From Lachnospiraceae bacterium (GTDB lineage: Bacteria > Bacillota > Clostridia > Lachnospirales > Lachnospiraceae): a stretch of DNA of 64,000 bases. The stretch is from contig JAGAQU010000081.1 in assembly GCA_017622575.1 (NCBI GenBank), positions 1 through 64,000 of the forward strand, given 5' to 3'. Position numbers and translations under genes: made by a program. The first letter of the stretch is position 1. Every line of letters begins with the position of its first letter. The notes under the pieces are model-generated. The model was not told the origin of the DNA, ran no database searches, and was given only the letters and a program-made list of their open reading frames with translations. Shown piece by piece: positions 1 through 64,000 of the stretch.

Positions 1-45
1 AGATGCCTCTTCCTGTTTTTCTTGTATTTATTGGAAACCTGCCCT

Positions 46-205
46 GTCATGGCCTTCAAAAAATCAAGTTGCGGCGATTTTGGGCACGGCGCAAATGAGA
101 CTCATAAAAGCGTGGAAGCCTTTGCTGAACACGCTTTTAAGCTTTGAGGCTCATTGGAGCGTATCGTGCACATGAGCCGCGAGTTGATTTTTTGAAGAGC
201 ATGAC
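46..205. repeat. Long imperfect inverted repeat (about 160-nt hairpin) upstream of topA
   Basis: The two halves (46-114 and 130-205) pair along almost their whole length around a 15-nt loop (115-129). The innermost 10 bp (105-114 with 130-139) are perfect. The arm at 54-70 matches 181-197 at 15 of 17 positions and the outer ends 46-53 and 198-205 also pair. The middle (71-104 with 140-180) pairs with bulges. No T-tract follows, so it is not a simple terminator. No coding function is evident. It could be a MITE-like or REP-like dispersed repeat, or a structured RNA; copies elsewhere in the genome would decide. Confidence 0.75.
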
Positions 206-258
206 ACCTAAAATTTCCCGTAAAAATAAAAATTTATAGTAACTTAATAATTTTCTAC

Positions 259-287
259 TTGCAACCCCATAAAAATAGGTGTATAGT
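259..287 (+). promoter_or_regulatory. Probable sigma-A promoter of topA
   Basis: TTGCAA (259-264) and TATAGT (282-287) are separated by 17 nt. The predicted start near 293 leaves a leader of about 35 nt before the topA start codon. Assigned by eye. Confidence 0.5.
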
Positions 288-328
288 TTAGCACGTTACT
301 AGTTTTCGTGATAAAGGGGTATGAAAAA

Positions 329-2431
329 ATGGCAAAGTATCTGGTAATTGTGGAGTCACCTGCCAAAGTAAAAACGATCAAGAAGTTCTTAGGACCGAAC
401 TATGAGGTTACGGCAAGCAACGGGCATGTCCGTGATCTGCCTAAGAGCCAGCTTGGAATTGATGTAGAGCATGATTATGAGCCCAAATACATCACCATCA
501 GAGGCAAGGGCGATATCCTCGCAAATTTGAGAAAAGAAGTAAAGAAAGCAGAGAAAATTTATCTGGCAACCGACCCTGACCGTGAGGGAGAAGCGATATC
601 CTGGCATCTTTATAAGGCGCTTAAGCTGGAAGATAAGAAGGTATATCGTATCACATTTAATGAGATCACCAAGAATGCGGTAAAGGAATCCTTAAAGAAC
701 GCCAGAGAGATTAATATGGATCTGGTGGATGCCCAGCAGGCAAGACGTGTCCTTGACCGCATGGTTGGATACCGTATTTCACCACTTCTCTGGGCTAAGG
801 TTAAGAGAGGCCTGAGTGCGGGACGTGTGCAGTCTGTGGCACTTCGCATTATCTGTGACAGAGAAGATGAGATTAATAACTTTATTCCGGAAGAATACTG
901 GACCCTGGATGCTTCTTTCAAAATCCCGGGGGAAAAGAAACCCTTGACCACCAAATACTACGGTACAAAGGATGGCAAGGTGACAATTTCTTCACAGGAA
1001 GAACTGAATAGAATAGTGAAAGAACTTGACCATGCGCAGTATCATGTGAGTGAAGTGAAGAAAGGGGAGAGAGTCAAGAAGGCACCCCTGCCGTTTACCA
1101 CATCCACTCTTCAGCAGGAGGCAAGTAAAGTACTCAATTTTTCCACACAGAAGACCATGCGCCTGGCACAGCAGCTCTATGAAGGAATTGATATTAAGGG
1201 AAGCGGCACTGTCGGTGTGATCACTTATCTTCGTACGGATTCCACCAGAGTTTCCAAAGAAGCGGAAGCCATGGCGGAGGAATACATCAAAAAGAATTAC
1301 GGCAGTGAATTCGCCGCAGAAAATACAGAGAACAAAAAGAACAATCAGAAAATTCAGGATGCCCATGAGGCAATCCGGCCGACTGATTTAAATAATACAC
1401 CGGCACTTCTCAAAGATTCCCTTTCCAGAGATCAGTTCAGACTGTATCAGCTGATCTGGAGACGTTTTACGGCAAGCCGCATGGCGCCTGCTAAATATGA
1501 AACTACATCGGTTAAGATTGACGGCGGAAACCATCGCTTTACCGTGGCGGCCTCAAGAGTAGTCTTTGAAGGCTTTATGAGCGTTTATACGGATGAGGAT
1601 GAGAAGGAAGAAAACAATACCCTCGTAAAAGGAATTGATGCTTCTACCAAGCTGACGTTTGAAAAGTTTGATCCGAAGCAGCACTTTACTCAGCCTGCAC
1701 CTCATTATACCGAGGCATCTTTGGTTCGCGCACTGGAAGAGCTTGGCATCGGACGACCCAGTACCTATGCGCCTACCATTACCACCATTCTCGCAAGGAG
1801 ATATGTGGTCAAGGAAAACAGGAATCTGTATGTGACGGAACTCGGGGAAGTGGTCAATAATATGATGAAGGATGCTTTCCCCAGCATTGTGGATGTGAAT
1901 TTTACCGCTAATATGGAGGCTCTTCTGGATGGAGTGGAAGAGGGAAGCGTGAATTGGAAGACAGTAGTGTCCAATTTCTATCCTGACCTTGATGAAGCGG
2001 TAAAGAATGCGGAGAAGGAACTGCAGGAAGTGGAGATTCACGATGAGGTTTCTGATGAGACCTGTGAGGTTTGCGGAAGGAAAATGGTCATCAAATACGG
2101 ACCTCACGGACGGTTTCTTGCATGTCCCGGCTTCCCAGAATGCCGCAACACAAAACCTTATTTTGAAAAGATAGGGGTGGCATGTCCCAAGTGCGGCAAG
2201 GATATTGTGTTAAAGAAAACGAAAAAAGGAAGAAAGTACTACGGCTGTATCGACAATCCCGATTGTGATTTTATGGTATGGCAGAGACCCTCTTCCATGA
2301 AATGCGAGCGCTGCGGTTCCCTGATGCTCTACAAGGGAAATAAACTGGTATGTTCCAATGAAAACTGCGGATTTGTTACCAATGTTCCCCAAAAGAGCGA
2401 TGAGCCGGTTGCAAATCAGGAAACAGTATAG
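329..2431 (+). CDS. topA: DNA topoisomerase I (type IA)
   Basis: Relaxes negatively supercoiled DNA by a transient 5'-phosphotyrosine break. The 700-residue protein has an N-terminal TOPRIM domain (VESPAK with Glu9; acidic triad in DPDREGE at 82-88), the active-site Tyr300 in ITYLRTDS, and three C-terminal Cys4 zinc ribbons starting near residues 579, 619 and 659. The chosen ATG at 329 gives the standard MAKYLVIVESP start and is preceded by AAGGGG; an in-frame GTG at 308 would add seven atypical residues. In many Bacillota, topA precedes trmFO, xerC, hslVU and codY; here codY follows directly. No clear simple terminator separates the two genes, only the inverted repeat around the codY promoter. 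Confidence 0.97.
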   Translation: MAKYLVIVESPAKVKTIKKFLGPNYEVTASNGHVRDLPKSQLGIDVEHDYEPKYITIRGKGDILANLRKEVKKAEKIYLATDPDREGEAISWHLYKALKLEDKKVYRITFNEITKNAVKESLKNAREINMDLVDAQQARRVLDRMVGYRISPLLWAKVKRGLSAGRVQSVALRIICDREDEINNFIPEEYWTLDASFKIPGEKKPLTTKYYGTKDGKVTISSQEELNRIVKELDHAQYHVSEVKKGERVKKAPLPFTTSTLQQEASKVLNFSTQKTMRLAQQLYEGIDIKGSGTVGVITYLRTDSTRVSKEAEAMAEEYIKKNYGSEFAAENTENKKNNQKIQDAHEAIRPTDLNNTPALLKDSLSRDQFRLYQLIWRRFTASRMAPAKYETTSVKIDGGNHRFTVAASRVVFEGFMSVYTDEDEKEENNTLVKGIDASTKLTFEKFDPKQHFTQPAPHYTEASLVRALEELGIGRPSTYAPTITTILARRYVVKENRNLYVTELGEVVNNMMKDAFPSIVDVNFTANMEALLDGVEEGSVNWKTVVSNFYPDLDEAVKNAEKELQEVEIHDEVSDETCEVCGRKMVIKYGPHGRFLACPGFPECRNTKPYFEKIGVACPKCGKDIVLKKTKKGRKYYGCIDNPDCDFMVWQRPSSMKCERCGSLMLYKGNKLVCSNENCGFVTNVPQKSDEPVANQETV

Positions 2432-2508
2432 AAAAACAATAGTCTGAAAACAGTACATGTCTGAGAAAATAATATAAAAATATTAAAAAAATATATGAAA
2501 TTATGCTC

Positions 2509-2585
2509 AAATTCCCTGCAGAATGATTGAAATTATGAAAAGCATATGCTAAAATAAGTTCAGTGATTTCTTTTGCAGGGAATTT
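2509..2585. repeat. Perfect 12-bp inverted repeat enclosing the codY promoter
   Basis: AAATTCCCTGCA (2509-2520) is exactly complementary to TGCAGGGAATTT (2574-2585), and the right arm runs into a T-tract (2583-2587). Read as RNA from topA it could be an intrinsic terminator with a 53-nt loop. The codY promoter lies inside the loop, so the right arm also falls in the codY leader. An operator role is possible. The canonical CodY box was not found here. Confidence 0.55.
2527..2555 (+). promoter_or_regulatory. Probable sigma-A promoter of codY
   Basis: TTGAAA (2527-2532), 17-nt spacer, TAAAAT (2550-2555). Predicted transcription starts near 2562, about 50 nt before the codY ATG. Confidence 0.5.
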
Positions 2586-2614
2586 TTATACTGTTTTGCA
2601 GGAGGTACCGGGAC

Positions 2615-3400
2615 ATGAGCAGTGTGCAGTTGCTGGATAAGACCAGGAAGATAGGAAAACTACTTCACAACAATAATTCAAGCAAAGTAGTGTTTAACGA
2701 CATTTGTAAAGTCCTGTGTGATATTTTAAACTCCAATGTGCTTGTGATCAGTAAGAAAGGAAAAGTACTCGGTGTAGGTGATGCCAAGGGAGTGGATTCC
2801 ATCACGGAACTGATTGTGGATCAGGTGGGTGGCTTTATCGACAGCATGTTAAATGAAAGGCTGTTGGCAGTGCTTTCCACCAAAGAAAATGTAAATCTGG
2901 AAACACTTGGTTTTGATGCCGATCTGGTAAAGAAGTTTCAGGCGATTATTACACCCATAGAGATTGCCGGCGAGAGACTGGGTACCTTATTTATCTATAA
3001 GTGTGATAAACAGTATGATATTGATGACATCATTCTCTGCGAATACGGAACAACGGTAGTGGGACTTGAAATGCTTCGTGCCGTCAATGAAGAGAATGCT
3101 GAGGAGACCCGTAAGCTGAATGTGATCAAATCGGCGATCGGAACACTTTCCTATTCGGAGATGGAAGCAATCATCCATATTTTTGAGGAACTGGACGGTA
3201 TGGAAGGAATTCTGGTTGCAAGCAAGATTGCGGACAGGGTTGGAATTACCCGTTCAGTGATTGTGAATGCACTTCGCAAATTTGAAAGCGCCGGCGTGAT
3301 CGAGTCGAGATCCTCGGGCATGAAGGGAACCTACATCAAGGTTCTCAATGATATGGTGTTTGACGAGATCGAGAAGCTGAAGAAAGAAAATATGAGATAG
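2615..3400 (+). CDS. codY: GTP/branched-chain amino acid-sensing transcriptional repressor CodY
   Basis: CodY is the global nutrient-responsive repressor of Bacillota; it binds GTP and branched-chain amino acids and represses transport, catabolic and motility genes when nutrients are plentiful. The 261-residue length matches the family (about 260). It begins MSSVQLLDKTRKIGKLL, has the N-terminal GAF sensor domain, and ends with a winged helix-turn-helix at about 200-235 (ASKIADRVGITRSVIVNAL). ATG 2615 is preceded by GGAGG at 2601-2605; an upstream in-frame start would add 14 residues foreign to the family. It has its own promoter and terminator. Its position immediately before the flagellar operon agrees with CodY control of fla/che in Bacillus, but no consensus binding site was recognised at the flagellar promoter. 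Confidence 0.96.
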   Translation: MSSVQLLDKTRKIGKLLHNNNSSKVVFNDICKVLCDILNSNVLVISKKGKVLGVGDAKGVDSITELIVDQVGGFIDSMLNERLLAVLSTKENVNLETLGFDADLVKKFQAIITPIEIAGERLGTLFIYKCDKQYDIDDIILCEYGTTVVGLEMLRAVNEENAEETRKLNVIKSAIGTLSYSEMEAIIHIFEELDGMEGILVASKIADRVGITRSVIVNALRKFESAGVIESRSSGMKGTYIKVLNDMVFDEIEKLKKENMR

Positions 3401-3455
3401 ACCGGAAAATAATAATCATTACATAAACAGGGCATAACGGATTATGCGGTGGATA

Positions 3456-3499
3456 AAAGGATTTATGAAAGGCAGGAGAGCCTCATAAATCCTTTTTTT
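3456..3499 (+). terminator. Intrinsic terminator of codY
   Basis: Stem AAAGGATTTATGA (3456-3468) pairs with TCATAAATCCTTT (3483-3495), followed by T's to 3499. It separates codY from the flagellar operon. Confidence 0.88.
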
Positions 3500-3578
3500 A
3501 AATCAAATATATTGCGTATAGATATTGGTTGCAGATACAATATCAAGTGGTTTTTTTAATAAAATTACTTATTTTAAC

Positions 3579-3606
3579 TTGTGTTTTTTTATAAATAATC
3601 TATAAT
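3579..3606 (+). promoter_or_regulatory. Probable sigma-A promoter of the fla/che operon
   Basis: TTGTGT (3579-3584), 16-nt spacer, perfect TATAAT (3601-3606), in an AT-rich region. It is the only good promoter between the codY terminator and flgB and would drive up to 34 kb. This agrees with the housekeeping-sigma fla/che promoter of Bacillus. No sigma-28 motif was seen. Confidence 0.6.
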
Positions 3607-3648
3607 AAAATAAGACATGTGGAGTATGCCCACGGGAAGGAGCTGTCT

Positions 3649-4038
3649 ATGATTAACAGTAATGTGTTTGATTATGTGAATGTGCTTCAGAAGGCGGCAG
3701 ATGCATCATCACTGCGAAATGAAGTTCTTTCCAATAATATCGCCAATATTGACACACCCGGCTATAAGAGGCAGGATGTGGATTTTGAGACCCAGTTAAG
3801 AAGGGCACTTGGAAACATGAAATATAAATCCATCGATGCCAGAGTGGGAGATATCAATACGACAGAATTAAATCCCAGTGTGTACACGGACTCCCCGGGA
3901 TTTTCCTACCGACTTGACGGAAACAATGTTGACATTGATACGGAAACTGCAAAACTTGCAGAAAATCAGATTAAATATAATGGTATTATGGCCGGTGTCA
4001 ATCAGGAATTCAGCAACCTGAAGCTGGTGATGAAATAG
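3649..4038 (+). CDS. flgB: Flagellar proximal rod protein FlgB
   Basis: FlgB is a rod subunit linking the MS-ring and FliE to the distal rod. The 129-residue product has the family core NNIANIDTPGYKRQDVDF at about 26-43 and a C-terminal segment (GVNQEFSNLKLVMK) that joins the rod coiled-coil bundle. ATG 3649 follows GGAAGGAG (3635-3642); a GTG at 3619 is in frame but has no ribosome site and would add ten unusual residues. It is the first gene of the fla/che operon, 14 bp before flgC, in the standard order flgB-flgC-fliE-fliF. Confidence 0.95.
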   Translation: MINSNVFDYVNVLQKAADASSLRNEVLSNNIANIDTPGYKRQDVDFETQLRRALGNMKYKSIDARVGDINTTELNPSVYTDSPGFSYRLDGNNVDIDTETAKLAENQIKYNGIMAGVNQEFSNLKLVMK

Positions 4039-4052
4039 GGAGGTAAAAGAAT

Positions 4053-4499
4053 ATGGGAATTTTTTCATCCTTTGATATTAACGCATCCGGTATGACAGCC
4101 CAGCGCTATCGTATGGATATTATTTCAGAGAACGTGGCAAATGCAAATACTACGAGAACGGAAGACGGAACACCCTACAGACGTAAAGTGGTTACTTTCG
4201 AACAGAGGGGAGAACAGGTGGGAAGCTTCAGCCATGTATTCAGCAGGGCAAGTGATTCCTACAAGGGACAGGGCGTGAGAGTGAGCAAGGTTTCTGAGGA
4301 TACCTGGACCGATATGGTGAAGGCATATGATCCCTCCCATCCCGATGCGGACGAGAATGGTTATGTTACCTATCCCAATGTCAATATTGTGACAGAAATG
4401 ACAAATTTAATTGACGCCAGTCGTTCCTATGAAGCCAACGCCACAGCATTTAATGCAGGTAAGTCCATTGCTTTAAAGGGACTTGAGATGGGACAGTAA
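4053..4499 (+). CDS. flgC: Flagellar proximal rod protein FlgC
   Basis: FlgC is a proximal rod subunit exported by the flagellar type III apparatus. The 148-residue product shows the N-terminal flagellar axial motif (SGMTAQRYRMDIISENVANA at about 11-30) and the C-terminal partner helix (TEMTNLIDASRSYEAN). The start follows GGGAGG (4038-4043). It lies between flgB and fliE. Confidence 0.95.
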   Translation: MGIFSSFDINASGMTAQRYRMDIISENVANANTTRTEDGTPYRRKVVTFEQRGEQVGSFSHVFSRASDSYKGQGVRVSKVSEDTWTDMVKAYDPSHPDADENGYVTYPNVNIVTEMTNLIDASRSYEANATAFNAGKSIALKGLEMGQ

Positions 4500-4528
4500 T
4501 CCCAAGGCGATCAGAAAGGAAGTAACAA

Positions 4529-4846
4529 ATGGATATTTCATCTTTGCGCAATATTTCATCGGGTGTGATCAAAAATGCGGCTGAAACTTATTCCTCCGGC
4601 ACTGCAGTCCGGGAGAACAGTGATTTCGGGAGCCTTTTTGCCAAGGCTGTTGACAATTTGAATACAACCAATGCATATCTGTCCGATGCGGAGAATGAAG
4701 AACTGAAATGGGCACTGGGCGAGTCGGAAAATACACATGATCTTACCATTGCGTTGAAGAAAGCGTCTACGGCGTTGCAGTATACAGTGGCGGTGCGTGA
4801 CAAATTCCTGGAAGCATATAAGGAAATCATGCAGATTCAGATTTAA
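4529..4846 (+). CDS. fliE: Flagellar hook-basal body protein FliE
   Basis: FliE joins the MS-ring to the rod and is the first rod-class substrate exported. The 105-residue length, the position between flgC and fliF, and the C-terminal pattern with LTIALKKASTALQYTVAVRDK followed by the final YKEIMQIQI segment match the family. AGAAAGGAAG (4514-4523) lies just upstream of the ATG. Confidence 0.92.
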   Translation: MDISSLRNISSGVIKNAAETYSSGTAVRENSDFGSLFAKAVDNLNTTNAYLSDAENEELKWALGESENTHDLTIALKKASTALQYTVAVRDKFLEAYKEIMQIQI

Positions 4847-4882
4847 GGTAAAAATAACGTATCTGAGAAACGGGAGTAAGTT

Positions 4883-6484
4883 ATGCCTGAGAGAATAAAA
4901 GAACTTTTAAATAAAATACTTGAGTGGTGGAATAAGTTCTCTGCCAGACAGAAGACCTTTATCATTGCGTCAGCAGCAGGAGTGGTCATTGCCATTGCAA
5001 TCCTGGCCACCGTGCTCACAAGACCGCAGTACATACTATTGCTTGAGTGTGAGTCTACCAAGGAAGCTTCGCAGGTGACGGAGCTTTTGGATGGACAGGG
5101 ACTTCAATACAGGGTTTCCGATGACGGATACCGTATCGAGATCAATAAGAAACAGCAGTCGGAGGCAAACCTTTTGCTCGGCGCCAACGACATTCAGTCG
5201 GCAGCCTATACCATAGACAATGTGACAAGCGGAGGATTCAGCACAACAGAGGCAGACAAACAGAAGCGCTATGAACTGTATCAGGAAACAAGACTGGCGG
5301 ATGACTTTATTGCTGCCTTCAGCGCTGTAAAGTGGGCCAAGGTGGAGCTTGATCTGCCCGAGGACAACGGCACCCTGATCGCATCAAAAGAAGATGCTTC
5401 CATCTGGGTTCTTCTGGAGCTTGACGGTGAGTTTTCTTCCGAGAGCGCGGCTTATCTTGCCAAGGCTGTAGCCACGGCAGTGGGAAACGAGAATGAGGAA
5501 AATGTGGTGATTCTGGACACCGACGGGAATATGCTTTTTTCCGGCAGTGACACCTACAGCGCCACCGGTAATGCCAGCTCCCAGCTCAGTGTGAAAACCC
5601 AGTGGGAGACGGCAGTTAAGAACGAGGTAAGGCAGGTGCTTCTTGGTACCAATGAGTTTGACAAGATAGAGGTGGCGAGCAATCTTGACTTAAGCTTTTC
5701 CAGCAGTGAAGTGACCGATCACCAGTACTATGTGGAGGATGGCATGACGCAGGGCTACAAGAGCTCTGACAGAACCTATACCTCCGAATCCACGAATACA
5801 GGCGGTGGTATTCCCGGTACGGATTCCAACGGAGAGGATATTGAGTACGAGTATGATACCTCCGGGTCGAGCAGCACCTCTACCGAGGAGACGGAAAACA
5901 ATTATCTGCCAAGTGAACGGATCACCAAGACCAGCAATCTTCCGGGGGCAATTGATTACAGCAACTCCTCCATTGCCATTACCGGTATCAGGTACAATGT
6001 GATCCGGGAGGAAGATGTCAAGGCACAGGGACTTCTTGACGGGATTACATGGGAAGAGTATAAGCTTGCAAATGCGGAAGGTTCCAGAGTGGAAGTGGAT
6101 GATGATATGTATCAGGTGGTGTCGAAGGCCACCGGTTTCCCTGTGGAAAATATTGCTTTTGTGGCCCGCACGGAAAATGTGTTTTTTGATAAAGAGGGAT
6201 TGAATGTGGATGCCTCTGATGTGATTCAGATCATTCTCATCATCATTATCCTTGCACTTCTTGCTTTTGTGGTACTTCGCAGTATGCGTTCGGAGAAGAG
6301 CCCGGAGCAGCCCGAAGAACTGCCTGTGGAAACGCTGCTTCAGTCGCAGCCTGAGATAGAGCTTGAGGATATCAGCACGGAGCAGGCATCGGAGACGAGA
6401 AAGCTGATCGAGACATTTGTGGATGAAAACCCTGAAGCGGTGGCAAACCTCCTGCGCAACTGGCTCAGTGAGGGCTGGGGCTGA
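4883..6484 (+). CDS. fliF: Flagellar MS-ring protein FliF
   Basis: FliF forms the membrane MS-ring that houses the export gate and carries the FliG rotor ring. The 533-residue length is typical. It has an N-terminal transmembrane helix at about 25-47, a periplasmic-side YscJ/FliF ring-building region to about 220, a second ring domain with a Ser/Thr/Gly-rich disordered insert at about 290-340, a second transmembrane helix at about 446-466, and a short cytoplasmic tail ending with the FliG-binding pattern (FVDENPEAVANLLRNWL). FliG follows after 47 bp. Confidence 0.97.
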   Translation: MPERIKELLNKILEWWNKFSARQKTFIIASAAGVVIAIAILATVLTRPQYILLLECESTKEASQVTELLDGQGLQYRVSDDGYRIEINKKQQSEANLLLGANDIQSAAYTIDNVTSGGFSTTEADKQKRYELYQETRLADDFIAAFSAVKWAKVELDLPEDNGTLIASKEDASIWVLLELDGEFSSESAAYLAKAVATAVGNENEENVVILDTDGNMLFSGSDTYSATGNASSQLSVKTQWETAVKNEVRQVLLGTNEFDKIEVASNLDLSFSSSEVTDHQYYVEDGMTQGYKSSDRTYTSESTNTGGGIPGTDSNGEDIEYEYDTSGSSSTSTEETENNYLPSERITKTSNLPGAIDYSNSSIAITGIRYNVIREEDVKAQGLLDGITWEEYKLANAEGSRVEVDDDMYQVVSKATGFPVENIAFVARTENVFFDKEGLNVDASDVIQIILIIIILALLAFVVLRSMRSEKSPEQPEELPVETLLQSQPEIELEDISTEQASETRKLIETFVDENPEAVANLLRNWLSEGWG

Positions 6485-6531
6485 TAAGGGGAAGACATTA
6501 GACAAGAATTTACCGGAAGGAAGTATGGGGT

Positions 6532-7548
6532 ATGGCCAGATATGCGGAAGAGAAAATGTCAGGTGTTCAGAAGGCGGCCATTTTGCTGATCGCTCTTGGC
6601 CCTGAAAGATCTTCAAATATCTTTAAACACTTAAAAGAAGAAGAAATTGAAGAGTTAACTCTGGAAATTGCCAACACAAGAAGCGTAACACCTCAGATCA
6701 AGGAAGAGGTAATCGATGAGTTTTATGAAATCTGTCTTGCGCAGCAGTATATTGCGGAAGGCGGTATCGGTTATGCCAAGGAACTTTTGGAAAAGTCTCT
6801 GGGTGTGGAAAAGGCAATGGATGTGATCGGAAAGCTTACTGCATCTTTGCAGGTTAAGCCTTTTGAATTCGTGCGTAAGACGGATGCCACCCAACTGCTT
6901 AACTTTATTCAGGATGAACATCCGCAGACCATCGCACTGATCTTATCTTATCTGCCGCCAAGTCAGTCTGCACTTATCATTTCGGCATTGCCGCCGGAGA
7001 GACAGTCGGATGTGGCAAAGCGTATCGCCCTGATGGACAGGACAAGCCCAGACGTGATCAAGGAAGTGGAGAAGGTGTTGGAATCGAAGCTGGCTTCCCT
7101 GGTAAATCAGGACTATACCATTATCGGCGGTGTGGATGCTGTGGTAGATATTTTAAACACGGTAGACCGCGGAACAGAAAAGCATATTATGGAAACTCTG
7201 GAGATCGAAGAGCCGGAACTGGCGGACGAGATCAGAAAGAAAATGTTTGTATTCGAGGATATTTTGCTGCTTGATGATCGTGCGATCCAGAGAGTCCTTC
7301 GTGATGTGGATAATAATGATCTGGCACTTGCACTTAAGGGCGCCAATGAACAGGTACAGAATGCAATCTTCAACAATCTGTCCAAGCGTCTTGCTGTCAT
7401 GATCAAGGAAGACATGGAATTTATGGGACCTGTCCGTATGAAGGATGTGGAGGAAGCACAGCAGAAGATTGTCAATATTGTCAGAAAACTGGAAGATTCC
7501 GCAGAAATCGTTATCTCCAGAGGCGGAGGTGACGAGATCATTGTCTAG
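6532..7548 (+). CDS. fliG: Flagellar motor switch protein FliG
   Basis: FliG is the rotor protein that binds FliF, FliM and the stator and generates torque. The 338-residue product has the N-terminal FliF-binding domain, the middle domain with the conserved EHPQT motif at 129-133, and a C-terminal domain with the charged torque helix around 240-275 (LLDDRAIQRVLRDVDNNDLA). GGAAGGA lies about 10 nt before the ATG. Its 3' end overlaps the fliH start by 8 nt, indicating translational coupling. Confidence 0.97.
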   Translation: MARYAEEKMSGVQKAAILLIALGPERSSNIFKHLKEEEIEELTLEIANTRSVTPQIKEEVIDEFYEICLAQQYIAEGGIGYAKELLEKSLGVEKAMDVIGKLTASLQVKPFEFVRKTDATQLLNFIQDEHPQTIALILSYLPPSQSALIISALPPERQSDVAKRIALMDRTSPDVIKEVEKVLESKLASLVNQDYTIIGGVDAVVDILNTVDRGTEKHIMETLEIEEPELADEIRKKMFVFEDILLLDDRAIQRVLRDVDNNDLALALKGANEQVQNAIFNNLSKRLAVMIKEDMEFMGPVRMKDVEEAQQKIVNIVRKLEDSAEIVISRGGGDEIIV

Positions 7549-8395
7549 TAATTTGTATAAATGCGGCTGGGTCACTGTACAGGAAAAAGATACGAGGGTC
7601 ATAGACAACAATGCACTTTTGGAGCAGAAGCTGAGTGCGTTTCTCCATGCTGCCAGCATTCCGGATGCGGAGGAAATTCTGCCGGGCGATAATGGCTTTG
7701 AGGATGGACTGGATGCGGAAAAGGTGGATGCACTTTTCAGTTCGGACGAAGGTGTGATCAAAGGCAGTCTGCAGGCGGAAAGGGATGCACTGCTTGAGGA
7801 AATCGAAAACGCCAGGGCAGAGCTTACAACTGTGAAAGAGCAGGCGGATGCCATGATAGAGGATGCCAAATCTCAGATCGGTGCCATACAGATGAAGGCC
7901 TATGAGGAAGCCAAAAGTCAGGGCTACCAGGAGGGGGAAAGACTCGGCAGACAGGAAGCCGATGCACAGATCAATGAGTATCTTGCTAAGAAAAAACAGC
8001 TGGAAGATGAATATGAGAAAAAGATAGAGGAACTGGAACCTGAGTTCATAGAGACCCTGACGGGAATCTATGAACATATTTTTAAAGTGGATCTGACAAG
8101 ATACCGTGATCTGGTTGCCAATCTTCTCGTGAATGCCATGCAGAATATCGAGAATACAAGAAATTTTCTGGTGCATGTTTCCAAAGAGGATTATGAAGGT
8201 GTTATGGCTGACAAGGACAGAATCAGGGCGGAAGCAGGGGGCAACAGCGTGTCTGTGGAATTTGTGGAGGATGCTACATTATCCAGATCCCAGTGCCTGA
8301 TAGAGACGGAGAACGGTATTTATGACTGCAGCCTTGATACTCAGCTTTCTGAACTTTCAAGAAAGTTAAAACTTCTCTCTTATGAGAGAGATTGA
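7541..8395 (+). CDS. fliH: Flagellar export ATPase regulator FliH
   Basis: FliH binds the export ATPase FliI and tethers it to the rotor C-ring. The predicted 284-residue protein has a long charged coiled coil (roughly 75-180) and the C-terminal FliH/YscL domain (SQCLIETENGIYDCSLDTQL). The start is inferred as TTG 7541, inside the end of fliG, because GGAGG at 7525-7529 is correctly placed and the protein then begins SNLYKCGWVTVQE. The reading frame stays open upstream to 7445 but that part overlaps fliG and lacks family similarity. Confidence 0.88.
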   Translation: MSSNLYKCGWVTVQEKDTRVIDNNALLEQKLSAFLHAASIPDAEEILPGDNGFEDGLDAEKVDALFSSDEGVIKGSLQAERDALLEEIENARAELTTVKEQADAMIEDAKSQIGAIQMKAYEEAKSQGYQEGERLGRQEADAQINEYLAKKKQLEDEYEKKIEELEPEFIETLTGIYEHIFKVDLTRYRDLVANLLVNAMQNIENTRNFLVHVSKEDYEGVMADKDRIRAEAGGNSVSVEFVEDATLSRSQCLIETENGIYDCSLDTQLSELSRKLKLLSYERD

Positions 8396-8413
8396 TGAAG
8401 GACGGTAGGTAAT

Positions 8414-9733
8414 TTGGGAACAACCGTTAATTTTGAAAAATACAACAGAGTGCTTTCGGACAGCTTCTTTAAAGTGAAAGGGAAAGTGGTTAACGTGGTA
8501 GGTCTTACCATTGAGTCCAAGGGACCTCAGGCGAAGCTGGGCGATATCTGCGTGATCACTTCCGGCATCAGAGATGAAAGTGGTAAACAGGTACTTTCGG
8601 AGGTGGTTGGCTTTAAGGAGGGAAAGGTCCTTTTAATGCCCTATGAAAAAGTGGAAGGGATCGGCCCCGGAAGCAGTGTGGAAAATACAGGTGCTCCGCT
8701 TAAGGTAAAAGTGGATGACAGTCTCCTCGGAAAGACACTAAACGGTCTCGGCAGACCGGATACAGGGGAGCTGCTTGCCGGCAGAGAGTATGATGTGGAG
8801 GCCAGCCCTCCTGACCCCATGAGCAGAAAGATCATCAGTGAGGTCCTCCCTCTTGGAGTCAAAGCGGTAGACGGACTGATCACGGTAGGAAAAGGGCAGA
8901 GAATCGGTATTTTTGCCGGATCCGGTGTGGGAAAATCAACTCTTATGGGCATGTTTGCCCGCAACACAAAAGCAGATATCAACGTGATTGCGCTGATCGG
9001 AGAGCGTGGCAGAGAAGTAAGAGAATTTATTGAAAGAGATTTGGGACCTGAAGACATGAAACGTTCCGTGGTGGTGGTGGCAACCTCCGACAGACCAGCA
9101 CTGGAACGTAAGAAAGCGGCACAGACAGCTACCGCAATTGCGGAATATTTCAGAGATCAGGGAAAAGATGTGCTCCTCATGATGGATTCCATGACCCGTT
9201 TTTCCATGGCTCAGAGAGAAATTGGTCTTGCCAGCGGTGAGCCTCCCGTTTCGAGAGGATATCCCCCCAGCGTGTATTCTGAAATGCCAAAGCTTTTAGA
9301 GCGGGCAGGGTGTTCTGACAAGGGTTCTATCACAGGGCTTTATACGGTGCTTGTGGACGGAGACGATTTCAATGAACCCATCACGGACACGGCCAGAAGT
9401 ATTCTGGACGGTCACATTATGCTGAACAGAAAACTTGCACATAAAAATCATTATCCGGCAATCGATATTCTGCAGAGTATTTCAAGATGTATGAGCCAGA
9501 TTGCAACAAGAGAGCACAAGCAGCTGGCGGGTAAAATGAAAAATGTGATGGCTACCTACAATGAGGCGGAGGATCTGATCAATATCGGCGCTTATAAGGC
9601 GGGTAGCAATCCCGAGATTGATTATGCCATCAGCAGGATACAGGCAGTCAATCACTTTCTTTTACAGGATGTGAATGACAAATTTACCTTTGATGAAACT
9701 GTGGAAATGATGAAGGGTATTTTTGAAGAATAG
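8414..9733 (+). CDS. fliI: Flagellum-specific type III export ATPase FliI
   Basis: FliI hydrolyses ATP to help unfold and deliver flagellar export substrates; it resembles the F1-ATPase beta subunit. The 439-residue product has the Walker A GSGVGKST at about 169-176, the type III ATPase signature region ERGREVREF, a Walker B-like LLMMDSMTRF, and the SRGYPPSVYSEMPKLLER block. The start is TTG 8414 with AAGGA and AGG upstream (8397-8409), a weak-looking initiation site. It lies between fliH and fliJ as usual. Confidence 0.96.
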   Translation: MGTTVNFEKYNRVLSDSFFKVKGKVVNVVGLTIESKGPQAKLGDICVITSGIRDESGKQVLSEVVGFKEGKVLLMPYEKVEGIGPGSSVENTGAPLKVKVDDSLLGKTLNGLGRPDTGELLAGREYDVEASPPDPMSRKIISEVLPLGVKAVDGLITVGKGQRIGIFAGSGVGKSTLMGMFARNTKADINVIALIGERGREVREFIERDLGPEDMKRSVVVVATSDRPALERKKAAQTATAIAEYFRDQGKDVLLMMDSMTRFSMAQREIGLASGEPPVSRGYPPSVYSEMPKLLERAGCSDKGSITGLYTVLVDGDDFNEPITDTARSILDGHIMLNRKLAHKNHYPAIDILQSISRCMSQIATREHKQLAGKMKNVMATYNEAEDLINIGAYKAGSNPEIDYAISRIQAVNHFLLQDVNDKFTFDETVEMMKGIFEE

Positions 9734-9744
9734 CAGGATAGCAT

Positions 9745-10194
9745 ATGGCTAAATTTGTATATCGGATGCAGAGTATCCTGAATATCAAAGAAAAGATGGA
9801 ATCTCAGGCAAGAAATGAATTTGCCAGGGCACGTCAGCATCTGAATGAAGAGGAAGAAAAACTGAAAGGTCTTACGGAAAGAAAAGCTTTTTACGAGCAG
9901 CAGGGAAGAAAGCTGCAGGAGAGCAGTCTGAATGTGCGGGATATTCTGGATAATCGAAACGCCATTGAGAGAATGAAGGAATATATCACGGCACAGAAAA
10001 AGGCGGTTATCACGGCACAGGCACAGCTCGAGGATGCAAGGCAGAAGCTTCAGAATGCCATGCAGGAAAAGAAGACCCAGGAGAGGCTGAAAGAAAAGGC
10101 TTTTGAGGAATTTGTAAGGGAAGAAAACGCGAAGGAATCAAAAGAAATTGATGAACTGGTAAGTTATACTTACGGTCAGAAAAACCGGATCTGA
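9745..10194 (+). CDS. fliJ: Flagellar export chaperone FliJ
   Basis: FliJ is the small coiled-coil stalk of the export ATPase ring and escorts chaperones. The 149-residue product is almost entirely predicted coiled coil, rich in Lys, Glu and Gln, beginning with FVYRMQSILNIKEKMESQA, the usual FliJ opening. It follows fliI by 11 bp, the conserved position. Sequence conservation in this family is low, so the call rests on position, size and coiled-coil character. Confidence 0.88.
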   Translation: MAKFVYRMQSILNIKEKMESQARNEFARARQHLNEEEEKLKGLTERKAFYEQQGRKLQESSLNVRDILDNRNAIERMKEYITAQKKAVITAQAQLEDARQKLQNAMQEKKTQERLKEKAFEEFVREENAKESKEIDELVSYTYGQKNRI

Positions 10195-10218
10195 TTTTGA
10201 AAAAATGGAGAAAACAGT

Positions 10219-11100
10219 ATGCCACTTGATGAGGAATTAAGCCCGGAAGACGCAAAACTTGAAAAGAAGCGTTTGAAGGAAGAAAAAAAGAAACTGAAAA
10301 ATGAACAGAAAGAACAGAAAAAGCTGGCAAAGCAGCGGGCAAAAGAAATTGCGAGCAAGGAGGCAGAGCTTTCCGAGGGAGAGGAGGAAAGCTCCGGCTC
10401 TGTTTTTGCTGTCACGTTTGTGATTGTTCTGATCTGGGTGGCCATTCTCTGCCTGATCGTTAAGCTCGATTTCGGGGGCTTTGGCAGCAATGTGCTGACG
10501 CCTATTTTGAAGGATGTCCCTGTGCTGAATCTGATTCTGCCGGCAAACACGGATGTAGCCGTGGATGAGGAGACGAGCGAATCCTATGGGGGATATGACA
10601 ATTTAAAGGATGCCGTTGCCTATATAAAGGAGCTGGAGCTTGAACTGGAGCGCGCCCAGTCAGCGGAAAGCACCAGCACGGATGAAGTGGCACAGCTGAA
10701 GGCGGAAGTGGAGAGGCTTAAGACCTTTGAGGACAGTCAGGTGGAATTCCAGAGAATCAAAACGGAATTTTATGAAGAGGTGGTTTACTCCGAAAAAGGA
10801 CCCGGTATCGAGGAATATAAAAAGTATTATGAGGAAATGGACCCGGCCACTGCGGAGTATCTTTATAAGCAGGTGATTCAGCAGATAGAGGAATCGGATG
10901 AGATCAAGGATTATGCCAAGGCATATTCCGCCATGAAACCAAAGGAAGCTGCAGCAATCTTTGAGGCAATGACAGACAATCTTGACCTTGCCGCGAGAAT
11001 CCTTAATGTGATGGAAGCCGAAGACAGAGGAAAAATACTGGGAGTGATGGATCCTGAAATTGCTTCCAGATTGACCAAAATTATGGATCCGGAATCTTAA
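10219..11100 (+). CDS. Flagellar-operon membrane protein with MgtE-N-like domain (MotE/YlxF-like)
   Basis: Function not established. The 293-residue product has a very basic N-terminal coiled coil (about 10-50), one transmembrane helix (about 62-84), a second coiled coil (about 130-170), and a C-terminal helical region (about 225-290; KAYSAMKPKEAAAIFEAM, ARILNVMEAEDRGKILGVM) with the repeat style of the MgtE intracellular N domain. Proteins of this layout commonly sit between fliJ and fliK (YlxF in Bacillus) and have been called MotE-like. The C-terminal part is expected outside the membrane. A role in motor or export assembly is inferred from context only. Confidence 0.75.
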   Translation: MPLDEELSPEDAKLEKKRLKEEKKKLKNEQKEQKKLAKQRAKEIASKEAELSEGEEESSGSVFAVTFVIVLIWVAILCLIVKLDFGGFGSNVLTPILKDVPVLNLILPANTDVAVDEETSESYGGYDNLKDAVAYIKELELELERAQSAESTSTDEVAQLKAEVERLKTFEDSQVEFQRIKTEFYEEVVYSEKGPGIEEYKKYYEEMDPATAEYLYKQVIQQIEESDEIKDYAKAYSAMKPKEAAAIFEAMTDNLDLAARILNVMEAEDRGKILGVMDPEIASRLTKIMDPES

Positions 11101-11177
11101 GATATCTCATTTTTTTGACGATATATAAATGTACCTTGAAAAATAGTCCGCGCGACTTATAGAATGGAGGAATGCAA

Positions 11178-12599
11178 ATGACAGGAGCACCTGTAAAAGA
11201 TGTAGGTTCACTGCTGAATTTTACCGGAAGCCGGAAGGCGGGAGCTTCAGTCAGGTCTACAGGCACAGGAGAGTTTGAAAATGCCATGAGCAAAGCGTCT
11301 TACGGTGACAAAGATTTCTTTTCTGAAAGCAGAGTGTCCGGAGAAAAGATCAAAACCGGTGAAAGCAATGACTTTCAAAAGGAAAAGGTAAATCAGTCAC
11401 ATCCCCGGAAGGATGCTTTGAAACGGGAAGAAAAAAACTCTGAAGTAAAGCCTGAGGAACCCGGACTGGATACGCAAAGGCAGCAGGAAGTGACGGATGC
11501 GGGTAATGAAGTCATTTCTGAAGTGGCACAGGCACTTGACATAAGTGAAGAGGAAGTACTGGATGCCATGGAGGAACTTGGACTTAGTATCAGCGCGATT
11601 CTTGACCCTGATCAAATGACAAAGCTTGTGGTGAGTCTTTCAGGGGAGACGGATAACCTTTCCCTTCTGACTGACGAGGGTCTGTATGGAAAAGTGCAAA
11701 ATCTTCTTCAGAGCCTTGAGGGTATCAGACAGAATCTTTCGGAAGAATTTTCCATAGATCCGGAAGAGCTTGACCAGATGCTTGCTAAGCTGAAAGAAGT
11801 GCCCGGTGAAGAAATCTCTGTTGCGGATAAGGAAGCCCAGTCGGAGGAAATGTCTGCCGAAAATGGAAAAACGGAAAAAATCAGTATTACCGTTACGGAT
11901 GACAACCGGTCAGTAAAATTGACCACAGACGAAAAGGGCAATACAATCCAGGCAGAAGCAGTGTATCAAAAGAAGACGGAGGAAGGAGATTCTTCATCCG
12001 GAAAAGAAGACCATGCACAGGCAGGAAAGGACGGACAAAATCCGGAAAGTGAAAGCCCGCTGCTTACATCCTTACAAAAGGATCAGCCACAAAATGCGGT
12101 GGTCACTTTTGAACAAGTAACTTCATCCGATTTCAGAAGCAGTCAGGAGATCATGGATCAGATTCTTGATTACATGAAGATTCAGTTAAAACCGGAGATG
12201 GATCAGCTGGAAATGCAGTTACATCCCGCGAGCCTGGGAACATTAAAAATTCATCTTGTTTCCAAAGGAGGAGAGGTAACGGCACAGTTCCAGGTACAGA
12301 ATGAAACGGTAAAAGCAGCCGTGGAAAGCCAGATCGCTCTTCTCAAGGATTCTTTGAAAGAACAGGGAATTAAGGTGGAAGCGGTTGAAGTGACAGTGGA
12401 GAGTCACGCATTTGAAAGCAATCTCTGGCAGGGACAGGAAAGAGAAAACGGAAGTTCCTATCAGGGAAACAAGAAGTCCCCAAGAAGAATTAATTTGAAT
12501 GCTCTTGAGGAAGGCTTTGAAGAGGAAGCCAGTGACGAAGAACTTTTATCGGCACAGATGATGAAAGCAAACGGAGGAACGGTAGATTTTACCGCATAA
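11178..12599 (+). CDS. fliK: Flagellar hook-length control protein FliK
   Basis: FliK is the secreted ruler that measures hook length and triggers the FlhB substrate switch. The 473-residue product has a long, low-complexity, acidic and probably disordered N-terminal two-thirds, and a conserved C-terminal Flg_hook domain at about 338-412 (MQLHPASLGTLKIHL, then AQFQVQNETVKAAVE). ATG 11178 is preferred because GGAGG (11166-11170) is 7 nt away; ATG 11172 is in frame but too close to that site. Genes fliK-flgD-flgE follow in the usual order. Confidence 0.9.
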   Translation: MTGAPVKDVGSLLNFTGSRKAGASVRSTGTGEFENAMSKASYGDKDFFSESRVSGEKIKTGESNDFQKEKVNQSHPRKDALKREEKNSEVKPEEPGLDTQRQQEVTDAGNEVISEVAQALDISEEEVLDAMEELGLSISAILDPDQMTKLVVSLSGETDNLSLLTDEGLYGKVQNLLQSLEGIRQNLSEEFSIDPEELDQMLAKLKEVPGEEISVADKEAQSEEMSAENGKTEKISITVTDDNRSVKLTTDEKGNTIQAEAVYQKKTEEGDSSSGKEDHAQAGKDGQNPESESPLLTSLQKDQPQNAVVTFEQVTSSDFRSSQEIMDQILDYMKIQLKPEMDQLEMQLHPASLGTLKIHLVSKGGEVTAQFQVQNETVKAAVESQIALLKDSLKEQGIKVEAVEVTVESHAFESNLWQGQERENGSSYQGNKKSPRRINLNALEEGFEEEASDEELLSAQMMKANGGTVDFTA

Positions 12600-12635
12600 T
12601 AAAATGAAAGGCATAATGTGCAGAAAGGAGAAAAA

Positions 12636-13391
12636 ATGTCAGTAGGAGCAGTTGTAAAAGACGGACAAATACAGGAAACCGCATCCCAGTCTTCCGTGCA
12701 GAAGGCTTCAGGAAATAACGGGATGGATAAGGATGCTTTTTTACAGCTTCTGGTAGCGCAGATGAAATATCAGGATCCTTTGGAACCTACTTCAAATACG
12801 GAATATATTTCACAGTATGCAACCTTCTCCCAGGTAGAGCAGATGCAGAATATGGCAGCCAGTATGGAACTTTCCAGAGCATCTTCCATGGTAGGAAAGC
12901 TGGTGAATGTAGAGACCACAAACAGCAACGGAGAGACGAAACAGGTACAGGGTATGGTGGAATATGTTACATATGAGAACAACAAAGCTTATGTTTCCAT
13001 CGACGGAACCCTTTATTCCGCGGATGACGTGGTGGCAGTTGTAGATGAAACCTACCAGGACGCTTACGATTTAGCAGTAACCTTTGCAGGCGCAATGGAA
13101 GAACTTCCACTTTATGAAGAACTTACCTTATCCGATAAGGAGGCTGTTTCCATTCTTCAGCAGGGTTATAACAGCATGACAGCCTACCAGCAGTCTTTTA
13201 TCTCTAAAGCAGATGTGGAAAAGCTTCAGCAGTATGTGGCAAGAATCGCACAGCTGGAAGCAGAAGCTGAGGAAAATAATAAGGCGCAGGAGACAGACAG
13301 TGCAGAGAAATCAGATGAGAGCGAAGAGATCGATAAGATAGAGGGTGCTGAAGAGGCAGCTACAGAAGAAAGTGTCGGAACGGAAGCTTAA
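12636..13391 (+). CDS. flgD: Flagellar hook assembly protein FlgD with atypical C-terminal domain
   Basis: FlgD caps the growing hook. Residues about 30-75 carry the conserved FlgD N-terminal region (MDKDAFLQLLVAQMKYQDPL, then QMQNMAASMELSRA). A small beta segment follows to about 135. Residues about 142-210 do not look like the usual FlgD Ig-like or tudor domains; they follow a helical pattern (ELTLSDKEAV, YNSMTAYQQSFIS, IAQLEAEAEE) that resembles the roughly 65-residue helical repeats of Clostridial surface proteins. The last 40 residues are strongly acidic. ATG 12636 is chosen for AGAAAGGAG just upstream. Similarity of the tail is judged by eye. Confidence 0.88.
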   Translation: MSVGAVVKDGQIQETASQSSVQKASGNNGMDKDAFLQLLVAQMKYQDPLEPTSNTEYISQYATFSQVEQMQNMAASMELSRASSMVGKLVNVETTNSNGETKQVQGMVEYVTYENNKAYVSIDGTLYSADDVVAVVDETYQDAYDLAVTFAGAMEELPLYEELTLSDKEAVSILQQGYNSMTAYQQSFISKADVEKLQQYVARIAQLEAEAEENNKAQETDSAEKSDESEEIDKIEGAEEAATEESVGTEA

Positions 13392-13431
13392 GCAGGATGC
13401 ATAGAAGCAAAGACTCAGGGAGGAGCAGCAT

Positions 13432-13824
13432 ATGAAAGTGCAAAATAGTGGATTCCTTTCCATTGAACAGCTTCAGGATCAGTACCTTAGTCAGAACAAA
13501 ATAACCGTGCAGAATAAAACCGCGGAAGGGTTATCCTTTCGGGAGATTTTGGATCAGCAAAGTGATACCGGTGAGGTAAAATTTTCCAAGCATGCACAGG
13601 GAAGACTGGCAGACCGGAACATTGAGCTGACGAAGGGACAGATGGATCGCTTAAATGAAGGTACTGTGAGAGCACAGCAGAAGGGAATCAGAGAATCACT
13701 GGTACTTGTTGACGGACTGGCATTTATCGTGAATATTCCCAATCACACGGTGGTGACAGCCATGAATCAGCAGGACACAGCGGAAAATGTATTTACAAAT
13801 ATTGACGGAGCCGTAATCGCATAG
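13432..13824 (+). CDS. TIGR02530-type flagellar operon protein
   Basis: A 130-residue protein of the family found between flgD and flgE in Bacillota flagellar operons (YlxG/Flg_new type). Visible signatures are FSKHAQGRLADRNIEL, the basic helix around KGIRESLVLVDGLAF and NHTVVTAMN. The molecular role is not known to me; the fixed position beside the hook genes suggests a part in hook assembly. GGGAGGAG (13418-13425) precedes the ATG. Confidence 0.85.
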   Translation: MKVQNSGFLSIEQLQDQYLSQNKITVQNKTAEGLSFREILDQQSDTGEVKFSKHAQGRLADRNIELTKGQMDRLNEGTVRAQQKGIRESLVLVDGLAFIVNIPNHTVVTAMNQQDTAENVFTNIDGAVIA

Positions 13825-13901
13825 CCGGACCTTACGGAGGCTATTGTTCCCGACCGACAGAAGGAGCAAACGGCGAAGAACTTTAAGGAGGTCATTTCAT
13901 T

Positions 13902-15260
13902 ATGATGAGATCATTATACTCTGGTGTAGCAGGCTTAAAGACACACCAGACCAGAATGGACGTTATCGGTAACAACATTGCAAACGTAAACACTACAGCA
14001 TATAAATCACAGTCTATGACATTCAGTGATCTGATGTATCAGACAACCCAGTCTGCATCAGGAGCCAACACCACCACAGGTGTAGGTGGTGTGAATGCCA
14101 GACAGATCGGTCTTGGTTCCAAGACAAGTGCGATCAAGACTGCCATCACTACCCAGGGGGCATCTCAGACAACCAATGATCCCTTTGATATCATGATCAC
14201 GGGAGATGCATTCTTCATTGTCAGCAACGGCATGGATAAATTCTTTACAAGAGACGGCTCTTTCTATGTGGATGGCGCCGGCAACCTTGCCATGACAAGC
14301 ACCGGATACAATGTGATGGGCTGGCAGGTGGACCCCAACAACCCAAGTGCCATCAAGCAGGATACGGTGTCCGCTCTGCGCATTATGACAGAGGAGAATC
14401 TTACTTATCCTCCGGAAGCAACAACCGCAGCGAGAATCACCGGTATTCTCGACAAGAACGATACCAATGTAAACAGCACCTCAGGTAAGATCATGAATCT
14501 GGAGTTTTATGATAATCTGGGATATAAGTATACCGCGAAGCTCAGTGTTCATGATGCGGATGCTACAAAAGATGACGGAAAATATTATGTCCAGCTTGAT
14601 GATATTCTGGATTCCAATGGTAAGAGCGTAATGGTAGCAGGTAAGGCAGATCTGAGAGAGGGAACAACAACGCTTGATAAAGCAGCATTGGAGTTTTCTA
14701 CGGAGAATGGTAAGTTTAAGCAGGTGGGTAATACAGAGGGAAACAAGGCAATTACACTTCACTTTGATGACACGACTTTCCCCAGCTTTTCCGATATCAC
14801 CATTGACTTTTCTACAATATCCAACGTCAACAACAACGGTTCTTCTACCATCGCTCCCATCCGCGGAGACTCCGATGGAAACTATGCAGGACGTAAGGTG
14901 GGCGAGATGAGCGGTATCGATATCCAGAAGGACGGTATGATCTACGCAACCTACGATAACGGACAGTCAAGATTGATGGGACAGATCGCAGTGGCAACCT
15001 TTGCCAATGCATCGGGACTTGCCAAGGAAGGTGATAATCTGTATTCTGCAACCCAGAACTCCGGTGATTTTGACGGAATCGGAACCGATATCACTGCAGG
15101 CGGCGGTTATATGAATACAGGCGTTCTGGAAATGAGTAATGTGGATCTTTCCGCCGAGTTTACGGAAATGATCACAACCCAGAGAGGGTTCCAGGCAAAC
15201 AGCCGTATTATCACTGTTTCCGATACACTTCTTGAGGAATTGACGAATCTGAAGAGATAA
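13902..15260 (+). CDS. flgE: Flagellar hook protein FlgE
   Basis: FlgE polymerises into the flexible hook. The 452-residue product has the N-terminal axial motif (SLYSGVAGLKTHQTRMDVIG, then NNIANVNTTAYKSQ), variable central domains (about 150-340), and the C-terminal axial partner (MSNVDLSAEFTEMITTQRGF, then NSRIITVSDTLLEELTNL). Ending and size favour FlgE over FlgG. A strong AAGGAGGT (13885-13892) lies 9 nt before the start, as expected for an abundant structural protein. A stable hairpin follows the gene. Confidence 0.93.
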   Translation: MMRSLYSGVAGLKTHQTRMDVIGNNIANVNTTAYKSQSMTFSDLMYQTTQSASGANTTTGVGGVNARQIGLGSKTSAIKTAITTQGASQTTNDPFDIMITGDAFFIVSNGMDKFFTRDGSFYVDGAGNLAMTSTGYNVMGWQVDPNNPSAIKQDTVSALRIMTEENLTYPPEATTAARITGILDKNDTNVNSTSGKIMNLEFYDNLGYKYTAKLSVHDADATKDDGKYYVQLDDILDSNGKSVMVAGKADLREGTTTLDKAALEFSTENGKFKQVGNTEGNKAITLHFDDTTFPSFSDITIDFSTISNVNNNGSSTIAPIRGDSDGNYAGRKVGEMSGIDIQKDGMIYATYDNGQSRLMGQIAVATFANASGLAKEGDNLYSATQNSGDFDGIGTDITAGGGYMNTGVLEMSNVDLSAEFTEMITTQRGFQANSRIITVSDTLLEELTNLKR

Positions 15261-15284
15261 TAACAATGCTTATAAATAGGCGGG

Positions 15285-15313
15285 AAAGGGTACCGGTTTA
15301 TCCGGTTCCCTTT
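15285..15313 (+). promoter_or_regulatory. Stable intra-operon hairpin after flgE
   Basis: AAAGGG-T-ACCGG (15285-15296) pairs with CCGGT-T-CCCTTT (15302-15313) around a 5-nt loop, with a single T-T mismatch. Only a short, interrupted T-run (15319-15323) follows. It may be a partial terminator or a 3' stabiliser that lets flgE be expressed more than the downstream genes. Confidence 0.5.
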
Positions 15314-15361
15314 AGGTGTTTTATTCCTAATCTGCCAAATTAAGCATAAGGAGGGCATTTT

Positions 15362-15547
15362 ATGATAGAAGTGACAAAGATAAACGGGTCAAAAGTGCTG
15401 ATAAATCCTGATTTGATGGAGCTTGTGGAGGAAACGCCGGACACGGTCATTACCTTTACCACGGGCAGAAAAATAATTGTAAAAGAAAGTAGACAAGAAG
15501 TGAAAAATCTTGTAAAATTGTATAGAAAGGATATTTTTGCAAATTAA
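15362..15547 (+). CDS. flbD: FlbD family flagellar protein
   Basis: A 61-residue protein matching the small FlbD family (MIEVTKINGSKVLINPDLME, then TTGRKIIVKES). These proteins lie between flgE and motA in many Clostridia and Bacilli, and SwrD of Bacillus belongs to this group, where it raises motor power. It should not be confused with the Caulobacter regulator also named FlbD. AAGGAGG (15349-15355) precedes the start. It is followed by motA after 20 bp, which fits a stator-related role. Confidence 0.88.
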   Translation: MIEVTKINGSKVLINPDLMELVEETPDTVITFTTGRKIIVKESRQEVKNLVKLYRKDIFAN

Positions 15548-15567
15548 CGCAAAAATGGGTGTAAGTT

Positions 15568-16365
15568 GTGGATTTAGCGTCTATTTTGGGCTTGCTTTTA
15601 TGCTTTGGTATGTGCTTTTACGGCATTCTTATGAATGCCGGAGTTGAAAATATAGGCCGTTATGTCGATCCGGCATCGGCAATTATTACCTTTGGTGGTG
15701 CATTCTTCTCTGTTATGGCATCCAAGACCATGAAGGATTATATTGGCGGCCTTAAGAGTTTTACCCTGATTTTTAAAGCACCTGTATGGGATGCGCGGTC
15801 CATTATCCAGAAAATTATTGATCTGTCGAATATAGCCCGTAAGGAAGGTCTTCTTTCTTTGGAGGAGGCAGCGGGAGATCTGGACGATGATTTCATGAAA
15901 AAAGGTATCCTTCTGATCGTTGACGGCACTGATCCCGATCTTGTCAGAGGAATTATGGAGACAGAACTGATCAGTTTGGAGGACAGGCACAAGAATAAAA
16001 TCGCGTTTTGGGAAGACCTTGGCGCCATGGGACCTGCCTGGGGTATGATCGGTACCCTGATCGGTCTGGTTAACATGTTGTATGAAATGTCAGACCCTTC
16101 CAGTCTGGGTCCCAGTATGGCAGTTGCACTGATTACTACTTTGTATGGCTCTCTTCTTGCCAACTGGATCTGTGCACCCGTGGCGGGCAAATTAAAGTCA
16201 AACAATGCCGCTGAAATGATGATGAAGGAAATTATGATTGAGGGGCTTTTGTCGATTCAGGCAGGAGAAAACCCCCGAGTGATAGAAGAGAAGCTGAAGT
16301 CGTTCCTTTCACCCGGTGAAAGAATTACACAGGGTGACAGTGATGGAGGTGAGGAGAATGGCTAA
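15568..16365 (+). CDS. motA: Flagellar stator protein MotA
   Basis: MotA, with MotB, forms the ion-driven stator. The 265-residue product has four predicted membrane helices, a cytoplasmic loop between helices 2 and 3, and the conserved third-helix region MGPAWGMIGTLIGLVNML at about 152-169 plus GPSMAVALITTLYGSLLAN. The start is GTG 15568 with no strong ribosome site. The end overlaps motB by 8 nt (ATGGCTAA), consistent with coupled stoichiometry. Confidence 0.95.
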   Translation: MDLASILGLLLCFGMCFYGILMNAGVENIGRYVDPASAIITFGGAFFSVMASKTMKDYIGGLKSFTLIFKAPVWDARSIIQKIIDLSNIARKEGLLSLEEAAGDLDDDFMKKGILLIVDGTDPDLVRGIMETELISLEDRHKNKIAFWEDLGAMGPAWGMIGTLIGLVNMLYEMSDPSSLGPSMAVALITTLYGSLLANWICAPVAGKLKSNNAAEMMMKEIMIEGLLSIQAGENPRVIEEKLKSFLSPGERITQGDSDGGEENG

Positions 16366-17164
16366 ATGTAAGCCGGATGAACCGCCCAAGGGGGCCCCGG
16401 CCTGGCAGGCCACCTTCGCCGATCTGATGAATCTTTTGCTTTGCTTCTTTGTTATGCTGTTTTCCATGTCGACCATGGATGCTCAGAAATTTGAACTTCT
16501 GGCAGCTTCTTTTAACCAGACGTTCAGTATTTTCTCGGCAGGTGCCACGGCGATTGGAGATGGTATTCTGATCAGCAATGGTGTCAGCCAGTTAAACGAA
16601 CTGGATGATTACATAAACAGTACCGGACGAGATGAGGAAGGGGAAACCATTCCGGAGGATCTTAAATCGGCCGAAGAAATGCTTGAGGAGGCAAAGCTGC
16701 AGGAGTCGGAAGAACTTGCGGAGAAGGTGGAAGAAGCTCTGGAAGAAAGAAATCTTGATAAAGAGATCGATATCGAATTTACGGCTCAATACGTGCAGCT
16801 TACCTTAAACGGTGCCATTTTGTTTGATTCTGGAAGTGTTCAGCTGAAGGATGAGGCACTGCCCATTTTAAATCAGGTGGGGATTATACTTCAGAGACAT
16901 GCTGCCGGAACCATTGAAATAGAAGGACATACGGACAATGTTCCCATGTCCGGAGAAAAGTATTCCAATAATGATGAACTGAGTGCGGGTCGTGCTCTTT
17001 CCGTATTTTATTATCTGATTGAAAACACGACTTTAGACCCGGTCAACATTAAACATTCGGGAATGGGTGAATATGTTCCGATTGCAGACAATTCGACGGC
17101 TGAAGGAAGAGCGAAGAACAGAAGAGTTGAGATTCGGATTTACAATTCGCTGAGTTCATATTAA
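16358..17164 (+). CDS. motB: Flagellar stator protein MotB
   Basis: MotB anchors the stator to peptidoglycan and carries the ion-binding aspartate. The 268-residue product has one membrane helix (about 22-42) with the critical Asp22 in ATFADLMNLLLCFF, a coiled acidic linker, and a C-terminal OmpA-like peptidoglycan-binding domain (ILFDSGSVQL, IEGHTDNVPM, NRRVEIRI). ATG 16358 is preferred because GGAGGTGAGGAG lies just upstream and yields the standard MAKCKPDEPPKG opening. Confidence 0.95.
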   Translation: MAKCKPDEPPKGAPAWQATFADLMNLLLCFFVMLFSMSTMDAQKFELLAASFNQTFSIFSAGATAIGDGILISNGVSQLNELDDYINSTGRDEEGETIPEDLKSAEEMLEEAKLQESEELAEKVEEALEERNLDKEIDIEFTAQYVQLTLNGAILFDSGSVQLKDEALPILNQVGIILQRHAAGTIEIEGHTDNVPMSGEKYSNNDELSAGRALSVFYYLIENTTLDPVNIKHSGMGEYVPIADNSTAEGRAKNRRVEIRIYNSLSSY

Positions 17165-17187
17165 GATTTAAGAGAAGGAAACAGAAA

Positions 17188-17703
17188 ATGAAAAAAAATT
17201 TGATTTCGATTGTAATTCTTGCACTGTTGGTCGTAAATATTGTGCTTTCGTCCATTACGCTGCTCAGTGTTTCGGGAACCAACAGAAAAACAGCGGCATT
17301 GGTGACAGATATTGCCGCAGCCATCAATCTTGATCTTGGCGGACAAACGGAGGAAGAAAAGCAGGAAGTGACCGTTTCCATGGCAGATGTAGTCACTTAT
17401 GATATTACGGATCTGACAGTTCCCTTAAAGAAAGGGGAAAATGATGAGAAAGAGCATTATGCGATGCTTTCCGTCACTCTTTCCATGAATTCCAAAGATA
17501 AGGATTACAAGACCTACGGGGACTTGTCTGCCAGAGAGAGTCTGATCAAGGGTGAGATCAACGATGCGGTATCTCAGCATACTGCAGATGAGGCACGTGA
17601 GAATTCACATGCGATTGAGGAAGAAATCCTTCAGAGAGTTCAGGCCATGTTTGATTCCCAGTTTATTTATGACGTAACCTTCAGCAGTATTCTCATACAG
17701 TAA
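17188..17703 (+). CDS. fliL: Flagellar basal body-associated protein FliL
   Basis: FliL is a single-pass membrane protein that forms a ring around stators and supports motor function. The 171-residue product starts with a short basic stretch and a membrane helix (about 5-27, LISIVILALLVVNIVLSSI), followed by an extracytoplasmic domain ending in DVTFSSILIQ, the usual FliL ending (strand near the C terminus). It lies between motB and fliM, the standard place. Confidence 0.9.
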   Translation: MKKNLISIVILALLVVNIVLSSITLLSVSGTNRKTAALVTDIAAAINLDLGGQTEEEKQEVTVSMADVVTYDITDLTVPLKKGENDEKEHYAMLSVTLSMNSKDKDYKTYGDLSARESLIKGEINDAVSQHTADEARENSHAIEEEILQRVQAMFDSQFIYDVTFSSILIQ

Positions 17704-17744
17704 ACGGTTTTGGAATCAGACATAAATGAAGGAGGTGAACTTCT

Positions 17745-18725
17745 GTGGGTGAGGTACTGTCCCAAAATGAAATTGATAATCTGCTTGCGGCCCTCAGTAC
17801 CGGTGAACTGGATGTGGAGCAGATGCAGGAAACCGGAGAAAAGCAGGTTAAGGATTATGATTTTAAAAGACCTGCGAAGTTTTCCAAAGAACATCTGCGT
17901 ACACTGGAGATTATCTATGAACACTATGGAAGATTGATTTCCACAAATCTTCCGGTCTATTTAAGAAAGAATATACAGGTAACTGTCAGCAGTTCTGAGA
18001 CAGTGACCTTTTCGGAATTTACCAATGCTCTGTCCAATCCTGTGATTTTGGGAATTGTGGACTTTGTTCCGTTAAATGGTAATATTATTATAGAAATGGC
18101 GGCGAATCTGGGATTTGCCATGATAGACAGAATGCTTGGCGGACCGGGAGTCCCGCTTGAAAAGAACAGGGATTTTTCGGAAATAGAGATGACGATTCTG
18201 GAAAAGCTGATGGTCATTTGTATGCAATTAATGAGGGAACCCTGGAAGAATGTGGTGGATATCAATCCTGTGATGGAGCGGATTGAAACGAATGCACAGT
18301 TTGCTCAGGTAATTGCGCCCAGTGACATGATCGCTATCGTCACCATGAATGTGAAAATCGGTGATGTGGAAGGTCATATGAATATTTGTCTTCCTTTCTT
18401 TACCCTGGAAGATGTGATGGATAAACTGAATACCAAGTATTGGTTTTCTACCATGCAGAAAAATGACAGCCAGAATTATGGCGAACATATTGAAACATTG
18501 ATCAGGAGAATTGACATACCTGTGAAGGCTGTGCTTGGCAAAAGCCAGGTATCGGTCAATGATTTTATCAATCTGCAGCCGGGCGATATCATCCGGCTGG
18601 GAACGGGAGTTTCCTCGGAAATGGATGTATATGTTGGAAATATCAGAAAATTTACTGCGTTACCGGGTTCCAGTCAGGATAAATATGCGGTTCGGATAAC
18701 CAGTGTGATCAGAGAGGAGGAGTAG
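17745..18725 (+). CDS. fliM: Flagellar motor switch protein FliM
   Basis: FliM is the C-ring switch protein that binds CheY-P. The 326-residue product has the N-terminal CheY-binding peptide (VLSQNEIDNLLAAL), a CheC-like middle domain and a C-terminal SpoA domain (VNDFINLQPGDIIRLGTGVS). The start is GTG 17745, 6 nt after GGAGGTGA (17731-17738). The next gene, fliY, follows after 6 bp. Confidence 0.96.
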   Translation: MGEVLSQNEIDNLLAALSTGELDVEQMQETGEKQVKDYDFKRPAKFSKEHLRTLEIIYEHYGRLISTNLPVYLRKNIQVTVSSSETVTFSEFTNALSNPVILGIVDFVPLNGNIIIEMAANLGFAMIDRMLGGPGVPLEKNRDFSEIEMTILEKLMVICMQLMREPWKNVVDINPVMERIETNAQFAQVIAPSDMIAIVTMNVKIGDVEGHMNICLPFFTLEDVMDKLNTKYWFSTMQKNDSQNYGEHIETLIRRIDIPVKAVLGKSQVSVNDFINLQPGDIIRLGTGVSSEMDVYVGNIRKFTALPGSSQDKYAVRITSVIREEE

Positions 18726-18731
18726 TGAGAA

Positions 18732-19997
18732 ATGGATGGAATATTATCGCAGGATGAAATAAATGCACTACTCAGCGGCATGGATCTCTCCGGAGATTCA
18801 GGCAGTGCAGGAACAACAGATACGCAGGAGCCTGTGTCAGGTGTCTCTGACGTGATAGATGAAAGCCTGCTGACAGACACAGAGAAGGATGCCATAGGTG
18901 AAATTGCCAATATCAGCATGGGTTCCTCGGCAACGACTTTGTATTCTCTGGTTAACAGAAAAGTGAATATTACGACTCCTGTTGTCACATTGGCAAACTG
19001 GGATACGGTAATTGGAGATTATCAGAAGCCGTGTGTTTTTATTCAGATCAGATATACGGCAGGACTTGATGGATCCAATATCATGGTTCTCAAGGAACAG
19101 GATGTTAAAGTGATCACTGACCTGATGATGGGGGGCGACGGAAGCAACACGGAGGGAGAGCTTGGAGAACTGCATTTGAGTGCAATTTCCGAGGCCATGA
19201 ATCAGATGATGGGATCGGCAGCAACCTCCATGTCAACCATGCTTGGAAAGATGATTGATATCAGTCCTCCGAAAGCCAGTCTTGTTGATCTGCAGGAGTT
19301 CAGGCAGGGAAGCGATATCGCAGATTTCCTTTCAGGAACTTTTGTAAAGATTTCGTTCCGAATGCAGATTGATGATCTGGTGGACAGCACGATCATGCAG
19401 CTATATCCAATTGAGTTTGCAAAGAGCCTGTATGAGACCTTTATCTCCTCACAAGCGCCCGAACCGGAACCGGTGCAGGAGAGAGAACCGGAACCCTATA
19501 TTCCGCCTGTTGTGGAATCGGCACCTCAGCCGGATATGTCTCAGATGAACAGTCAGATGGGAATGCAGCCGGGTTACGGAATGCCACAGATGGGAATGCA
19601 GCCGGGTTATGGAATGCCACAGATGGGAATGCAGCCGGGTTACGGAATGCCACAGATGGGAATGCAGCCGGGCTATGGAATGCCGCAACCGGATATGCAG
19701 AATATGAATATACAGCCAGCACAGTTCCAGAGTTTTTCAGGAACAGGAAATGTGGTAGCCGGACAGGAAAATATCGGTTTGATCATGGATGTGCCTCTTG
19801 AGGTTACCGTGGAGCTTGGCAGGACCAAAAAATCCATTGCGGAAATTCTTGATTTCGCACCGGGTACGATTATTGAACTGGATAAGATAGCCGGTGAACC
19901 GATAGATGTTTTGGTAAACGGAAAGTTTGTTGCCAAGGGCGAAGTAGTTGTGATTGAAGAAAGTTTCGGCGTTCGTGTAACAGAAATCATAAAGTAA
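18732..19997 (+). CDS. fliY: Flagellar motor switch phosphatase FliY (CheC-FliN fusion)
   Basis: FliY replaces FliN in Bacillota: it forms part of the C-ring and dephosphorylates CheY-P. The 421-residue product has an N-terminal CheY-binding peptide (ILSQDEINALLSGMD), a CheC-like phosphatase domain (about 45-235) with two E-x-x-N active sites (EIANISMG; EAMNQMMG), a low-complexity linker with four perfect-phase 11-residue repeats of the type QMGMQPGYGMP, and a C-terminal FliN/SpoA domain (about 340-421). The repeat linker is longer than needed to join the two domains and its length may vary between strains. Confidence 0.95.
   Translation: MDGILSQDEINALLSGMDLSGDSGSAGTTDTQEPVSGVSDVIDESLLTDTEKDAIGEIANISMGSSATTLYSLVNRKVNITTPVVTLANWDTVIGDYQKPCVFIQIRYTAGLDGSNIMVLKEQDVKVITDLMMGGDGSNTEGELGELHLSAISEAMNQMMGSAATSMSTMLGKMIDISPPKASLVDLQEFRQGSDIADFLSGTFVKISFRMQIDDLVDSTIMQLYPIEFAKSLYETFISSQAPEPEPVQEREPEPYIPPVVESAPQPDMSQMNSQMGMQPGYGMPQMGMQPGYGMPQMGMQPGYGMPQMGMQPGYGMPQPDMQNMNIQPAQFQSFSGTGNVVAGQENIGLIMDVPLEVTVELGRTKKSIAEILDFAPGTIIELDKIAGEPIDVLVNGKFVAKGEVVVIEESFGVRVTEIIK
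19554..19685 (+). repeat. Four tandem 33-bp repeats within fliY
   Basis: Units 19554-19586, 19587-19619, 19620-19652 and 19653-19685 are nearly identical and keep the reading frame; each encodes eleven residues rich in Met, Gly, Pro and Tyr. Only silent changes were noted between units (for example TAC/TAT). Confidence 0.95.
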
Positions 19998-20015
19998 AAG
20001 TATAGGAGAAGAGAG

Positions 20016-20378
20016 ATGACAAAAAATATTTTAGTTGTGGATGATGCAGCATTTATGCGTATGATGATCAAGGACATTCTTACCAAGAACGGGTATAATG
20101 TTACAGGAGAAGCAGAAAATGGTGCAAAAGCATTGGAGAAGTACAATGAGGTAAAACCCGATCTGGTACTCATGGATATCACGATGCCTGAGGTTGATGG
20201 TATTCAGGCTCTGAAGAACATTAAGGCAGCAGATCCTAATGCTAAAGTTATCATGTGTTCAGCTATGGGTCAGCAGGCTATGGTAATTGAATCCATTCAG
20301 GCAGGTGCAAAAGATTTTATTGTAAAACCCTTCCAGCCTGATCGTGTTCTGGAAGCGGTTAAGAAGGTTGTAGGCTGA
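20016..20378 (+). CDS. cheY: Chemotaxis response regulator CheY
   Basis: CheY carries the phosphoryl signal from CheA to the motor switch. The 120-residue single receiver domain has the acidic pair Asp9-Asp10, phospho-acceptor Asp54 in LVLMDITMPE, and the conserved Lys in DFIVKPF. There is no output domain. AGGAGAAGAG precedes the ATG. The position between fliY and fliO is standard for Bacillota; fliY beside it encodes its phosphatase. Confidence 0.96.
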   Translation: MTKNILVVDDAAFMRMMIKDILTKNGYNVTGEAENGAKALEKYNEVKPDLVLMDITMPEVDGIQALKNIKAADPNAKVIMCSAMGQQAMVIESIQAGAKDFIVKPFQPDRVLEAVKKVVG

Positions 20379-20379
20379 T

Positions 20380-20748
20380 ATGCTGCTGACAGGTACGGGT
20401 CGAACTGACAGTTATCTTCAGTTCCTTACCGTTTTGATACTGTTTGTATTTGTTCTGGGAATTACTTGGGTGACCACCAGATGGATTGCCAATTACCAGA
20501 AGGGCAGAACCCTTTCCGGCAATCTTGAGGTAGTGGAAACCCTGCGTATTACAGGAAACAAATTCCTGCAGATTGTGCGGGCGGGTAAAAAGTATCTTGT
20601 CATTGCGGTTGGAAAAGATGAAATACATATGCTGACGGAACTGACAGAGGATGAAGTGACGACGCTGAAGGAACATAATACGCAAAATCCGGATTTTAAA
20701 AGTATTCTTGAAAAACTGAAGAAACAGAATGCAAAAGAGGATGACTGA
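20380..20748 (+). CDS. fliO: Flagellar biosynthetic protein FliO/FliZ
   Basis: FliO assists assembly of the FliP export-gate ring. The 122-residue product has one N-terminal membrane helix (about 10-30, FLTVLILFVFVLGITWVTT) and a small cytoplasmic FliO-type domain (LEVVETLRITGNKFLQIV). It starts 1 bp after cheY and is followed by fliP, the conserved order. Confidence 0.88.
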   Translation: MLLTGTGRTDSYLQFLTVLILFVFVLGITWVTTRWIANYQKGRTLSGNLEVVETLRITGNKFLQIVRAGKKYLVIAVGKDEIHMLTELTEDEVTTLKEHNTQNPDFKSILEKLKKQNAKEDD

Positions 20749-20751
20749 AAA

Positions 20752-21630
20752 TTGGGCAGCACAAAGAAGAAATTTGCCGTAAAGAGAATAAGTAAGATAA
20801 TATGCCTGCTGATCATGGCGGGCATATTGTGTATCATGCCCGGCATGAATGCATCGGCAACAGAAGTGGATTCGAATCTGACAGGGACCACGGATGAGAG
20901 AACCAATATTACGGAGCCGGGGTCTGCGCAGGATGCGGATGATCTTGCAGAATTGAATATAGCAAATACGGTTACGGTAACCTATGATAACGGTAACGGG
21001 CAGATAAACGGTACGCTGCGCATTCTGATCACATTGACGCTGATCGCGCTGGCACCCACGTTGCTGATCATGCTTACCTCATTTACCAGGATCATAATCG
21101 TGCTGCATTTTACAAGGGCAGCATTAAATACCCAAACAGCTCCGCCAAATCAGGTGCTGATTGGGTTAGCTTTGTTTTTGACCTTTTTTGTAATGCGCCC
21201 ATATATGACGCAGATTTATGAGGAAGCCATTGTTCCTATGGAACAGGGAGAAATCGATCAGCAGGAGTTTTTTGAGAGAGGTGTCCAGCCCCTTCGTGAG
21301 TTTATGTACAAGCAGACTCAGAAGGAGGACGTGATGGTCTTTATGGACATCGCCGGTGAAGAGTGGGAGAGCGGTGCCCTTGATGATATTCCCCTGACTG
21401 TCCTGATTCCCAGCTTTATGGTGGGAGAGCTCAGGCAGGCATTTATTATCGGCTTTTTGATTTATATACCATTTATCGTGATAGATATGGTGGTGGCATC
21501 CGCCCTGATGAGCATGGGTATGATGATGCTTCCGCCCACAACCATTTCCATGCCCTTCAAGATACTGTTGTTCGTACTTGCAGACGGCTGGAATCTGATC
21601 ATTGTGGAACTGATCAGAACGTTTCACTGA
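20752..21630 (+). CDS. fliP: Flagellar type III export gate protein FliP
   Basis: FliP is the major ring subunit of the export gate. The 292-residue product has an N-terminal signal peptide (basic start, hydrophobic stretch ending near ASATEV), an extracytoplasmic stretch, and the conserved membrane regions (VLHFTRAALNTQTAPPNQVL; IPSFMVGELRQAFIIGF; MMMLPPTTISMPFKILLF). The likely start is TTG 20752. It overlaps nothing but follows fliO by 3 bp. fliQ and fliR come next. Confidence 0.96.
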   Translation: MGSTKKKFAVKRISKIICLLIMAGILCIMPGMNASATEVDSNLTGTTDERTNITEPGSAQDADDLAELNIANTVTVTYDNGNGQINGTLRILITLTLIALAPTLLIMLTSFTRIIIVLHFTRAALNTQTAPPNQVLIGLALFLTFFVMRPYMTQIYEEAIVPMEQGEIDQQEFFERGVQPLREFMYKQTQKEDVMVFMDIAGEEWESGALDDIPLTVLIPSFMVGELRQAFIIGFLIYIPFIVIDMVVASALMSMGMMMLPPTTISMPFKILLFVLADGWNLIIVELIRTFH

Positions 21631-21681
21631 GAATTCGTATGAGTGCAGGCACTTTCTTGAGAAGAAAGGAATGAATAACAA

Positions 21682-21951
21682 ATGACAGTTAGTGACGTGA
21701 CGGCCATTGCCAGTGATGCATTATTTCTTATTATTAAGGTATCGGCACCGATTCTTCTGGTGTCCCTGATCGTTGGTCTGATAATCAGTATTTTTCAGAC
21801 AGTGACTTCCATTCAGGAGCAGACGCTTACCTTTGTGCCAAAGATCATTGCCGTGTTCCTTACCTTGATCCTGCTGGGAAACTGGGTGCTGACACAGATA
21901 ACGGAGTTTATGAACAGACTATGGTCTAACTTTAGTCTGTATACCAGGTAG
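21682..21951 (+). CDS. fliQ: Flagellar type III export gate protein FliQ
   Basis: FliQ is a two-helix export-gate subunit. The 89-residue product has two hydrophobic segments (about 15-38 and 50-72) and family motifs (SAPILLVSLIVGLIISIFQT, then SIQEQTLTFVPKI). AGAAAGGA precedes the ATG. fliR follows after 5 bp. Confidence 0.95.
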   Translation: MTVSDVTAIASDALFLIIKVSAPILLVSLIVGLIISIFQTVTSIQEQTLTFVPKIIAVFLTLILLGNWVLTQITEFMNRLWSNFSLYTR

Positions 21952-21956
21952 CGGCT

Positions 21957-22742
21957 ATGATAGATTACACATTCACTTATGCGGATCTGGAATATTTTTT
22001 ATTGATCTTTGTGCGGATTACCTGTTTTGTTTATATTGCCCCTTCCTTCAGCATGAGCAATACGCCCAGGAATGTGAGAATAGGACTTAGCTTTTTTATT
22101 TCCCTTTTGATGTATCATGCAGCGCCGAGACCGGAAATTGTTTATGATACACTGATTGGTTATTCCGTTATTGTGATGAAGGAAGCGGTGACGGGACTGC
22201 TGATCGGTTTTGGGGCTAATTTGTGTACAGCGATTGTAGCTTTTGCCGGACAGATTGCGGATATGGAAATGGGTCTTTCCATGGTGAGCCTTTTTGATCC
22301 TGCCACAAAACAGCAGACGACCATCACAGGTGTTTATTATAATTATATGGTACTTTTGCTGCTTACAATCTCGGGTATGCACCGGTATCTGCTCAAGGCA
22401 CTTTCCGAAACCTTTATTCTGATTCCGGTAAACGGAGCTGTCATAAACAGTGAATCACTTCTTCAGTCACTGATAGAATTTATGTCGAATTATATCGTCA
22501 TAGGGTTTCGAATCTGTCTTCCTATTTTTGCAGTGATGCTGATTCTGAATGCAGTTCTTGGTATTTTGGCCAAGGTATCTCCGCAGCTGAATATGTTTGC
22601 GGTGGGTATCCAGATGAAGGTGCTGGTGGGGCTTTGTGTGCTGTTTGTAACAACGGCCATGCTCCCGGATGCTGCAAGCTTTATCTATGACCAGATGAAG
22701 CACATGGTGGTCAGCTTTGTAAAAGTGATGAGCAGTACATAG
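21957..22742 (+). CDS. fliR: Flagellar type III export gate protein FliR
   Basis: FliR completes the FliPQR export gate. The 261-residue product is a polytopic membrane protein with family features: RITCFVYIAPSFS near the N terminus, an EAVTGLLIGFGANL segment and the C-terminal ILAKVSPQLNMFAVGIQMKV block. It starts 5 bp after fliQ and precedes flhB. Confidence 0.95.
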   Translation: MIDYTFTYADLEYFLLIFVRITCFVYIAPSFSMSNTPRNVRIGLSFFISLLMYHAAPRPEIVYDTLIGYSVIVMKEAVTGLLIGFGANLCTAIVAFAGQIADMEMGLSMVSLFDPATKQQTTITGVYYNYMVLLLLTISGMHRYLLKALSETFILIPVNGAVINSESLLQSLIEFMSNYIVIGFRICLPIFAVMLILNAVLGILAKVSPQLNMFAVGIQMKVLVGLCVLFVTTAMLPDAASFIYDQMKHMVVSFVKVMSST

Positions 22743-22756
22743 AATGGAAGGAAACT

Positions 22757-23869
22757 ATGATTTTAGAGTATAATCTGCAGTTTTTTGCAAAGGAAGGTCC
22801 CGGGGGCGAAAAGACCGAGGACCCTACAGCCAAAAAGCTTGAGGATGCCAGAAAAGAAGGACAGGTTGCCAAAAGCAAGGAAATTGCCAACGCATTCGGT
22901 CTTCTCGCATTGTTTCTTCTGATGAAGATCTATGTGGGAAACATGGGAATCAGTCTGACCCAGTGCTTTTCAGGGGTTTACACACAGATTCCGGATGTGA
23001 TACAGATGTACGGCGGAAAAATTCCCGTGGCGGCCATTACCACTCTGATCAAAAGCATGATGCTGCGGATGCTGCTTGTGATTGCGCCTATCCTTGTGGT
23101 CGGTGTGATCGTGGCAATTGTGTGTGATGTCGTACAGGTGAAGTGGAAACCTACCGGGAAACCGTTGCAGCCTAAATTCAATAAGCTGAATCCCATCTCG
23201 GGATTTAAAAGGATTTTTTCCGCCAATTCCCTGATGGAGCTTTTGAAATCCATTGCCAAGATTGGCATTATAGTTTATGTGGCCTATTCTTTTTTGAAAG
23301 ACAAAATCAGTGAAATTTTTTTGTTATATGATATCGGCTTAAATCAGGCCATCGGTCTGATCGGAGAGACGGTGACAGATCTGGGAATCCGTATTTCGGC
23401 GGTTTATATGATCATAGCATTTCTTGACTTTGCTTATCAGAAGCATAAGTTTAAGGAAGATATGAAAATGACCAAGCAGGAAGTGAAGGATGAGTACAAG
23501 AATCAGGAAGGAGATCCCCAGATCAAAGGAAAACAACGACAGCGTATGCAGGAGGCGTCCAGAAGACGAATGATGCAGCAGCTTCCGGAAGCGGATGTTG
23601 TCATCACAAACCCTACTCATTATGCGGTGGCCATTAAATATGATCCTGATAAGTATGATGCCCCTTATGTTCTTGCCAAGGGCGAGGATTATCTGGCACA
23701 GAAAATTAAGGAAATAGCAAGAGAAAATAACGTTGAAATCGTTGAAAATAAACCATTGGCGAGAATGCTTTATGCCAATGTGGATATCGGAGGTCTGGTG
23801 CCTCCGGAATTGTACCAGGCGGTAGCAGAAGTCCTTGCTTTCGTTTATCATTTAAAAGGCAGAGTCTGA
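22757..23869 (+). CDS. flhB: Flagellar export switch protein FlhB
   Basis: FlhB switches export from rod/hook to filament substrates after self-cleavage. The 370-residue product has an N-terminal cytoplasmic segment (GEKTEDPTAKKLEDARKEGQ), four membrane helices, and a C-terminal cytoplasmic domain with the autocleavage site NPTH at 285-288, intact. AGGAAACT precedes the ATG. It lies between fliR and flhA and is the partner of fliK in hook-length control. Confidence 0.97.
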   Translation: MILEYNLQFFAKEGPGGEKTEDPTAKKLEDARKEGQVAKSKEIANAFGLLALFLLMKIYVGNMGISLTQCFSGVYTQIPDVIQMYGGKIPVAAITTLIKSMMLRMLLVIAPILVVGVIVAIVCDVVQVKWKPTGKPLQPKFNKLNPISGFKRIFSANSLMELLKSIAKIGIIVYVAYSFLKDKISEIFLLYDIGLNQAIGLIGETVTDLGIRISAVYMIIAFLDFAYQKHKFKEDMKMTKQEVKDEYKNQEGDPQIKGKQRQRMQEASRRRMMQQLPEADVVITNPTHYAVAIKYDPDKYDAPYVLAKGEDYLAQKIKEIARENNVEIVENKPLARMLYANVDIGGLVPPELYQAVAEVLAFVYHLKGRV

Positions 23870-23896
23870 AGATAAAGGCAGAAAGGAGATGGATTG

Positions 23897-25930
23897 ATGA
23901 AGAAACAGGATATGGCAGTCGCAGCATATCTGGTGGCAGCATTTGCCATGATGATCATCCCCATCCCCAGCTGGCTTCTTGACATTCTTCTGGCATGTAA
24001 TATTGCACTTGGTTTTACGATTCTTTTTACTTCCATGTTTGCGAAGGAGGTGCTGGATATGTCCTTCTATCCCACCATCCTTTTGTTCACTACCATTTTC
24101 AGAATTGCCCTGAACATCTCATCCACCAGATTGATCCTGACAACGGGAGATCCGGGTGATGTGGTGCAGACCTTTGGCAATTATGTGGGTGGAGGCGATC
24201 TGATCGTAGGTGCCATTGTATTTATCATTCTGATCCTTGTGCAGTTTATGATCATCAACAAAGGTTCCGAGAGAGTGGCAGAAGTAACGGCGAGATTTAC
24301 ACTGGATGCCATGCCCGGAAAGCAGATGGCTATCGATGCCGATTTAAATACAGGAGCCATCAATGATGCAGAGGCCAAGAGGCGAAGAGATAAGATTCAG
24401 GAGGAGGCAAGCTTCTTCGGATCCATGGATGGTGCCGTAAAGTATGTAAAGGGAGATGCCACTGCCGGTCTGATCATTACAGCCGTAAACATTGTGGGCG
24501 GTATTGCCATGGGAGTCTTGAGGCGGGGACTTGATTTTTCCACAGCATTGAATACTTATGCGATATTAACCATAGGTGATGGTTTGGTAAGCCAGATTCC
24601 CTCTCTTTTGATTTCACTGTCTACCGGTGTCCTTGTGACGAAGGGCTCCAAGGATGCAGATTTTGGCGCAGTGCTGATCAGGCAGATTTTCGGAGTGCCA
24701 AAAGCCCTTTATATTGTAGGTACTATTATAGCGGCACTTGGTATCCTGACGCCTTTTCCTACATTGATCTTTTTGACACTGGGGCTTTTGATGATCGTCT
24801 GCGGAAGAGTGATCGCAGGAGAAATTGAGACAGCGCAGATTGAGAGCGAAGTGGATCAGGAGGAAGCTGCCGCAGAGGAGATCAGGCAGCCGGAAAATGT
24901 AAACAGCCTGCTTCAGGTGGATCCCATCGAGCTGGAATTCGGTTACGGTATTATTCCTCTTGCCGATGTGAACCAGGGCGGTGACCTTCTTGACCGTGTG
25001 GTTATGATCAGGCGCCAGATTGCACTGGAACTCGGTACGGTTGTGCCGATCATCAGACTTCGTGACAATATACAGCTGAATCCCAACCAGTATATCATTA
25101 AAATAAAAGGAATACAGGTCAGTGAGGGGGAAATCCTTTTTGATCACTATATGGCAATGAATCCCGGGTATGTGGAAGAGGAGATCACGGGTATTCCCAC
25201 ATTTGAGCCATCCTTTCATCTGCCGGCTATCTGGATTACGGAAGGACAGAGGGAGAGAGCGGAGAGTCTTGGATATACAGTGGTGGATCCTCCTTCCATC
25301 ATTGCAACCCATTTGACGGAAATTATCAGACAGCATATCGCCGAACTGCTCACAAGGCAGGATGTACAGAACCTTGTAAATAACTTGAAAGAGTCCAATC
25401 CTTCGCTGGTGGAGGAATTGACTCCCAAGCTTCTTTCTCTCGGGGAGATACAGAAGGTACTGCAAAATCTGCTTAAGGAGGGCATCTCCATCAGAGATCT
25501 CCTGACAATTTTTGAAACCCTGGCAGATTACGCTTCCTCAACAAGGGATACGGATATTTTGACGGAATATGTAAGGCAGAGCTTAAAACGTGCCATTTCC
25601 AATAAATTTTTCCCGACAAATGAGACTACAAGTGTGGTGACACTGGACCCGAAGCTTGAGCAGGAAATTATGGCCAGTGTAAAGCAGACGGAGAACGGTG
25701 CTTATCTGACACTGGATCCGGAGAAAACAAAGGCCATTATGAAATCAGTGGAAACAGAGATTGCGAAGCTGGAAAATCTGGGTAAAAACCCTATCATTAT
25801 TACGTCTCCGATTGTGAGAATGTACTTTAAGCGGCTTACAGAGGATTATTTTAAGGACTTAATTGTCGTATCGTACAATGAGATAGAAAACAATGTTGAA
25901 TTACAGTCTGTAGGAATGGTGACAGCATGA
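23897..25930 (+). CDS. flhA: Flagellar export protein FlhA
   Basis: FlhA forms the nonameric cytoplasmic docking ring and membrane channel of the export apparatus. The 677-residue product has several N-terminal membrane helices, the FHIPEP-family loop with FTLDAMPGKQMAIDADLN, and a large C-terminal cytoplasmic domain from about 330. ATG 23897 is preferred over TTG 23894 because AAAGGAGAT lies 7 nt upstream. The last 4 nt overlap the flhF start (ATGA). Confidence 0.97.
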   Translation: MKKQDMAVAAYLVAAFAMMIIPIPSWLLDILLACNIALGFTILFTSMFAKEVLDMSFYPTILLFTTIFRIALNISSTRLILTTGDPGDVVQTFGNYVGGGDLIVGAIVFIILILVQFMIINKGSERVAEVTARFTLDAMPGKQMAIDADLNTGAINDAEAKRRRDKIQEEASFFGSMDGAVKYVKGDATAGLIITAVNIVGGIAMGVLRRGLDFSTALNTYAILTIGDGLVSQIPSLLISLSTGVLVTKGSKDADFGAVLIRQIFGVPKALYIVGTIIAALGILTPFPTLIFLTLGLLMIVCGRVIAGEIETAQIESEVDQEEAAAEEIRQPENVNSLLQVDPIELEFGYGIIPLADVNQGGDLLDRVVMIRRQIALELGTVVPIIRLRDNIQLNPNQYIIKIKGIQVSEGEILFDHYMAMNPGYVEEEITGIPTFEPSFHLPAIWITEGQRERAESLGYTVVDPPSIIATHLTEIIRQHIAELLTRQDVQNLVNNLKESNPSLVEELTPKLLSLGEIQKVLQNLLKEGISIRDLLTIFETLADYASSTRDTDILTEYVRQSLKRAISNKFFPTNETTSVVTLDPKLEQEIMASVKQTENGAYLTLDPEKTKAIMKSVETEIAKLENLGKNPIIITSPIVRMYFKRLTEDYFKDLIVVSYNEIENNVELQSVGMVTA

Positions 25931-27120
25931 TAATCAAGAAATTTCAGGGAAAATCGGAATACGAGGCAGTGGAAACTGCCAAAAAAGAACTCGGCAATAA
26001 TGTGGTGATCATGAATGTGCGGAGTGTAAAGCGGAAAGGTCTTTTCAGCTTTTTAAAACCTCAGCTTACAGAGGTCACAGTGGCTTTGGAGGAAGAGAGC
26101 GAGCAGCGCATTCCGACTCCGGTTAAAAAGGAGGAGCCGAAGCAGGAAATGAAACGCTCCCTGGTGGATGCCATCGCTTCTGAGGAGGCGGTCAGAGCCG
26201 AGAACAGTGCGATTGAAGAAAAACTGGACAATCTTCATATCCTCTTGGAACAGCAGCTTCAAAAGCCTGAGGAGGAGAAGGAGAGAGAAAAAGAGCCGGC
26301 AGAGAATAAAGAAGAGGGAGAACTGGAACGGTTCATGAAGCTTCTTTATAATACTATGCTGGAAAATGAAGTGAATGAAAAGTATGCCAATCAGATCATT
26401 GATGAGATGGAAAAAATGAACAAACCAGGCATGCCTTTTGATTATGCCCTGGCTAATGTTTATCAGAAGATGATCCTGAAATTCGGAAAGCCAAGTGAGA
26501 TCACCCCTGCACAGAAGGGACCCAAGATCCTCTTTTTTGTCGGTCCCACAGGTGTGGGGAAAACCACTACCATAGCGAAGATCACTTCCAAATTCAGTGT
26601 GGATGAGGGGAAAAAGGTAGCGCTCCTTACTGCTGACACTTACCGGATCGCAGCGGCGGAACAGCTGCGTACTTATGCAAATATCCTGGAAGTGCCATTC
26701 AGAGTTATTTATACCACGGAGGAAGTGGGACAGGCCCTTGTAGATTTTAAAGATTATGATTACGTGCTGGTGGATACGGCAGGTCATTCCCATCACAACG
26801 AGGCACAGAAGGAAACCATGAAAGATTTTGTACATTCTGCGGATGGGCTGGCTGAAAAGGAAGTGTTCCTTGTGCTCAGTGCCACTACGAAATACAGTGA
26901 TCTGATCAGTATCGTGGATGCCTACTCGGCAATGACGGATTATAAGCTGATTTTTACCAAGCTGGATGAAACAGATACGCTTGGAAATCTTTTGAATATT
27001 AAACTGTACGCAGGTGCCGATTTATCCTATGTGACCTACGGACAGAATGTACCTGATGATATTGAAAACTTTAATCCCCAAAAGACCGTAAAGCAGCTTT
27101 TGGGTGGCAGAAAAAACTAA
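25927..27120 (+). CDS. flhF: Flagellar placement GTPase FlhF (SRP-type)
   Basis: FlhF is an SRP-family GTPase that determines where flagella form. The 397-residue product has a basic N-terminal region (KKFQGKSEYEAVETAKKELG), a charged linker, an SRP N-domain and a G-domain with P-loop GPTGVGKTTT near 205-214, TADTYRIAAAEQL and DTAGHSHHN. It starts in the flhA stop and is followed by flhG, its regulator. Confidence 0.95.
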   Translation: MIIKKFQGKSEYEAVETAKKELGNNVVIMNVRSVKRKGLFSFLKPQLTEVTVALEEESEQRIPTPVKKEEPKQEMKRSLVDAIASEEAVRAENSAIEEKLDNLHILLEQQLQKPEEEKEREKEPAENKEEGELERFMKLLYNTMLENEVNEKYANQIIDEMEKMNKPGMPFDYALANVYQKMILKFGKPSEITPAQKGPKILFFVGPTGVGKTTTIAKITSKFSVDEGKKVALLTADTYRIAAAEQLRTYANILEVPFRVIYTTEEVGQALVDFKDYDYVLVDTAGHSHHNEAQKETMKDFVHSADGLAEKEVFLVLSATTKYSDLISIVDAYSAMTDYKLIFTKLDETDTLGNLLNIKLYAGADLSYVTYGQNVPDDIENFNPQKTVKQLLGGRKN

Positions 27121-27153
27121 TATTTGACGGAGCAAAAATAAGCGAGGAAAAAT

Positions 27154-28038
27154 ATGGATCAGGCAGAACAGTTAAGAAATATTATTAAGGCAAACAGCAT
27201 TCCAAGACCGGTGGCAAGAGTGATTACCGTCACCAGTGGAAAAGGCGGCGTCGGAAAATCAAATACCGCCATCAATCTGGCCATACAGTTTAGAAAAATG
27301 GGTCAGAGAGTGATTATTCTGGATGCGGATTTTGGCCTTGCCAATATTGAGATTATGTTTGGAACGGTTCCAAAGCATAATTTCTGTGATTTGATTTATC
27401 AGGGTAAAAATATCAAGGAGATCATTACCTGGGGACCTATGGAGGTAGGCTTTATATCGGGCGGTTCCGGAATTGCGGGATTGTCCAATTTGAGCAGGGA
27501 GTATCTCACCTATATCATTCAAAGTCTGGCGGAGTTGGATGCCATTGCTGATATTGTGATTGTGGATACGGGAGCCGGAATTTCGGATGCTGTTCTGGAA
27601 TTTCTTGTGGCAAGCGGAGAAATCCTGGTGGTGACCACACCGGAGCCCACTTCCATTACTGACTCTTATTCTTTGTTGAAGGCACTGAAACGCCATCCGA
27701 GATTTTCCGAGAAGGCGTCTCAGGTCAAGGTGATTGCCAATAAAGTAGACAGTCAGAATGAAGGACAGGCTCTGTTTAACAAACTGAATGCCGTAGTTTC
27801 AAGGTATCTGAAACTTCCCATCACCTATCTTGGGGTAGTCCCCCAGGACAATCAGCTCAGTAAGGCTGTGATGCAGCAGATGCCGGTATCCATTCAGGCA
27901 CCAACGGCAAAATCGGCACTTGCCTATGAGGCGATTGCAGCCAAACTGATGAACAGAGAACTGAATAAAAATATGGTAAAGAGAGGAATGGCAGCTTTTT
28001 TCTCTCATATAGTAAATGGAAAGAAATACAGCGTCTAA
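27154..28038 (+). CDS. flhG: MinD-like ATPase FlhG (YlxH)
   Basis: FlhG limits flagellar number and acts with FlhF. The 294-residue product has the deviant Walker A SGKGGVGKS at 28-36, the switch ILDADFGLANIEIMFG and DTGAGIS. The N-terminal DQAEQLRNII segment resembles the FlhF-activating helix of the family. AGCGAGGAA precedes the ATG. The C terminus is basic and may bind membranes (NMVKRGMAAFFSHIV). Confidence 0.93.
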   Translation: MDQAEQLRNIIKANSIPRPVARVITVTSGKGGVGKSNTAINLAIQFRKMGQRVIILDADFGLANIEIMFGTVPKHNFCDLIYQGKNIKEIITWGPMEVGFISGGSGIAGLSNLSREYLTYIIQSLAELDAIADIVIVDTGAGISDAVLEFLVASGEILVVTTPEPTSITDSYSLLKALKRHPRFSEKASQVKVIANKVDSQNEGQALFNKLNAVVSRYLKLPITYLGVVPQDNQLSKAVMQQMPVSIQAPTAKSALAYEAIAAKLMNRELNKNMVKRGMAAFFSHIVNGKKYSV

Positions 28039-28051
28039 GGAGGAAAAGACT

Positions 28052-28777
28052 ATGCTGTCAAAATATGTGATACCGGGAAATAAAGTAGAGATACAATCAG
28101 CGGGAAGAGTGAAATTTGCTGATGAAGAGGAACAGAAAAGGGTATATCAGACAACTGTTTATGACATTGTTTCCGAAGAACAACTGGAGCTTTATATGCC
28201 AATGGAGAAATCCAAATTGATTCTGCTTCCTGTAGGTGCGGAATATGATCTGTACTTTTATACGCCCGCAGGTCTTTATCAGTGTTTTGCAAAAGTGGTG
28301 GACAGATACAAAACAGATAACAAGTACATTCTCCTGTTTGAGCTTTCCAGCAACCTGCGAAAATTTCAGAGAAGAGAGTATTATCGTTTGAGTTGTGCGC
28401 TGGAAATGAATGCCCGTGTTCTGGAAAAAGAAGAGATGAAGGCACTTGAGCAGAAATCAAAATATCTGGTTCCGGGGCTTCCTCTGAAAAGAAGTATCAT
28501 AGTGGATATCAGCGGAGGCGGTATCCGGTTTGTGGGGGATTATGCATACCAGCCGGAGAGCCTGATCTGTTGTAAATATCGTCTCGTGATAGAAGGCAAG
28601 GATAAGGAATATACATTGATCTCCCAGATTATAGCTGTCAGGGAACTGGAAGAGAAGCCGGGATTGTTTGAACATCGTGCAAAATATATTAATATCGATA
28701 CATTGGACAGAGAAGAGATTATCAAATTTATTTTTGAGGAAGAAAGAAAAAACAGAAAACGGGAAAAAGGGTTATAG
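28052..28777 (+). CDS. YcgR-like PilZ-domain c-di-GMP effector
   Basis: A 241-residue protein with an N-terminal YcgR-type domain (about 1-100) and a C-terminal PilZ domain showing the c-di-GMP-binding pattern: RREYYRLSC (R-x-x-x-R) and DISGGGIRF (D-x-S-x-x-G). Proteins of this type slow or brake the motor when c-di-GMP is high. ATG 28052 follows AAGGAGG. It sits between flhG and cheB, so flagellar speed control by c-di-GMP is inferred. Confidence 0.88.
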   Translation: MLSKYVIPGNKVEIQSAGRVKFADEEEQKRVYQTTVYDIVSEEQLELYMPMEKSKLILLPVGAEYDLYFYTPAGLYQCFAKVVDRYKTDNKYILLFELSSNLRKFQRREYYRLSCALEMNARVLEKEEMKALEQKSKYLVPGLPLKRSIIVDISGGGIRFVGDYAYQPESLICCKYRLVIEGKDKEYTLISQIIAVRELEEKPGLFEHRAKYINIDTLDREEIIKFIFEEERKNRKREKGL

Positions 28778-28810
28778 TGATTACTTTGCACTCATGAGAA
28801 GCGACCGCTG

Positions 28811-28819
28811 TGGTATACT
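28811..28819 (+). promoter_or_regulatory. Possible internal extended -10 promoter before cheB
   Basis: TGG immediately before TATACT (28814-28819) forms an extended -10 (TGnTATACT). A good -35 at 17 nt is not present. It could give extra expression of the chemotaxis genes. Low confidence. Confidence 0.3.
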
Positions 28820-28863
28820 AATTAGAAGATTCAAGTAAACCATGAACAGGAAAAGTGAAAAGT

Positions 28864-29475
28864 ATGAGAATCATGAGAGCAGGAGAAAGTTCTGCCGGCG
28901 ACAAGATTGTGGCGATTGCCAGTTCTACCGGCGGACCCAAGGCATTACAGAATCTGATACCAAAGCTTCCCGCCAACCTAAATGCACCGGTACTCATTGT
29001 GCAGCATATGCCTGCAGGTTTTACGGAAGCACTGGCAGGAAGATTGGATTCACTTAGTGAGATTTCTGTAAAAGAAGCGGCGGAAGGCGATGTGCTTTTA
29101 AAAGGGCATGTTTATCTTGCCAAAGGCGGAAGGCATATGAACATTCGAAAAATGTCAGGAAAACAGATGATTCATTACACAGATGAACCGCCGCGGGAAG
29201 GCGTAAGACCCTGTGCCAATTATATGTATGAATCTCTGAAGGACAGTATCTATGATGAGGTCATATGTGTGGTTCTCACCGGTATGGGAGCGGATGGAAC
29301 GGAAGGCATCAGTAATCTGAAGAAAGCGAAAAAAGTGACGGTAATCGCTCAGGACGAGGAGACATGTATCGTATATGGCATGCCAAGGAGTGTGAGCATG
29401 GCAGGACTTGCCGATAAGGAAATACCGTTAACACAAATTGCAAACGAAATTATTAAGAACGTGGGGGTAATTTAG
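28864..29475 (+). CDS. cheB: CheB-type protein-glutamate methylesterase lacking a receiver domain
   Basis: CheB removes methyl groups from chemoreceptors and deamidates them. The product (203 residues from ATG 28864; GTG 28855 is also in frame) contains only the catalytic domain: Ser in SSTGGP, His in QHMPAGF and Asp in GMGADG, all intact. The usual N-terminal phospho-receiver domain (about 130 residues) is absent, and only 77 bp separate the gene from the PilZ gene, so it cannot be hidden upstream. Such an enzyme would not be activated by CheA. No cheR is seen in the window. cheA follows after 1 bp. Confidence 0.88.
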   Translation: MRIMRAGESSAGDKIVAIASSTGGPKALQNLIPKLPANLNAPVLIVQHMPAGFTEALAGRLDSLSEISVKEAAEGDVLLKGHVYLAKGGRHMNIRKMSGKQMIHYTDEPPREGVRPCANYMYESLKDSIYDEVICVVLTGMGADGTEGISNLKKAKKVTVIAQDEETCIVYGMPRSVSMAGLADKEIPLTQIANEIIKNVGVI

Positions 29476-29476
29476 T

Positions 29477-31543
29477 ATGGATGTAAATCAGTATCTTGGA
29501 ATTTTCCTTGATGAAACAAGGGAGCATTTGGAAAATCTGAATGCACAGATTTTAAATCTGGAACAGTCGCCGGAAGATTCGGACACCATCAATGAAATTT
29601 TCCGTGCCGCTCATTCTTTAAAAGGAATGGCGGGAACCATGGGATATAAGCGTATGCAGACATTGACCCATGATATGGAAAATGTGTTTTCAGAAATCAG
29701 GAACGGCAGTATCAAGGCCAACTCCAATCTGATCGATATTCTTTTTCAGTGTCTGGATGCACTCGAGGAATACACAAATAATATTCAGGAAACCAGCGAC
29801 GAAGGAACAAACGACAACAAGCCGCTGATCGATCAGTTGAATGCTTTCTTAAATGATAATAAAGGACAGAAGGAAGAAGCTTCGGAGAAAGAAAAGCCGG
29901 AAGAGAAAAAAGAGGAAGCCTCTGAAGATGCAGGGCGTCATTGGATGGATATTCCCATCGGAGATCCTGAAAAGCATGTGTTTGCGGTGGCAAGAGAACA
30001 GGGCAAACAGGTATACGGACTGGATGTAAGGGTTCAGGAAACCTGTATATTAAAGGCAGCGAGGGCATTCCTTATATACAAGGCAGTTGAGGAAAAAGCG
30101 GAAATTATTGTTTGTAATCCGTCCGCACAGGATATTGAGGATGAGAAGTTTGATCTGGAATTCAGCCTGATCGTGGTATCTGACAATCCTCTTGAACAGA
30201 TTATTCAGGCGGCACAAAATGTTTCCGAGATAGAATCCGTGACAGGTGATGTCTTTGAAGTACAGGACGTTCCCGTAAAGGAGCAGGGACAGGAGGATGT
30301 ACCGGCTAAGAGAGAAGAGACGAAGCCTGCAGCGGTATCACAGTCGAATGCTCCTGCAAAGCAGAATGAAAAGAAGGCTGCAAAACCCGTAGTCAACAGA
30401 ACTGTGCGTGTGGATATCGAAAAGCTGGATGTACTGATGAATCTTGTCAGTGAGCTGATTATCGCCAAAAACTCTCTGGTATCCGCTTCCAGTTCGGAAG
30501 GAATGACAGGAGCCGGCTTTAATGAGCAGATCGAATATCTTGAAAGTGTTACCACCAATCTTCATGAATCCGTTATGAAGGTAAGAATGGTTCCCATTGA
30601 GAGCGTAGTGAGCAAGTTCCCGAGAATGATCAGGGAGTTGTCCAAAAAGCTGGATAAAAAGATGGAATTGTATATGTCCGGTGAAGAAACAGAACTGGAC
30701 AGAACTGTTGTGGATGAGATCGGAGATCCTCTGATGCATCTGCTCCGTAATTCTGCGGATCATGGACTGGAATCTGCAGAAGTGCGTGCGAAGAGAGGAA
30801 AGCCGGAAGTCGGTTCCATATTCCTGGATGCTTATCAGGATGGTAACAATGTTGTGATTGAAGTCAGAGATGACGGTAACGGAATTGATACAGAGGCGGT
30901 TAAGGCAAAAGCGATTGAACGGGGAGTCATTACACCGGAACAGGGCGAGAGTATGACCGAGAAGGATATTATCGGACTTTTGTTCCACGCCGGCTTCTCC
31001 ACTGCAAAACAGATATCGGACGTGTCAGGAAGGGGTGTGGGACTTGACGTTGTCAAATCCAAGATCGAATCCTTAAGCGGTGAAGTGGAAGTAAAATCAA
31101 AGCTGGGAGAAGGAAGTACCTGGATCATCAGACTGCCTCTGACACTGGCAATCATCCAGGCTCTGATGGTTATTGTCGGAGGAGAGAAATATGCAATTTC
31201 TCTGGGAAGTATCCAGACCATTGAGGACATCAGCCCAAGTGAAATCAAGCTGGTAGGAAACAGCGAAGTGATTAGTCTCCGCGGAAGTGTAATCCCTCTG
31301 ATAAGGCTCAGCAAAGAGCTTGATATTGCGAGCCTGAAGTCACCGGAAGACAATCTGATTGTGGTCATTGTGAAAAAAGGTGAAAAGCTGGCAGGTCTTG
31401 TGGTAGATGAACTGATGGGACAGCAGGAAATCGTTATCAAGTCCCTTGGTAGGTATATCAGTAAATGTAAGATTATCAGCGGTGCAACAATTCTGGGTGA
31501 TGGTGAAGTAGCATTGATCCTGGATGCCAATGCACTTATTTAG
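29477..31543 (+). CDS. cheA: Chemotaxis histidine kinase CheA
   Basis: CheA autophosphorylates in response to receptors and passes phosphate to CheY. The 688-residue product has an N-terminal HPt domain with phospho-acceptor His46 (RAAHSLKGMAG), a P2-like domain (about 160-265), a Pro/Lys/Ala linker, the dimerisation helix (about 305-365), the ATPase domain with Asn425 in RNSADHGLE, DDGNGID and GRGVGLDVV, and a C-terminal CheW-like domain (about 545-688). AACGTGGGGG precedes the ATG. cheW, cheC and cheD follow. Confidence 0.97.
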   Translation: MDVNQYLGIFLDETREHLENLNAQILNLEQSPEDSDTINEIFRAAHSLKGMAGTMGYKRMQTLTHDMENVFSEIRNGSIKANSNLIDILFQCLDALEEYTNNIQETSDEGTNDNKPLIDQLNAFLNDNKGQKEEASEKEKPEEKKEEASEDAGRHWMDIPIGDPEKHVFAVAREQGKQVYGLDVRVQETCILKAARAFLIYKAVEEKAEIIVCNPSAQDIEDEKFDLEFSLIVVSDNPLEQIIQAAQNVSEIESVTGDVFEVQDVPVKEQGQEDVPAKREETKPAAVSQSNAPAKQNEKKAAKPVVNRTVRVDIEKLDVLMNLVSELIIAKNSLVSASSSEGMTGAGFNEQIEYLESVTTNLHESVMKVRMVPIESVVSKFPRMIRELSKKLDKKMELYMSGEETELDRTVVDEIGDPLMHLLRNSADHGLESAEVRAKRGKPEVGSIFLDAYQDGNNVVIEVRDDGNGIDTEAVKAKAIERGVITPEQGESMTEKDIIGLLFHAGFSTAKQISDVSGRGVGLDVVKSKIESLSGEVEVKSKLGEGSTWIIRLPLTLAIIQALMVIVGGEKYAISLGSIQTIEDISPSEIKLVGNSEVISLRGSVIPLIRLSKELDIASLKSPEDNLIVVIVKKGEKLAGLVVDELMGQQEIVIKSLGRYISKCKIISGATILGDGEVALILDANALI

Positions 31544-31560
31544 GACAGGGGGATGAGAGT

Positions 31561-32025
31561 ATGGAGCAGTTAAAATTGACAGATACAGTTGAAACAGCAG
31601 AAACAGCACAGTATATCGTTACGAAACTGGGTGCAGAACAGTACGGTATTGACATCAGATATATTGATAACATCGTGCGTATGCAGCATATTACAAGAGT
31701 ACCTAAGGTTGCAAATTATCTGAAAGGTGTTATCAATCTGCGCGGTGAGGTTATTCCCGTTATGAGTATCCGGCTTAAAATGGGACTCCCGGAGGATGAA
31801 ATCACCAAGACTACCAGAATCATTATTTTAAAGTTGGAGCAGCATGGAACCATCGGTGTTATGGTGGATGAAGTCAGGGAAGTTGTTACCCTGTCTTCCG
31901 ATTCTGTTGAGAAGGTTTCCTACAACAGCAAGGAAGGTGTAAGTGACTTTATTTTTGGAATCGGTAAGCACGAAGGGGAATTGATATCACTGCTTGATCT
32001 GAATATGGTGGCAATGGAAAAATAA
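31561..32025 (+). CDS. cheW: Chemotaxis coupling protein CheW
   Basis: CheW links receptors to CheA. The 154-residue product is a single CheW domain (YIVTKLGAEQYGIDI; VPKVANYLKGVINLRGEVIP; VDEVREVVTL). AGGGGGATGAGAG precedes the ATG. It lies between cheA and cheC. Confidence 0.95.
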   Translation: MEQLKLTDTVETAETAQYIVTKLGAEQYGIDIRYIDNIVRMQHITRVPKVANYLKGVINLRGEVIPVMSIRLKMGLPEDEITKTTRIIILKLEQHGTIGVMVDEVREVVTLSSDSVEKVSYNSKEGVSDFIFGIGKHEGELISLLDLNMVAMEK

Positions 32026-32049
32026 ACGCGCTTTAAGTTAGGAGATTTT

Positions 32050-32685
32050 ATGAAAAACCTTGGTATGGAAGAATTAACAAATCAATATTATGATGTGTTA
32101 AAGGAACTTGGAAATATTGGCGCTGGAAATGCCACCACAGCGCTGGCACAGATGATTGACTGCAAAGTGGATATGTCAGTTCCGCAGGTGCAGCTCCTTG
32201 ATTTTAACAAACTGGGTGAGATTGTCGGCGGAGAAGATGAAATCATGGTTGGAATTTATCTTCAGGTAGAAGGCGATGTTGAGGGCAGCATGATGTTCAT
32301 CCAGAAAAAGGCTTCGGCGGCGCATCTCGTCAATAAACTAATGTGCGGAATGCTGGGAGTGACAGAAGAAGAAATTGTCAACCATGAATTCGGTGAGATG
32401 GAGTGCTCAGCCATTAAAGAAGTGGGTAACATTATTACCGGCGCATATCTGAATGCATTATCTTCTTTGACGGGACTTAAGATTTATCCTTCTGTACCGC
32501 AGCTTGGCATTGACATGGCAGGGGCACTCTTAAGTGTACCTGCTGTGGAGTTCGGATTATTTGCAGATAAAATTCTTTTGGTGCAGACAAAGTTTTCAGA
32601 CGATATTGACCTGGATGGCTACTTTATTTTGATACCTGATATGGAATCTTATGAAAAAATTCTGACATCATTGGGAGTTATGTAA
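32050..32685 (+). CDS. cheC: CheY-P phosphatase CheC
   Basis: CheC dephosphorylates CheY-P and binds CheD in the Bacillus-type adaptation system. The 211-residue product has both E-x-x-N active-site motifs (ELGNIGAGNATTAL and EVGNIITGAYLNAL), as in active CheC. TTAGGAGA precedes the ATG. cheD follows after 21 bp, and fliY at 18732 carries a related phosphatase domain. Confidence 0.94.
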   Translation: MKNLGMEELTNQYYDVLKELGNIGAGNATTALAQMIDCKVDMSVPQVQLLDFNKLGEIVGGEDEIMVGIYLQVEGDVEGSMMFIQKKASAAHLVNKLMCGMLGVTEEEIVNHEFGEMECSAIKEVGNIITGAYLNALSSLTGLKIYPSVPQLGIDMAGALLSVPAVEFGLFADKILLVQTKFSDDIDLDGYFILIPDMESYEKILTSLGVM

Positions 32686-32706
32686 AATGAAGGAGATTCT
32701 GGGGGT

Positions 32707-33192
32707 ATGAGTGAAGTTATTAAAGTAGGAATGGCTGATCTGGCAGTTTGCAGCGGCGATGATGCAGTGACTACGCTTGGACTTGGCTCCTGCATCGGCA
32801 TCGCAATCAGAGATCCCGGCACTGGGATCGGAGGTCTTGTACATATTATGCTGCCAAGCAGTACAGAAATCAGAAATAATTCAAACCGGCCCAAATTCGC
32901 TGATACAGGAATAGAAGATCTGGTGGATGCAATCATAAAAAAAGGCGGAAACAGGAGCCGGCTTGAGGCAAAAATAGCGGGCGGAGCTCAGATGTTTGCC
33001 TCAAGCAGTAAAAGCGATACCATTCGAGTGGGGGAAAGAAATGCGAAGGCAAGCAAAGAGAAACTGAGTGAAATGCATATTCCTTTGCTCGCCGAAGATA
33101 CAGGCAAAACATATGGAAGAACGGTGATTTTTTATCCAAAGACGGGTGATTATGTGATTCGTTCCATAGGACAGCCGGAGAAGGTAATATGA
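32707..33192 (+). CDS. cheD: Chemoreceptor glutamine deamidase CheD
   Basis: CheD deamidates receptor glutamines and, with CheC, tunes adaptation. The 161-residue product has the catalytic Cys in LGLGSCIGIAI and His in GGLVHIMLP, plus the conserved KIAGGAQMF. Its stop overlaps the next start as ATGA at 33189. Confidence 0.95.
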   Translation: MSEVIKVGMADLAVCSGDDAVTTLGLGSCIGIAIRDPGTGIGGLVHIMLPSSTEIRNNSNRPKFADTGIEDLVDAIIKKGGNRSRLEAKIAGGAQMFASSSKSDTIRVGERNAKASKEKLSEMHIPLLAEDTGKTYGRTVIFYPKTGDYVIRSIGQPEKVI

Positions 33193-33476
33193 AAAAAAGT
33201 AAATTATTTGCGCCCTTTTTGATGCTTTTAGCTGCAGCTATTGCAGCAATTGCGATGTTCAGGGGAAATTACGATACCACAGAGCTTCTCGCCATCCTGC
33301 TCTGTGTTATGCTCTTTTTCTATTTCTTGGGGTCATTGATTCAGAAGAAAGTGCTTTCTTTTATGGATCAGATCATGGAAAAGGAGAGAATGGAAGCGGA
33401 AAATGAGGGAGAAGTGATAGAAAAATCAGGATCGAATCCGGAAGAGGAAAGTCCGGCAAAAGAAGAAAACTCATGA
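33189..33476 (+). CDS. Small two-helix membrane protein of unknown function
   Basis: I do not recognise this family. The 95-residue product has two membrane helices (about 6-23 and 31-49, LLAILLCVMLFFYFLGSLI) and a charged, Glu-rich cytoplasmic tail. It overlaps cheD by ATGA and precedes fliA, so it is translated with the chemotaxis genes. A small membrane protein at this place is seen in related operons, but no role can be assigned. Confidence 0.75.
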   Translation: MKKSKLFAPFLMLLAAAIAAIAMFRGNYDTTELLAILLCVMLFFYFLGSLIQKKVLSFMDQIMEKERMEAENEGEVIEKSGSNPEEESPAKEENS

Positions 33477-33525
33477 ATGAGTAATTCATGATATGGCGGT
33501 ATGGCAGTCATATTGGAGGGTATGA

Positions 33526-34290
33526 ATGGACGAAGCGGGCAGAATAAGGCTATGGGACGATTACGTAATAAATAAATCGCCTGAAATCAGAGAAAAAATC
33601 ATACTTGAGTATGCACCTCTTGTTAAACTGGTGGCGGGCAGACTCAGTATGTATTTGGGATACAATGTTGAATATGATGATCTGGTAGGATATGGAGTAT
33701 TCGGTCTGATCGATGCCATAGACAAGTATGATAATATGAAATCAGTCAAGTTCGAAACTTATGCCAGTCTCAGAATCAGAGGAGCAATCCTTGACCAGAT
33801 CAGAAAAATGGACTGGATTCCAAGAACGATAAGGCAGAAACAGAAAAAAATTGATGCAGCCATGAAGGAAATAGAGGCTTCAAAAGGAAGGGCTGCAACA
33901 GATGAAGAAATCGCAAAGAGCCTTGGCATCACTGATGATGAGTATCTCTCATGGCAATCTCAGATGAAGATTACCGGCGTGGTATCTTTAGATGAGTTTA
34001 TGGAGACTGGAAGCGAGGTGCCGTCTGTTCAGAACTCACAGCATCGGTTTGACGGCCCGGAGGAAGTGATTGAAAAGAGAGATCTTAAGGAAGCTTTGGG
34101 ACAGGCTCTTGATGTTTTAACAGAAAAGGAAAAGAAAGTGATTCTTCTCTATTATTATGAAGATCTGACTTTAAAAGAAATCAGCAATGTGCTTGAGGTT
34201 TCCGAATCCCGGGTTTCTCAATTACATACACGTGCGTTACAAAAAATGAAATCTAAGATGGGAAATTATATGGGAATCTTTTCAGCATAA
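33526..34290 (+). CDS. fliA: Flagellar sigma factor FliA (sigma-28/SigD type)
   Basis: FliA directs RNA polymerase to late flagellar genes such as flagellin. The 254-residue product has sigma-70 region 2 (YDDLVGYGVFGLIDAIDKYD; FETYASLRIRGAILDQ), region 3 (KKIDAAMKEIEASKGR) and region 4 with a helix-turn-helix (LTLKEISNVLEVSESRVSQL). GGAGGG precedes the ATG. Its anti-sigma factor FlgM is not in the window. The place near the operon end matches Bacillus sigD. Confidence 0.96.
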   Translation: MDEAGRIRLWDDYVINKSPEIREKIILEYAPLVKLVAGRLSMYLGYNVEYDDLVGYGVFGLIDAIDKYDNMKSVKFETYASLRIRGAILDQIRKMDWIPRTIRQKQKKIDAAMKEIEASKGRAATDEEIAKSLGITDDEYLSWQSQMKITGVVSLDEFMETGSEVPSVQNSQHRFDGPEEVIEKRDLKEALGQALDVLTEKEKKVILLYYYEDLTLKEISNVLEVSESRVSQLHTRALQKMKSKMGNYMGIFSA

Positions 34291-34313
34291 TTTTCCCAGC
34301 GGGGAGTGAGTTT

Positions 34314-35915
34314 ATGAAAAATGGTTTTTTCCAGTTAATCTGCAGTCCGTCGGGAACAGCACTGAAACTTGTGGCACCGAGAGACGGAGGGGCGCAGGTT
34401 ACCATAAAAGAAGTAATGGAATATTTGAATTCCTGCGGAATTATGTTTGATACGGCCGCCCTGAATAAGGGAATGATAGAGGCTGTATCTTCGGGAAAAG
34501 ATGAGTATGTTGTCCCTTTGAACAGGGACGCTGCTCCTGAAGTAAGAGAGACTTACAAATTGCTGATCGCCCAGGACAGAATGCTGGTAGCGGCAAGATT
34601 CTATCCGTCTTCCTTAAATGGAGAAAAAATGAGCGCTCAGGAATTTTTTAATGACCTGGCTTTTAGAAAAATTGTTTATGGAATTCAAACAGAACGGATT
34701 CAGAAATTTTTTGAAAATCCCCAGTACTGTACCGATTTTGTGGTGGCTAAGGGACAACCGCCCAGACAGGGGACAGATGCCAGAATAGAATATTATTTTC
34801 AGACAGACTTGAAAACGAGACCGACCCTGAATGAGGACGGAAGCGTAGATTTCTTCCATTTAAATACCATCTGTCACTGCAGCAAGGGTGACGTTCTCGC
34901 AAGACTTTTCCCGGAGGATCCGGGAGAAATGGGAGTGTCAGTTTACGGAGAAAAAATCAGGCCGAGAGATGTGAAACGTTCGACCTTAAGATTCGGTCAT
35001 AACATTACGCTTTCTGAGGACAGAAAAACCCTGACTGCAGACGTTGATGGACATGTCATGCTTGTGGAAGGAAAAGTATTTGTCTCAAATGTGCTGGAAG
35101 TGGAAAATGTAGACATCTCCACAGGAAATATCGAATATGAAGGAAGCGTTAAGGTAAACGGGAATGTCTGTACTAATTTTTCCATAAAAGCGAAGGGAAA
35201 TATTGAAGTCAAAGGTGTTGTGGAAGGCGCTAACCTTGAGGCTGATGGAAATATTATCATTGCAAGAGGCATGAACGGAATGGCCAGGGGCGTTTTAAAA
35301 GCAGGAGGAAACGTTATCTCCAAATTTATTGAGAATGCCAAGGTGACGGCAGGAGGATATGTATCTTCGGAAGCCATTCTTCACAGCGATGTAGCAGCAG
35401 GAACAAGCATCAGCGTAACCGGTAAAAAGGGATTTATCACAGGCGGAAAGGTTTCGGCTGCAAATCTGATAGAAGTAAAGACCCTCGGTTCCTCCATGGG
35501 TGCTGACACCATAGTAGAAGTCGGAATCGATCCCGGATTAAAAGCGCGAGTTACCCAGCTTCAGAAGCAAATTGCAGATAACAGTAAAATGGTGGCACAG
35601 ATACATCCGGTTCTGTCAGCTTTAACTCAAAAGCTGGCACAGGGTGTGAAGTTAAAGCCGGAACAGATAAAGAATCTGCAGGAAATGCTGCAGAAGGAAA
35701 ATCAGCTGAAGGAAGCAATCGAAAAAGACACAGAGGAATACAATAGCCTTCAGCAGATGATGGCAGAAAGCAATACGGCAAGAGTGGAGGTTACCGGTGA
35801 GGTTTATGCGGGAACCAAAATCTGTATTTCGGATGTTTCCATGGTAGTAAAAACAAGCATGAATTACTGTAAATTCACAAAAGAGCGTGGAGATGTGAGA
35901 ATGACTGCTTTATAG
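34314..35915 (+). CDS. FapA-family (DUF342) protein
   Basis: A 533-residue protein of the DUF342/FapA family: an N-terminal domain (about 1-190), a right-handed beta-helix with Gly/Val/Asn-rich repeats (about 235-390; NIEVKGVVEGANLEADGN), and a coiled coil near the C terminus (about 400-475) followed by a last beta segment. Family members have been linked to cell-pole organisation and surface regulation. It lies directly after fliA, as is common in Clostridia. No enzymatic residues are evident. Confidence 0.85.
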   Translation: MKNGFFQLICSPSGTALKLVAPRDGGAQVTIKEVMEYLNSCGIMFDTAALNKGMIEAVSSGKDEYVVPLNRDAAPEVRETYKLLIAQDRMLVAARFYPSSLNGEKMSAQEFFNDLAFRKIVYGIQTERIQKFFENPQYCTDFVVAKGQPPRQGTDARIEYYFQTDLKTRPTLNEDGSVDFFHLNTICHCSKGDVLARLFPEDPGEMGVSVYGEKIRPRDVKRSTLRFGHNITLSEDRKTLTADVDGHVMLVEGKVFVSNVLEVENVDISTGNIEYEGSVKVNGNVCTNFSIKAKGNIEVKGVVEGANLEADGNIIIARGMNGMARGVLKAGGNVISKFIENAKVTAGGYVSSEAILHSDVAAGTSISVTGKKGFITGGKVSAANLIEVKTLGSSMGADTIVEVGIDPGLKARVTQLQKQIADNSKMVAQIHPVLSALTQKLAQGVKLKPEQIKNLQEMLQKENQLKEAIEKDTEEYNSLQQMMAESNTARVEVTGEVYAGTKICISDVSMVVKTSMNYCKFTKERGDVRMTAL

Positions 35916-35935
35916 AACTGAAAAAGGAGTAAGTT

Positions 35936-36253
35936 ATGACAATAAGCCGCGTAGAACTTCAGGGACAGATATCGAGAGCGCAGGATTTTACCACAATCAA
36001 ACATCAGGAGGATAATAAAGGACTGGTGGATCAGTCCAATTATCAGAGACAGGTGAACCAGAAGACGGAGGTAAGAGCGCATCAGGTTCAGCAGGGAGAC
36101 CGTGCTGAGAATGAGGGCAAACGCTTTGATGCCAAGGAACAGGGCAACGGAACCTACCAGGGAGATGGTGGGCGAAGACGTAAGAAGGATGAGAAAAAGG
36201 AAGACGGCAAGGTTACCCTTAAAGGATATGGCGGTTTTGACATTAAAATATAG
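35936..36253 (+). CDS. Hypothetical protein at the end of the fla/che operon
   Basis: Not recognised. The 105-residue product is highly charged and hydrophilic, rich in Gln, Lys, Gly and Glu, with no membrane helix, and ends in GYGGFDIKI. Most of it is probably disordered. AAAAAGGAG precedes the ATG, spacing to neighbours is about 20-26 bp and the base composition is like the operon, so it is likely a real gene. Confidence 0.65.
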   Translation: MTISRVELQGQISRAQDFTTIKHQEDNKGLVDQSNYQRQVNQKTEVRAHQVQQGDRAENEGKRFDAKEQGNGTYQGDGGRRRKKDEKKEDGKVTLKGYGGFDIKI

Positions 36254-36279
36254 ATGACAGGCAAAGGTTAAAAGAGACG

Positions 36280-37110
36280 ATGAACATAACGGAATTAATC
36301 CTGCTGATCTTTGGCGGTATCGTGTTTACTGTCAGTTTTTTTCTCCCCTCAGGTGGGAAGAAGGAAAAAGATGGAATCAGCAAGGCAGATGAAGAAGAAA
36401 TTAAGGAAATCATTGGCAGAGAAGTGGAGGAAGCCAAAACTCAGATCAGCGATATAGTGGATGAAACGATCACTTATTTCATGGAAAAAACAGAGAGGTC
36501 TATGGAGCGGCTGACCAATGAGAAGATTATGGCGGTTAATGAGTATTCCGATACCGTGCTTGAGCAGATCAATAAGAATCATAAGGAAGCGGTTTTCCTG
36601 TATGATATGCTGAACGATAAACATGAAAACCTGAAAAGTACTGTCAGTGAAGCTGTTAAGACTGCCAGCGAAGTGAAGCAGACAGTGAAAGATGCGGAAG
36701 TGACGGCAAGAGAAGCAAAAGAGCAGGCAGTGGAGATCAAAGAGCAGATACCGGCACCGGTACCGGAAAAAGAATTTGTTCCCATACAGGCACCCAGAGT
36801 GGAAGTGACTGATGGATCAGCGACTGCCGAAATAGAGAAAGAACCGGAAAAACCCAAGAGAAAGACAACCAGAAAGGTGAAGACGGAAGCTTCTGCTTCG
36901 AAAGAGGAAGCGGTTGACCCTGAAAAGACAGAAAAAGCATCGAAGGTTGACTTGAGTATGGCAGCTCCCGGAAAGACCGGCGGCAGAAACAGCAATGAGA
37001 GAATTCTGGAACTGCACAAGGCAGGAAAATCCAATATGGCAATTGCCAAGGAACTGGGCCTTGGAATCGGTGAAGTGAAGCTGGTAATTGACCTGTTTGA
37101 GGGAATCTAG
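36280..37110 (+). CDS. Membrane-anchored coiled-coil protein with C-terminal HTH-like segment (SwrB-like position)
   Basis: The 276-residue product has one N-terminal membrane helix (about 4-22), a long coiled coil (about 30-155), a Pro/Lys/Glu linker (about 155-225) and a C-terminal segment resembling a helix-turn-helix (ERILELHKAGKSNMAIAKEL, then GLGIGEVKLVIDLF). It resembles DUF6115-type proteins. In Bacillus, SwrB, a single-pass protein that promotes basal-body assembly, lies at the same place downstream of sigD and before rpsB and has a comparable layout. Homology to SwrB is inferred from layout and position only. Confidence 0.7.
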   Translation: MNITELILLIFGGIVFTVSFFLPSGGKKEKDGISKADEEEIKEIIGREVEEAKTQISDIVDETITYFMEKTERSMERLTNEKIMAVNEYSDTVLEQINKNHKEAVFLYDMLNDKHENLKSTVSEAVKTASEVKQTVKDAEVTAREAKEQAVEIKEQIPAPVPEKEFVPIQAPRVEVTDGSATAEIEKEPEKPKRKTTRKVKTEASASKEEAVDPEKTEKASKVDLSMAAPGKTGGRNSNERILELHKAGKSNMAIAKELGLGIGEVKLVIDLFEGI

Positions 37111-37133
37111 AGAAAAGAACACGGAGTAAGACA

Positions 37134-37697
37134 ATGAAGTTAAAATATTATCTGAGGGGGCTTGGAATCGGTATCATAGTCACCGCAGTGATCATGGGTG
37201 CATCATCCGGAAGCAGGAAGGAGACCTTGAGTGACAGGGAAATCAGGGAGCGCGCTGCAGAGCTTGGCATGGTGGAGCAGAGCGGTTCCCTTGCAGAGAT
37301 GGCACAGGAGGAGAATGTAGAAATACCGGAAGAGACTGAAAAAACAGAAGTACCTACAGAGGTTCCATCGGAATCACCGGAAACTTCCGAAGAACCGGCT
37401 GCGACACAGACACCGGAGACCACAGCTGCGGAAGAGCCGGAGGAGACACCGAAAGCCGCAGCTACAAAAGAACCTGTGGAAGCTGCAGACACAGTGACCA
37501 TTGAAATAAAATCGGGAGACGGGTCCTATACAGTGTGCCAGAAGCTGGAACAGAAGGGGCTGATAACTTCTGCATCCGATTTTGATACCTACCTTTACAG
37601 TAATGGTTATGACAGGAAATTAAGGGCAGGAAGTCATGAAATACCGGCGGACGCAAAGCCGGAGGAAATTGCAAAAATTTTATGCGGTATGAAATAA
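37134..37697 (+). CDS. Membrane-anchored protein with YceG/MltG-like C-terminal domain
   Basis: The 187-residue product has an N-terminal membrane helix (about 8-25), a long Thr/Pro/Glu-rich linker (about 55-120) and a C-terminal domain (about 123-187; VTIEIKSGDGSYTVCQKLEQ, KLRAGSHEIPADAKPEEIAK) similar to the LysM-like N domain of the endolytic transglycosylase MltG. The catalytic lytic domain is absent. A peptidoglycan-contact role is a guess. It is the last gene before the terminator at 37721. Confidence 0.68.
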   Translation: MKLKYYLRGLGIGIIVTAVIMGASSGSRKETLSDREIRERAAELGMVEQSGSLAEMAQEENVEIPEETEKTEVPTEVPSESPETSEEPAATQTPETTAAEEPEETPKAAATKEPVEAADTVTIEIKSGDGSYTVCQKLEQKGLITSASDFDTYLYSNGYDRKLRAGSHEIPADAKPEEIAKILCGMK

Positions 37698-37720
37698 GAA
37701 ACATAATGTGAAATCAATGG

Positions 37721-37747
37721 AAAAATCCCTTGCAAGAGGGATTTTTC
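37721..37747 (+). terminator. Intrinsic terminator ending the fla/che operon
   Basis: AAAAATCCCT (37721-37730) pairs with AGGGATTTTT (37737-37746) around a 6-nt loop; the right arm supplies the U-tract. It also contains the -35 element of the next promoter. Confidence 0.75.
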
Positions 37748-37758
37748 TGTGATATAAT
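37730..37758 (+). promoter_or_regulatory. Strong promoter of rpsB-tsf
   Basis: TTGCAA (37730-37735), 17-nt spacer, TATAAT (37753-37758). The -35 is the loop of the preceding terminator hairpin. Predicted start near 37765 leaves a leader of about 120 nt. Confidence 0.75.
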
Positions 37759-37765
37759 CTTCACG

Positions 37766-37864
37766 TTGCGGTATGCCGCAATGAAACTATAAATCACGCG
37801 CGTTTTAAGTCTGTCGGTGCTTCTTAACGCGGAAGTTGGCAGAAGAGTGAGATGCGCGGAAGTC
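37766..37864 (+). ncRNA. Structured 5' leader of rpsB, possible autoregulatory element
   Basis: The leader contains a perfect 6-bp hairpin TTGCGG/CCGCAA (37766-37781), a second stem CGCGTTTTAAG (37799-37809) with CTTAACGCG (37823-37831), and two copies of CGCGGAAGT (37828-37836 and 37856-37864). Ribosomal protein operons often have leaders bound by their product. I cannot match this to a known family, so the role is an inference. Confidence 0.35.
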
Positions 37865-37885
37865 TAACCAAACGGAGGTAGAAAC

Positions 37886-38662
37886 ATGAGCGTTATTTCA
37901 ATGAAACAGTTACTTGAAGCAGGTGTTCATTTCGGACATCAGACCAGAAGATGGAACCCTAAGATGGCTCCTTACATCTTCACAGAGAGAAACGGTATCC
38001 ACATCATCGACTTACAGAAGTCTGTAGGTAAGGTTGATGAGGCTTACAGAGCAGTGTTTGAGATCGCTGCACAGGGCGGAACCATTCTTTTCGTTGGTAC
38101 CAAAAAGCAGGCACAGGATGCTGTTAAGACAGAAGCTGAGCGCTGCGGTATGTATTATGTAAATGAGAGATGGCTTGGCGGTATGCTTACCAACTTCAAG
38201 ACCATCCAGAGCAGAATTGACAGATTAAAAGCAATCGAGACCATGGCAGAGGATGGCACCTTTGATGTGCTTCCCAAGAAGGAAGTTATCGCACTCAAGA
38301 AGGAATGGGAAAAGCTTGAGAAGAACCTTGGCGGTATCAAGACCATGACAAGAATTCCCGATGCTATTTTCGTTGTAGATCCCAAGAAGGAAAGAATCTG
38401 CGTACAGGAAGCTCATACACTGGGAATCACACTGATCGGTATCGGTGATACCAACTGTGATCCCGAAGAATTAGACTATATCATCCCCGGTAATGATGAC
38501 GCTATCAGAGCCGTAAAACTGATCGTTGCAAAGATGGCAGATGCTGTGATCGAAGCTAACCAGGGTGAGGAAGCAATCACCGCTGAGGATGCCGGTGTGA
38601 CAGAAGAAGCAGTGGAAGCTGCAGAAGCTACCGATATCGAAGAAGTAGCAGATGCTGAATAA
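37886..38662 (+). CDS. rpsB: 30S ribosomal protein S2
   Basis: S2 is a structural protein of the small ribosomal subunit. The 258-residue product has standard motifs ([54 protein letters not shown]) and an acidic Glu/Ala-rich C-terminal tail. CGGAGGT precedes the ATG. It forms a pair with tsf 47 bp downstream. Confidence 0.98.
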
Positions 38663-38709
38663 TCAGGTTTGCTTAAGAAGTGATATAACACAGAAAGGAA
38701 TTGAATAAA

Positions 38710-39648
38710 ATGGCAAATATTACAGCAGCAATGGTAAAAGAATTAAGAGAAATGACCGGCGCAGGTATGATGGATTGTAAAAAGGCCCTTGGCGAGACAG
38801 ACGGCGATATGGATGCAGCTGTTGAGTTCCTCAGAAAGAACGGACAGGCAAAAGCAGAGAAGAAAGCCGGAAGAATCGCAGCAGAAGGTCTTTGCTGTGT
38901 AACCGTAAAGGATGATAAGACAGCAGCAGTTGTGGAGGTTAACTCTGAGACTGACTTTGTTGCAAAGAATGAAGAATTCCAAAGCTTTGTTAAGGCAGTT
39001 GCAGATCAGGCAGTAAATTCCGATGCAGCTGATATGGATGCATTCCTTGCAGAAACCTGGAACGCAGACGCTTCCATGACAGTGAAGGAAGCACTGGTTG
39101 CAAAGGTTGCAAAGATCGGTGAGAACTTAAATATCAGAAGATTTGAAAAGGTTGTTGCAGATAACGGCTGTGTTGTTTCCTATGTACACGGCGGCGGAAG
39201 AATCGGTGTTATCGTGGAAGCACAGACAGATATTGTAAACGATGCAATCAAGGAAGCTCTGACCAACATTGCTATGCAGGTTGCGGCACTTTCTCCCAAG
39301 TATGTATCTACAGCTGATGTATCTGAAGAATATAAGGCACATGAGAAAGAAATCCTTATGGCTCAGATTGCTAACGATCCCAAGATGGCAGGCAAGCCTG
39401 AAAAGGTAATCGAAGGCGCAGTTGTGGGACGTCTCAACAAGGAATTAAAGGAAGTCTGTCTCCTTGAGCAGGTTTATGTTAAGGCAGAGGATGGCAAACA
39501 GACAGTTGCCCAGTATGTGGCACAGGTTGCAAAGGAAACAGGAGCAAACCTTTCCATCAAGAAGTTTGTTCGTTTTGAGACCGGTGAAGGTCTTGAAAAG
39601 AAGGTTGACGACTTTGCAGCAGAGGTTGCAGCACAGGCTGGTATGTAA
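38710..39648 (+). CDS. tsf: Translation elongation factor Ts
   Basis: EF-Ts recharges EF-Tu with GTP. The 312-residue product has the UBA-like N terminus (VKELREMTGAGMMDCKKAL), the core TDFVAKNEEF and YVHGGGRIGVIVE. ATG 38710 is chosen because it starts the standard MANITAAMVKELRE and follows AGAAAGGAA; TTG 38701 would add three residues. In most Bacillota pyrH follows directly; here pyrH is about 8 kb away. Confidence 0.98.
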   Translation: MANITAAMVKELREMTGAGMMDCKKALGETDGDMDAAVEFLRKNGQAKAEKKAGRIAAEGLCCVTVKDDKTAAVVEVNSETDFVAKNEEFQSFVKAVADQAVNSDAADMDAFLAETWNADASMTVKEALVAKVAKIGENLNIRRFEKVVADNGCVVSYVHGGGRIGVIVEAQTDIVNDAIKEALTNIAMQVAALSPKYVSTADVSEEYKAHEKEILMAQIANDPKMAGKPEKVIEGAVVGRLNKELKEVCLLEQVYVKAEDGKQTVAQYVAQVAKETGANLSIKKFVRFETGEGLEKKVDDFAAEVAAQAGM

Positions 39649-39688
39649 TATCAGAAATCTTCTTAAAATTTTATAAAAAACTGAAATG

Positions 39689-39723
39689 AACGGCAGCTAT
39701 GGGAATCCTGTAGCTGCTGTTTT
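39689..39723 (+). terminator. Intrinsic terminator of rpsB-tsf
   Basis: AACGGCAGCTA (39689-39699) pairs with TAGCTGCTGTT (39711-39721) with one G-T pair, followed by a short T-run. Confidence 0.65.
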
Positions 39724-39827
39724 CCCTTTATGGAAAATATGATATTGTAAAGTAAAAAGCTCATGACAGATGTAATTTTATCATATATTAAAAATTTATT
39801 AAAAATGTAGAAAACGGGCGATATGAA

Positions 39828-39857
39828 TTGACAAACATACAGTCTTTTTGATAAACT
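39828..39857 (+). promoter_or_regulatory. Probable promoter of the opp operon
   Basis: Perfect TTGACA (39828-39833), then ATAAAC or TAAACT (39851-39857) 17-18 nt away. No consensus CodY box was found around it although opp operons are classic CodY targets. Confidence 0.55.
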
Positions 39858-39868
39858 GTTAGAGTTGT

Positions 39869-39921
39869 GAAAAGGAACGATGGGGTTTGACGGATATCAA
39901 CACTATGGTTCTTTTCTTTTT
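39869..39921 (+). promoter_or_regulatory. Terminator-like hairpin in the opp leader
   Basis: GAAAAGGAAC (39869-39878) pairs with GTTCTTTTC (39908-39916) with one bulge, with a further small stem inside (39885-39901), and runs into a T-rich tract (39912-39921). It lies between the promoter and oppB, suggesting attenuation. No T-box or riboswitch family was recognised. Confidence 0.45.
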
Positions 39922-39945
39922 AATATCGGATAAGGAGTTGTAGAT

Positions 39946-40863
39946 ATGTTAAAGTATGTTGCAAAACGAATCGGTCTTGCAATTGTTACGATATGGGCAG
40001 TTGCGACCATCACATTTTTTCTGATGAATATGGTTCCGGGAGGACCTTTCCTTTCAGAAAAGGCGATCAGTCCCCAGGCAACAGCGGCATTGGAGGCAAA
40101 ATATGGTCTGGATAAGCCCTTATTTCAACAATATCTTACTTATATTATGGACGCTCTTCACGGAGATTTCGGTGACAGTTTGAAACAGCGCGGAAGAACG
40201 GTTATGGATATCATATTGATGAAGTTTCCTGTGTCTGCCAGACTGGGAGGCGTTTCCGTCCTTGTCTCTTTGCTCATCGGTATTCCTCTTGGCTGTATTG
40301 CGGCACTCAAGAGAGGAAAATTCCTCGACAGCCTCATCAGCGTGGTAGCTACCTGTGGTATTGCGGTGCCAAGCTTTGTGATCTGTACGGTACTGCTGTA
40401 TTTTCTGGGAGTAAATTTACAGCTTTTGCCAACCATGGGACTGACATCGTGGAAGCATTATATTATGCCGGTAATGGCACTGTCATTTTATCCTACGGCG
40501 TACATCATGAGACTGATGCGTTCCTCCATGCTGGATGTACTGGGGCAGGATTATATGCGTACGGCAAGAGCAAAAGGTCTTTCAGGTGGTGTAATTTTGT
40601 TTAAACATGCGCTGAGAAATGCTGTTTTGCCGGTAGTTACCTATGTGGGACCCATGCTTGCCTACACGGTGACGGGAAGCTTCGTTGTGGAAAAGATTTT
40701 TACGATTCCGGGACTTGGCGGTGAATTTATCAAGGCCATCAACGGACGTGACTATACATTGATCATGGGAACTACGATTTTCCTGGCAACCCTGATCATT
40801 ATTATGAATGTGGTGGTAGATATCGTTTATAAGATAGTTGACCCCAGAATCAAATTGAAGTAA
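39946..40863 (+). CDS. oppB: Oligopeptide ABC transporter permease OppB
   Basis: OppB is one of two membrane channel subunits of the peptide importer. The 305-residue product has an N-terminal membrane helix and five further helices, the DppB/OppB N-terminal pattern (ATITFFLMNMVPGGPF) and the inner-membrane coupling region (DYMRTARAKGLSGGVILFKH). AAGGAG precedes the ATG. It is the first gene of oppBCDFA, with the binding protein last. Confidence 0.95.
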   Translation: MLKYVAKRIGLAIVTIWAVATITFFLMNMVPGGPFLSEKAISPQATAALEAKYGLDKPLFQQYLTYIMDALHGDFGDSLKQRGRTVMDIILMKFPVSARLGGVSVLVSLLIGIPLGCIAALKRGKFLDSLISVVATCGIAVPSFVICTVLLYFLGVNLQLLPTMGLTSWKHYIMPVMALSFYPTAYIMRLMRSSMLDVLGQDYMRTARAKGLSGGVILFKHALRNAVLPVVTYVGPMLAYTVTGSFVVEKIFTIPGLGGEFIKAINGRDYTLIMGTTIFLATLIIIMNVVVDIVYKIVDPRIKLK

Positions 40864-40878
40864 GGAGATTAAGGCATT

Positions 40879-41925
40879 ATGAAACAGAATCCATTCAGCT
40901 TTCAATTAAAACTTAATCCTGATGATTTTCTGCCTGCATCCGAGGAGGAAAAGCAGAGCCAGGTTATTATGAGGGAGAGTGTCAGCTTCTGGAAAGATGG
41001 TATGCGTCGTCTCGTAAAGAATAAGGTGGCTATGGTCAGTCTTGTGGTGATCATTCTGGTTATGATCTTTTCCTTTATTGTGCCTGCCTTTTATCCTTAT
41101 TCTTATAAAGAACAGATCAAAGGAGCCAACAATCTGGCACCTATGCAGTATTCGGCACAGGAGCAGGCCAGAATAGATGCGGGAGAAAAAGTTTTTCCTC
41201 ATATTTTCGGAACTGATAAGATGGGCCGTGACTATGCCATCCGTGTCATGATGGGAAGTCGTATTTCTCTGCTGGTAGGCTTGATTGCCACGGGTATCAT
41301 TTTGATTATCGGTTCTATCTATGGATCTATTGCAGCTTTTTTCGGTGGATGGGTAGATCTTGTGATGATGCGTATTGTGGATATTATTTATACAATACCC
41401 GATATCCTTTTAATTGTACTTTTGTCTTTTGCACTTAAGGCACCATTGGAAGGCCTGAAAAATGTGCCCGGTTTTTCCTGGGTTGGTGTGGTAGGTGAGA
41501 ATCTGATCAGTATCTTTGTGGTGTTTGCCCTTTTGTACTGGGTAGGTATGGCAAGAATGGTCAGAAGCCAGGTGCTGATGCTGAAGGAAAGTGAATACGT
41601 GACGGCAGCAAGAGCCCTTGGTGTGAGCAATGGTAAAATTATCAGAAAGCATCTTCTTACCAACTGTATCGGTACACTTATTGTTACCACAACACTGCAG
41701 ATCCCTTCCTCCATTTTTACGGAAAGCTTTTTAAGCTTCCTCGGAATGGGTGTGGCAGTACCGTTGCCTTCCCTGGGAAGTCTTGCGAGCGATGCAATCA
41801 ATGGTATGAACACATACCCTTATCTGTTATTTATACCGGCACTTTTGATAAGTCTTATCATTTTGAGCTTTAATCTGCTGGGAGACGGACTTCGGGATGC
41901 GTTTGACCCTAAATTAAAAAATTAG
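40879..41925 (+). CDS. oppC: Oligopeptide ABC transporter permease OppC
   Basis: Second permease subunit of the peptide importer. The 348-residue product has a cytoplasmic N terminus, six helices and the coupling motif (ESEYVTAARALGVSNGKIIR), plus FGTDKMGRDYAIRVMMGSR, typical of OppC/DppC. AAGGAG precedes the ATG 15 bp after oppB. Confidence 0.95.
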   Translation: MKQNPFSFQLKLNPDDFLPASEEEKQSQVIMRESVSFWKDGMRRLVKNKVAMVSLVVIILVMIFSFIVPAFYPYSYKEQIKGANNLAPMQYSAQEQARIDAGEKVFPHIFGTDKMGRDYAIRVMMGSRISLLVGLIATGIILIIGSIYGSIAAFFGGWVDLVMMRIVDIIYTIPDILLIVLLSFALKAPLEGLKNVPGFSWVGVVGENLISIFVVFALLYWVGMARMVRSQVLMLKESEYVTAARALGVSNGKIIRKHLLTNCIGTLIVTTTLQIPSSIFTESFLSFLGMGVAVPLPSLGSLASDAINGMNTYPYLLFIPALLISLIILSFNLLGDGLRDAFDPKLKN

Positions 41926-41943
41926 GAAAGGCGGTTTAAGAAG

Positions 41944-42945
41944 ATGTCAGAATATCTTGTTGATATAAAAAACGAACGACTTTCTTTTTTCACTCCGGCA
42001 GGAGAAGTAAAAGCGTTAAATGATGTCTCCATTCATTTAAAGGAAGGAGAAGTTCTGGGTATCGTGGGAGAGAGCGGTTCCGGTAAGTCTGTTACAGCTT
42101 ACAGTCTTATGGGACTGACTGCCTATCCGGGCAGACTGATCGGCGGAAGCCTTGCGTTTAATGGTCATCAGATCGATCAGATGAGTGAGAAGGAAATGAG
42201 AAAGATAAGGGGAAATGAAATCTCTATTATTTTTCAGGATCCCATGACCAGCTTAAATCCCGTTTATACTGTAGGAAATCAGATTATGGAGGTGATCCTG
42301 CTCCATACTGACAAGAATAAAGCACAGGCAAAGGAGAGGGCAAAGGAACTTTTGCAGCTGGTAGGAATCAATGAACCTGACAAGAGATTAAAGCAATACC
42401 CTCACGAACTGTCGGGTGGTATGCGTCAGCGTGTGATGATCGCCATGGCGCTTGCCTGTGAACCAAAGCTTCTGATTGCGGATGAGCCTACCACGGCGCT
42501 GGATGTGACCATTCAGGCGCAGATACTGGAGCTGATGATGGAACTGAAGGATAAGCTCGGCATGGCTATTATTATGATCACACATGATCTTGGCGTAGTG
42601 GCCAGTATGTGTGAGAGAATTGCAGTTATGTATGCGGGTAAGGTGGTGGAATACGGTACAGCGGAGGATATTTTTTACAATCCCAAGCATCAGTATACCA
42701 AAGGTCTGATTCGCTCCATACCGAGAATTGATACAAAGGAGCATGAGAGACTGGTTCCCATTGAGGGGACACCGGTTGATCTCTTAAATCCTCCCATGGG
42801 TTGCCCGTTTGCTCCAAGATGTGAGGAATGTATGAAGATCTGCTTAAGAGAAATGCCTCCGGTTACCAATTTTGGAGAAGTTCATTATACCCAGTGCTGG
42901 CTGAATCAGAAAGAAGAGATGGAGAAAGGAGCCGCAAATGAGTGA
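41944..42945 (+). CDS. oppD: Oligopeptide ABC transporter ATPase OppD
   Basis: First ATP-binding subunit. The 333-residue product has Walker A GESGSGKS, Q-loop in IIFQDPMTSLNPV, signature LSGGMRQRV, Walker B LLIADEPTTALD, and the Opp-type C-terminal extension with clustered Cys residues (GCPFAPRCEECMKICL) that suggests an iron-sulfur site. It overlaps oppF by 8 nt. Confidence 0.96.
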   Translation: MSEYLVDIKNERLSFFTPAGEVKALNDVSIHLKEGEVLGIVGESGSGKSVTAYSLMGLTAYPGRLIGGSLAFNGHQIDQMSEKEMRKIRGNEISIIFQDPMTSLNPVYTVGNQIMEVILLHTDKNKAQAKERAKELLQLVGINEPDKRLKQYPHELSGGMRQRVMIAMALACEPKLLIADEPTTALDVTIQAQILELMMELKDKLGMAIIMITHDLGVVASMCERIAVMYAGKVVEYGTAEDIFYNPKHQYTKGLIRSIPRIDTKEHERLVPIEGTPVDLLNPPMGCPFAPRCEECMKICLREMPPVTNFGEVHYTQCWLNQKEEMEKGAANE

Positions 42946-43927
42946 TACGTTAGTTCAGGTAGAACATTTACAGCAGTATTTCCCTGCAGGCGGTTACGGA
43001 AAGAAAAAGAAATATATTCAGGCGGTTGATGATGTTTCCTTTACCATTGAAAGAGGGGAAACATTGGGACTGGTTGGGGAGTCAGGCTGCGGAAAGACCA
43101 CTACCGGACGTACCCTTCTTCGGCTTTATGAGCCTACAGGCGGAAGGTTCGTCTATGATAATGAAGTGATTTTCGATGTGGCAAAGAAAACCTACGCTGA
43201 TATGCTTCCTTACCGCAAAAAAATGCAGATTGTATTTCAGGACCCTTATGCCAGCCTTGATCCCCGTATGACGGTTGGAGATATTGTAGGGGAAGCCATT
43301 GATGTGCACAAGCTGGCTGCAAATAAAAAGGAAAGATATGACATTATTATAGAGATGTTGTGCAGGGTAGGACTCAATTCCGAACATGCCAACAGATATC
43401 CTCATGAGTTTTCCGGCGGACAGCGTCAGCGTGTGGGAATTGCCAGAGCTCTGGCGGTGAATCCGGAATTTATTGTGTGTGATGAACCGATTTCTGCACT
43501 TGATGTTTCTATTCAGGCGCAGGTCATCAACATGTTTGAGGATCTGCAGGCGCAGATGGGACTTACCTATCTGTTTATCGCCCATGATCTTTCCGCCGTG
43601 AAGCATATTTCCAACAGAATCGGTGTGATGTATCTGGGAAGAATGGTGGAACTTGCTGACAGCTATGAACTGATCAGTCGTCCCTTACATCCTTATACCA
43701 AGAGTCTGATCTCTGCGATCCCGATCGCAGATCCGAAGGCGGCAAAGGAGAGCAAGCGTATCGTGCTTGAAGGTGATGTGCCAAGTCCTTTAAATCCCCC
43801 TTCGGGATGCCGTTTCCGCACCAGATGTCCTTATGCGAATGAAAGATGTGCCGCAGAGGTTCCCGCATGGCGGGAAGTGGAAAAAGGACATTTTGCAGCC
43901 TGTCATCATATTGACAAGTGCAATTAA
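42938..43927 (+). CDS. oppF: Oligopeptide ABC transporter ATPase OppF
   Basis: Second ATP-binding subunit. The 329-residue product has Walker [23 protein letters not shown], signature FSGGQRQRV, Walker [13 protein letters not shown], and the C-terminal Cys motif ([14 protein letters not shown]). GAAAGGAG precedes the ATG inside the end of oppD. oppA follows after 73 bp. Confidence 0.96.
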
Positions 43928-44000
43928 ATGTGGTAAACCAATATGGGCGCAAAAGCGTCTGTATAGTTTATAAATTATTTTTATAAGAGGAGGAACTATT

Positions 44001-45701
44001 ATGAAGAAGAGAGTACTTGCACTCGTACTCACAGCTGCCATGATTCTGGGCTTAACAGCCTGCGGTGGCAGTGAAGGAACAGCTTCCACAGAAGATGGAA
44101 CTACTGCTGAAGCCACAACAGAAGAGAATGGCGATGCTGCAGAGAGTACTGAAGTGGCAGCTTCTACAGGAGAAAAGATCTTATCCGTACAGGTAGGACC
44201 TGATCCTGAAACTATCGATCCTGCACTTAACAGTGCAGTTGATGGCGGTAACATGTTGTTACATGCATTTGAATGCCTTCTGGCAGTAGACCAGGATGGC
44301 AAGCTGATTCCCGGACAGGCTGAGAGCTGGGAAACAAGTGAGGACGGTCTTACATGGACCTTCCATTTAAGAGACGGCTTAAAGTGGTCTGACGGATCTG
44401 ACCTGACAGCAAACGATTTCGTTTACAGCTGGAAGAGAGTATGCGATCCCATGGTTGCTGCTCCTTATGCTGAGACAGTTCTCAGCATGGTTGCAGGTTA
44501 TGAAGAAGCAATTGCAGGTGATCTGGATGCTCTTCAGGTTGCAGCAACTGATGATCAGACACTTGTTGTTACTTTAAATGCACCTTGTTCTTATTTCGGA
44601 AGCCTGGCAGCATTTGCAACCTTAAGCCCTGTTCAGCAGGCAACTGTTGAAGCAAACGGTGATGCATGGGCAACTGCAGCAGAGACTTATATTTCCAACG
44701 GACCTTTCTACGTTTCAGAATGGGTACCCGGATCCCACATTCTTATGAGCAAGAACCCCTATTACTGGAATGCTGATGCAATCAAGCTTGACGGTATCAA
44801 GTGGAATCTGATCGAGGATGCAAACGCAGCCTACAGTGCATACCAGACAGGGGAAGTCCTGATGATCAAGGATGTTCCTACAGAGGAAATCCCTTCCTTA
44901 ACAGGAAGCTCTGAATTCTATGTAGATCCCATCATCGGTACCTACTATCTGAGCTTAAATATTGACAGAGAGCCTTTCAACGATGCTAAGGTGCGTAAGG
45001 CACTGAGCCTTGCAATTGATCGTGAGTATGTTGCAGGTACTTTAATGCAGGGTACTTACACTGCAGCAAGCAACCTTATGGGACCCGGCTGGATTGATAC
45101 AGACGGAAGCCAGTTTATGGACAATGCAAACGGCGGTCAGCCTTACATTGATACCACAAACTTTGAAGCAAACTTAGAGGAAGCTAAGCAACTTCTTGCT
45201 GAGGCAGGCTATCCTGACGGAGAAGGCTTCCCTACCATCACTTATTCAACCAATGATGCAGGTTATCATAAGGTAGTCGCAGAATACTTACAGCAGGCAT
45301 GGGCTGAGCTTGGCATCGATCTTCAGGTTGATATCGTTGAGTGGGCAAGCTTCACTCCTATGAGACGTAACGGTGATTTTGATGCAGCACGTAACGGATG
45401 GGTAGGTGACTACAGCGACCCTTCCAATATGTTAGACCTGTTCTATTCAACCAACGGTAACAATGATGGTAAGTTCAACAATGCAGAATATGATGCAGCT
45501 ATGGATGTATCCAGAACAACTCTTGATGCAGCTGAGCGTTCCGAAGCTCTTCACAAAGCAGAGGATATTCTGATGGAAGAGGCAGGATGTATTCCTGTAG
45601 CTTACTACAATGACTTCTGGTTACAGAGTGAAAAGATCACAGGATCCTGGCATTCACCTTACGGTTACTGGTACTTCATGTACGCAGATATTGCAGAATA
45701 A
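44001..45701 (+). CDS. oppA: Oligopeptide-binding lipoprotein OppA
   Basis: OppA captures peptides outside the cell and delivers them to OppBC. The 566-residue product has a lipoprotein signal peptide with the lipobox LTAC (lipidated Cys21), a Thr/Glu/Ala-rich linker, and an SBP_bac_5 (family 5) binding domain (PETIDPALNSA; WTFHLRDGLKWSDG; NIDREPFNDAKVRKALSLAI). AGAGGAGG precedes the ATG. Placement last in the operon differs from oppA-first arrangements; a separate promoter in the 73-bp gap was not clearly seen. Confidence 0.96.
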   Translation: MKKRVLALVLTAAMILGLTACGGSEGTASTEDGTTAEATTEENGDAAESTEVAASTGEKILSVQVGPDPETIDPALNSAVDGGNMLLHAFECLLAVDQDGKLIPGQAESWETSEDGLTWTFHLRDGLKWSDGSDLTANDFVYSWKRVCDPMVAAPYAETVLSMVAGYEEAIAGDLDALQVAATDDQTLVVTLNAPCSYFGSLAAFATLSPVQQATVEANGDAWATAAETYISNGPFYVSEWVPGSHILMSKNPYYWNADAIKLDGIKWNLIEDANAAYSAYQTGEVLMIKDVPTEEIPSLTGSSEFYVDPIIGTYYLSLNIDREPFNDAKVRKALSLAIDREYVAGTLMQGTYTAASNLMGPGWIDTDGSQFMDNANGGQPYIDTTNFEANLEEAKQLLAEAGYPDGEGFPTITYSTNDAGYHKVVAEYLQQAWAELGIDLQVDIVEWASFTPMRRNGDFDAARNGWVGDYSDPSNMLDLFYSTNGNNDGKFNNAEYDAAMDVSRTTLDAAERSEALHKAEDILMEEAGCIPVAYYNDFWLQSEKITGSWHSPYGYWYFMYADIAE

Positions 45702-45746
45702 TGCGATAAAAACAAGCAAATAAAATTATTTTAAATTAATTAAAAA

Positions 45747-45782
45747 GCGGACTCAATCTTGTATTGAGTCCGTTTTATTTTT
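45747..45782 (+). terminator. Intrinsic terminator of the opp operon
   Basis: CGGACTCAAT (45748-45757) pairs with ATTGAGTCCG (45763-45772), perfect 10 bp with 5-nt loop, followed by TTTTATTTTT. Confidence 0.9.
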
Positions 45783-45824
45783 GTGATAAACTATAAACAT
45801 ATCATGTTAAAGGAGTAGATTTTC

Positions 45825-46754
45825 ATGGATGAAACAGCCGCCCACAGAAAACGGATCAGGCGTCTGAAGAAAATGATACTGGGTACGGTGACCATGGCAA
45901 TTCTGATTCCAATCGTAATTTGCATCATTCTGGGAGTACGTGTGGCGGTACTGTCCGATAAGACGAAAGAACTGACGGCACAGCTTGAGGAAGAAAGGAA
46001 TAAGCCGGAAGAAGTAACAGGTGTTTTTTCTACAGCATATATAGAGGAATCAAAAAGAGAAGAGGAAATAGAAATCCTTACGAAAGAGAAACCGGCAGAA
46101 AAAACAGAGTATGTCAAAAAGATTTATCTCACTTTTGATGACGGACCAAGCAGCAGTACCAATGAAATCCTTGATATCTTAAAGGCTTATGATGTAAAAG
46201 CAACTTTCTTTGTTGTGGGAAAGACAGATGAAGCATCGAAAGAAGCCTATCGCAGGATCGTTGCGGAAGGTCATACTTTGGGAATGCACTCTTACAGTCA
46301 TAAATATAATGAAATTTATCAGTCGGAAGAAAGCTTTAAAGAGGACCTTTCAAAACTTCAGGAATATCTGTATGAGGTTACGGGAGTATGGCCAAGATAT
46401 TACCGTTTTCCGGGTGGAAGCTCCAATACTGTGAGCAGGACAGATATGCAGGCTCTGATCGCATGGCTGAATGAAAATGACATTACCTATTATGATTGGA
46501 ATGTGGCATCCGGCGATGCGGTGAACGGTCAACTTTCCAAAGAAACCATCGTAAACAACTGCCTGGCGGGAATCGGCAAGCAGGCGGAATGCATGATTCT
46601 GCTGCATGACGCATCGGATAAAGGGTCTACGGTAGAGGCGCTGCCCGAAATTATTTCACAGATCAGAATAGCAGGAGATGTCTGCTTTTTGCCCATTACG
46701 GATGAGACAGTTCCGATACAGCATGTAAAAGAAAAAACAACTCAGGATAATTAA
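45825..46754 (+). CDS. Membrane-anchored polysaccharide deacetylase (NodB domain)
   Basis: Likely removes acetyl groups from cell-wall or capsule sugars outside the cell. The 309-residue product has an N-terminal membrane helix (about 17-38), a coiled stretch, and a NodB homology domain with TFDDGPS (metal-binding Asp), HSYSH (metal-binding His pair), RYYRFPGGSSN, YYDWNVASGD and ILLHDAS, so the catalytic set is intact. AAAGGAG precedes the ATG. The substrate, peptidoglycan or other, cannot be told from sequence. It is followed by a bactofilin. Confidence 0.9.
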   Translation: MDETAAHRKRIRRLKKMILGTVTMAILIPIVICIILGVRVAVLSDKTKELTAQLEEERNKPEEVTGVFSTAYIEESKREEEIEILTKEKPAEKTEYVKKIYLTFDDGPSSSTNEILDILKAYDVKATFFVVGKTDEASKEAYRRIVAEGHTLGMHSYSHKYNEIYQSEESFKEDLSKLQEYLYEVTGVWPRYYRFPGGSSNTVSRTDMQALIAWLNENDITYYDWNVASGDAVNGQLSKETIVNNCLAGIGKQAECMILLHDASDKGSTVEALPEIISQIRIAGDVCFLPITDETVPIQHVKEKTTQDN

Positions 46755-46772
46755 AAGGGTGAATATACCTTG

Positions 46773-46790
46773 TTGAATCTATAGATTCAA
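46773..46790. repeat. Perfect 18-bp palindrome upstream of the bactofilin gene
   Basis: TTGAATCTATAGATTCAA is a perfect palindrome in the 75-bp gap between the deacetylase and the bactofilin gene. It may be an operator for a dimeric regulator or a small RNA hairpin; no T-tract follows on either side. Confidence 0.5.
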
Positions 46791-46829
46791 TAAGCGATAA
46801 GAATAAAGATACGAATGGAGGACTTTAGA

Positions 46830-47564
46830 ATGGGATTCTTCTCAGATTTAAAGGATGATTTATCACAGGCAGTCAATGAACTGCTGCCGGAAGAGGAGAT
46901 TGCAAAAGAAAGCGATGTCAAGGAGGAGAAAGTGACAGCTCCGGAGGAAACAAGTGAAACGGTAAATGGTTTTGATACGGATCTTGGAGCTATGCTCGAC
47001 AAGGTGGAAGAAATGGAAGTGCCCGAGGAACAACCCATTTATGTGGCACCTGCAGCTGCTGAGGCAGTCGTGGAAACCGTGCCTGTCAGTGCGAAGAATG
47101 TTGCCAATGAAGTCTCTGTGTTAACAGACAGTATGATCATCAACGGTAATATTGCAACAGAAGGAGCTCTTGATGTGAGAGGCAGTATCGTCGGAAATGT
47201 GGAAGCCCTGGGCAAATTGAACATTACCGGTGTGATTCAGGGAAATTCCCAGGCTGCTGAAATTTATGCCGAGGGAGCCAAGATTACCGGTGAACTTCGA
47301 AGCGGCGGCAGCGTTAAAATTGGACAGAGTACCGTGATCATCGGAAATATTTATGCAAACAGTGCCGTGATTGCAGGGGCTGTGAAAGGTGATATTGATG
47401 TGAAGGGACCTGTTATTTTAGATTCTTCCGCTATAGTAATGGGCGATATCAAATCTAAATCCGTGCAGATCAATAATGGCGCCGTTATTGAAGGTATGTG
47501 TTCGCAGTGCTATGCGGAGGTAAATCCAACTTCTTTCTTCGAAGAATTGAAAAAGATGAAATAG
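46830..47564 (+). CDS. Bactofilin family cytoskeletal protein
   Basis: Bactofilins form stable filaments near membranes and can recruit cell-wall enzymes. The 244-residue product has an N-terminal extension (about 1-95, acidic, starting MGFFSDLKDDLSQAVNELLP) and a bactofilin beta-helix (about 97-230; SMIINGNIATEGALDVRGSI, KLNITGVIQGN, GDIDVKGPVIL). ATG 46830 follows GGAGG; an in-frame ATG at 46815 overlaps that site. Its neighbour is a wall-directed deacetylase, which suggests joint action. Confidence 0.88.
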   Translation: MGFFSDLKDDLSQAVNELLPEEEIAKESDVKEEKVTAPEETSETVNGFDTDLGAMLDKVEEMEVPEEQPIYVAPAAAEAVVETVPVSAKNVANEVSVLTDSMIINGNIATEGALDVRGSIVGNVEALGKLNITGVIQGNSQAAEIYAEGAKITGELRSGGSVKIGQSTVIIGNIYANSAVIAGAVKGDIDVKGPVILDSSAIVMGDIKSKSVQINNGAVIEGMCSQCYAEVNPTSFFEELKKMK

Positions 47565-47577
47565 GAAGGTTGCGGAT

Positions 47578-48273
47578 ATGAAAAGAATATTACTGAAATT
47601 AAGTGGAGAAGCCCTTGCCGGTGACAAGAAGATGGGATTCGATGAGGAAACTGTAAAAGGTGTTGCACTTCAGGTAAAGGAGCTTGTCGACAGCGGAATA
47701 CAGGTTGGAATTGTAACCGGAGGCGGCAATTTTTGGAGAGGTCGTTCCAGTGAGAATATAGACAGAACCAAGGCCGACCAGATAGGAATGCTGGCAACTG
47801 TCATGAACTGTATTTACGTTTCTGAAATATTCAGAAGTGTGGGAATGAAAACATCTGTGCTGACACCTTTCGAGTGTGGGGCTTTTACCAAACTTTTTTC
47901 AAAAGACCGTGCAAACAAGTATTTCGAGAAGGGAATGGTAGTATTTTTTGCAGGTGGTACCGGCCATCCCTATTTTTCCACAGATACGGGTGTGGTTCTT
48001 CGTGCCATTGAAGTGGAGGCGGAAGTGATTCTTCTTGCCAAGTCCATTGACGGGGTATATGACTCAGATCCCAAGATAAATCCTGCAGCCAGGAAATATG
48101 ATGAGATTTCCATTGACGAGGTGATTGCTAATAACCTTCAGGTAGTAGACATGACAGCTTCCATATTAGCAAGAGACAACAAAATGCCCATGTGGGTATT
48201 TGGGTTAAATGAAGAGAACAGCATAGTAAATACGGTAAACGGCAAATTTAGCGGAACCAAAGTAACAGTTTAG
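47578..48273 (+). CDS. pyrH: UMP kinase
   Basis: PyrH phosphorylates UMP to UDP in pyrimidine synthesis. The 231-residue product is of the amino acid kinase fold: LKLSGEALAG, VTGGGNFWRGR, STDTGVVLRAIE and IDGVYDSDPKINP. AGGAAGGT precedes the ATG. frr follows directly, the standard pair. Confidence 0.97.
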   Translation: MKRILLKLSGEALAGDKKMGFDEETVKGVALQVKELVDSGIQVGIVTGGGNFWRGRSSENIDRTKADQIGMLATVMNCIYVSEIFRSVGMKTSVLTPFECGAFTKLFSKDRANKYFEKGMVVFFAGGTGHPYFSTDTGVVLRAIEVEAEVILLAKSIDGVYDSDPKINPAARKYDEISIDEVIANNLQVVDMTASILARDNKMPMWVFGLNEENSIVNTVNGKFSGTKVTV

Positions 48274-48290
48274 GAAGGATGGATATTAAC

Positions 48291-48839
48291 ATGAATGAAA
48301 AATTAAAAGTATATGATGAGAAGATGCAGAAAACTTATGAACATCTGGAAGCAGATTATCAGGGGATCAGAGCAGGCCGTGCCAACCCTCATGTTCTGGA
48401 TAAGCTGAGAGTGGATTATTACGGAACGCCTACTCCCATTCAGCAGGTAGGAAATATTACAATTCCGGAAGCCAGAATGATTCAGATTGCACCATGGGAA
48501 AAATCATTGATCAAGGATATCGAAAAGGCGATTCTTGCTTCTGATATCGGAATTACCCCTTCCAACGACGGCTCCGTGATCCGACTTGTATTCCCTGAAC
48601 TTACTGAAGAGCGCAGAAAGGATCTGGTAAAGGAAGTCAAGAAAAAGGCTGAGGAATGTAAGGTTGCTGTCAGAAACATCAGAAGAGACGGCAATGATGC
48701 GTTTAAAAAGATTGCTAAGGAGATTTCGGAGGATGAAGTAAAGCAGCTCGAGGATGAACTGCAGAAAATGACAGATAAGTATATCAAAGATGTTGATAAA
48801 CTTATGGAAGAAAAGTCCAAAGAGATTCTGACCGTTTAA
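48291..48839 (+). CDS. frr: Ribosome recycling factor
   Basis: RRF splits post-termination ribosomes with EF-G. The 182-residue product shows YQGIRAGRANPHVLD, YYGTPTPIQQVGNI and ISEDEVKQLEDELQKMTDKY. ATG 48291 gives the typical MNEKLKVYDEKM start; an ATG at 48279 overlaps the AGGAAGG site. It follows pyrH and precedes uppS. Confidence 0.97.
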   Translation: MNEKLKVYDEKMQKTYEHLEADYQGIRAGRANPHVLDKLRVDYYGTPTPIQQVGNITIPEARMIQIAPWEKSLIKDIEKAILASDIGITPSNDGSVIRLVFPELTEERRKDLVKEVKKKAEECKVAVRNIRRDGNDAFKKIAKEISEDEVKQLEDELQKMTDKYIKDVDKLMEEKSKEILTV

Positions 48840-48860
48840 AAATAAATGAAAAGAGAGGGA

Positions 48861-48890
48861 GGGCAGGCGTTTATTCTGCCCTTTTATCTT
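48861..48890 (+). terminator. Possible weak terminator between frr and uppS
   Basis: GGGCAG (48861-48866) pairs with CTGCCC (48876-48881), followed by TTTTATCTT. The stem is short, so read-through into uppS is likely. Confidence 0.45.
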
Positions 48891-48901
48891 GGGGAGGAAA
48901 A

Positions 48902-49627
48902 ATGGCAAATTTGAGTGAACTGAAAATGCCGAATCATGTGGCAATCATACTTGACGGCAACGGAAGATGGGCAAAAAGTAAAGGGATGCCGAGAAATTAC
49001 GGGCATGTGCAGGGAGCCAAGACCGTGGAGGTGATCTGCGAGGAGGCTTATAAGATGGGAATCCAATATCTGACGGTCTATGCCTTCAGCACGGAAAACT
49101 GGAACAGACCCAAGGATGAAGTGGATGCCCTTATGAAGCTCCTTCGAAATTATATGAAAACCTGTCTGACTACCGCCAAAAAGAACCGGATGTGCGTCCG
49201 TGTTCTCGGAGATAAAACAGGTCTTGATGCGGACATCAGACAGAGGATAGCAGAGCTTGAAGAGTCCACAAAGAACAATGACGGACTTCACTTTCAGATT
49301 GCATTAAATTACGGCGGCAGAGATGAAATCGTGCGTGCCGTAAAAGAGATTGCAGGTAAGGTAAAGGAAGGGGAACTTGATCCTTCGGACATCACAGAGC
49401 AGTATCTGTCGGATATGCTGGACACAAAAGGACTTCCTGAGCCGGATCTTTTGATCCGAACCTGCAATGAACAGAGAATTTCCAATTTCCTTTTGTGGCA
49501 GCTTGCGTACACGGAATTCTATTTTACCCCTGTGGCATGGCCGGATTTCTCAAAGGAAGAATTGATAAAAGCTGTGGAAGCATATAATCATAGAGACAGA
49601 AGATACGGCCGTATTGAGGAGGAATAA
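48902..49627 (+). CDS. uppS: Undecaprenyl diphosphate synthase
   Basis: UppS builds the C55 lipid carrier for wall synthesis. The 241-residue product has the cis-prenyltransferase signature (MPNHVAIILDGNGRWAKSKG), TVYAFSTENW, YGGRDEI and the C-terminal DLLIRTCNEQRISNFLLWQL, the last with N-E-Q-R in place of the more usual G-E-x-R. GGGGAGGA precedes the ATG. cdsA follows after 3 bp. Confidence 0.97.
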   Translation: MANLSELKMPNHVAIILDGNGRWAKSKGMPRNYGHVQGAKTVEVICEEAYKMGIQYLTVYAFSTENWNRPKDEVDALMKLLRNYMKTCLTTAKKNRMCVRVLGDKTGLDADIRQRIAELEESTKNNDGLHFQIALNYGGRDEIVRAVKEIAGKVKEGELDPSDITEQYLSDMLDTKGLPEPDLLIRTCNEQRISNFLLWQLAYTEFYFTPVAWPDFSKEELIKAVEAYNHRDRRYGRIEEE

Positions 49628-49630
49628 ACA

Positions 49631-50452
49631 ATGTTTAAAAAACGTCTGATAAGCAGTATCGTGCTTGTGATCGTTGCGCTTGTCACTATTTTGCAGGGTG
49701 GATATTTACTGGCAGCAGTTCTTCTATTCCTTTCCCTTACTGCATATCGGGAACTGATGAAGGCATGTAAGCTTTCTTCCGAAGGGAAAACGGATGCACT
49801 TGAGATAACAGGTTATGTGGGGATAGTGATATATTATCTGCTGATGGTCTTTTCCGCAGAGAAGCTTTATCTGTTCCTTGCCGTGATCATGATACTGGCA
49901 GTTTTTATGTTTCTTTATGTGATGACTTTCCCGAAGTACAGGGCAGAGCAGATCATGTGTGCCTTTTTCAATGTGGTATATGCTCCGGTGATGCTGTCCT
50001 GTATTTATCTGGTAAGAAGTCTTCCTTATGGAATTTATTCTGTCTGGATGATCTTTATCAGCTCCTGGATCTGCGATACCTGTGCCTATATTGTAGGAAT
50101 GCTGATCGGCAAACATAAGATGGTACCGAAGCTCAGTCCTAAAAAATCCATTGAAGGCGCTGTGGGAGGTGTCGTGGGAGCTGCGATTGTAGGTGCACTT
50201 TACGGATATTTTATCGTGGAGTCTGTGATCACGGAACAGAATGTGACATGGGCATTCGTACTGATCAGCGCAGTGGGTGCAGTCATCTCCCAGATCGGGG
50301 ATCTGGCGGCCTCGGCAATCAAGAGAAATCATGATATTAAGGATTATGGGACACTGATTCCCGGACATGGCGGGGTGATGGACCGTTTTGACAGTGTGAT
50401 TTTTACGGCACCCATGATTTATCTGCTTGTTCTTGTATTAATTCACGGATAA
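49631..50452 (+). CDS. cdsA: Phosphatidate cytidylyltransferase
   Basis: CdsA makes CDP-diacylglycerol for phospholipid synthesis. The 273-residue product has multiple membrane helices and the family signature in the C-terminal half (KLSPKKSIEGAVGGVVGA; IGDLAASAIKRNHDIKDYG; PGHGGVMDRFDS). GAGGAGG-like sequence lies upstream. dxr follows after 15 bp. Confidence 0.96.
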   Translation: MFKKRLISSIVLVIVALVTILQGGYLLAAVLLFLSLTAYRELMKACKLSSEGKTDALEITGYVGIVIYYLLMVFSAEKLYLFLAVIMILAVFMFLYVMTFPKYRAEQIMCAFFNVVYAPVMLSCIYLVRSLPYGIYSVWMIFISSWICDTCAYIVGMLIGKHKMVPKLSPKKSIEGAVGGVVGAAIVGALYGYFIVESVITEQNVTWAFVLISAVGAVISQIGDLAASAIKRNHDIKDYGTLIPGHGGVMDRFDSVIFTAPMIYLLVLVLIHG

Positions 50453-50467
50453 AGAGGAAGGATAACT

Positions 50468-51622
50468 ATGTTAGAGAGAAAAATAGGGATATTGGGATCT
50501 ACAGGATCTATCGGTACCCAGACACTTGAAATTGTCCGCAGCAATCCTGATTTTAAAGTAATTGCACTTGCAGCAGGCAGCAATGTGGACCTGATGGAAA
50601 AGCAGGCAAGGGAATTTCAGCCGGAGCTTTGTGTGATGTGGACAGAGGAAGCGGCAAAGGAACTTCGCCTTCGTCTCAGTGATACATCTGTCACAGTGCT
50701 TGCAGGCATGGACGGACTTCTCACTCTTGCCGTGATGCCGGAAATACAGATTCTGGTCACCGCAATTGTGGGTATGATAGGTTTGCGCCCCACAATTGCA
50801 GCCATTAAGGCAGGAAAAATCATTGCACTTGCCAACAAGGAGACGCTGGTGACGGCGGGGCATATCATTATACCATTGGCAGCGAAGATGCAGGTGCCGA
50901 TTCTGCCGGTGGACAGTGAACACAGTGCCATTTTTCAGTCCATGTGTGGGCAAAGCAGAAAAAAGGTAAGCAAGATCCTGCTGACCGCATCGGGTGGACC
51001 CTTCCGCGGCAAAAAGAGACAGGAACTTCTTGATATTACCGTGGAGGATGCCTTAAAGCATCCCAACTGGTCTATGGGAAGAAAGATTACTATCGATTCG
51101 GCGACGCTGGTAAACAAGGGGCTGGAGGTCATTGAAGCAAAGTGGCTTTTCGGGGTAGAACCGGAAAACATTCAGGTGGTGGTGCATCCCCAGAGTGTCA
51201 TTCATTCCATGGTGGAATATGTGGACGGCGCTGTGATCGCACAGCTTGGCGTGCCGGATATGAAGCTTCCTATCCAGTATGCCTTAACCTATCCTTACAG
51301 AAGGCCTATGGAGGGCAAAAAGCTTGATTTCTATGAGCTCTCTTCCATGACCTTTGAAAAACCTGACACAGACACTTTTAAGGGACTTCCTATGGCATAT
51401 GATGCAATCGCAGCGGGCGGCAGTATGCCTACCGTGTACAATGCAGCCAACGAGAAGGCGGTCAGCCTTTTCTTAAACAGAGAGATAAAGTTTCTTGAGA
51501 TCTATGATCTGATCCAGGGGGCTATGGAGAATCATAAGGTGAAGGAAAACCCTACGGTGGAAGAAATCCTCGAAGCGGAAGCGGAAGCCTACGAATATAT
51601 TGACAGTCACAGGAGGGCATAA
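50468..51622 (+). CDS. dxr: 1-deoxy-D-xylulose 5-phosphate reductoisomerase
   Basis: Dxr catalyses the first committed step of the MEP isoprenoid pathway. The 384-residue product has the NADPH-binding GILGSTGSIGTQTLEIV, ALANKETLVTAG, PVDSEHSAIFQ, LTASGGPFRG and MGRKITIDSATLVNKGLEV. GAGGAAGG precedes the ATG. rseP starts 1 bp after its stop codon. Confidence 0.97.
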   Translation: MLERKIGILGSTGSIGTQTLEIVRSNPDFKVIALAAGSNVDLMEKQAREFQPELCVMWTEEAAKELRLRLSDTSVTVLAGMDGLLTLAVMPEIQILVTAIVGMIGLRPTIAAIKAGKIIALANKETLVTAGHIIIPLAAKMQVPILPVDSEHSAIFQSMCGQSRKKVSKILLTASGGPFRGKKRQELLDITVEDALKHPNWSMGRKITIDSATLVNKGLEVIEAKWLFGVEPENIQVVVHPQSVIHSMVEYVDGAVIAQLGVPDMKLPIQYALTYPYRRPMEGKKLDFYELSSMTFEKPDTDTFKGLPMAYDAIAAGGSMPTVYNAANEKAVSLFLNREIKFLEIYDLIQGAMENHKVKENPTVEEILEAEAEAYEYIDSHRRA

Positions 51623-51623
51623 A

Positions 51624-52679
51624 TTGGCAGTATCCATTCTTTTATTTATTATCATATTTTGTGTGGTGGTAGTCTCCCATGAGTTCGGACATTTTATTGT
51701 TGCCAAGAAGAACGGGATTCATGTGCTCGAATTCTTTATCGGTATGGGTCCCACTTTGCTTTCTTTTACGAAAGGAGGCACCAAATATTCCTTAAAGCTT
51801 CTGCCCATCGGCGGTGCCTGCGTTTTAGAGGGAGAGGACGGTCTGCAGACGGAAAAAGGAGAACTGACTGAGGGAGCATTTCCCAACGCTTCCGTATGGG
51901 CGAGAATTGCCACCGTTTTTGCAGGACCTCTGTTTAACTTTATCACGGCCTATCTGATGGCTTTGATTCTGGTTTGGGAATGCGGAATCTATACGCCTTC
52001 CATATCCGGGGTTACCGAAGGCGGTGCGGCAGAGGAAGTGGGAATACAGGAAGGGGATATTATCACAAAGATTGACGGACACAAGGTTCATATGTGGGAT
52101 GATATCCGTCTTGCAGCCCTGACAAGCCGGGGTGAGGAGATGAAAATCGAATATGAAAGGCAGGGAGAGAAACATACGGTTACCTTGAATCCTGTTTATG
52201 ATGCGGATGCCGATACTTATTATATCGGGGTGCAGGGAGGAAGAGATCTGCTGGTATGCAGTGTGCCCCAGACCTTCCAGTACGGGTTCTACGTCATGGA
52301 ATATTCTGTGAAGGCCACAGTAAAGAGTCTTTCCATGCTGGTTCAGGGACAGCTTTCCAAGGATGACGTGTCGGGACCTGTGGGGATGGTAAAGTATGTG
52401 GACGATACCTACGATGCGGTGAAGGATTACGGAATGATCAATGTGGTGCTGAATATGATCAATATTGCGCTGACACTTTCCATAAGTCTGGGTATCATGA
52501 ATCTGCTGCCGCTTCCTGCACTTGACGGCGGGCGTTTGGTATTTTTGCTGATAGAGGCTGTGAGAGGAAAACCGATTCCGCCTGAGAAAGAAGGAATGGT
52601 GCATTTAGGCGGCATGATGGCATTTATGGTTTTGATGGTTCTTGTTTTTGTAAATGATATAACAAAATTTTTTAGATAA
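51624..52679 (+). CDS. rseP: RIP metalloprotease RseP (site-2 protease)
   Basis: RseP cleaves membrane-embedded regulators and signal peptide remnants. The 351-residue product (start inferred as TTG 51624, 6 nt after AGGAGGG) has the zinc motif HEFGH in the first helix, a PDZ domain (about 125-200; GAAEEVGIQEGDIITKIDGH), and the second active-site motif NLLPLPALDGGRL. Its start lies 1 bp after dxr. The following gene is a PP2C phosphatase after a strong terminator. Confidence 0.95.
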   Translation: MAVSILLFIIIFCVVVVSHEFGHFIVAKKNGIHVLEFFIGMGPTLLSFTKGGTKYSLKLLPIGGACVLEGEDGLQTEKGELTEGAFPNASVWARIATVFAGPLFNFITAYLMALILVWECGIYTPSISGVTEGGAAEEVGIQEGDIITKIDGHKVHMWDDIRLAALTSRGEEMKIEYERQGEKHTVTLNPVYDADADTYYIGVQGGRDLLVCSVPQTFQYGFYVMEYSVKATVKSLSMLVQGQLSKDDVSGPVGMVKYVDDTYDAVKDYGMINVVLNMINIALTLSISLGIMNLLPLPALDGGRLVFLLIEAVRGKPIPPEKEGMVHLGGMMAFMVLMVLVFVNDITKFFR

Positions 52680-52694
52680 TTAATCGATATTCAG

Positions 52695-52763
52695 AAAGAA
52701 TCCTGTACAAAATTACTGAAAATGTACTTTTGGTAATTTTGTACAATGGATTCTTTTTTTGTT
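52695..52763 (+). terminator. Strong intrinsic terminator after rseP
   Basis: A long stem pairs 52695-52716 (AAAGAATCC, then TGTACAAAATTAC) with 52733-52756 (GTAATTTTGTACA, then GGATTCTTT) with one 2-nt bulge, followed by a T-run to about 52759. It closes the pyrH-rseP run. Confidence 0.85.
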
Positions 52764-52881
52764 TTGTCTTATACTGGGTATCACTTCGGAAGTAATCAAG
52801 ATTCATTCGGAATTCATTCAGTGCTTCACTGAACTTTTCCAAGATAATCACAAGCAGATGCATCATAAGAGGAGGTTTCCA

Positions 52882-53598
52882 TTGAAAATTATTTCAGGTG
52901 TCTACTGGGATAAAGGAAGGAGAAGCAGCAATCAGGATTCTCTTTTATTTGAACAGGTTAACACGAAAAAAGGCAGAGTAGTTCTGGCGGCGGTCAGTGA
53001 TGGGATAGGAGGGCTTCAGGAAGGGGAGACGGCAAGCGGCTTTATCCTGGAAAAGCTGCTTCAGAATTTTTATCATCAATTGCTTTCCATGATAGGGAAA
53101 AGCAAAGGCAGAAGTGCTTTGAGGAGAAGTTTTTTGCGATGCTTTTTTGAGACAAACTGTATCCTCAATCAATATGCAAAGAGTAAGGATATCAAGCTTG
53201 GAGCTACCGTTTCCGTATTGCTCCTCTTCAGGGGACGTTACCTGATTGCACATCTTGGAGACAGCAGAATTTACAGAGTTGATCAAAGGGGTAACGTAAA
53301 ACAGATCACCGAAGATCATTCCCTTGGCAGAAATGCGCTTACAAAATGTATGGGAAGCTTCTCTTATCAGAGCCCTGATATCTATGAGGGAAGAATCAGA
53401 GGAAAAACCGGTTTTCTGCTGTGCTCGGACGGATTTAGCCATTACCTGAGTGCGGAAATGATGACAGAGCTTTTGCATCCGGGGGAAATAGAAGAAGAGG
53501 AACAGATTGAAAAGAGGCTTCGGGAAATTGCCGGTTATGAATTGAAACAGGGAGAACAGGACAATATGTCGGCACTGTATTTCATGTGCAGCCGGTGA
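52882..53598 (+). CDS. PP2C-family serine/threonine phosphatase
   Basis: Removes phosphate from proteins, probably reversing the kinase encoded next. The 238-residue product (start inferred TTG 52882, 6 nt after AGAGGAGG) has the PPM motifs in order: RRSSNQDS, AVSDGIGGLQEGE, IAHLGDSRIYRV, TEDHSLGRN, LLCSDGFSHYL and QGEQDNMSALYF. The metal-binding aspartates are present. An earlier ATG at 52759 lies in or next to the terminator, so it is unlikely. No transmembrane helix. Confidence 0.9.
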   Translation: MKIISGVYWDKGRRSSNQDSLLFEQVNTKKGRVVLAAVSDGIGGLQEGETASGFILEKLLQNFYHQLLSMIGKSKGRSALRRSFLRCFFETNCILNQYAKSKDIKLGATVSVLLLFRGRYLIAHLGDSRIYRVDQRGNVKQITEDHSLGRNALTKCMGSFSYQSPDIYEGRIRGKTGFLLCSDGFSHYLSAEMMTELLHPGEIEEEEQIEKRLREIAGYELKQGEQDNMSALYFMCSR

Positions 53599-53633
53599 GA
53601 GCAGAAAGTGTACGTATGGAGAGGGAGGATAAG

Positions 53634-54980
53634 ATGAAACAGATATTGTGTAATAAGTATGAAGTGCTGAAAATCATCGCAGAAGGCGGACTTGGAGTGG
53701 TGTATCTGGTGAAGGATCTCCATTTGAATAAGCTTGCGGCAGTAAAGGTCAGCAAAAATCCGGGAAATGTAAAGGAACGGGAATTTGTATTCCGGGAGAT
53801 GGAAGTGTTAAAGGAATTATCCCATCCGGCGCTTCCCGGTATTATCGATTATTTTGAAGAAAGAGAGAACAGCTGTCTTGTGATGGAGTATGTGGAAGGT
53901 ATTACCATGGAACAGTATCTGCGGAAATTCGGAAAAGTGGAGGTTTCCCTTGCGGTAAAATGGGCCATTGAGCTTGCGGAGGTTCTTCAGTATCTGCATG
54001 CCTGTAATCCGCCCATCATTTACAGGGATCTGAAGCCGGCCAATATCATGATACAGCCGGATGGCAGGATCAAGCTGATTGATTTCGGTGCAGCTTTTAT
54101 CGCCTCCTATGGACAGAACAGGGAACAGATGATGGTAGGGACACCGGGCTACAGTTCACCGGAGCAGTGGCAATGTGGGAATGCAGGGAAAGCAAGCGAC
54201 ATCTATGGTCTTGGTGCCGTCCTTCATGAAATGTTGACGGGAATCTGTCCGGTACAGTCTACTTTTCAAAGACGACCCGTAAGAGAGTACGACAGAAGCA
54301 TTCCAAGAGAGCTTGAGAAGGTAGTCTGCGTCTGTACGCGGAAACGGTCACAGGAAAGATATCAGTCCATGGAACAACTCCGGGATGCTCTCCTCAACTA
54401 CGAAAAGAAAGGAAAGGTAAAAGAAGGATTGTTTCTCATAAAAAAAGGAGTGGGATGGACTCTGATTCTGGCAGCGGCAATGCTTTTTTTTCTTCCTCTT
54501 CTTAAGGGTGTCAGCAGAGAGCAGTTTCCCTTTCCCTATCTGGAAAAGCCCCTTCTCCTTTCAGGAGCTGCTCTGCTGTATCAGATCCTGTTCCTGAGGA
54601 GAGGAGAAGATGCAAAGATTCTGAAGAGGCAGGAAAAAAGCATTTTTCTTACAGAAAAGAAGTTTTCAGGCATTTATATATCGATAATCCTGGTTATGAT
54701 TTTGAGCAGTATGCTGTTGATGACCGGTGTTTTGAGCCTGACTGCGGCAGCACAGGAGAAGGAAAACAGTCTGTGGGTAGAAATGCGGGATGAAAAGAAC
54801 CGAAAGCTTTTGATCAAAGAAGGATCCGTTTATCAGGTGATCGACAGGCTGCGGCTGGAGATCCCGGCAGAGAGAATGCCGGAGGGAGAAATCACTCTTA
54901 AGGTGGTGGCAACAGGAGAAGAGGGAGAGATTTATGAGAGCCGCACCTTTCTTCTTGAAGGAGGAAAAAGGGAAGAATAA
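53634..54980 (+). CDS. Membrane serine/threonine protein kinase without PASTA domains
   Basis: A Hanks-type kinase. The 448-residue product has a Gly-rich loop (EGGLGVVY, 17-24), Lys38, the catalytic loop with Tyr130-Arg131-Asp132 (YRDLKPAN; Tyr in place of the usual His), Asp150 in DFGAA and the activation-segment end YSSPEQW. Three predicted membrane helices follow (about 272-292, 302-322, 345-370), then an outside domain of about 75 residues rich in Glu, Arg and Val with no PASTA pattern. ATG 53634 follows GAGGGAGG. It is paired with the phosphatase just upstream. The usual PASTA kinase pair sits elsewhere in most genomes. Confidence 0.88.
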   Translation: MKQILCNKYEVLKIIAEGGLGVVYLVKDLHLNKLAAVKVSKNPGNVKEREFVFREMEVLKELSHPALPGIIDYFEERENSCLVMEYVEGITMEQYLRKFGKVEVSLAVKWAIELAEVLQYLHACNPPIIYRDLKPANIMIQPDGRIKLIDFGAAFIASYGQNREQMMVGTPGYSSPEQWQCGNAGKASDIYGLGAVLHEMLTGICPVQSTFQRRPVREYDRSIPRELEKVVCVCTRKRSQERYQSMEQLRDALLNYEKKGKVKEGLFLIKKGVGWTLILAAAMLFFLPLLKGVSREQFPFPYLEKPLLLSGAALLYQILFLRRGEDAKILKRQEKSIFLTEKKFSGIYISIILVMILSSMLLMTGVLSLTAAAQEKENSLWVEMRDEKNRKLLIKEGSVYQVIDRLRLEIPAERMPEGEITLKVVATGEEGEIYESRTFLLEGGKREE

Positions 54981-54995
54981 ACGAGGAAAGAAGAA

Positions 54996-55024
54996 TTGCC
55001 TTTCGGTCTAAATTAGACTATACT
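54996..55024 (+). promoter_or_regulatory. Probable promoter of ispG-polC
   Basis: TTGCCT (54996-55001), 17-nt spacer, TATACT (55019-55024). No terminator was seen after the kinase gene, so read-through is also possible. Confidence 0.5.
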
Positions 55025-55059
55025 AATAGCATATGAATAGATATTTTCAGGAGGCAGTC

Positions 55060-56115
55060 ATGACAAGAGAACAGACGAAAGTGATCAGGATCGGTGACAG
55101 ACTGATCGGCGGAGGCAATCCTATTCTGATCCAATCTATGACAAATACAAGAACAGAGGATGTGGAGGCTACCGTTGCACAGATTAAGAGATTGACAGAG
55201 GCGGGCTGCGAGATCATCCGTTGCACAGTGCCCACTCTGGAAGCAGCGCAGGCAATCAAAGAGATCAAGAAGCAGATTACCATTCCACTGGTGGCAGATA
55301 TTCATTTCGACTATAAAATGGCGATTGCAGCCATGGAAAACGGTGCGGATAAAATCAGAATCAATCCAGGCAATATCGGCGGCAAAGACAAGGTGGCAGC
55401 AGTGGTCAGGGTAGCAAAGGAGAGAAACATTCCGATTCGTGTCGGTGTGAACAGCGGATCCCTTGAGAAGGAGCTGGTGGAGAAATATCACGGTGTCACG
55501 GCAGAAGGAATTGTGGAGAGTGCTCTTGACAAGGTACATATGATTGAGGATCTGGATTATCAGAATCTGGTCATCAGCATCAAATCCTCTGATGTGCTGA
55601 TGTGCGTGAAGGCTCACGAGATTTTGGCAGCACAGACCGACTATCCTTTGCATGTAGGTATCACGGAGTCAGGTACCATCATCAGCGGCAATATCAAATC
55701 ATCCATTGGTCTTGCGCTGATCTTACATCAGGGGATCGGCGACACGATCCGTGTTTCCCTGACAGGAGATCCGGTGGAGGAAATCAAATCCGCAAAGCTG
55801 ATCCTGCGTACGCTTGGACTTAGAAAGGGCGGAATCGAAGTGGTGTCCTGTCCTACCTGTGGCAGAACAAAGATCGATCTGATCGGTCTTGCCAATCAGG
55901 TGGAGACGCTGGTTGCCGGTTATCCCCTTAATATCAAAGTGGCTGTGATGGGCTGCGCCGTAAACGGTCCGGGAGAAGCGAGGGAAGCAGATATCGGTAT
56001 TGCCGGAGGAATCGGAGAGGGCCTTTTGATCAAGAAAGGCGAAATCATAAAGAAAGTGCCGGAAAGTGAACTGCTTTCGGTGCTGAAAGAGGAGCTTGAC
56101 CATTGGCCAGGATAA
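55060..56115 (+). CDS. ispG: 4-hydroxy-3-methylbut-2-enyl diphosphate synthase
   Basis: IspG (GcpE) is an iron-sulfur enzyme that converts MEcPP to HMBPP in the MEP pathway. The 351-residue product has IQSMTNTRTEDVEATV, LVADIHFDYKMA, RINPGNIG, and the C-terminal Fe-S cysteines in VVSCPTCGRTKID and VMGCAVNGPGEA. ATG 55060 has AGGAGG 5 nt upstream; ATG 55033 is in frame but lacks it. Its pathway partner dxr lies 4 kb upstream. Confidence 0.96.
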   Translation: MTREQTKVIRIGDRLIGGGNPILIQSMTNTRTEDVEATVAQIKRLTEAGCEIIRCTVPTLEAAQAIKEIKKQITIPLVADIHFDYKMAIAAMENGADKIRINPGNIGGKDKVAAVVRVAKERNIPIRVGVNSGSLEKELVEKYHGVTAEGIVESALDKVHMIEDLDYQNLVISIKSSDVLMCVKAHEILAAQTDYPLHVGITESGTIISGNIKSSIGLALILHQGIGDTIRVSLTGDPVEEIKSAKLILRTLGLRKGGIEVVSCPTCGRTKIDLIGLANQVETLVAGYPLNIKVAVMGCAVNGPGEAREADIGIAGGIGEGLLIKKGEIIKKVPESELLSVLKEELDHWPG

Positions 56116-56151
56116 ATACAGCTCTTTGCATGTAAAGAAAAGGAAACAGAA

Positions 56152-59100
56152 ATGGCGAAACAGTTTTTTGATGTATTTCCCAATTTGAAATTGGATAAAA
56201 AGAATCAGGATTTATTTGAACTGGCAACCGTAGAAAAGGTCTCTGCAACAAAAAGCAGAGACCTGATTCGCGTTACCTTTCGCTGTGATCATCTGATTCA
56301 AAAAGAAAATGTGCTCAAGGTGGAGGAGCAGATCAAAAAACAGTTTTTTGAAAATCATTCCGTGCGGGTGAAACTGTATGAGAGATTTAAGCTTTCCGAT
56401 CAGTATACTCCTGAAAATCTGATGGATATCTATAAAGACAGTATTCTTCTGGAACTTCGAAATTACAGTCCCGTGGAATATAATCTGTTCAAAGGTGCAG
56501 ATATTACTTATCCTTCCGGGCAGGAGATGAATCTAGTGGTTGAAGACAGTGTTCTTGCCAGAAGCAAGGCGGATGAGTTGGTAAGAATTCTGGAGAAAAT
56601 CCTCAATGAAAGATGTGGATTCCGGGTAAGAATATCCGTTCAGTATAAGGAAAAAAAGACAGGAAAATATAAGGAAGAAGACGATCTTAAAATCAAAAGA
56701 CAGGTAGCAGAGATTACGTCAAGAGCCTTTGGTGCTTCAGAGAAAGGAGAGGAAGCTGTTCTTTCGGAAGAACCCTCAGGTACAGTATCTGAGGCATGTA
56801 CAGATAGTTCACCGGAGAAAGAGAAAAAATCGGAATCTCCCGACAAACCGATAGAGAAGAAATCTGCCGAAAAGCAGAAAGAAAAAGGCTCCGGTTTCGG
56901 GAAAGGCTTCCCAAAGGGAGATTATAAAAAGGGCGATTTCAAGAAAGGTGAGTTTAACCGTTCCGTGAAACGTTCCGACAATCCCGATGTGATTTACGGC
57001 CGTGATTTTGAGGAGGATGCGATTCCCATCGAGGATATCATCGGTGAGATCGGTGAGGTGGTCATCCGGGGTAAGATCATCCATTTTGACAGCAGGGAGA
57101 TCAAGAATGAAAAGACGATTTTGATGTTTGATGTCACTGATTTCACGGACACCATGACTATCAAAATGTTTGCCCGCAATGACCAGGTGGCGGAGATCAC
57201 GGCAGGGATCAAGGTGGGTGCCTTTGTAAAGCTTAAGGGTGTCACCATGGTGGATAAGTTTGACAGTGAGCTTACCATAGGCTCCCTTGCAGGCATCAAG
57301 AAAATTCCCGATTTTACCACCTCCCGCAGCGATAACAGCCTGCGAAAGAGAGTGGAGCTTCACTGCCACACCAAGATGAGCGATATGGACGGTGTTTCCG
57401 AGGCCAAGGATATTGTAAAACGAGCTTACAAATGGGGTCATCCTGCCATTGCCATTACGGATCACGGGGTAGTGCAGTCCTTCCCGGATGCCAATCATGT
57501 ATGGGAAGACCTCTGGAAGGAAGAGAAAAATAAGAGAAAAGAAGCCGGAGATCCAAATCCGGACAAACAGGATTTTTTCAAGATCATTTACGGCATGGAG
57601 GCTTACCTAGTCGATGATTTGAAGGAAATCGTCACGGGAGATGCGGGACAGGACTTTTCCTCAGACTTTGTGGTGTTTGATATCGAGACCACGGGCTTTT
57701 CACCTGTGAACAACAGGATCATCGAGATCGGAGCGGTAAAGGTTTCAGGTGGCGCGATCACTGACAGGTATTCCACCTTTGTGAATCCCGGTGTGCCCAT
57801 TCCCTTTGAAATCGAGAAGCTGACGAGTATCAACGATTCCATGGTCATGGATTCTCCGTCCATTGAAACCATTCTGCCGGAATTCCTTGCGTTCTGTGAG
57901 GATGCGGTGATGGTGGCCCACAATGCCAATTTTGACATGAGCTTTATCATGGAAAATGCAAGGAGGCTTGGCATCGAAAAGAAGTTTACCTATGTGGATA
58001 CCCTGGGAATCGCCAGGATCCTTCTGCCTCATCAGGCCAAGCATACCCTGGATGCGGTGGCCAAAACACTGGGGATTTCCCTGGAGAACCACCACAGAGC
58101 GGTGGATGATGCAGAGTGTACCGCAGAAATTTTTGTGAAATTCATTCCCATGCTGAAGGAGCAGGGTGCGGATACCCTTTCGAACGTCAATGCCATGGGT
58201 GCATCCAGCCCTGATATTGTAAAAAAGCTGACAAGCTATCACGCCATCATTCTGGCAGAGAACAATATAGGAAGAGAGAATCTCTACAGGCTGGTATCGG
58301 AGTCCCACTTAAATTATTTTGCAAGGCAGCCCAGAGTGCCAAAGAGCCTTCTCATGAAATACCGGGAGGGGTTGATCCTGGGAAGTGCCTGCGAGGCTGG
58401 AGAGCTTTATCGCGCTCTTCTGGACGGAAGACCGGAGGAGGAAATTGCGAGGATTGTGAATTTCTATGATTATTTGGAAATCCAGCCCCTTGGCAACAAT
58501 AAGTTTATGATCGAATCCGACAGGATCCCTTCGGTCAACAGCATGGAAGATATCATGAATTTCAATCGCAGGATCGTGGAACTGGGGGAGGAATTTAACA
58601 AGCCCGTTGTGGCAACCTGTGACGTCCATTTTCTGGATCCTGAGGATGAAGTATACAGAAGAATCATTATGGCCGGTAAGGGATTTGACGATGCGGACCA
58701 GCAGGCACCTCTTTACCTTCGCACCACAGAGGAAATGCTGAAGGAGTTTGAATATCTCGGCAGTGACAAGGCTGAGGAGGTTGTGATTACCAACACCAAT
58801 AAGATTGCGGACAGGATTGATGTGATGGCACCGGTGAGACCGGACAAATGTCCGCCCGTGATCCCGGACAGTGACAAGACACTGACAGAGATCTGCTATA
58901 ACAGGGCACATGAGCTCTATGGAGAAGAACTGCCTAAGATCGTGGAAGACAGACTGGAGAAAGAACTTCACTCCATCATCAGCAACGGCTTTGCGGTGAT
59001 GTATATTATTGCCCAGAAGCTGGTTTGGAAATCCGTGGAGGACGGTTATCTGGTAGGCTCCAGAGGCTCTGTGGGCTCTTCCCTTGTGGCATTTATGGCG

Positions 59101-60744
59101 GGGATCACGGAAGTAAACTCCTTAAGTGCCCATTATCGCTGTCCCAATTGTCACTATTACGACTTTGATTCCCCGGAGGTAAGAGCCTATGCCGGTAATG
59201 CGGGCTGTGACATGCCGGATAAGCTTTGCCCGAACTGCGGCAAGCCTCTTGTGAAGGACGGGTTTGACATTCCCTTTGAAACCTTCCTGGGCTTTAAGGG
59301 AGATAAGGAACCGGATATTGACCTGAATTTCTCCGGAGAATACCAGAGTAAGGCGCACAAATATACGGAGGTTATTTTCGGTGCCGGGCAGACCTACCGT
59401 GCCGGAACCATCGGTACCCTTGCAGACAAGACCGCCTTTGGGTATGTGAAGAATTATTATGAGGAGCGGGGCAAGCGGAAGCGGAACTGCGAGATCAACC
59501 GTATCGTCCTTGGATGCACGGGAGTCCGCAGAAGTACGGGACAGCATCCGGGAGGTATCATCGTGCTTCCCATGGGAGAGGACATCAACTCCTTTACACC
59601 GGTGCAGCATCCCGCCAACGATATGACCACGGACATTGTTACCACCCATTTTGATTATCACTCCATTGACCATAACCTGTTAAAGCTTGATATCCTGGGG
59701 CATGATGATCCTACCATGATCCGTATGCTGCAGGATCTGACGGGGATTGATCCGACCACCATCCCGCTTGACGATCCTCAGGTTATGTCCCTGTTCCAGA
59801 ATACATCGGCTCTCGGCATCACGCCGGAGCAGATTGACGGCTGTCCTGTGGGATCACTGGGTATTCCGGAATTCGGTACGGATTTCGTGATCCAGATGCT
59901 TCTTGACACTAAGCCCAAGTGCTTCTCTGACCTGATCAGGATCTCGGGGCTCGGCCACGGAACGGACGTATGGCTTGGCAATGCGCAGACGCTGATTCTG
60001 GAGGGAACGGCTGACATTTCCCACTGTATCTGCTGTCGTGACGATATTATGATCTATCTGATCAATCAGGGCGTGGACAGTGCCCTGTCCTTTACCATTA
60101 TGGAGAGCGTTCGTAAGGGAAAGGGATTGAAGCCGGAATTTGAAGCGGCCATGAAGGAAAAGAATGTGCCGGACTGGTATATCTGGTCCTGCAAGAAGAT
60201 CAAGTATATGTTCCCCAAGGCCCATGCGGCAGCCTATGTCATGATGGCATGGAGGATCGCTTACTGTAAGATCAATTATCCGCTGGCTTATTATGCAGCC
60301 TTTTTCTCCATTCGTGCCAAGGCTTTTTCCTATGAATTGATGTGCCAGGGGCAGCAGCATCTGGAAAATGTGATGGCGGATTACAAGAGAAGAGGGGACA
60401 GCTTATCCCAGAAGGAGCAGGCTGCCTACAGAGATATGAAGATCGTGCAGGAAATGTATGCCCGGGGATTTGAGTTTGTTCCCATAGACATTTTCAGCGC
60501 CCAGTCCAGAAGCTTTCAGATCGTGGACGGAAAGCTGATGCCTTCCTTAAACAGTATTGACGGTCTGGGTGAAACAGCAGCGGATGCCATTGTGGAGGCG
60601 GCAAAGGACGGTCCTTTCCTGTCAAAGGATGATTTCCGGCAAAGAACCAAGGTGTCAAAGACCATCGTGGATCTGATGGACAGCTTAAATCTGCTCGGAA
60701 AGCTGCCGGAATCCAATCAGATCAGTCTGTTTGACTTTGTCTGA
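56152..60744 (+). CDS. polC: DNA polymerase III alpha subunit, PolC type
   Basis: PolC is the replicative polymerase with built-in proofreading of low-GC Gram-positives. The 1530-residue product has an N-terminal PolC domain (1-190), a charged linker, an OB domain (about 298-390), a PHP domain (from about 400; HCHTKMSDMDGV) split by the DnaQ-like exonuclease (about 505-670; FDIETTGFSPVNNRIIEIG), a zinc module (CPNC near 995 and CPNCGKPL), catalytic PDIDLNFSGEYQ near 1054, and the finger and duplex-binding domains. It is about 90 residues longer than Bacillus PolC, in part from a Lys/Gly-rich linker near 240-275. Confidence 0.97.
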   Translation: MAKQFFDVFPNLKLDKKNQDLFELATVEKVSATKSRDLIRVTFRCDHLIQKENVLKVEEQIKKQFFENHSVRVKLYERFKLSDQYTPENLMDIYKDSILLELRNYSPVEYNLFKGADITYPSGQEMNLVVEDSVLARSKADELVRILEKILNERCGFRVRISVQYKEKKTGKYKEEDDLKIKRQVAEITSRAFGASEKGEEAVLSEEPSGTVSEACTDSSPEKEKKSESPDKPIEKKSAEKQKEKGSGFGKGFPKGDYKKGDFKKGEFNRSVKRSDNPDVIYGRDFEEDAIPIEDIIGEIGEVVIRGKIIHFDSREIKNEKTILMFDVTDFTDTMTIKMFARNDQVAEITAGIKVGAFVKLKGVTMVDKFDSELTIGSLAGIKKIPDFTTSRSDNSLRKRVELHCHTKMSDMDGVSEAKDIVKRAYKWGHPAIAITDHGVVQSFPDANHVWEDLWKEEKNKRKEAGDPNPDKQDFFKIIYGMEAYLVDDLKEIVTGDAGQDFSSDFVVFDIETTGFSPVNNRIIEIGAVKVSGGAITDRYSTFVNPGVPIPFEIEKLTSINDSMVMDSPSIETILPEFLAFCEDAVMVAHNANFDMSFIMENARRLGIEKKFTYVDTLGIARILLPHQAKHTLDAVAKTLGISLENHHRAVDDAECTAEIFVKFIPMLKEQGADTLSNVNAMGASSPDIVKKLTSYHAIILAENNIGRENLYRLVSESHLNYFARQPRVPKSLLMKYREGLILGSACEAGELYRALLDGRPEEEIARIVNFYDYLEIQPLGNNKFMIESDRIPSVNSMEDIMNFNRRIVELGEEFNKPVVATCDVHFLDPEDEVYRRIIMAGKGFDDADQQAPLYLRTTEEMLKEFEYLGSDKAEEVVITNTNKIADRIDVMAPVRPDKCPPVIPDSDKTLTEICYNRAHELYGEELPKIVEDRLEKELHSIISNGFAVMYIIAQKLVWKSVEDGYLVGSRGSVGSSLVAFMAGITEVNSLSAHYRCPNCHYYDFDSPEVRAYAGNAGCDMPDKLCPNCGKPLVKDGFDIPFETFLGFKGDKEPDIDLNFSGEYQSKAHKYTEVIFGAGQTYRAGTIGTLADKTAFGYVKNYYEERGKRKRNCEINRIVLGCTGVRRSTGQHPGGIIVLPMGEDINSFTPVQHPANDMTTDIVTTHFDYHSIDHNLLKLDILGHDDPTMIRMLQDLTGIDPTTIPLDDPQVMSLFQNTSALGITPEQIDGCPVGSLGIPEFGTDFVIQMLLDTKPKCFSDLIRISGLGHGTDVWLGNAQTLILEGTADISHCICCRDDIMIYLINQGVDSALSFTIMESVRKGKGLKPEFEAAMKEKNVPDWYIWSCKKIKYMFPKAHAAAYVMMAWRIAYCKINYPLAYYAAFFSIRAKAFSYELMCQGQQHLENVMADYKRRGDSLSQKEQAAYRDMKIVQEMYARGFEFVPIDIFSAQSRSFQIVDGKLMPSLNSIDGLGETAADAIVEAAKDGPFLSKDDFRQRTKVSKTIVDLMDSLNLLGKLPESNQISLFDFV

Positions 60745-60762
60745 CGGCAGAAATCTACTCAT

Positions 60763-60791
60763 TTGTGTTTGTGAGACAAAAGTGCTATAAT
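60763..60791 (+). promoter_or_regulatory. Probable promoter of degV
   Basis: TTGTGT (60763-60768), 17-nt spacer, TATAAT (60786-60791) preceded by TGC (extended -10). Confidence 0.6.
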
Positions 60792-60835
60792 CGTTTCAGA
60801 ATTGAAAAGAAAATGAACTCTGAGAGGACTGTAAA

Positions 60836-61723
60836 ATGGGAGATTATGTTTTGAGCTGCTGTTCCACAGCTGATTTATCAAAGGAACGTTTTGAAAAGAG
60901 ACAGATTCAGTATGTATGTTTTCACTTTGAACTGGGTGGAAAAGAATATCTTGACGATCTTGGGGCTTCTGTTCCGCCGGAAGAATTATATAGAAGGATG
61001 ATAGCGGGAGAGGATACCAAGACATCCCAGGTCAGTGTTGGAGACTATGAAGCCTTATTTGAAAAGAACCTGAAGGACGGAAAGGACATTCTGCATGTCA
61101 CCCTTTCCTCCGGAATTTCAGGAACCTACAACTCTGCCTGTGTGGCAAGAGATGAATTGAAAGAACGCTATCCGGACAGGAAAATCTATGTGGTGGATTC
61201 GCTGGCTGCGTCAAGCGGTTACGGACTCCTCATGGAAACACTTGCAGATCTTCGGGACTCCGGTATGGGAATTGACGAACTGTATCGGTGGGCGGAAGAA
61301 AATAAGCTAAAGCTTCATCACTGGTTTTTCTCCACAGATCTGACTTTTTTTATCAAAGGAGGAAGAGTTTCCAAAACAGCAGGCTTTATCGGTTCCGTCA
61401 TGAATATCTGCCCTCTTCTCAATGTGGATTTTGGGGGGAAACTGATTCCCAGGGAGAAGATCCGCACCAAAAAGAAAGTCATTGCCAGAATTGTGGAACA
61501 AATGGAGATAAATGCGCAGGATGGACTTGACTATTCCGGCAAATGCTTTTTGAGCCATTCCCTGTGCCGGGAGGATGCAGATACAGTGGCAGCGCTTGTG
61601 GAGGAAAAGTTTAAGAAGCTGAACGGAAAGGTAGAGATATTCCCTATCGGTGCCACCATCGGAAGCCATACAGGGCCCGGAACCGTAGCGCTGTTCTTCT
61701 GGGGAAATAAAAGAGAGAATTAA
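60836..61723 (+). CDS. DegV family fatty acid-binding protein
   Basis: DegV (FakB-like) proteins bind a fatty acid and present it to a kinase for phosphorylation. The 295-residue product has the family blocks EDTKTSQVSVGDYEALFEKN, HVTLSSGISGTYNSA, VVDSLAASSGYGLL, FIKGGRVSKTAG and IGATIGSHTGPGTVALFFWG. GAGAGGA precedes the ATG. A FakA-type kinase is not in the window. Confidence 0.92.
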   Translation: MGDYVLSCCSTADLSKERFEKRQIQYVCFHFELGGKEYLDDLGASVPPEELYRRMIAGEDTKTSQVSVGDYEALFEKNLKDGKDILHVTLSSGISGTYNSACVARDELKERYPDRKIYVVDSLAASSGYGLLMETLADLRDSGMGIDELYRWAEENKLKLHHWFFSTDLTFFIKGGRVSKTAGFIGSVMNICPLLNVDFGGKLIPREKIRTKKKVIARIVEQMEINAQDGLDYSGKCFLSHSLCREDADTVAALVEEKFKKLNGKVEIFPIGATIGSHTGPGTVALFFWGNKREN

Positions 61724-61761
61724 AGCTTTTCCAATGATATTATAGGAATTAGCAGACCGTA

Positions 61762-61800
61762 GAAAAATACCTGTTTCCATGATAGGGAACAGGTATTTTC
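61762..61800. terminator. Intrinsic terminator after degV
   Basis: GAAAAATACCTGTTTCC (61762-61778) pairs with GGGAACAGGTATTTTC (61785-61800) with minor bulges; A/T-rich ends make it usable from either side. Confidence 0.75.
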
Positions 61801-61829
61801 TATAGGTATTTTCTATAGCAATTTTTTCA

Positions 61830-61857
61830 TTGACATCTATTTCTTAAGTGTTATAAT
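61830..61857 (+). promoter_or_regulatory. Strong promoter of tRNA-Val
   Basis: Consensus TTGACA (61830-61835), 16-nt spacer, TATAAT (61852-61857). Predicted start is a few nt before the tRNA. Confidence 0.8.
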
Positions 61858-61866
61858 CATTTTTAT

Positions 61867-61940
61867 GGAAGCATAGCTCAGCTGGGATGAGCGTTCGCCT
61901 CACACGCGAGAGGTCACGGGTTCGAGCCCCGTTGCTTCCA
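61867..61940 (+). tRNA. tRNA-Val (anticodon CAC)
   Basis: Full cloverleaf: acceptor GGAAGCA/TGCTTCC, D-arm GCTC/GAGC, anticodon stem TTCGC/GCGAG with loop CTCACAC (anticodon CAC), T-arm ACGGG/CCCGT with TTCGAGC. Discriminator A; CCA is not encoded. A T-run follows immediately. Confidence 0.95.
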
Positions 61941-61973
61941 TTTTTTATTTATATGAAAACATTTTAGACAAAT

Positions 61974-62006
61974 AAAAAACACCTATCCGTTATGACGGAA
62001 CAGGCA
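61974..62006 (-). terminator. Probable terminator of tRNA-Glu
   Basis: Read on the - strand: CCTGTTCCGT, loop CAT, AACGGATAGG, then GTGTTTTTTATT. It lies just downstream of the tRNA. Confidence 0.6.
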
Positions 62007-62040
62007 TTTTTCGGGTTGGGCTGTTATTAATAATAGTTAG

Positions 62041-62112
62041 CAGCTCGTAGGGGAATCGAACCCCTGTTTCCGCCGTGAGAGGGCGGCGTCTTAACCGCTT
62101 GACCAACGAGCC
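62041..62112 (-). tRNA. tRNA-Glu (anticodon CTC)
   Basis: Read on the - strand: acceptor GGCTCGT/ACGAGCT (first pair G-T), D-arm GTC/GAC with the loop AAGCGGTTAA, anticodon stem CCGCC/GGCGG with loop CTCTCAC (anticodon CTC), T-arm GGGG/CCCC with TTCGATT. Discriminator G; CCA is not encoded. Confidence 0.93.
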
Positions 62113-62159
62113 ACACGATTACTAAACATATCGTACTTGCTTATTCTATTATAAGTTGG

Positions 62160-62228
62160 AGAAGAATGCAAGCAAAATTTTCAAAATTTTATAAATTTTT
62201 TGAAAAATTTTGTTTGCTTTCATTCTCA
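62160..62228 (-). terminator. Possible terminator of the PHP-HAD gene
   Basis: A long A/T-rich inverted repeat: 62161-62182 (GAAGAATGCAAGCAAAATTTTC) pairs imperfectly with 62203-62228. It lies immediately after the stop codon on the - strand. Confidence 0.45.
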
Positions 62229-63905
62229 TATCAAATCATACAGGGCATGTGCCAGCCCGTCGTGATCATTGTCGTAAGCAGTGATGGTGGTAGCCGCCAT
62301 TTTGATATCCTCACTGCCGTTTGCCATAGCAATGCCCATGCCTGCTTCCTCGATCATGGAAATATCATTTCCTGCATCTCCCGCAGCTACCGACAAAGCA
62401 GGATTGATGGAAAGCAGTTCGCAAAGCTTTTTCACTGAGGCACCTTTCCCGGAAACGGAAGGGAAAACCTCCAGATAATAGGGATTGGAATAAAGGAGAG
62501 TGATTCCTTCTTTTTCGGCCCATGGCAGGAGCGACTTACGGAAGGCCTCCGATTTTTCCAAGTCATGAAGTTCGATGATCAGGCACTTGCAGGAGCCGCT
62601 TTCTTTCACTTCTTTTACATCCTCACTGATAATCACCGGTGTTTTGATCACACGTTGGTAATAGTGCAGCTCTTCGTCATCAGAGGGAGAGATAATGTTT
62701 GTGTCCGTGTAAGTGTGGAAATGCAGTCCCCATTTTTCGGCGGCTTCCTTCACATAAAGGATCTGGTCATAGGTCAGGGATACCTGATAGATGGTCTTTC
62801 CTGTCTCACAGTCCACAATCTGACCGCCGTTATAGCCGATCAGATACATACCGGGATAATTCAGGTTAAGGTATTCCTTTACACTTCTGACACTGTTGAT
62901 GTCACGACCGGAGCAGAGCACCAGTTTATGTCCGGCTTTTGCCCACAGGTCAAGGACCTCTCTGGTATAGTCACCGATCTGCTTCTCCGAGTTAAGCAGT
63001 GTGCCGTCAAGGTCGGTAAACAGGATTTTTGTCTTTTTATATTGTTCGGGATGCATTTTCATTTCACTATGCTTCTTTTTTAGATTTATCAGTATTTCTT
63101 CGGGAATAAAAAGTTTGCCGTAACCCGTGGCTAAATCAAGACCGGGCTTGGCATTGCCGTGAAAATCGCTTCCTCCGCTGATGCAGAGGTCGTATTTCGC
63201 GGCAAGAGTGCGCATCTGTCTCTCCTCGGAGGGAGAGTAGGTGCTGTACACGGCTTCTATGCCCAAAAGTCCCATATCCTTTAAGGTGGCAACCAGTTTT
63301 TCAAGTCTTGCATCACTCATGTGGTACAGAATAGGGTGGGCAAGAATGGGGATGCCTCCGGCCTTAAGGATAATCTCCACAGCCCGCATGGGCGTGATCT
63401 TTTTCCGGGGAACAAAACAAGGACCATTGTCACCGATGTACCGGTCAAAGGCTTCTTTAAGGCTTCTGGTATAGCCGTGGTTTAAAAGGTATTTGGCATA
63501 GTGGGAACGGGTAATCACACTATCCGGGAATTCACTTGTCAGTTCTTCATAGGTTACCGGCATACCGTGCTCGGTAAGACGCCTGCACATCTCCTTGTTC
63601 CGGATGATGCGGCCGTTTACGAAGTTCACAAGCCGTCTCTTAAAAAAGTCACTTTGATAGTCAATATAAAGTCCCACAATATGAATGTCCTTTCCCTCAT
63701 ATTCGGAGGAAAATTCAATGCCGGGGATCACTTCAATGGGTTTGCCCTCTGCGGCTTTCAGAGCCTCGTCGATACCGTCTGTGGTATCGTGGTCGGTAAG
63801 GGCAAAGGCCGTGAGGCCTTTTTCAAGTGCGTAAGTAACAAGTTCGGACGGCGTATAGCTGCCGTCCGACTTGGTGGAATGTACGTGTAAGTCTACAATG
63901 TTCAT
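62226..63905 (-). CDS. Fusion of a PHP phosphoesterase and a Cof-type HAD phosphatase
   Basis: The 559-residue product has an N-terminal PHP domain (about 1-285; DLHVHSTKSDG, LTDHDTTDG, GIEFSSEYEGKDIHIVGLY) like the TrpH/YciV nucleotide phosphoesterases, and a C-terminal HAD hydrolase of the Cof type (about 293-559) with DLDGTLLNSE (Asp298, Asp300), LCSGRD and AAGDAGNDISMIEEAG. Both active sites look intact. ATG 63905 is chosen; TTG 63911 is also in frame and would overlap the stop of the preceding gene. The substrates are not known; the fusion suggests consecutive dephosphorylation steps. Confidence 0.88.
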   Translation of the reverse strand: MNIVDLHVHSTKSDGSYTPSELVTYALEKGLTAFALTDHDTTDGIDEALKAAEGKPIEVIPGIEFSSEYEGKDIHIVGLYIDYQSDFFKRRLVNFVNGRIIRNKEMCRRLTEHGMPVTYEELTSEFPDSVITRSHYAKYLLNHGYTRSLKEAFDRYIGDNGPCFVPRKKITPMRAVEIILKAGGIPILAHPILYHMSDARLEKLVATLKDMGLLGIEAVYSTYSPSEERQMRTLAAKYDLCISGGSDFHGNAKPGLDLATGYGKLFIPEEILINLKKKHSEMKMHPEQYKKTKILFTDLDGTLLNSEKQIGDYTREVLDLWAKAGHKLVLCSGRDINSVRSVKEYLNLNYPGMYLIGYNGGQIVDCETGKTIYQVSLTYDQILYVKEAAEKWGLHFHTYTDTNIISPSDDEELHYYQRVIKTPVIISEDVKEVKESGSCKCLIIELHDLEKSEAFRKSLLPWAEKEGITLLYSNPYYLEVFPSVSGKGASVKKLCELLSINPALSVAAGDAGNDISMIEEAGMGIAMANGSEDIKMAATTITAYDNDHDGLAHALYDLI

Positions 63906-63907
63906 AA

Positions 63908-64000
63908 TCAATCTTCGTCTTCTTCATCTTCCTGCTTTGTGTAAACAGTACGTTTTCTTGCCATTTCATCACTTTCCAGATATTCGTCGTAGGTGGTGAT
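63908..64000 (-). CDS. C-terminal 30 codons of an unidentified gene
   Basis: Open on the - strand from the window edge to a TGA at 63908-63910, ending YLESDEMARKRTVYTKQEDE, then an acidic tail. The tail is highly charged. The stop lies 2 nt before the ATG of the PHP-HAD gene, so the two are probably co-transcribed. The family cannot be told from this fragment. Confidence 0.5.
   Translation of the reverse strand: MTTYDEYLESDEMARKRTVYTKQEDEEDED

Follow-up and report, generated by a model that had tools for sequence, protein, structure and literature searches.

Genomic context of the hairpin

The window, meaning here the whole 64,000-nucleotide stretch of a Lachnospiraceae contig that was analyzed, harbors a long hairpin between the terminator-like end of an upstream gene and the promoter-like TTGCAA-17-TATAGT of a downstream gene. 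The latter, an open reading frame at 329..2431, we take from knowledge of the family to be topA (DNA topoisomerase I). The contig begins inside this repeat, and the end of contig C62 of the same genome (locus L002) is identical to window 1-141; the two contigs therefore join here, and the upstream gene is thereby known. The features of the region are listed below, each with its basis in parentheses.

33..218, minus strand: recognizable element, very probably an old copy (fold, alignment with the orthologue in genome G022, full-length copies and ends in relatives)
59..192, minus strand: 134-nt core, family orientation minus (match to covariance model R1, alignment A1, pair counts)
112..132, minus strand: apical motif GTGTTCAGCAAAGGCTTCCAC, written for the minus strand (invariant columns in A1 and across relatives)
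105..114, plus strand: inner stem, strand one, TAAAAGCGTG (exact 10-bp pairing with 130-139)
130..139, plus strand: inner stem, strand two, CACGCTTTTA (exact 10-bp pairing with 105-114)
45..67, plus strand: upstream outer arm, which varies between copies (pairing with 184-206, arm exchange relative to the orthologue L123, arm statistics)
184..206, plus strand: downstream outer arm (fold, self-match 45-206)
259..287, plus strand: promoter-like TTGCAA (259-264)-17-TATAGT (282-287) of topA, given for context (sequence reading, consensus match only)
329..2431, plus strand: topA, a neighbor outside the element (open reading frame beginning MAKYLVIVESPAKVKTIKKFLG)

The original prediction placed a hairpin at 46-205, about 50 bp ahead of the topA promoter, and the structure proved to be real. 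Window 30-220 folds at -87.6 kcal/mol, compared with -50.0 +/- 3.9 for dinucleotide shuffles (z -9.55, 0/200), and the opposite strand is likewise far under its shuffles (z -8.17). The hairpin is a single long, imperfect stem whose pairing includes the predicted interval and runs slightly further, to approximately 33-218. It matches itself over 45-206 at 70% across 171 columns. As earlier described, positions 105-114 pair exactly with 130-139 in a 10-bp inner stem, and the arms share an outer matching block (45-67 with 184-206), the latter consisting of TGTCATG at 45-51 with CATGACA at 200-206, plus CTTCAAAAAATCAA with TTGATTTTTTGAAG. The promoter-like stretch does lie some 50 bp downstream, with the topA start at 329. 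No open reading frame longer than about 57 amino acids crosses the hairpin, and the neighboring genes run opposite to the orientation of the core. An orthologous copy is found in G022, while the topA region of G015 is without the hairpin and has the promoter-like stretch 259..287 well conserved.

A dispersed family with a conserved core

The genome that carries the window (G000) contains about 18 full copies of the hairpin and several fragments, as found by sequence search. A covariance model, R1, which was derived from 16 copies and has 134 positions and 50 pairs, confirmed 18 full-length copies in this genome; the window copy, itself among the 16 sequences from which R1 was built, is matched at C65:59-192:- with 149.2 bits and an E value of 4.6e-32. 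Among 98 relatives, 12 genomes are positive, nearly all of them congeners, with no more than 24 matches each. Within the genus, 11 species carry the family and about 25 lack it. Across Lachnospiraceae, R1 detected the family in 14 of 299 sampled genomes, often in at least 7-11 copies each; the copy counts per genome in these large scans are lower bounds, with 11 candidates scored per genome. A scan of 291 Clostridia returned only two positives, both Lachnospiraceae. Several genomes contain about 18-30 copies. A pattern scan of genome contigs placed the family in Roseburia sp. MAGs, Coprococcus comes, Hespellia, Hungatella, and Mediterraneibacter, as well as in unnamed Lachnospiraceae, so that at least five named genera of this family are hosts. 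Cultured carriers include Coprococcus comes MSK.16.63 and Lachnospiraceae 28-4. The distribution is patchy between species, and the family is absent from every sampled genome outside Lachnospiraceae. One pattern match labeled WOR-3 was not confirmed by R1 and is probably due to chance. A phage, plasmid, or viral carrier was likewise discarded, the viral, plasmid, and phage collections giving no match. On contig 62 of G000, several copies and a fragment occur within 20 kb (approximately 55-73 kb), beside apparent repeated short genes.

The 134-nt core is constant in length and conserved in its apical motif and internal-loop bases, the same bulges being kept across genera. Conservation within the family is highest in the apical motif GTGTTCAGCAAAGGCTTCCAC.

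Ends, target duplications, and insertion sites

Young copies in relatives (G009 and the Roseburia MAG G098) define a unit of 233-237 bp that is fully palindromic and ends in inverted repeats of the GATTCGGGTGTCAAAAGCC or GATGTGGGTGTCAAAAGCC type. The terminal inverted repeats take the form GATTCGGGTGTCAAAAGCC ... GGCTTTTGACACCCGAATC, with variants, and the paired repeats lie about 236 bp apart. They vary by subfamily, with GATTCGGG..., AGGTAATTGCG..., and others, which would be surprising if one sequence-specific transposase served them all. The target duplication is 7 bp long and AT-rich: of 25 full copies, 7 have exact duplications and 13 match at 6 or more of 7 positions, against a control of about 1% exact. 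The mean identity of the 7-nt left and right flanks of these copies is 0.71, compared with 0.44 for mismatched flanks, and this peak occurs at length 7 only, with nothing comparable at 3-6, 8, or 9. Deletion forms of approximately 110-144 bp retain the same ends, two of them with exact 7-bp repeats (ATCACAT and ATAGCAT). Between G000 and G022, some orthologous sites have a copy in one genome where the other has an empty site or an internally deleted copy, although several of the empty sites may have lost a copy by deletion instead of having been vacant from the start. A short, non-coding, multi-copy unit with terminal inverted repeats, a fixed-length target duplication, and presence or absence at orthologous sites has the features that characterize MITEs. 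A small non-autonomous transposon was one of the two readings originally offered, and many intergenic copies had been named as the sign of a mobile repeat; the survey of copies favors that reading, since the genome contains 18 full copies, 12 of the 98 relatives have the family, 91 of the 92 copies scored lie between genes, and target duplications and empty sites are seen. The mobility of the element, as we read it, rests on this direct sequence evidence.

A scan of five genomes for terminal inverted repeats at insertion-sequence spacing, the sign expected of an autonomous copy with its transposase, found the repeats only about 236 bp or about 110 bp apart. Because many of the scanned genomes are incomplete assemblies, the absence of a parent with the same terminal repeats is a weak negative. 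Since no parent autonomous element with its ends was found, the element is called MITE-like rather than a proven MITE.

At the window copy, no ends, terminal repeats, or target duplication are recognizable, and a clean empty site is absent among the relatives compared. Going by the length of the young copies, the unit would once have extended from about 7 to 242. The lack of a visible target duplication, already noted in the original prediction, is expected of an old copy; it is the younger copies that show the 7-bp repeat.

The possibility that copies had inserted into the loops of existing terminator hairpins, which would account for the copy-specific arms, was considered and rejected. The target duplications in G009 lie outside the arms, which indicates that the arms travel with the unit, and the arms are missing at empty sites.

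Several further arrangements were observed. Inverted pairs of copies about 80-400 bp apart occur in several genomes (L294 in Coprococcus comes, L383, L393, and L398), as if one insertion attracts another. Lone terminal repeats of about 20 bp without a core (L301:5926, L306:2813, and L360:1798) are probably remnants of deleted copies. In G022, one copy (L143) is located between a promoter-like TTGACA...TATAAT and the start of guaA, so that its transcription as a 5′ leader is expected; the corresponding site in G000 (L158) is empty. Where a copy lies between co-directional genes, the family orientation runs with the genes in 45 cases and against them in 20 (p = 0.003), a bias that could hint at a transcribed role.

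Matching and covariation between the arms

The differences between the arms had been described as compensatory-looking, and the comparison of copies upholds this. In alignment A1, 34 of the 50 pairs have changed on both sides (84 cells), a level reached in 0/500 shuffles and lost when the pairing partners are slid. G-U pairs are as rare as A-C pairs (16/798 cells each), and neither strand therefore behaves as an RNA with wobble intermediates.

The matching is a property of the individual copy. Among 97 copies, the median identity of the arms is 0.78 within a copy and 0.40 between copies; several reach 1.00, and some have perfect arms without good resemblance to any other copy. Hypervariable blocks of the stem match perfectly within a copy and differ between copies. 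In the complete genome G310, for example, copies have their own matched blocks of about 25 nt adjoining the core. The one G310 block tested is absent elsewhere in that genome, save for its own partner arm, and guide-like stem blocks with a distant target were thus rejected. A search with window 38-98 returned only further copies of the family and weak short matches.

Closely related copies allow these changes to be counted. The outer arms of eight near-identical G009 copies contain 16 double Watson-Crick changes versus 26 one-sided or unpaired changes, whereas the core of the same set contains zero double changes. By our estimate, independent mutation of the arms at about 6% per side would give less than one double change in 480 cells. 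One outer-arm triplet in this set reads GGG, CTG, CGG, or TAA, with the partner matching in nearly every copy. Double Watson-Crick changes also separate orthologues (L020/L124 and L009/L128). At the window locus, the upstream arm in G022, CATGCTCTTC, is the reverse complement of the downstream arm in G000, GAAGAGCATG, a pattern that looks as if sequence had passed between the arms.

An additional side hairpin, CCAATAAGACG(N)CGGCGTTTGG, occurs in some copies in G000 and G022 (L013, L122, L127, L147, and L148), always at the same position of the descending arm. For two pairs of orthologues (L006/L122 and L015/L127) it is present in one species only, from which it seems that half-elements are exchanged.

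Part of this record could be explained by a perfect palindrome decaying passively, with no continuing process and with the arm differences as accumulated mutations. Many copies are indeed imperfect, and internal and terminal deletion remnants are common. Passive decay yields one-sided changes, however, while double Watson-Crick changes are common in near-identical copies and between orthologues, and the core bulges are identical across genera. The covariation in A1 and the double changes in G009 disfavor this explanation, which we consider very improbable. The suggestion of a decayed repeat was correct only in part, since specific bulges are maintained in the conserved core and the arms undergo rewriting, not simple decay.

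The other reading originally offered was an RNA under structural selection. In this case the copies would be structured non-coding RNAs or UTR hairpins, spread by duplication, with the stem kept by classical compensatory evolution. The very strong covariation, the fixed core length, the conserved internal-loop bases, the 45:20 orientation bias with flanking genes, and the G022 copy between a promoter-like sequence and guaA are all consistent with such an RNA, and strong selection for pairing could likewise yield double changes. G-U pairs, on the other hand, are no commoner than A-C pairs, neither strand is RNA-like, and the paired blocks have no common sequence between copies. Terminal repeats and target duplications also mark the copies, which come and go between close relatives. 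Nor is there an Rfam match: among nine sources (the window and eight loci of the wider family), none came near the gathering score. The covariation that the RNA reading predicted therefore exists, but it is poor in wobbles, strand-neutral, and strongest in blocks that the copies do not share. A DNA-level process fits it better than RNA selection, and we regard a selected RNA as distinctly unlikely.

Relationship to known systems

MITEs are short and gene-less; they have terminal inverted repeats and stable stem-loop folds, insert into AT-rich sequence between genes, and are flanked by direct target duplications (PMC10969869). The element resembles them in these features. It differs in forming a single palindrome around a conserved bulged core and in having hypervariable self-matched arms, and no parent insertion sequence was found for it. 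The bcr1-bcr3 repeats of the Bacillus cereus group are, like the element, dispersed intergenic MITE-like repeats of a Firmicute group, and often lie within UTRs; they belong to another lineage, and the portions of the source that describe them do not mention hypervariable matched arms, the comparison being one of descriptions only (PMC3446304). ERIC and RU-1 are also small mobile intergenic repeats that have been likened to MITEs; going by the part of the account that describes them, they are set apart as enterobacterial and, at 127 bp, shorter (PMC2759123).

REP/REPIN sequences with their RAYT (HUH) transposase are palindromic intergenic repeats as well (PMC3733652). REPs are 20-40 bp (PMC3733652) and carry a GTAG- or CGTC-type tag, compared with 236 bp and a 7-bp target duplication here, and identity with REPs was rejected because of this length and these duplications. 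A more general possibility is mobilization either by a single-strand system, whether HUH/Y1 like that of REP/REPIN or one resembling integron attC, or by target-primed reverse transcription of a structured RNA, with the fold rather than the ends being recognized. Such a system could account for the greater conservation of structure and core relative to the ends, for ends that differ by subfamily, and for the orientation bias, and self-copied arms would be explicable by fold-back synthesis. The fixed 7-bp duplication and the symmetric terminal repeats speak more for a DDE transposase of the cut-and-join kind; inspection by eye showed no tetranucleotide motif of the RAYT type, and the partner gene was not found. 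We consider a single-strand system unlikely.

Template switching at hairpins has been reported to create and maintain perfect stems and to produce multi-base compensatory changes (PMC8794818). In quasipalindrome template-switch mutation one hairpin arm is overwritten with a copy of the other (PMC8794818, PMC8604942, PMC7202029), which matches the arm pattern seen here. Template switching is a mutation mechanism rather than an element family, and in this element it is inferred from patterns. A literature search found no occurrence of the exact element motif and no paper on the family.

Proposed origin of the hairpin

The window hairpin is, with high probability, an old copy of a non-autonomous, palindromic, MITE-like element of Lachnospiraceae whose arms are copied from each other. 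A putative transposase acting in trans would recognize the terminal repeats and/or the folded core, excise or copy the unit, and place it in AT-rich sequence between genes. Since a single palindrome makes up the entire unit, its arms could repeatedly be copied from each other in DNA, either by template switching at an extruded hairpin or by fold-back during transposition. The paired arm changes, judging from their sequence patterns, would arise mainly from this copying, which would turn single mutations into paired ones and so produce hypervariable, perfectly matched stems. Selection on the bulges of the core, presumably for recognition by the putative transposase, would spare it this rewriting.

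A stronger version of this proposal, to which we give only a small chance, is that the family constitutes a distinct class of mobile hairpin with obligatory fold-back. One arm would be synthesized on the other in each round, the stem sequence could vary freely and serve as a copy-specific barcode made by the element itself, and the mobilizing protein would recognize only the bulged core and the fold. If this obligatory fold-back life cycle is true, the element would represent a new class.

The family is new to the literature and to Rfam so far as these were searched, and it tells annotators what such hairpins in Lachnospiraceae are. It also carries a caution, in that a mobile DNA palindrome can yield covariation of textbook quality, and a functional RNA is not thereby proven. 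With 20-30 copies per genome, the element provides a natural series in which the arms of a hairpin can be watched as they change together, and it makes testable whether compensatory stem changes arise by one-step template switching or by selection via G-U intermediates.
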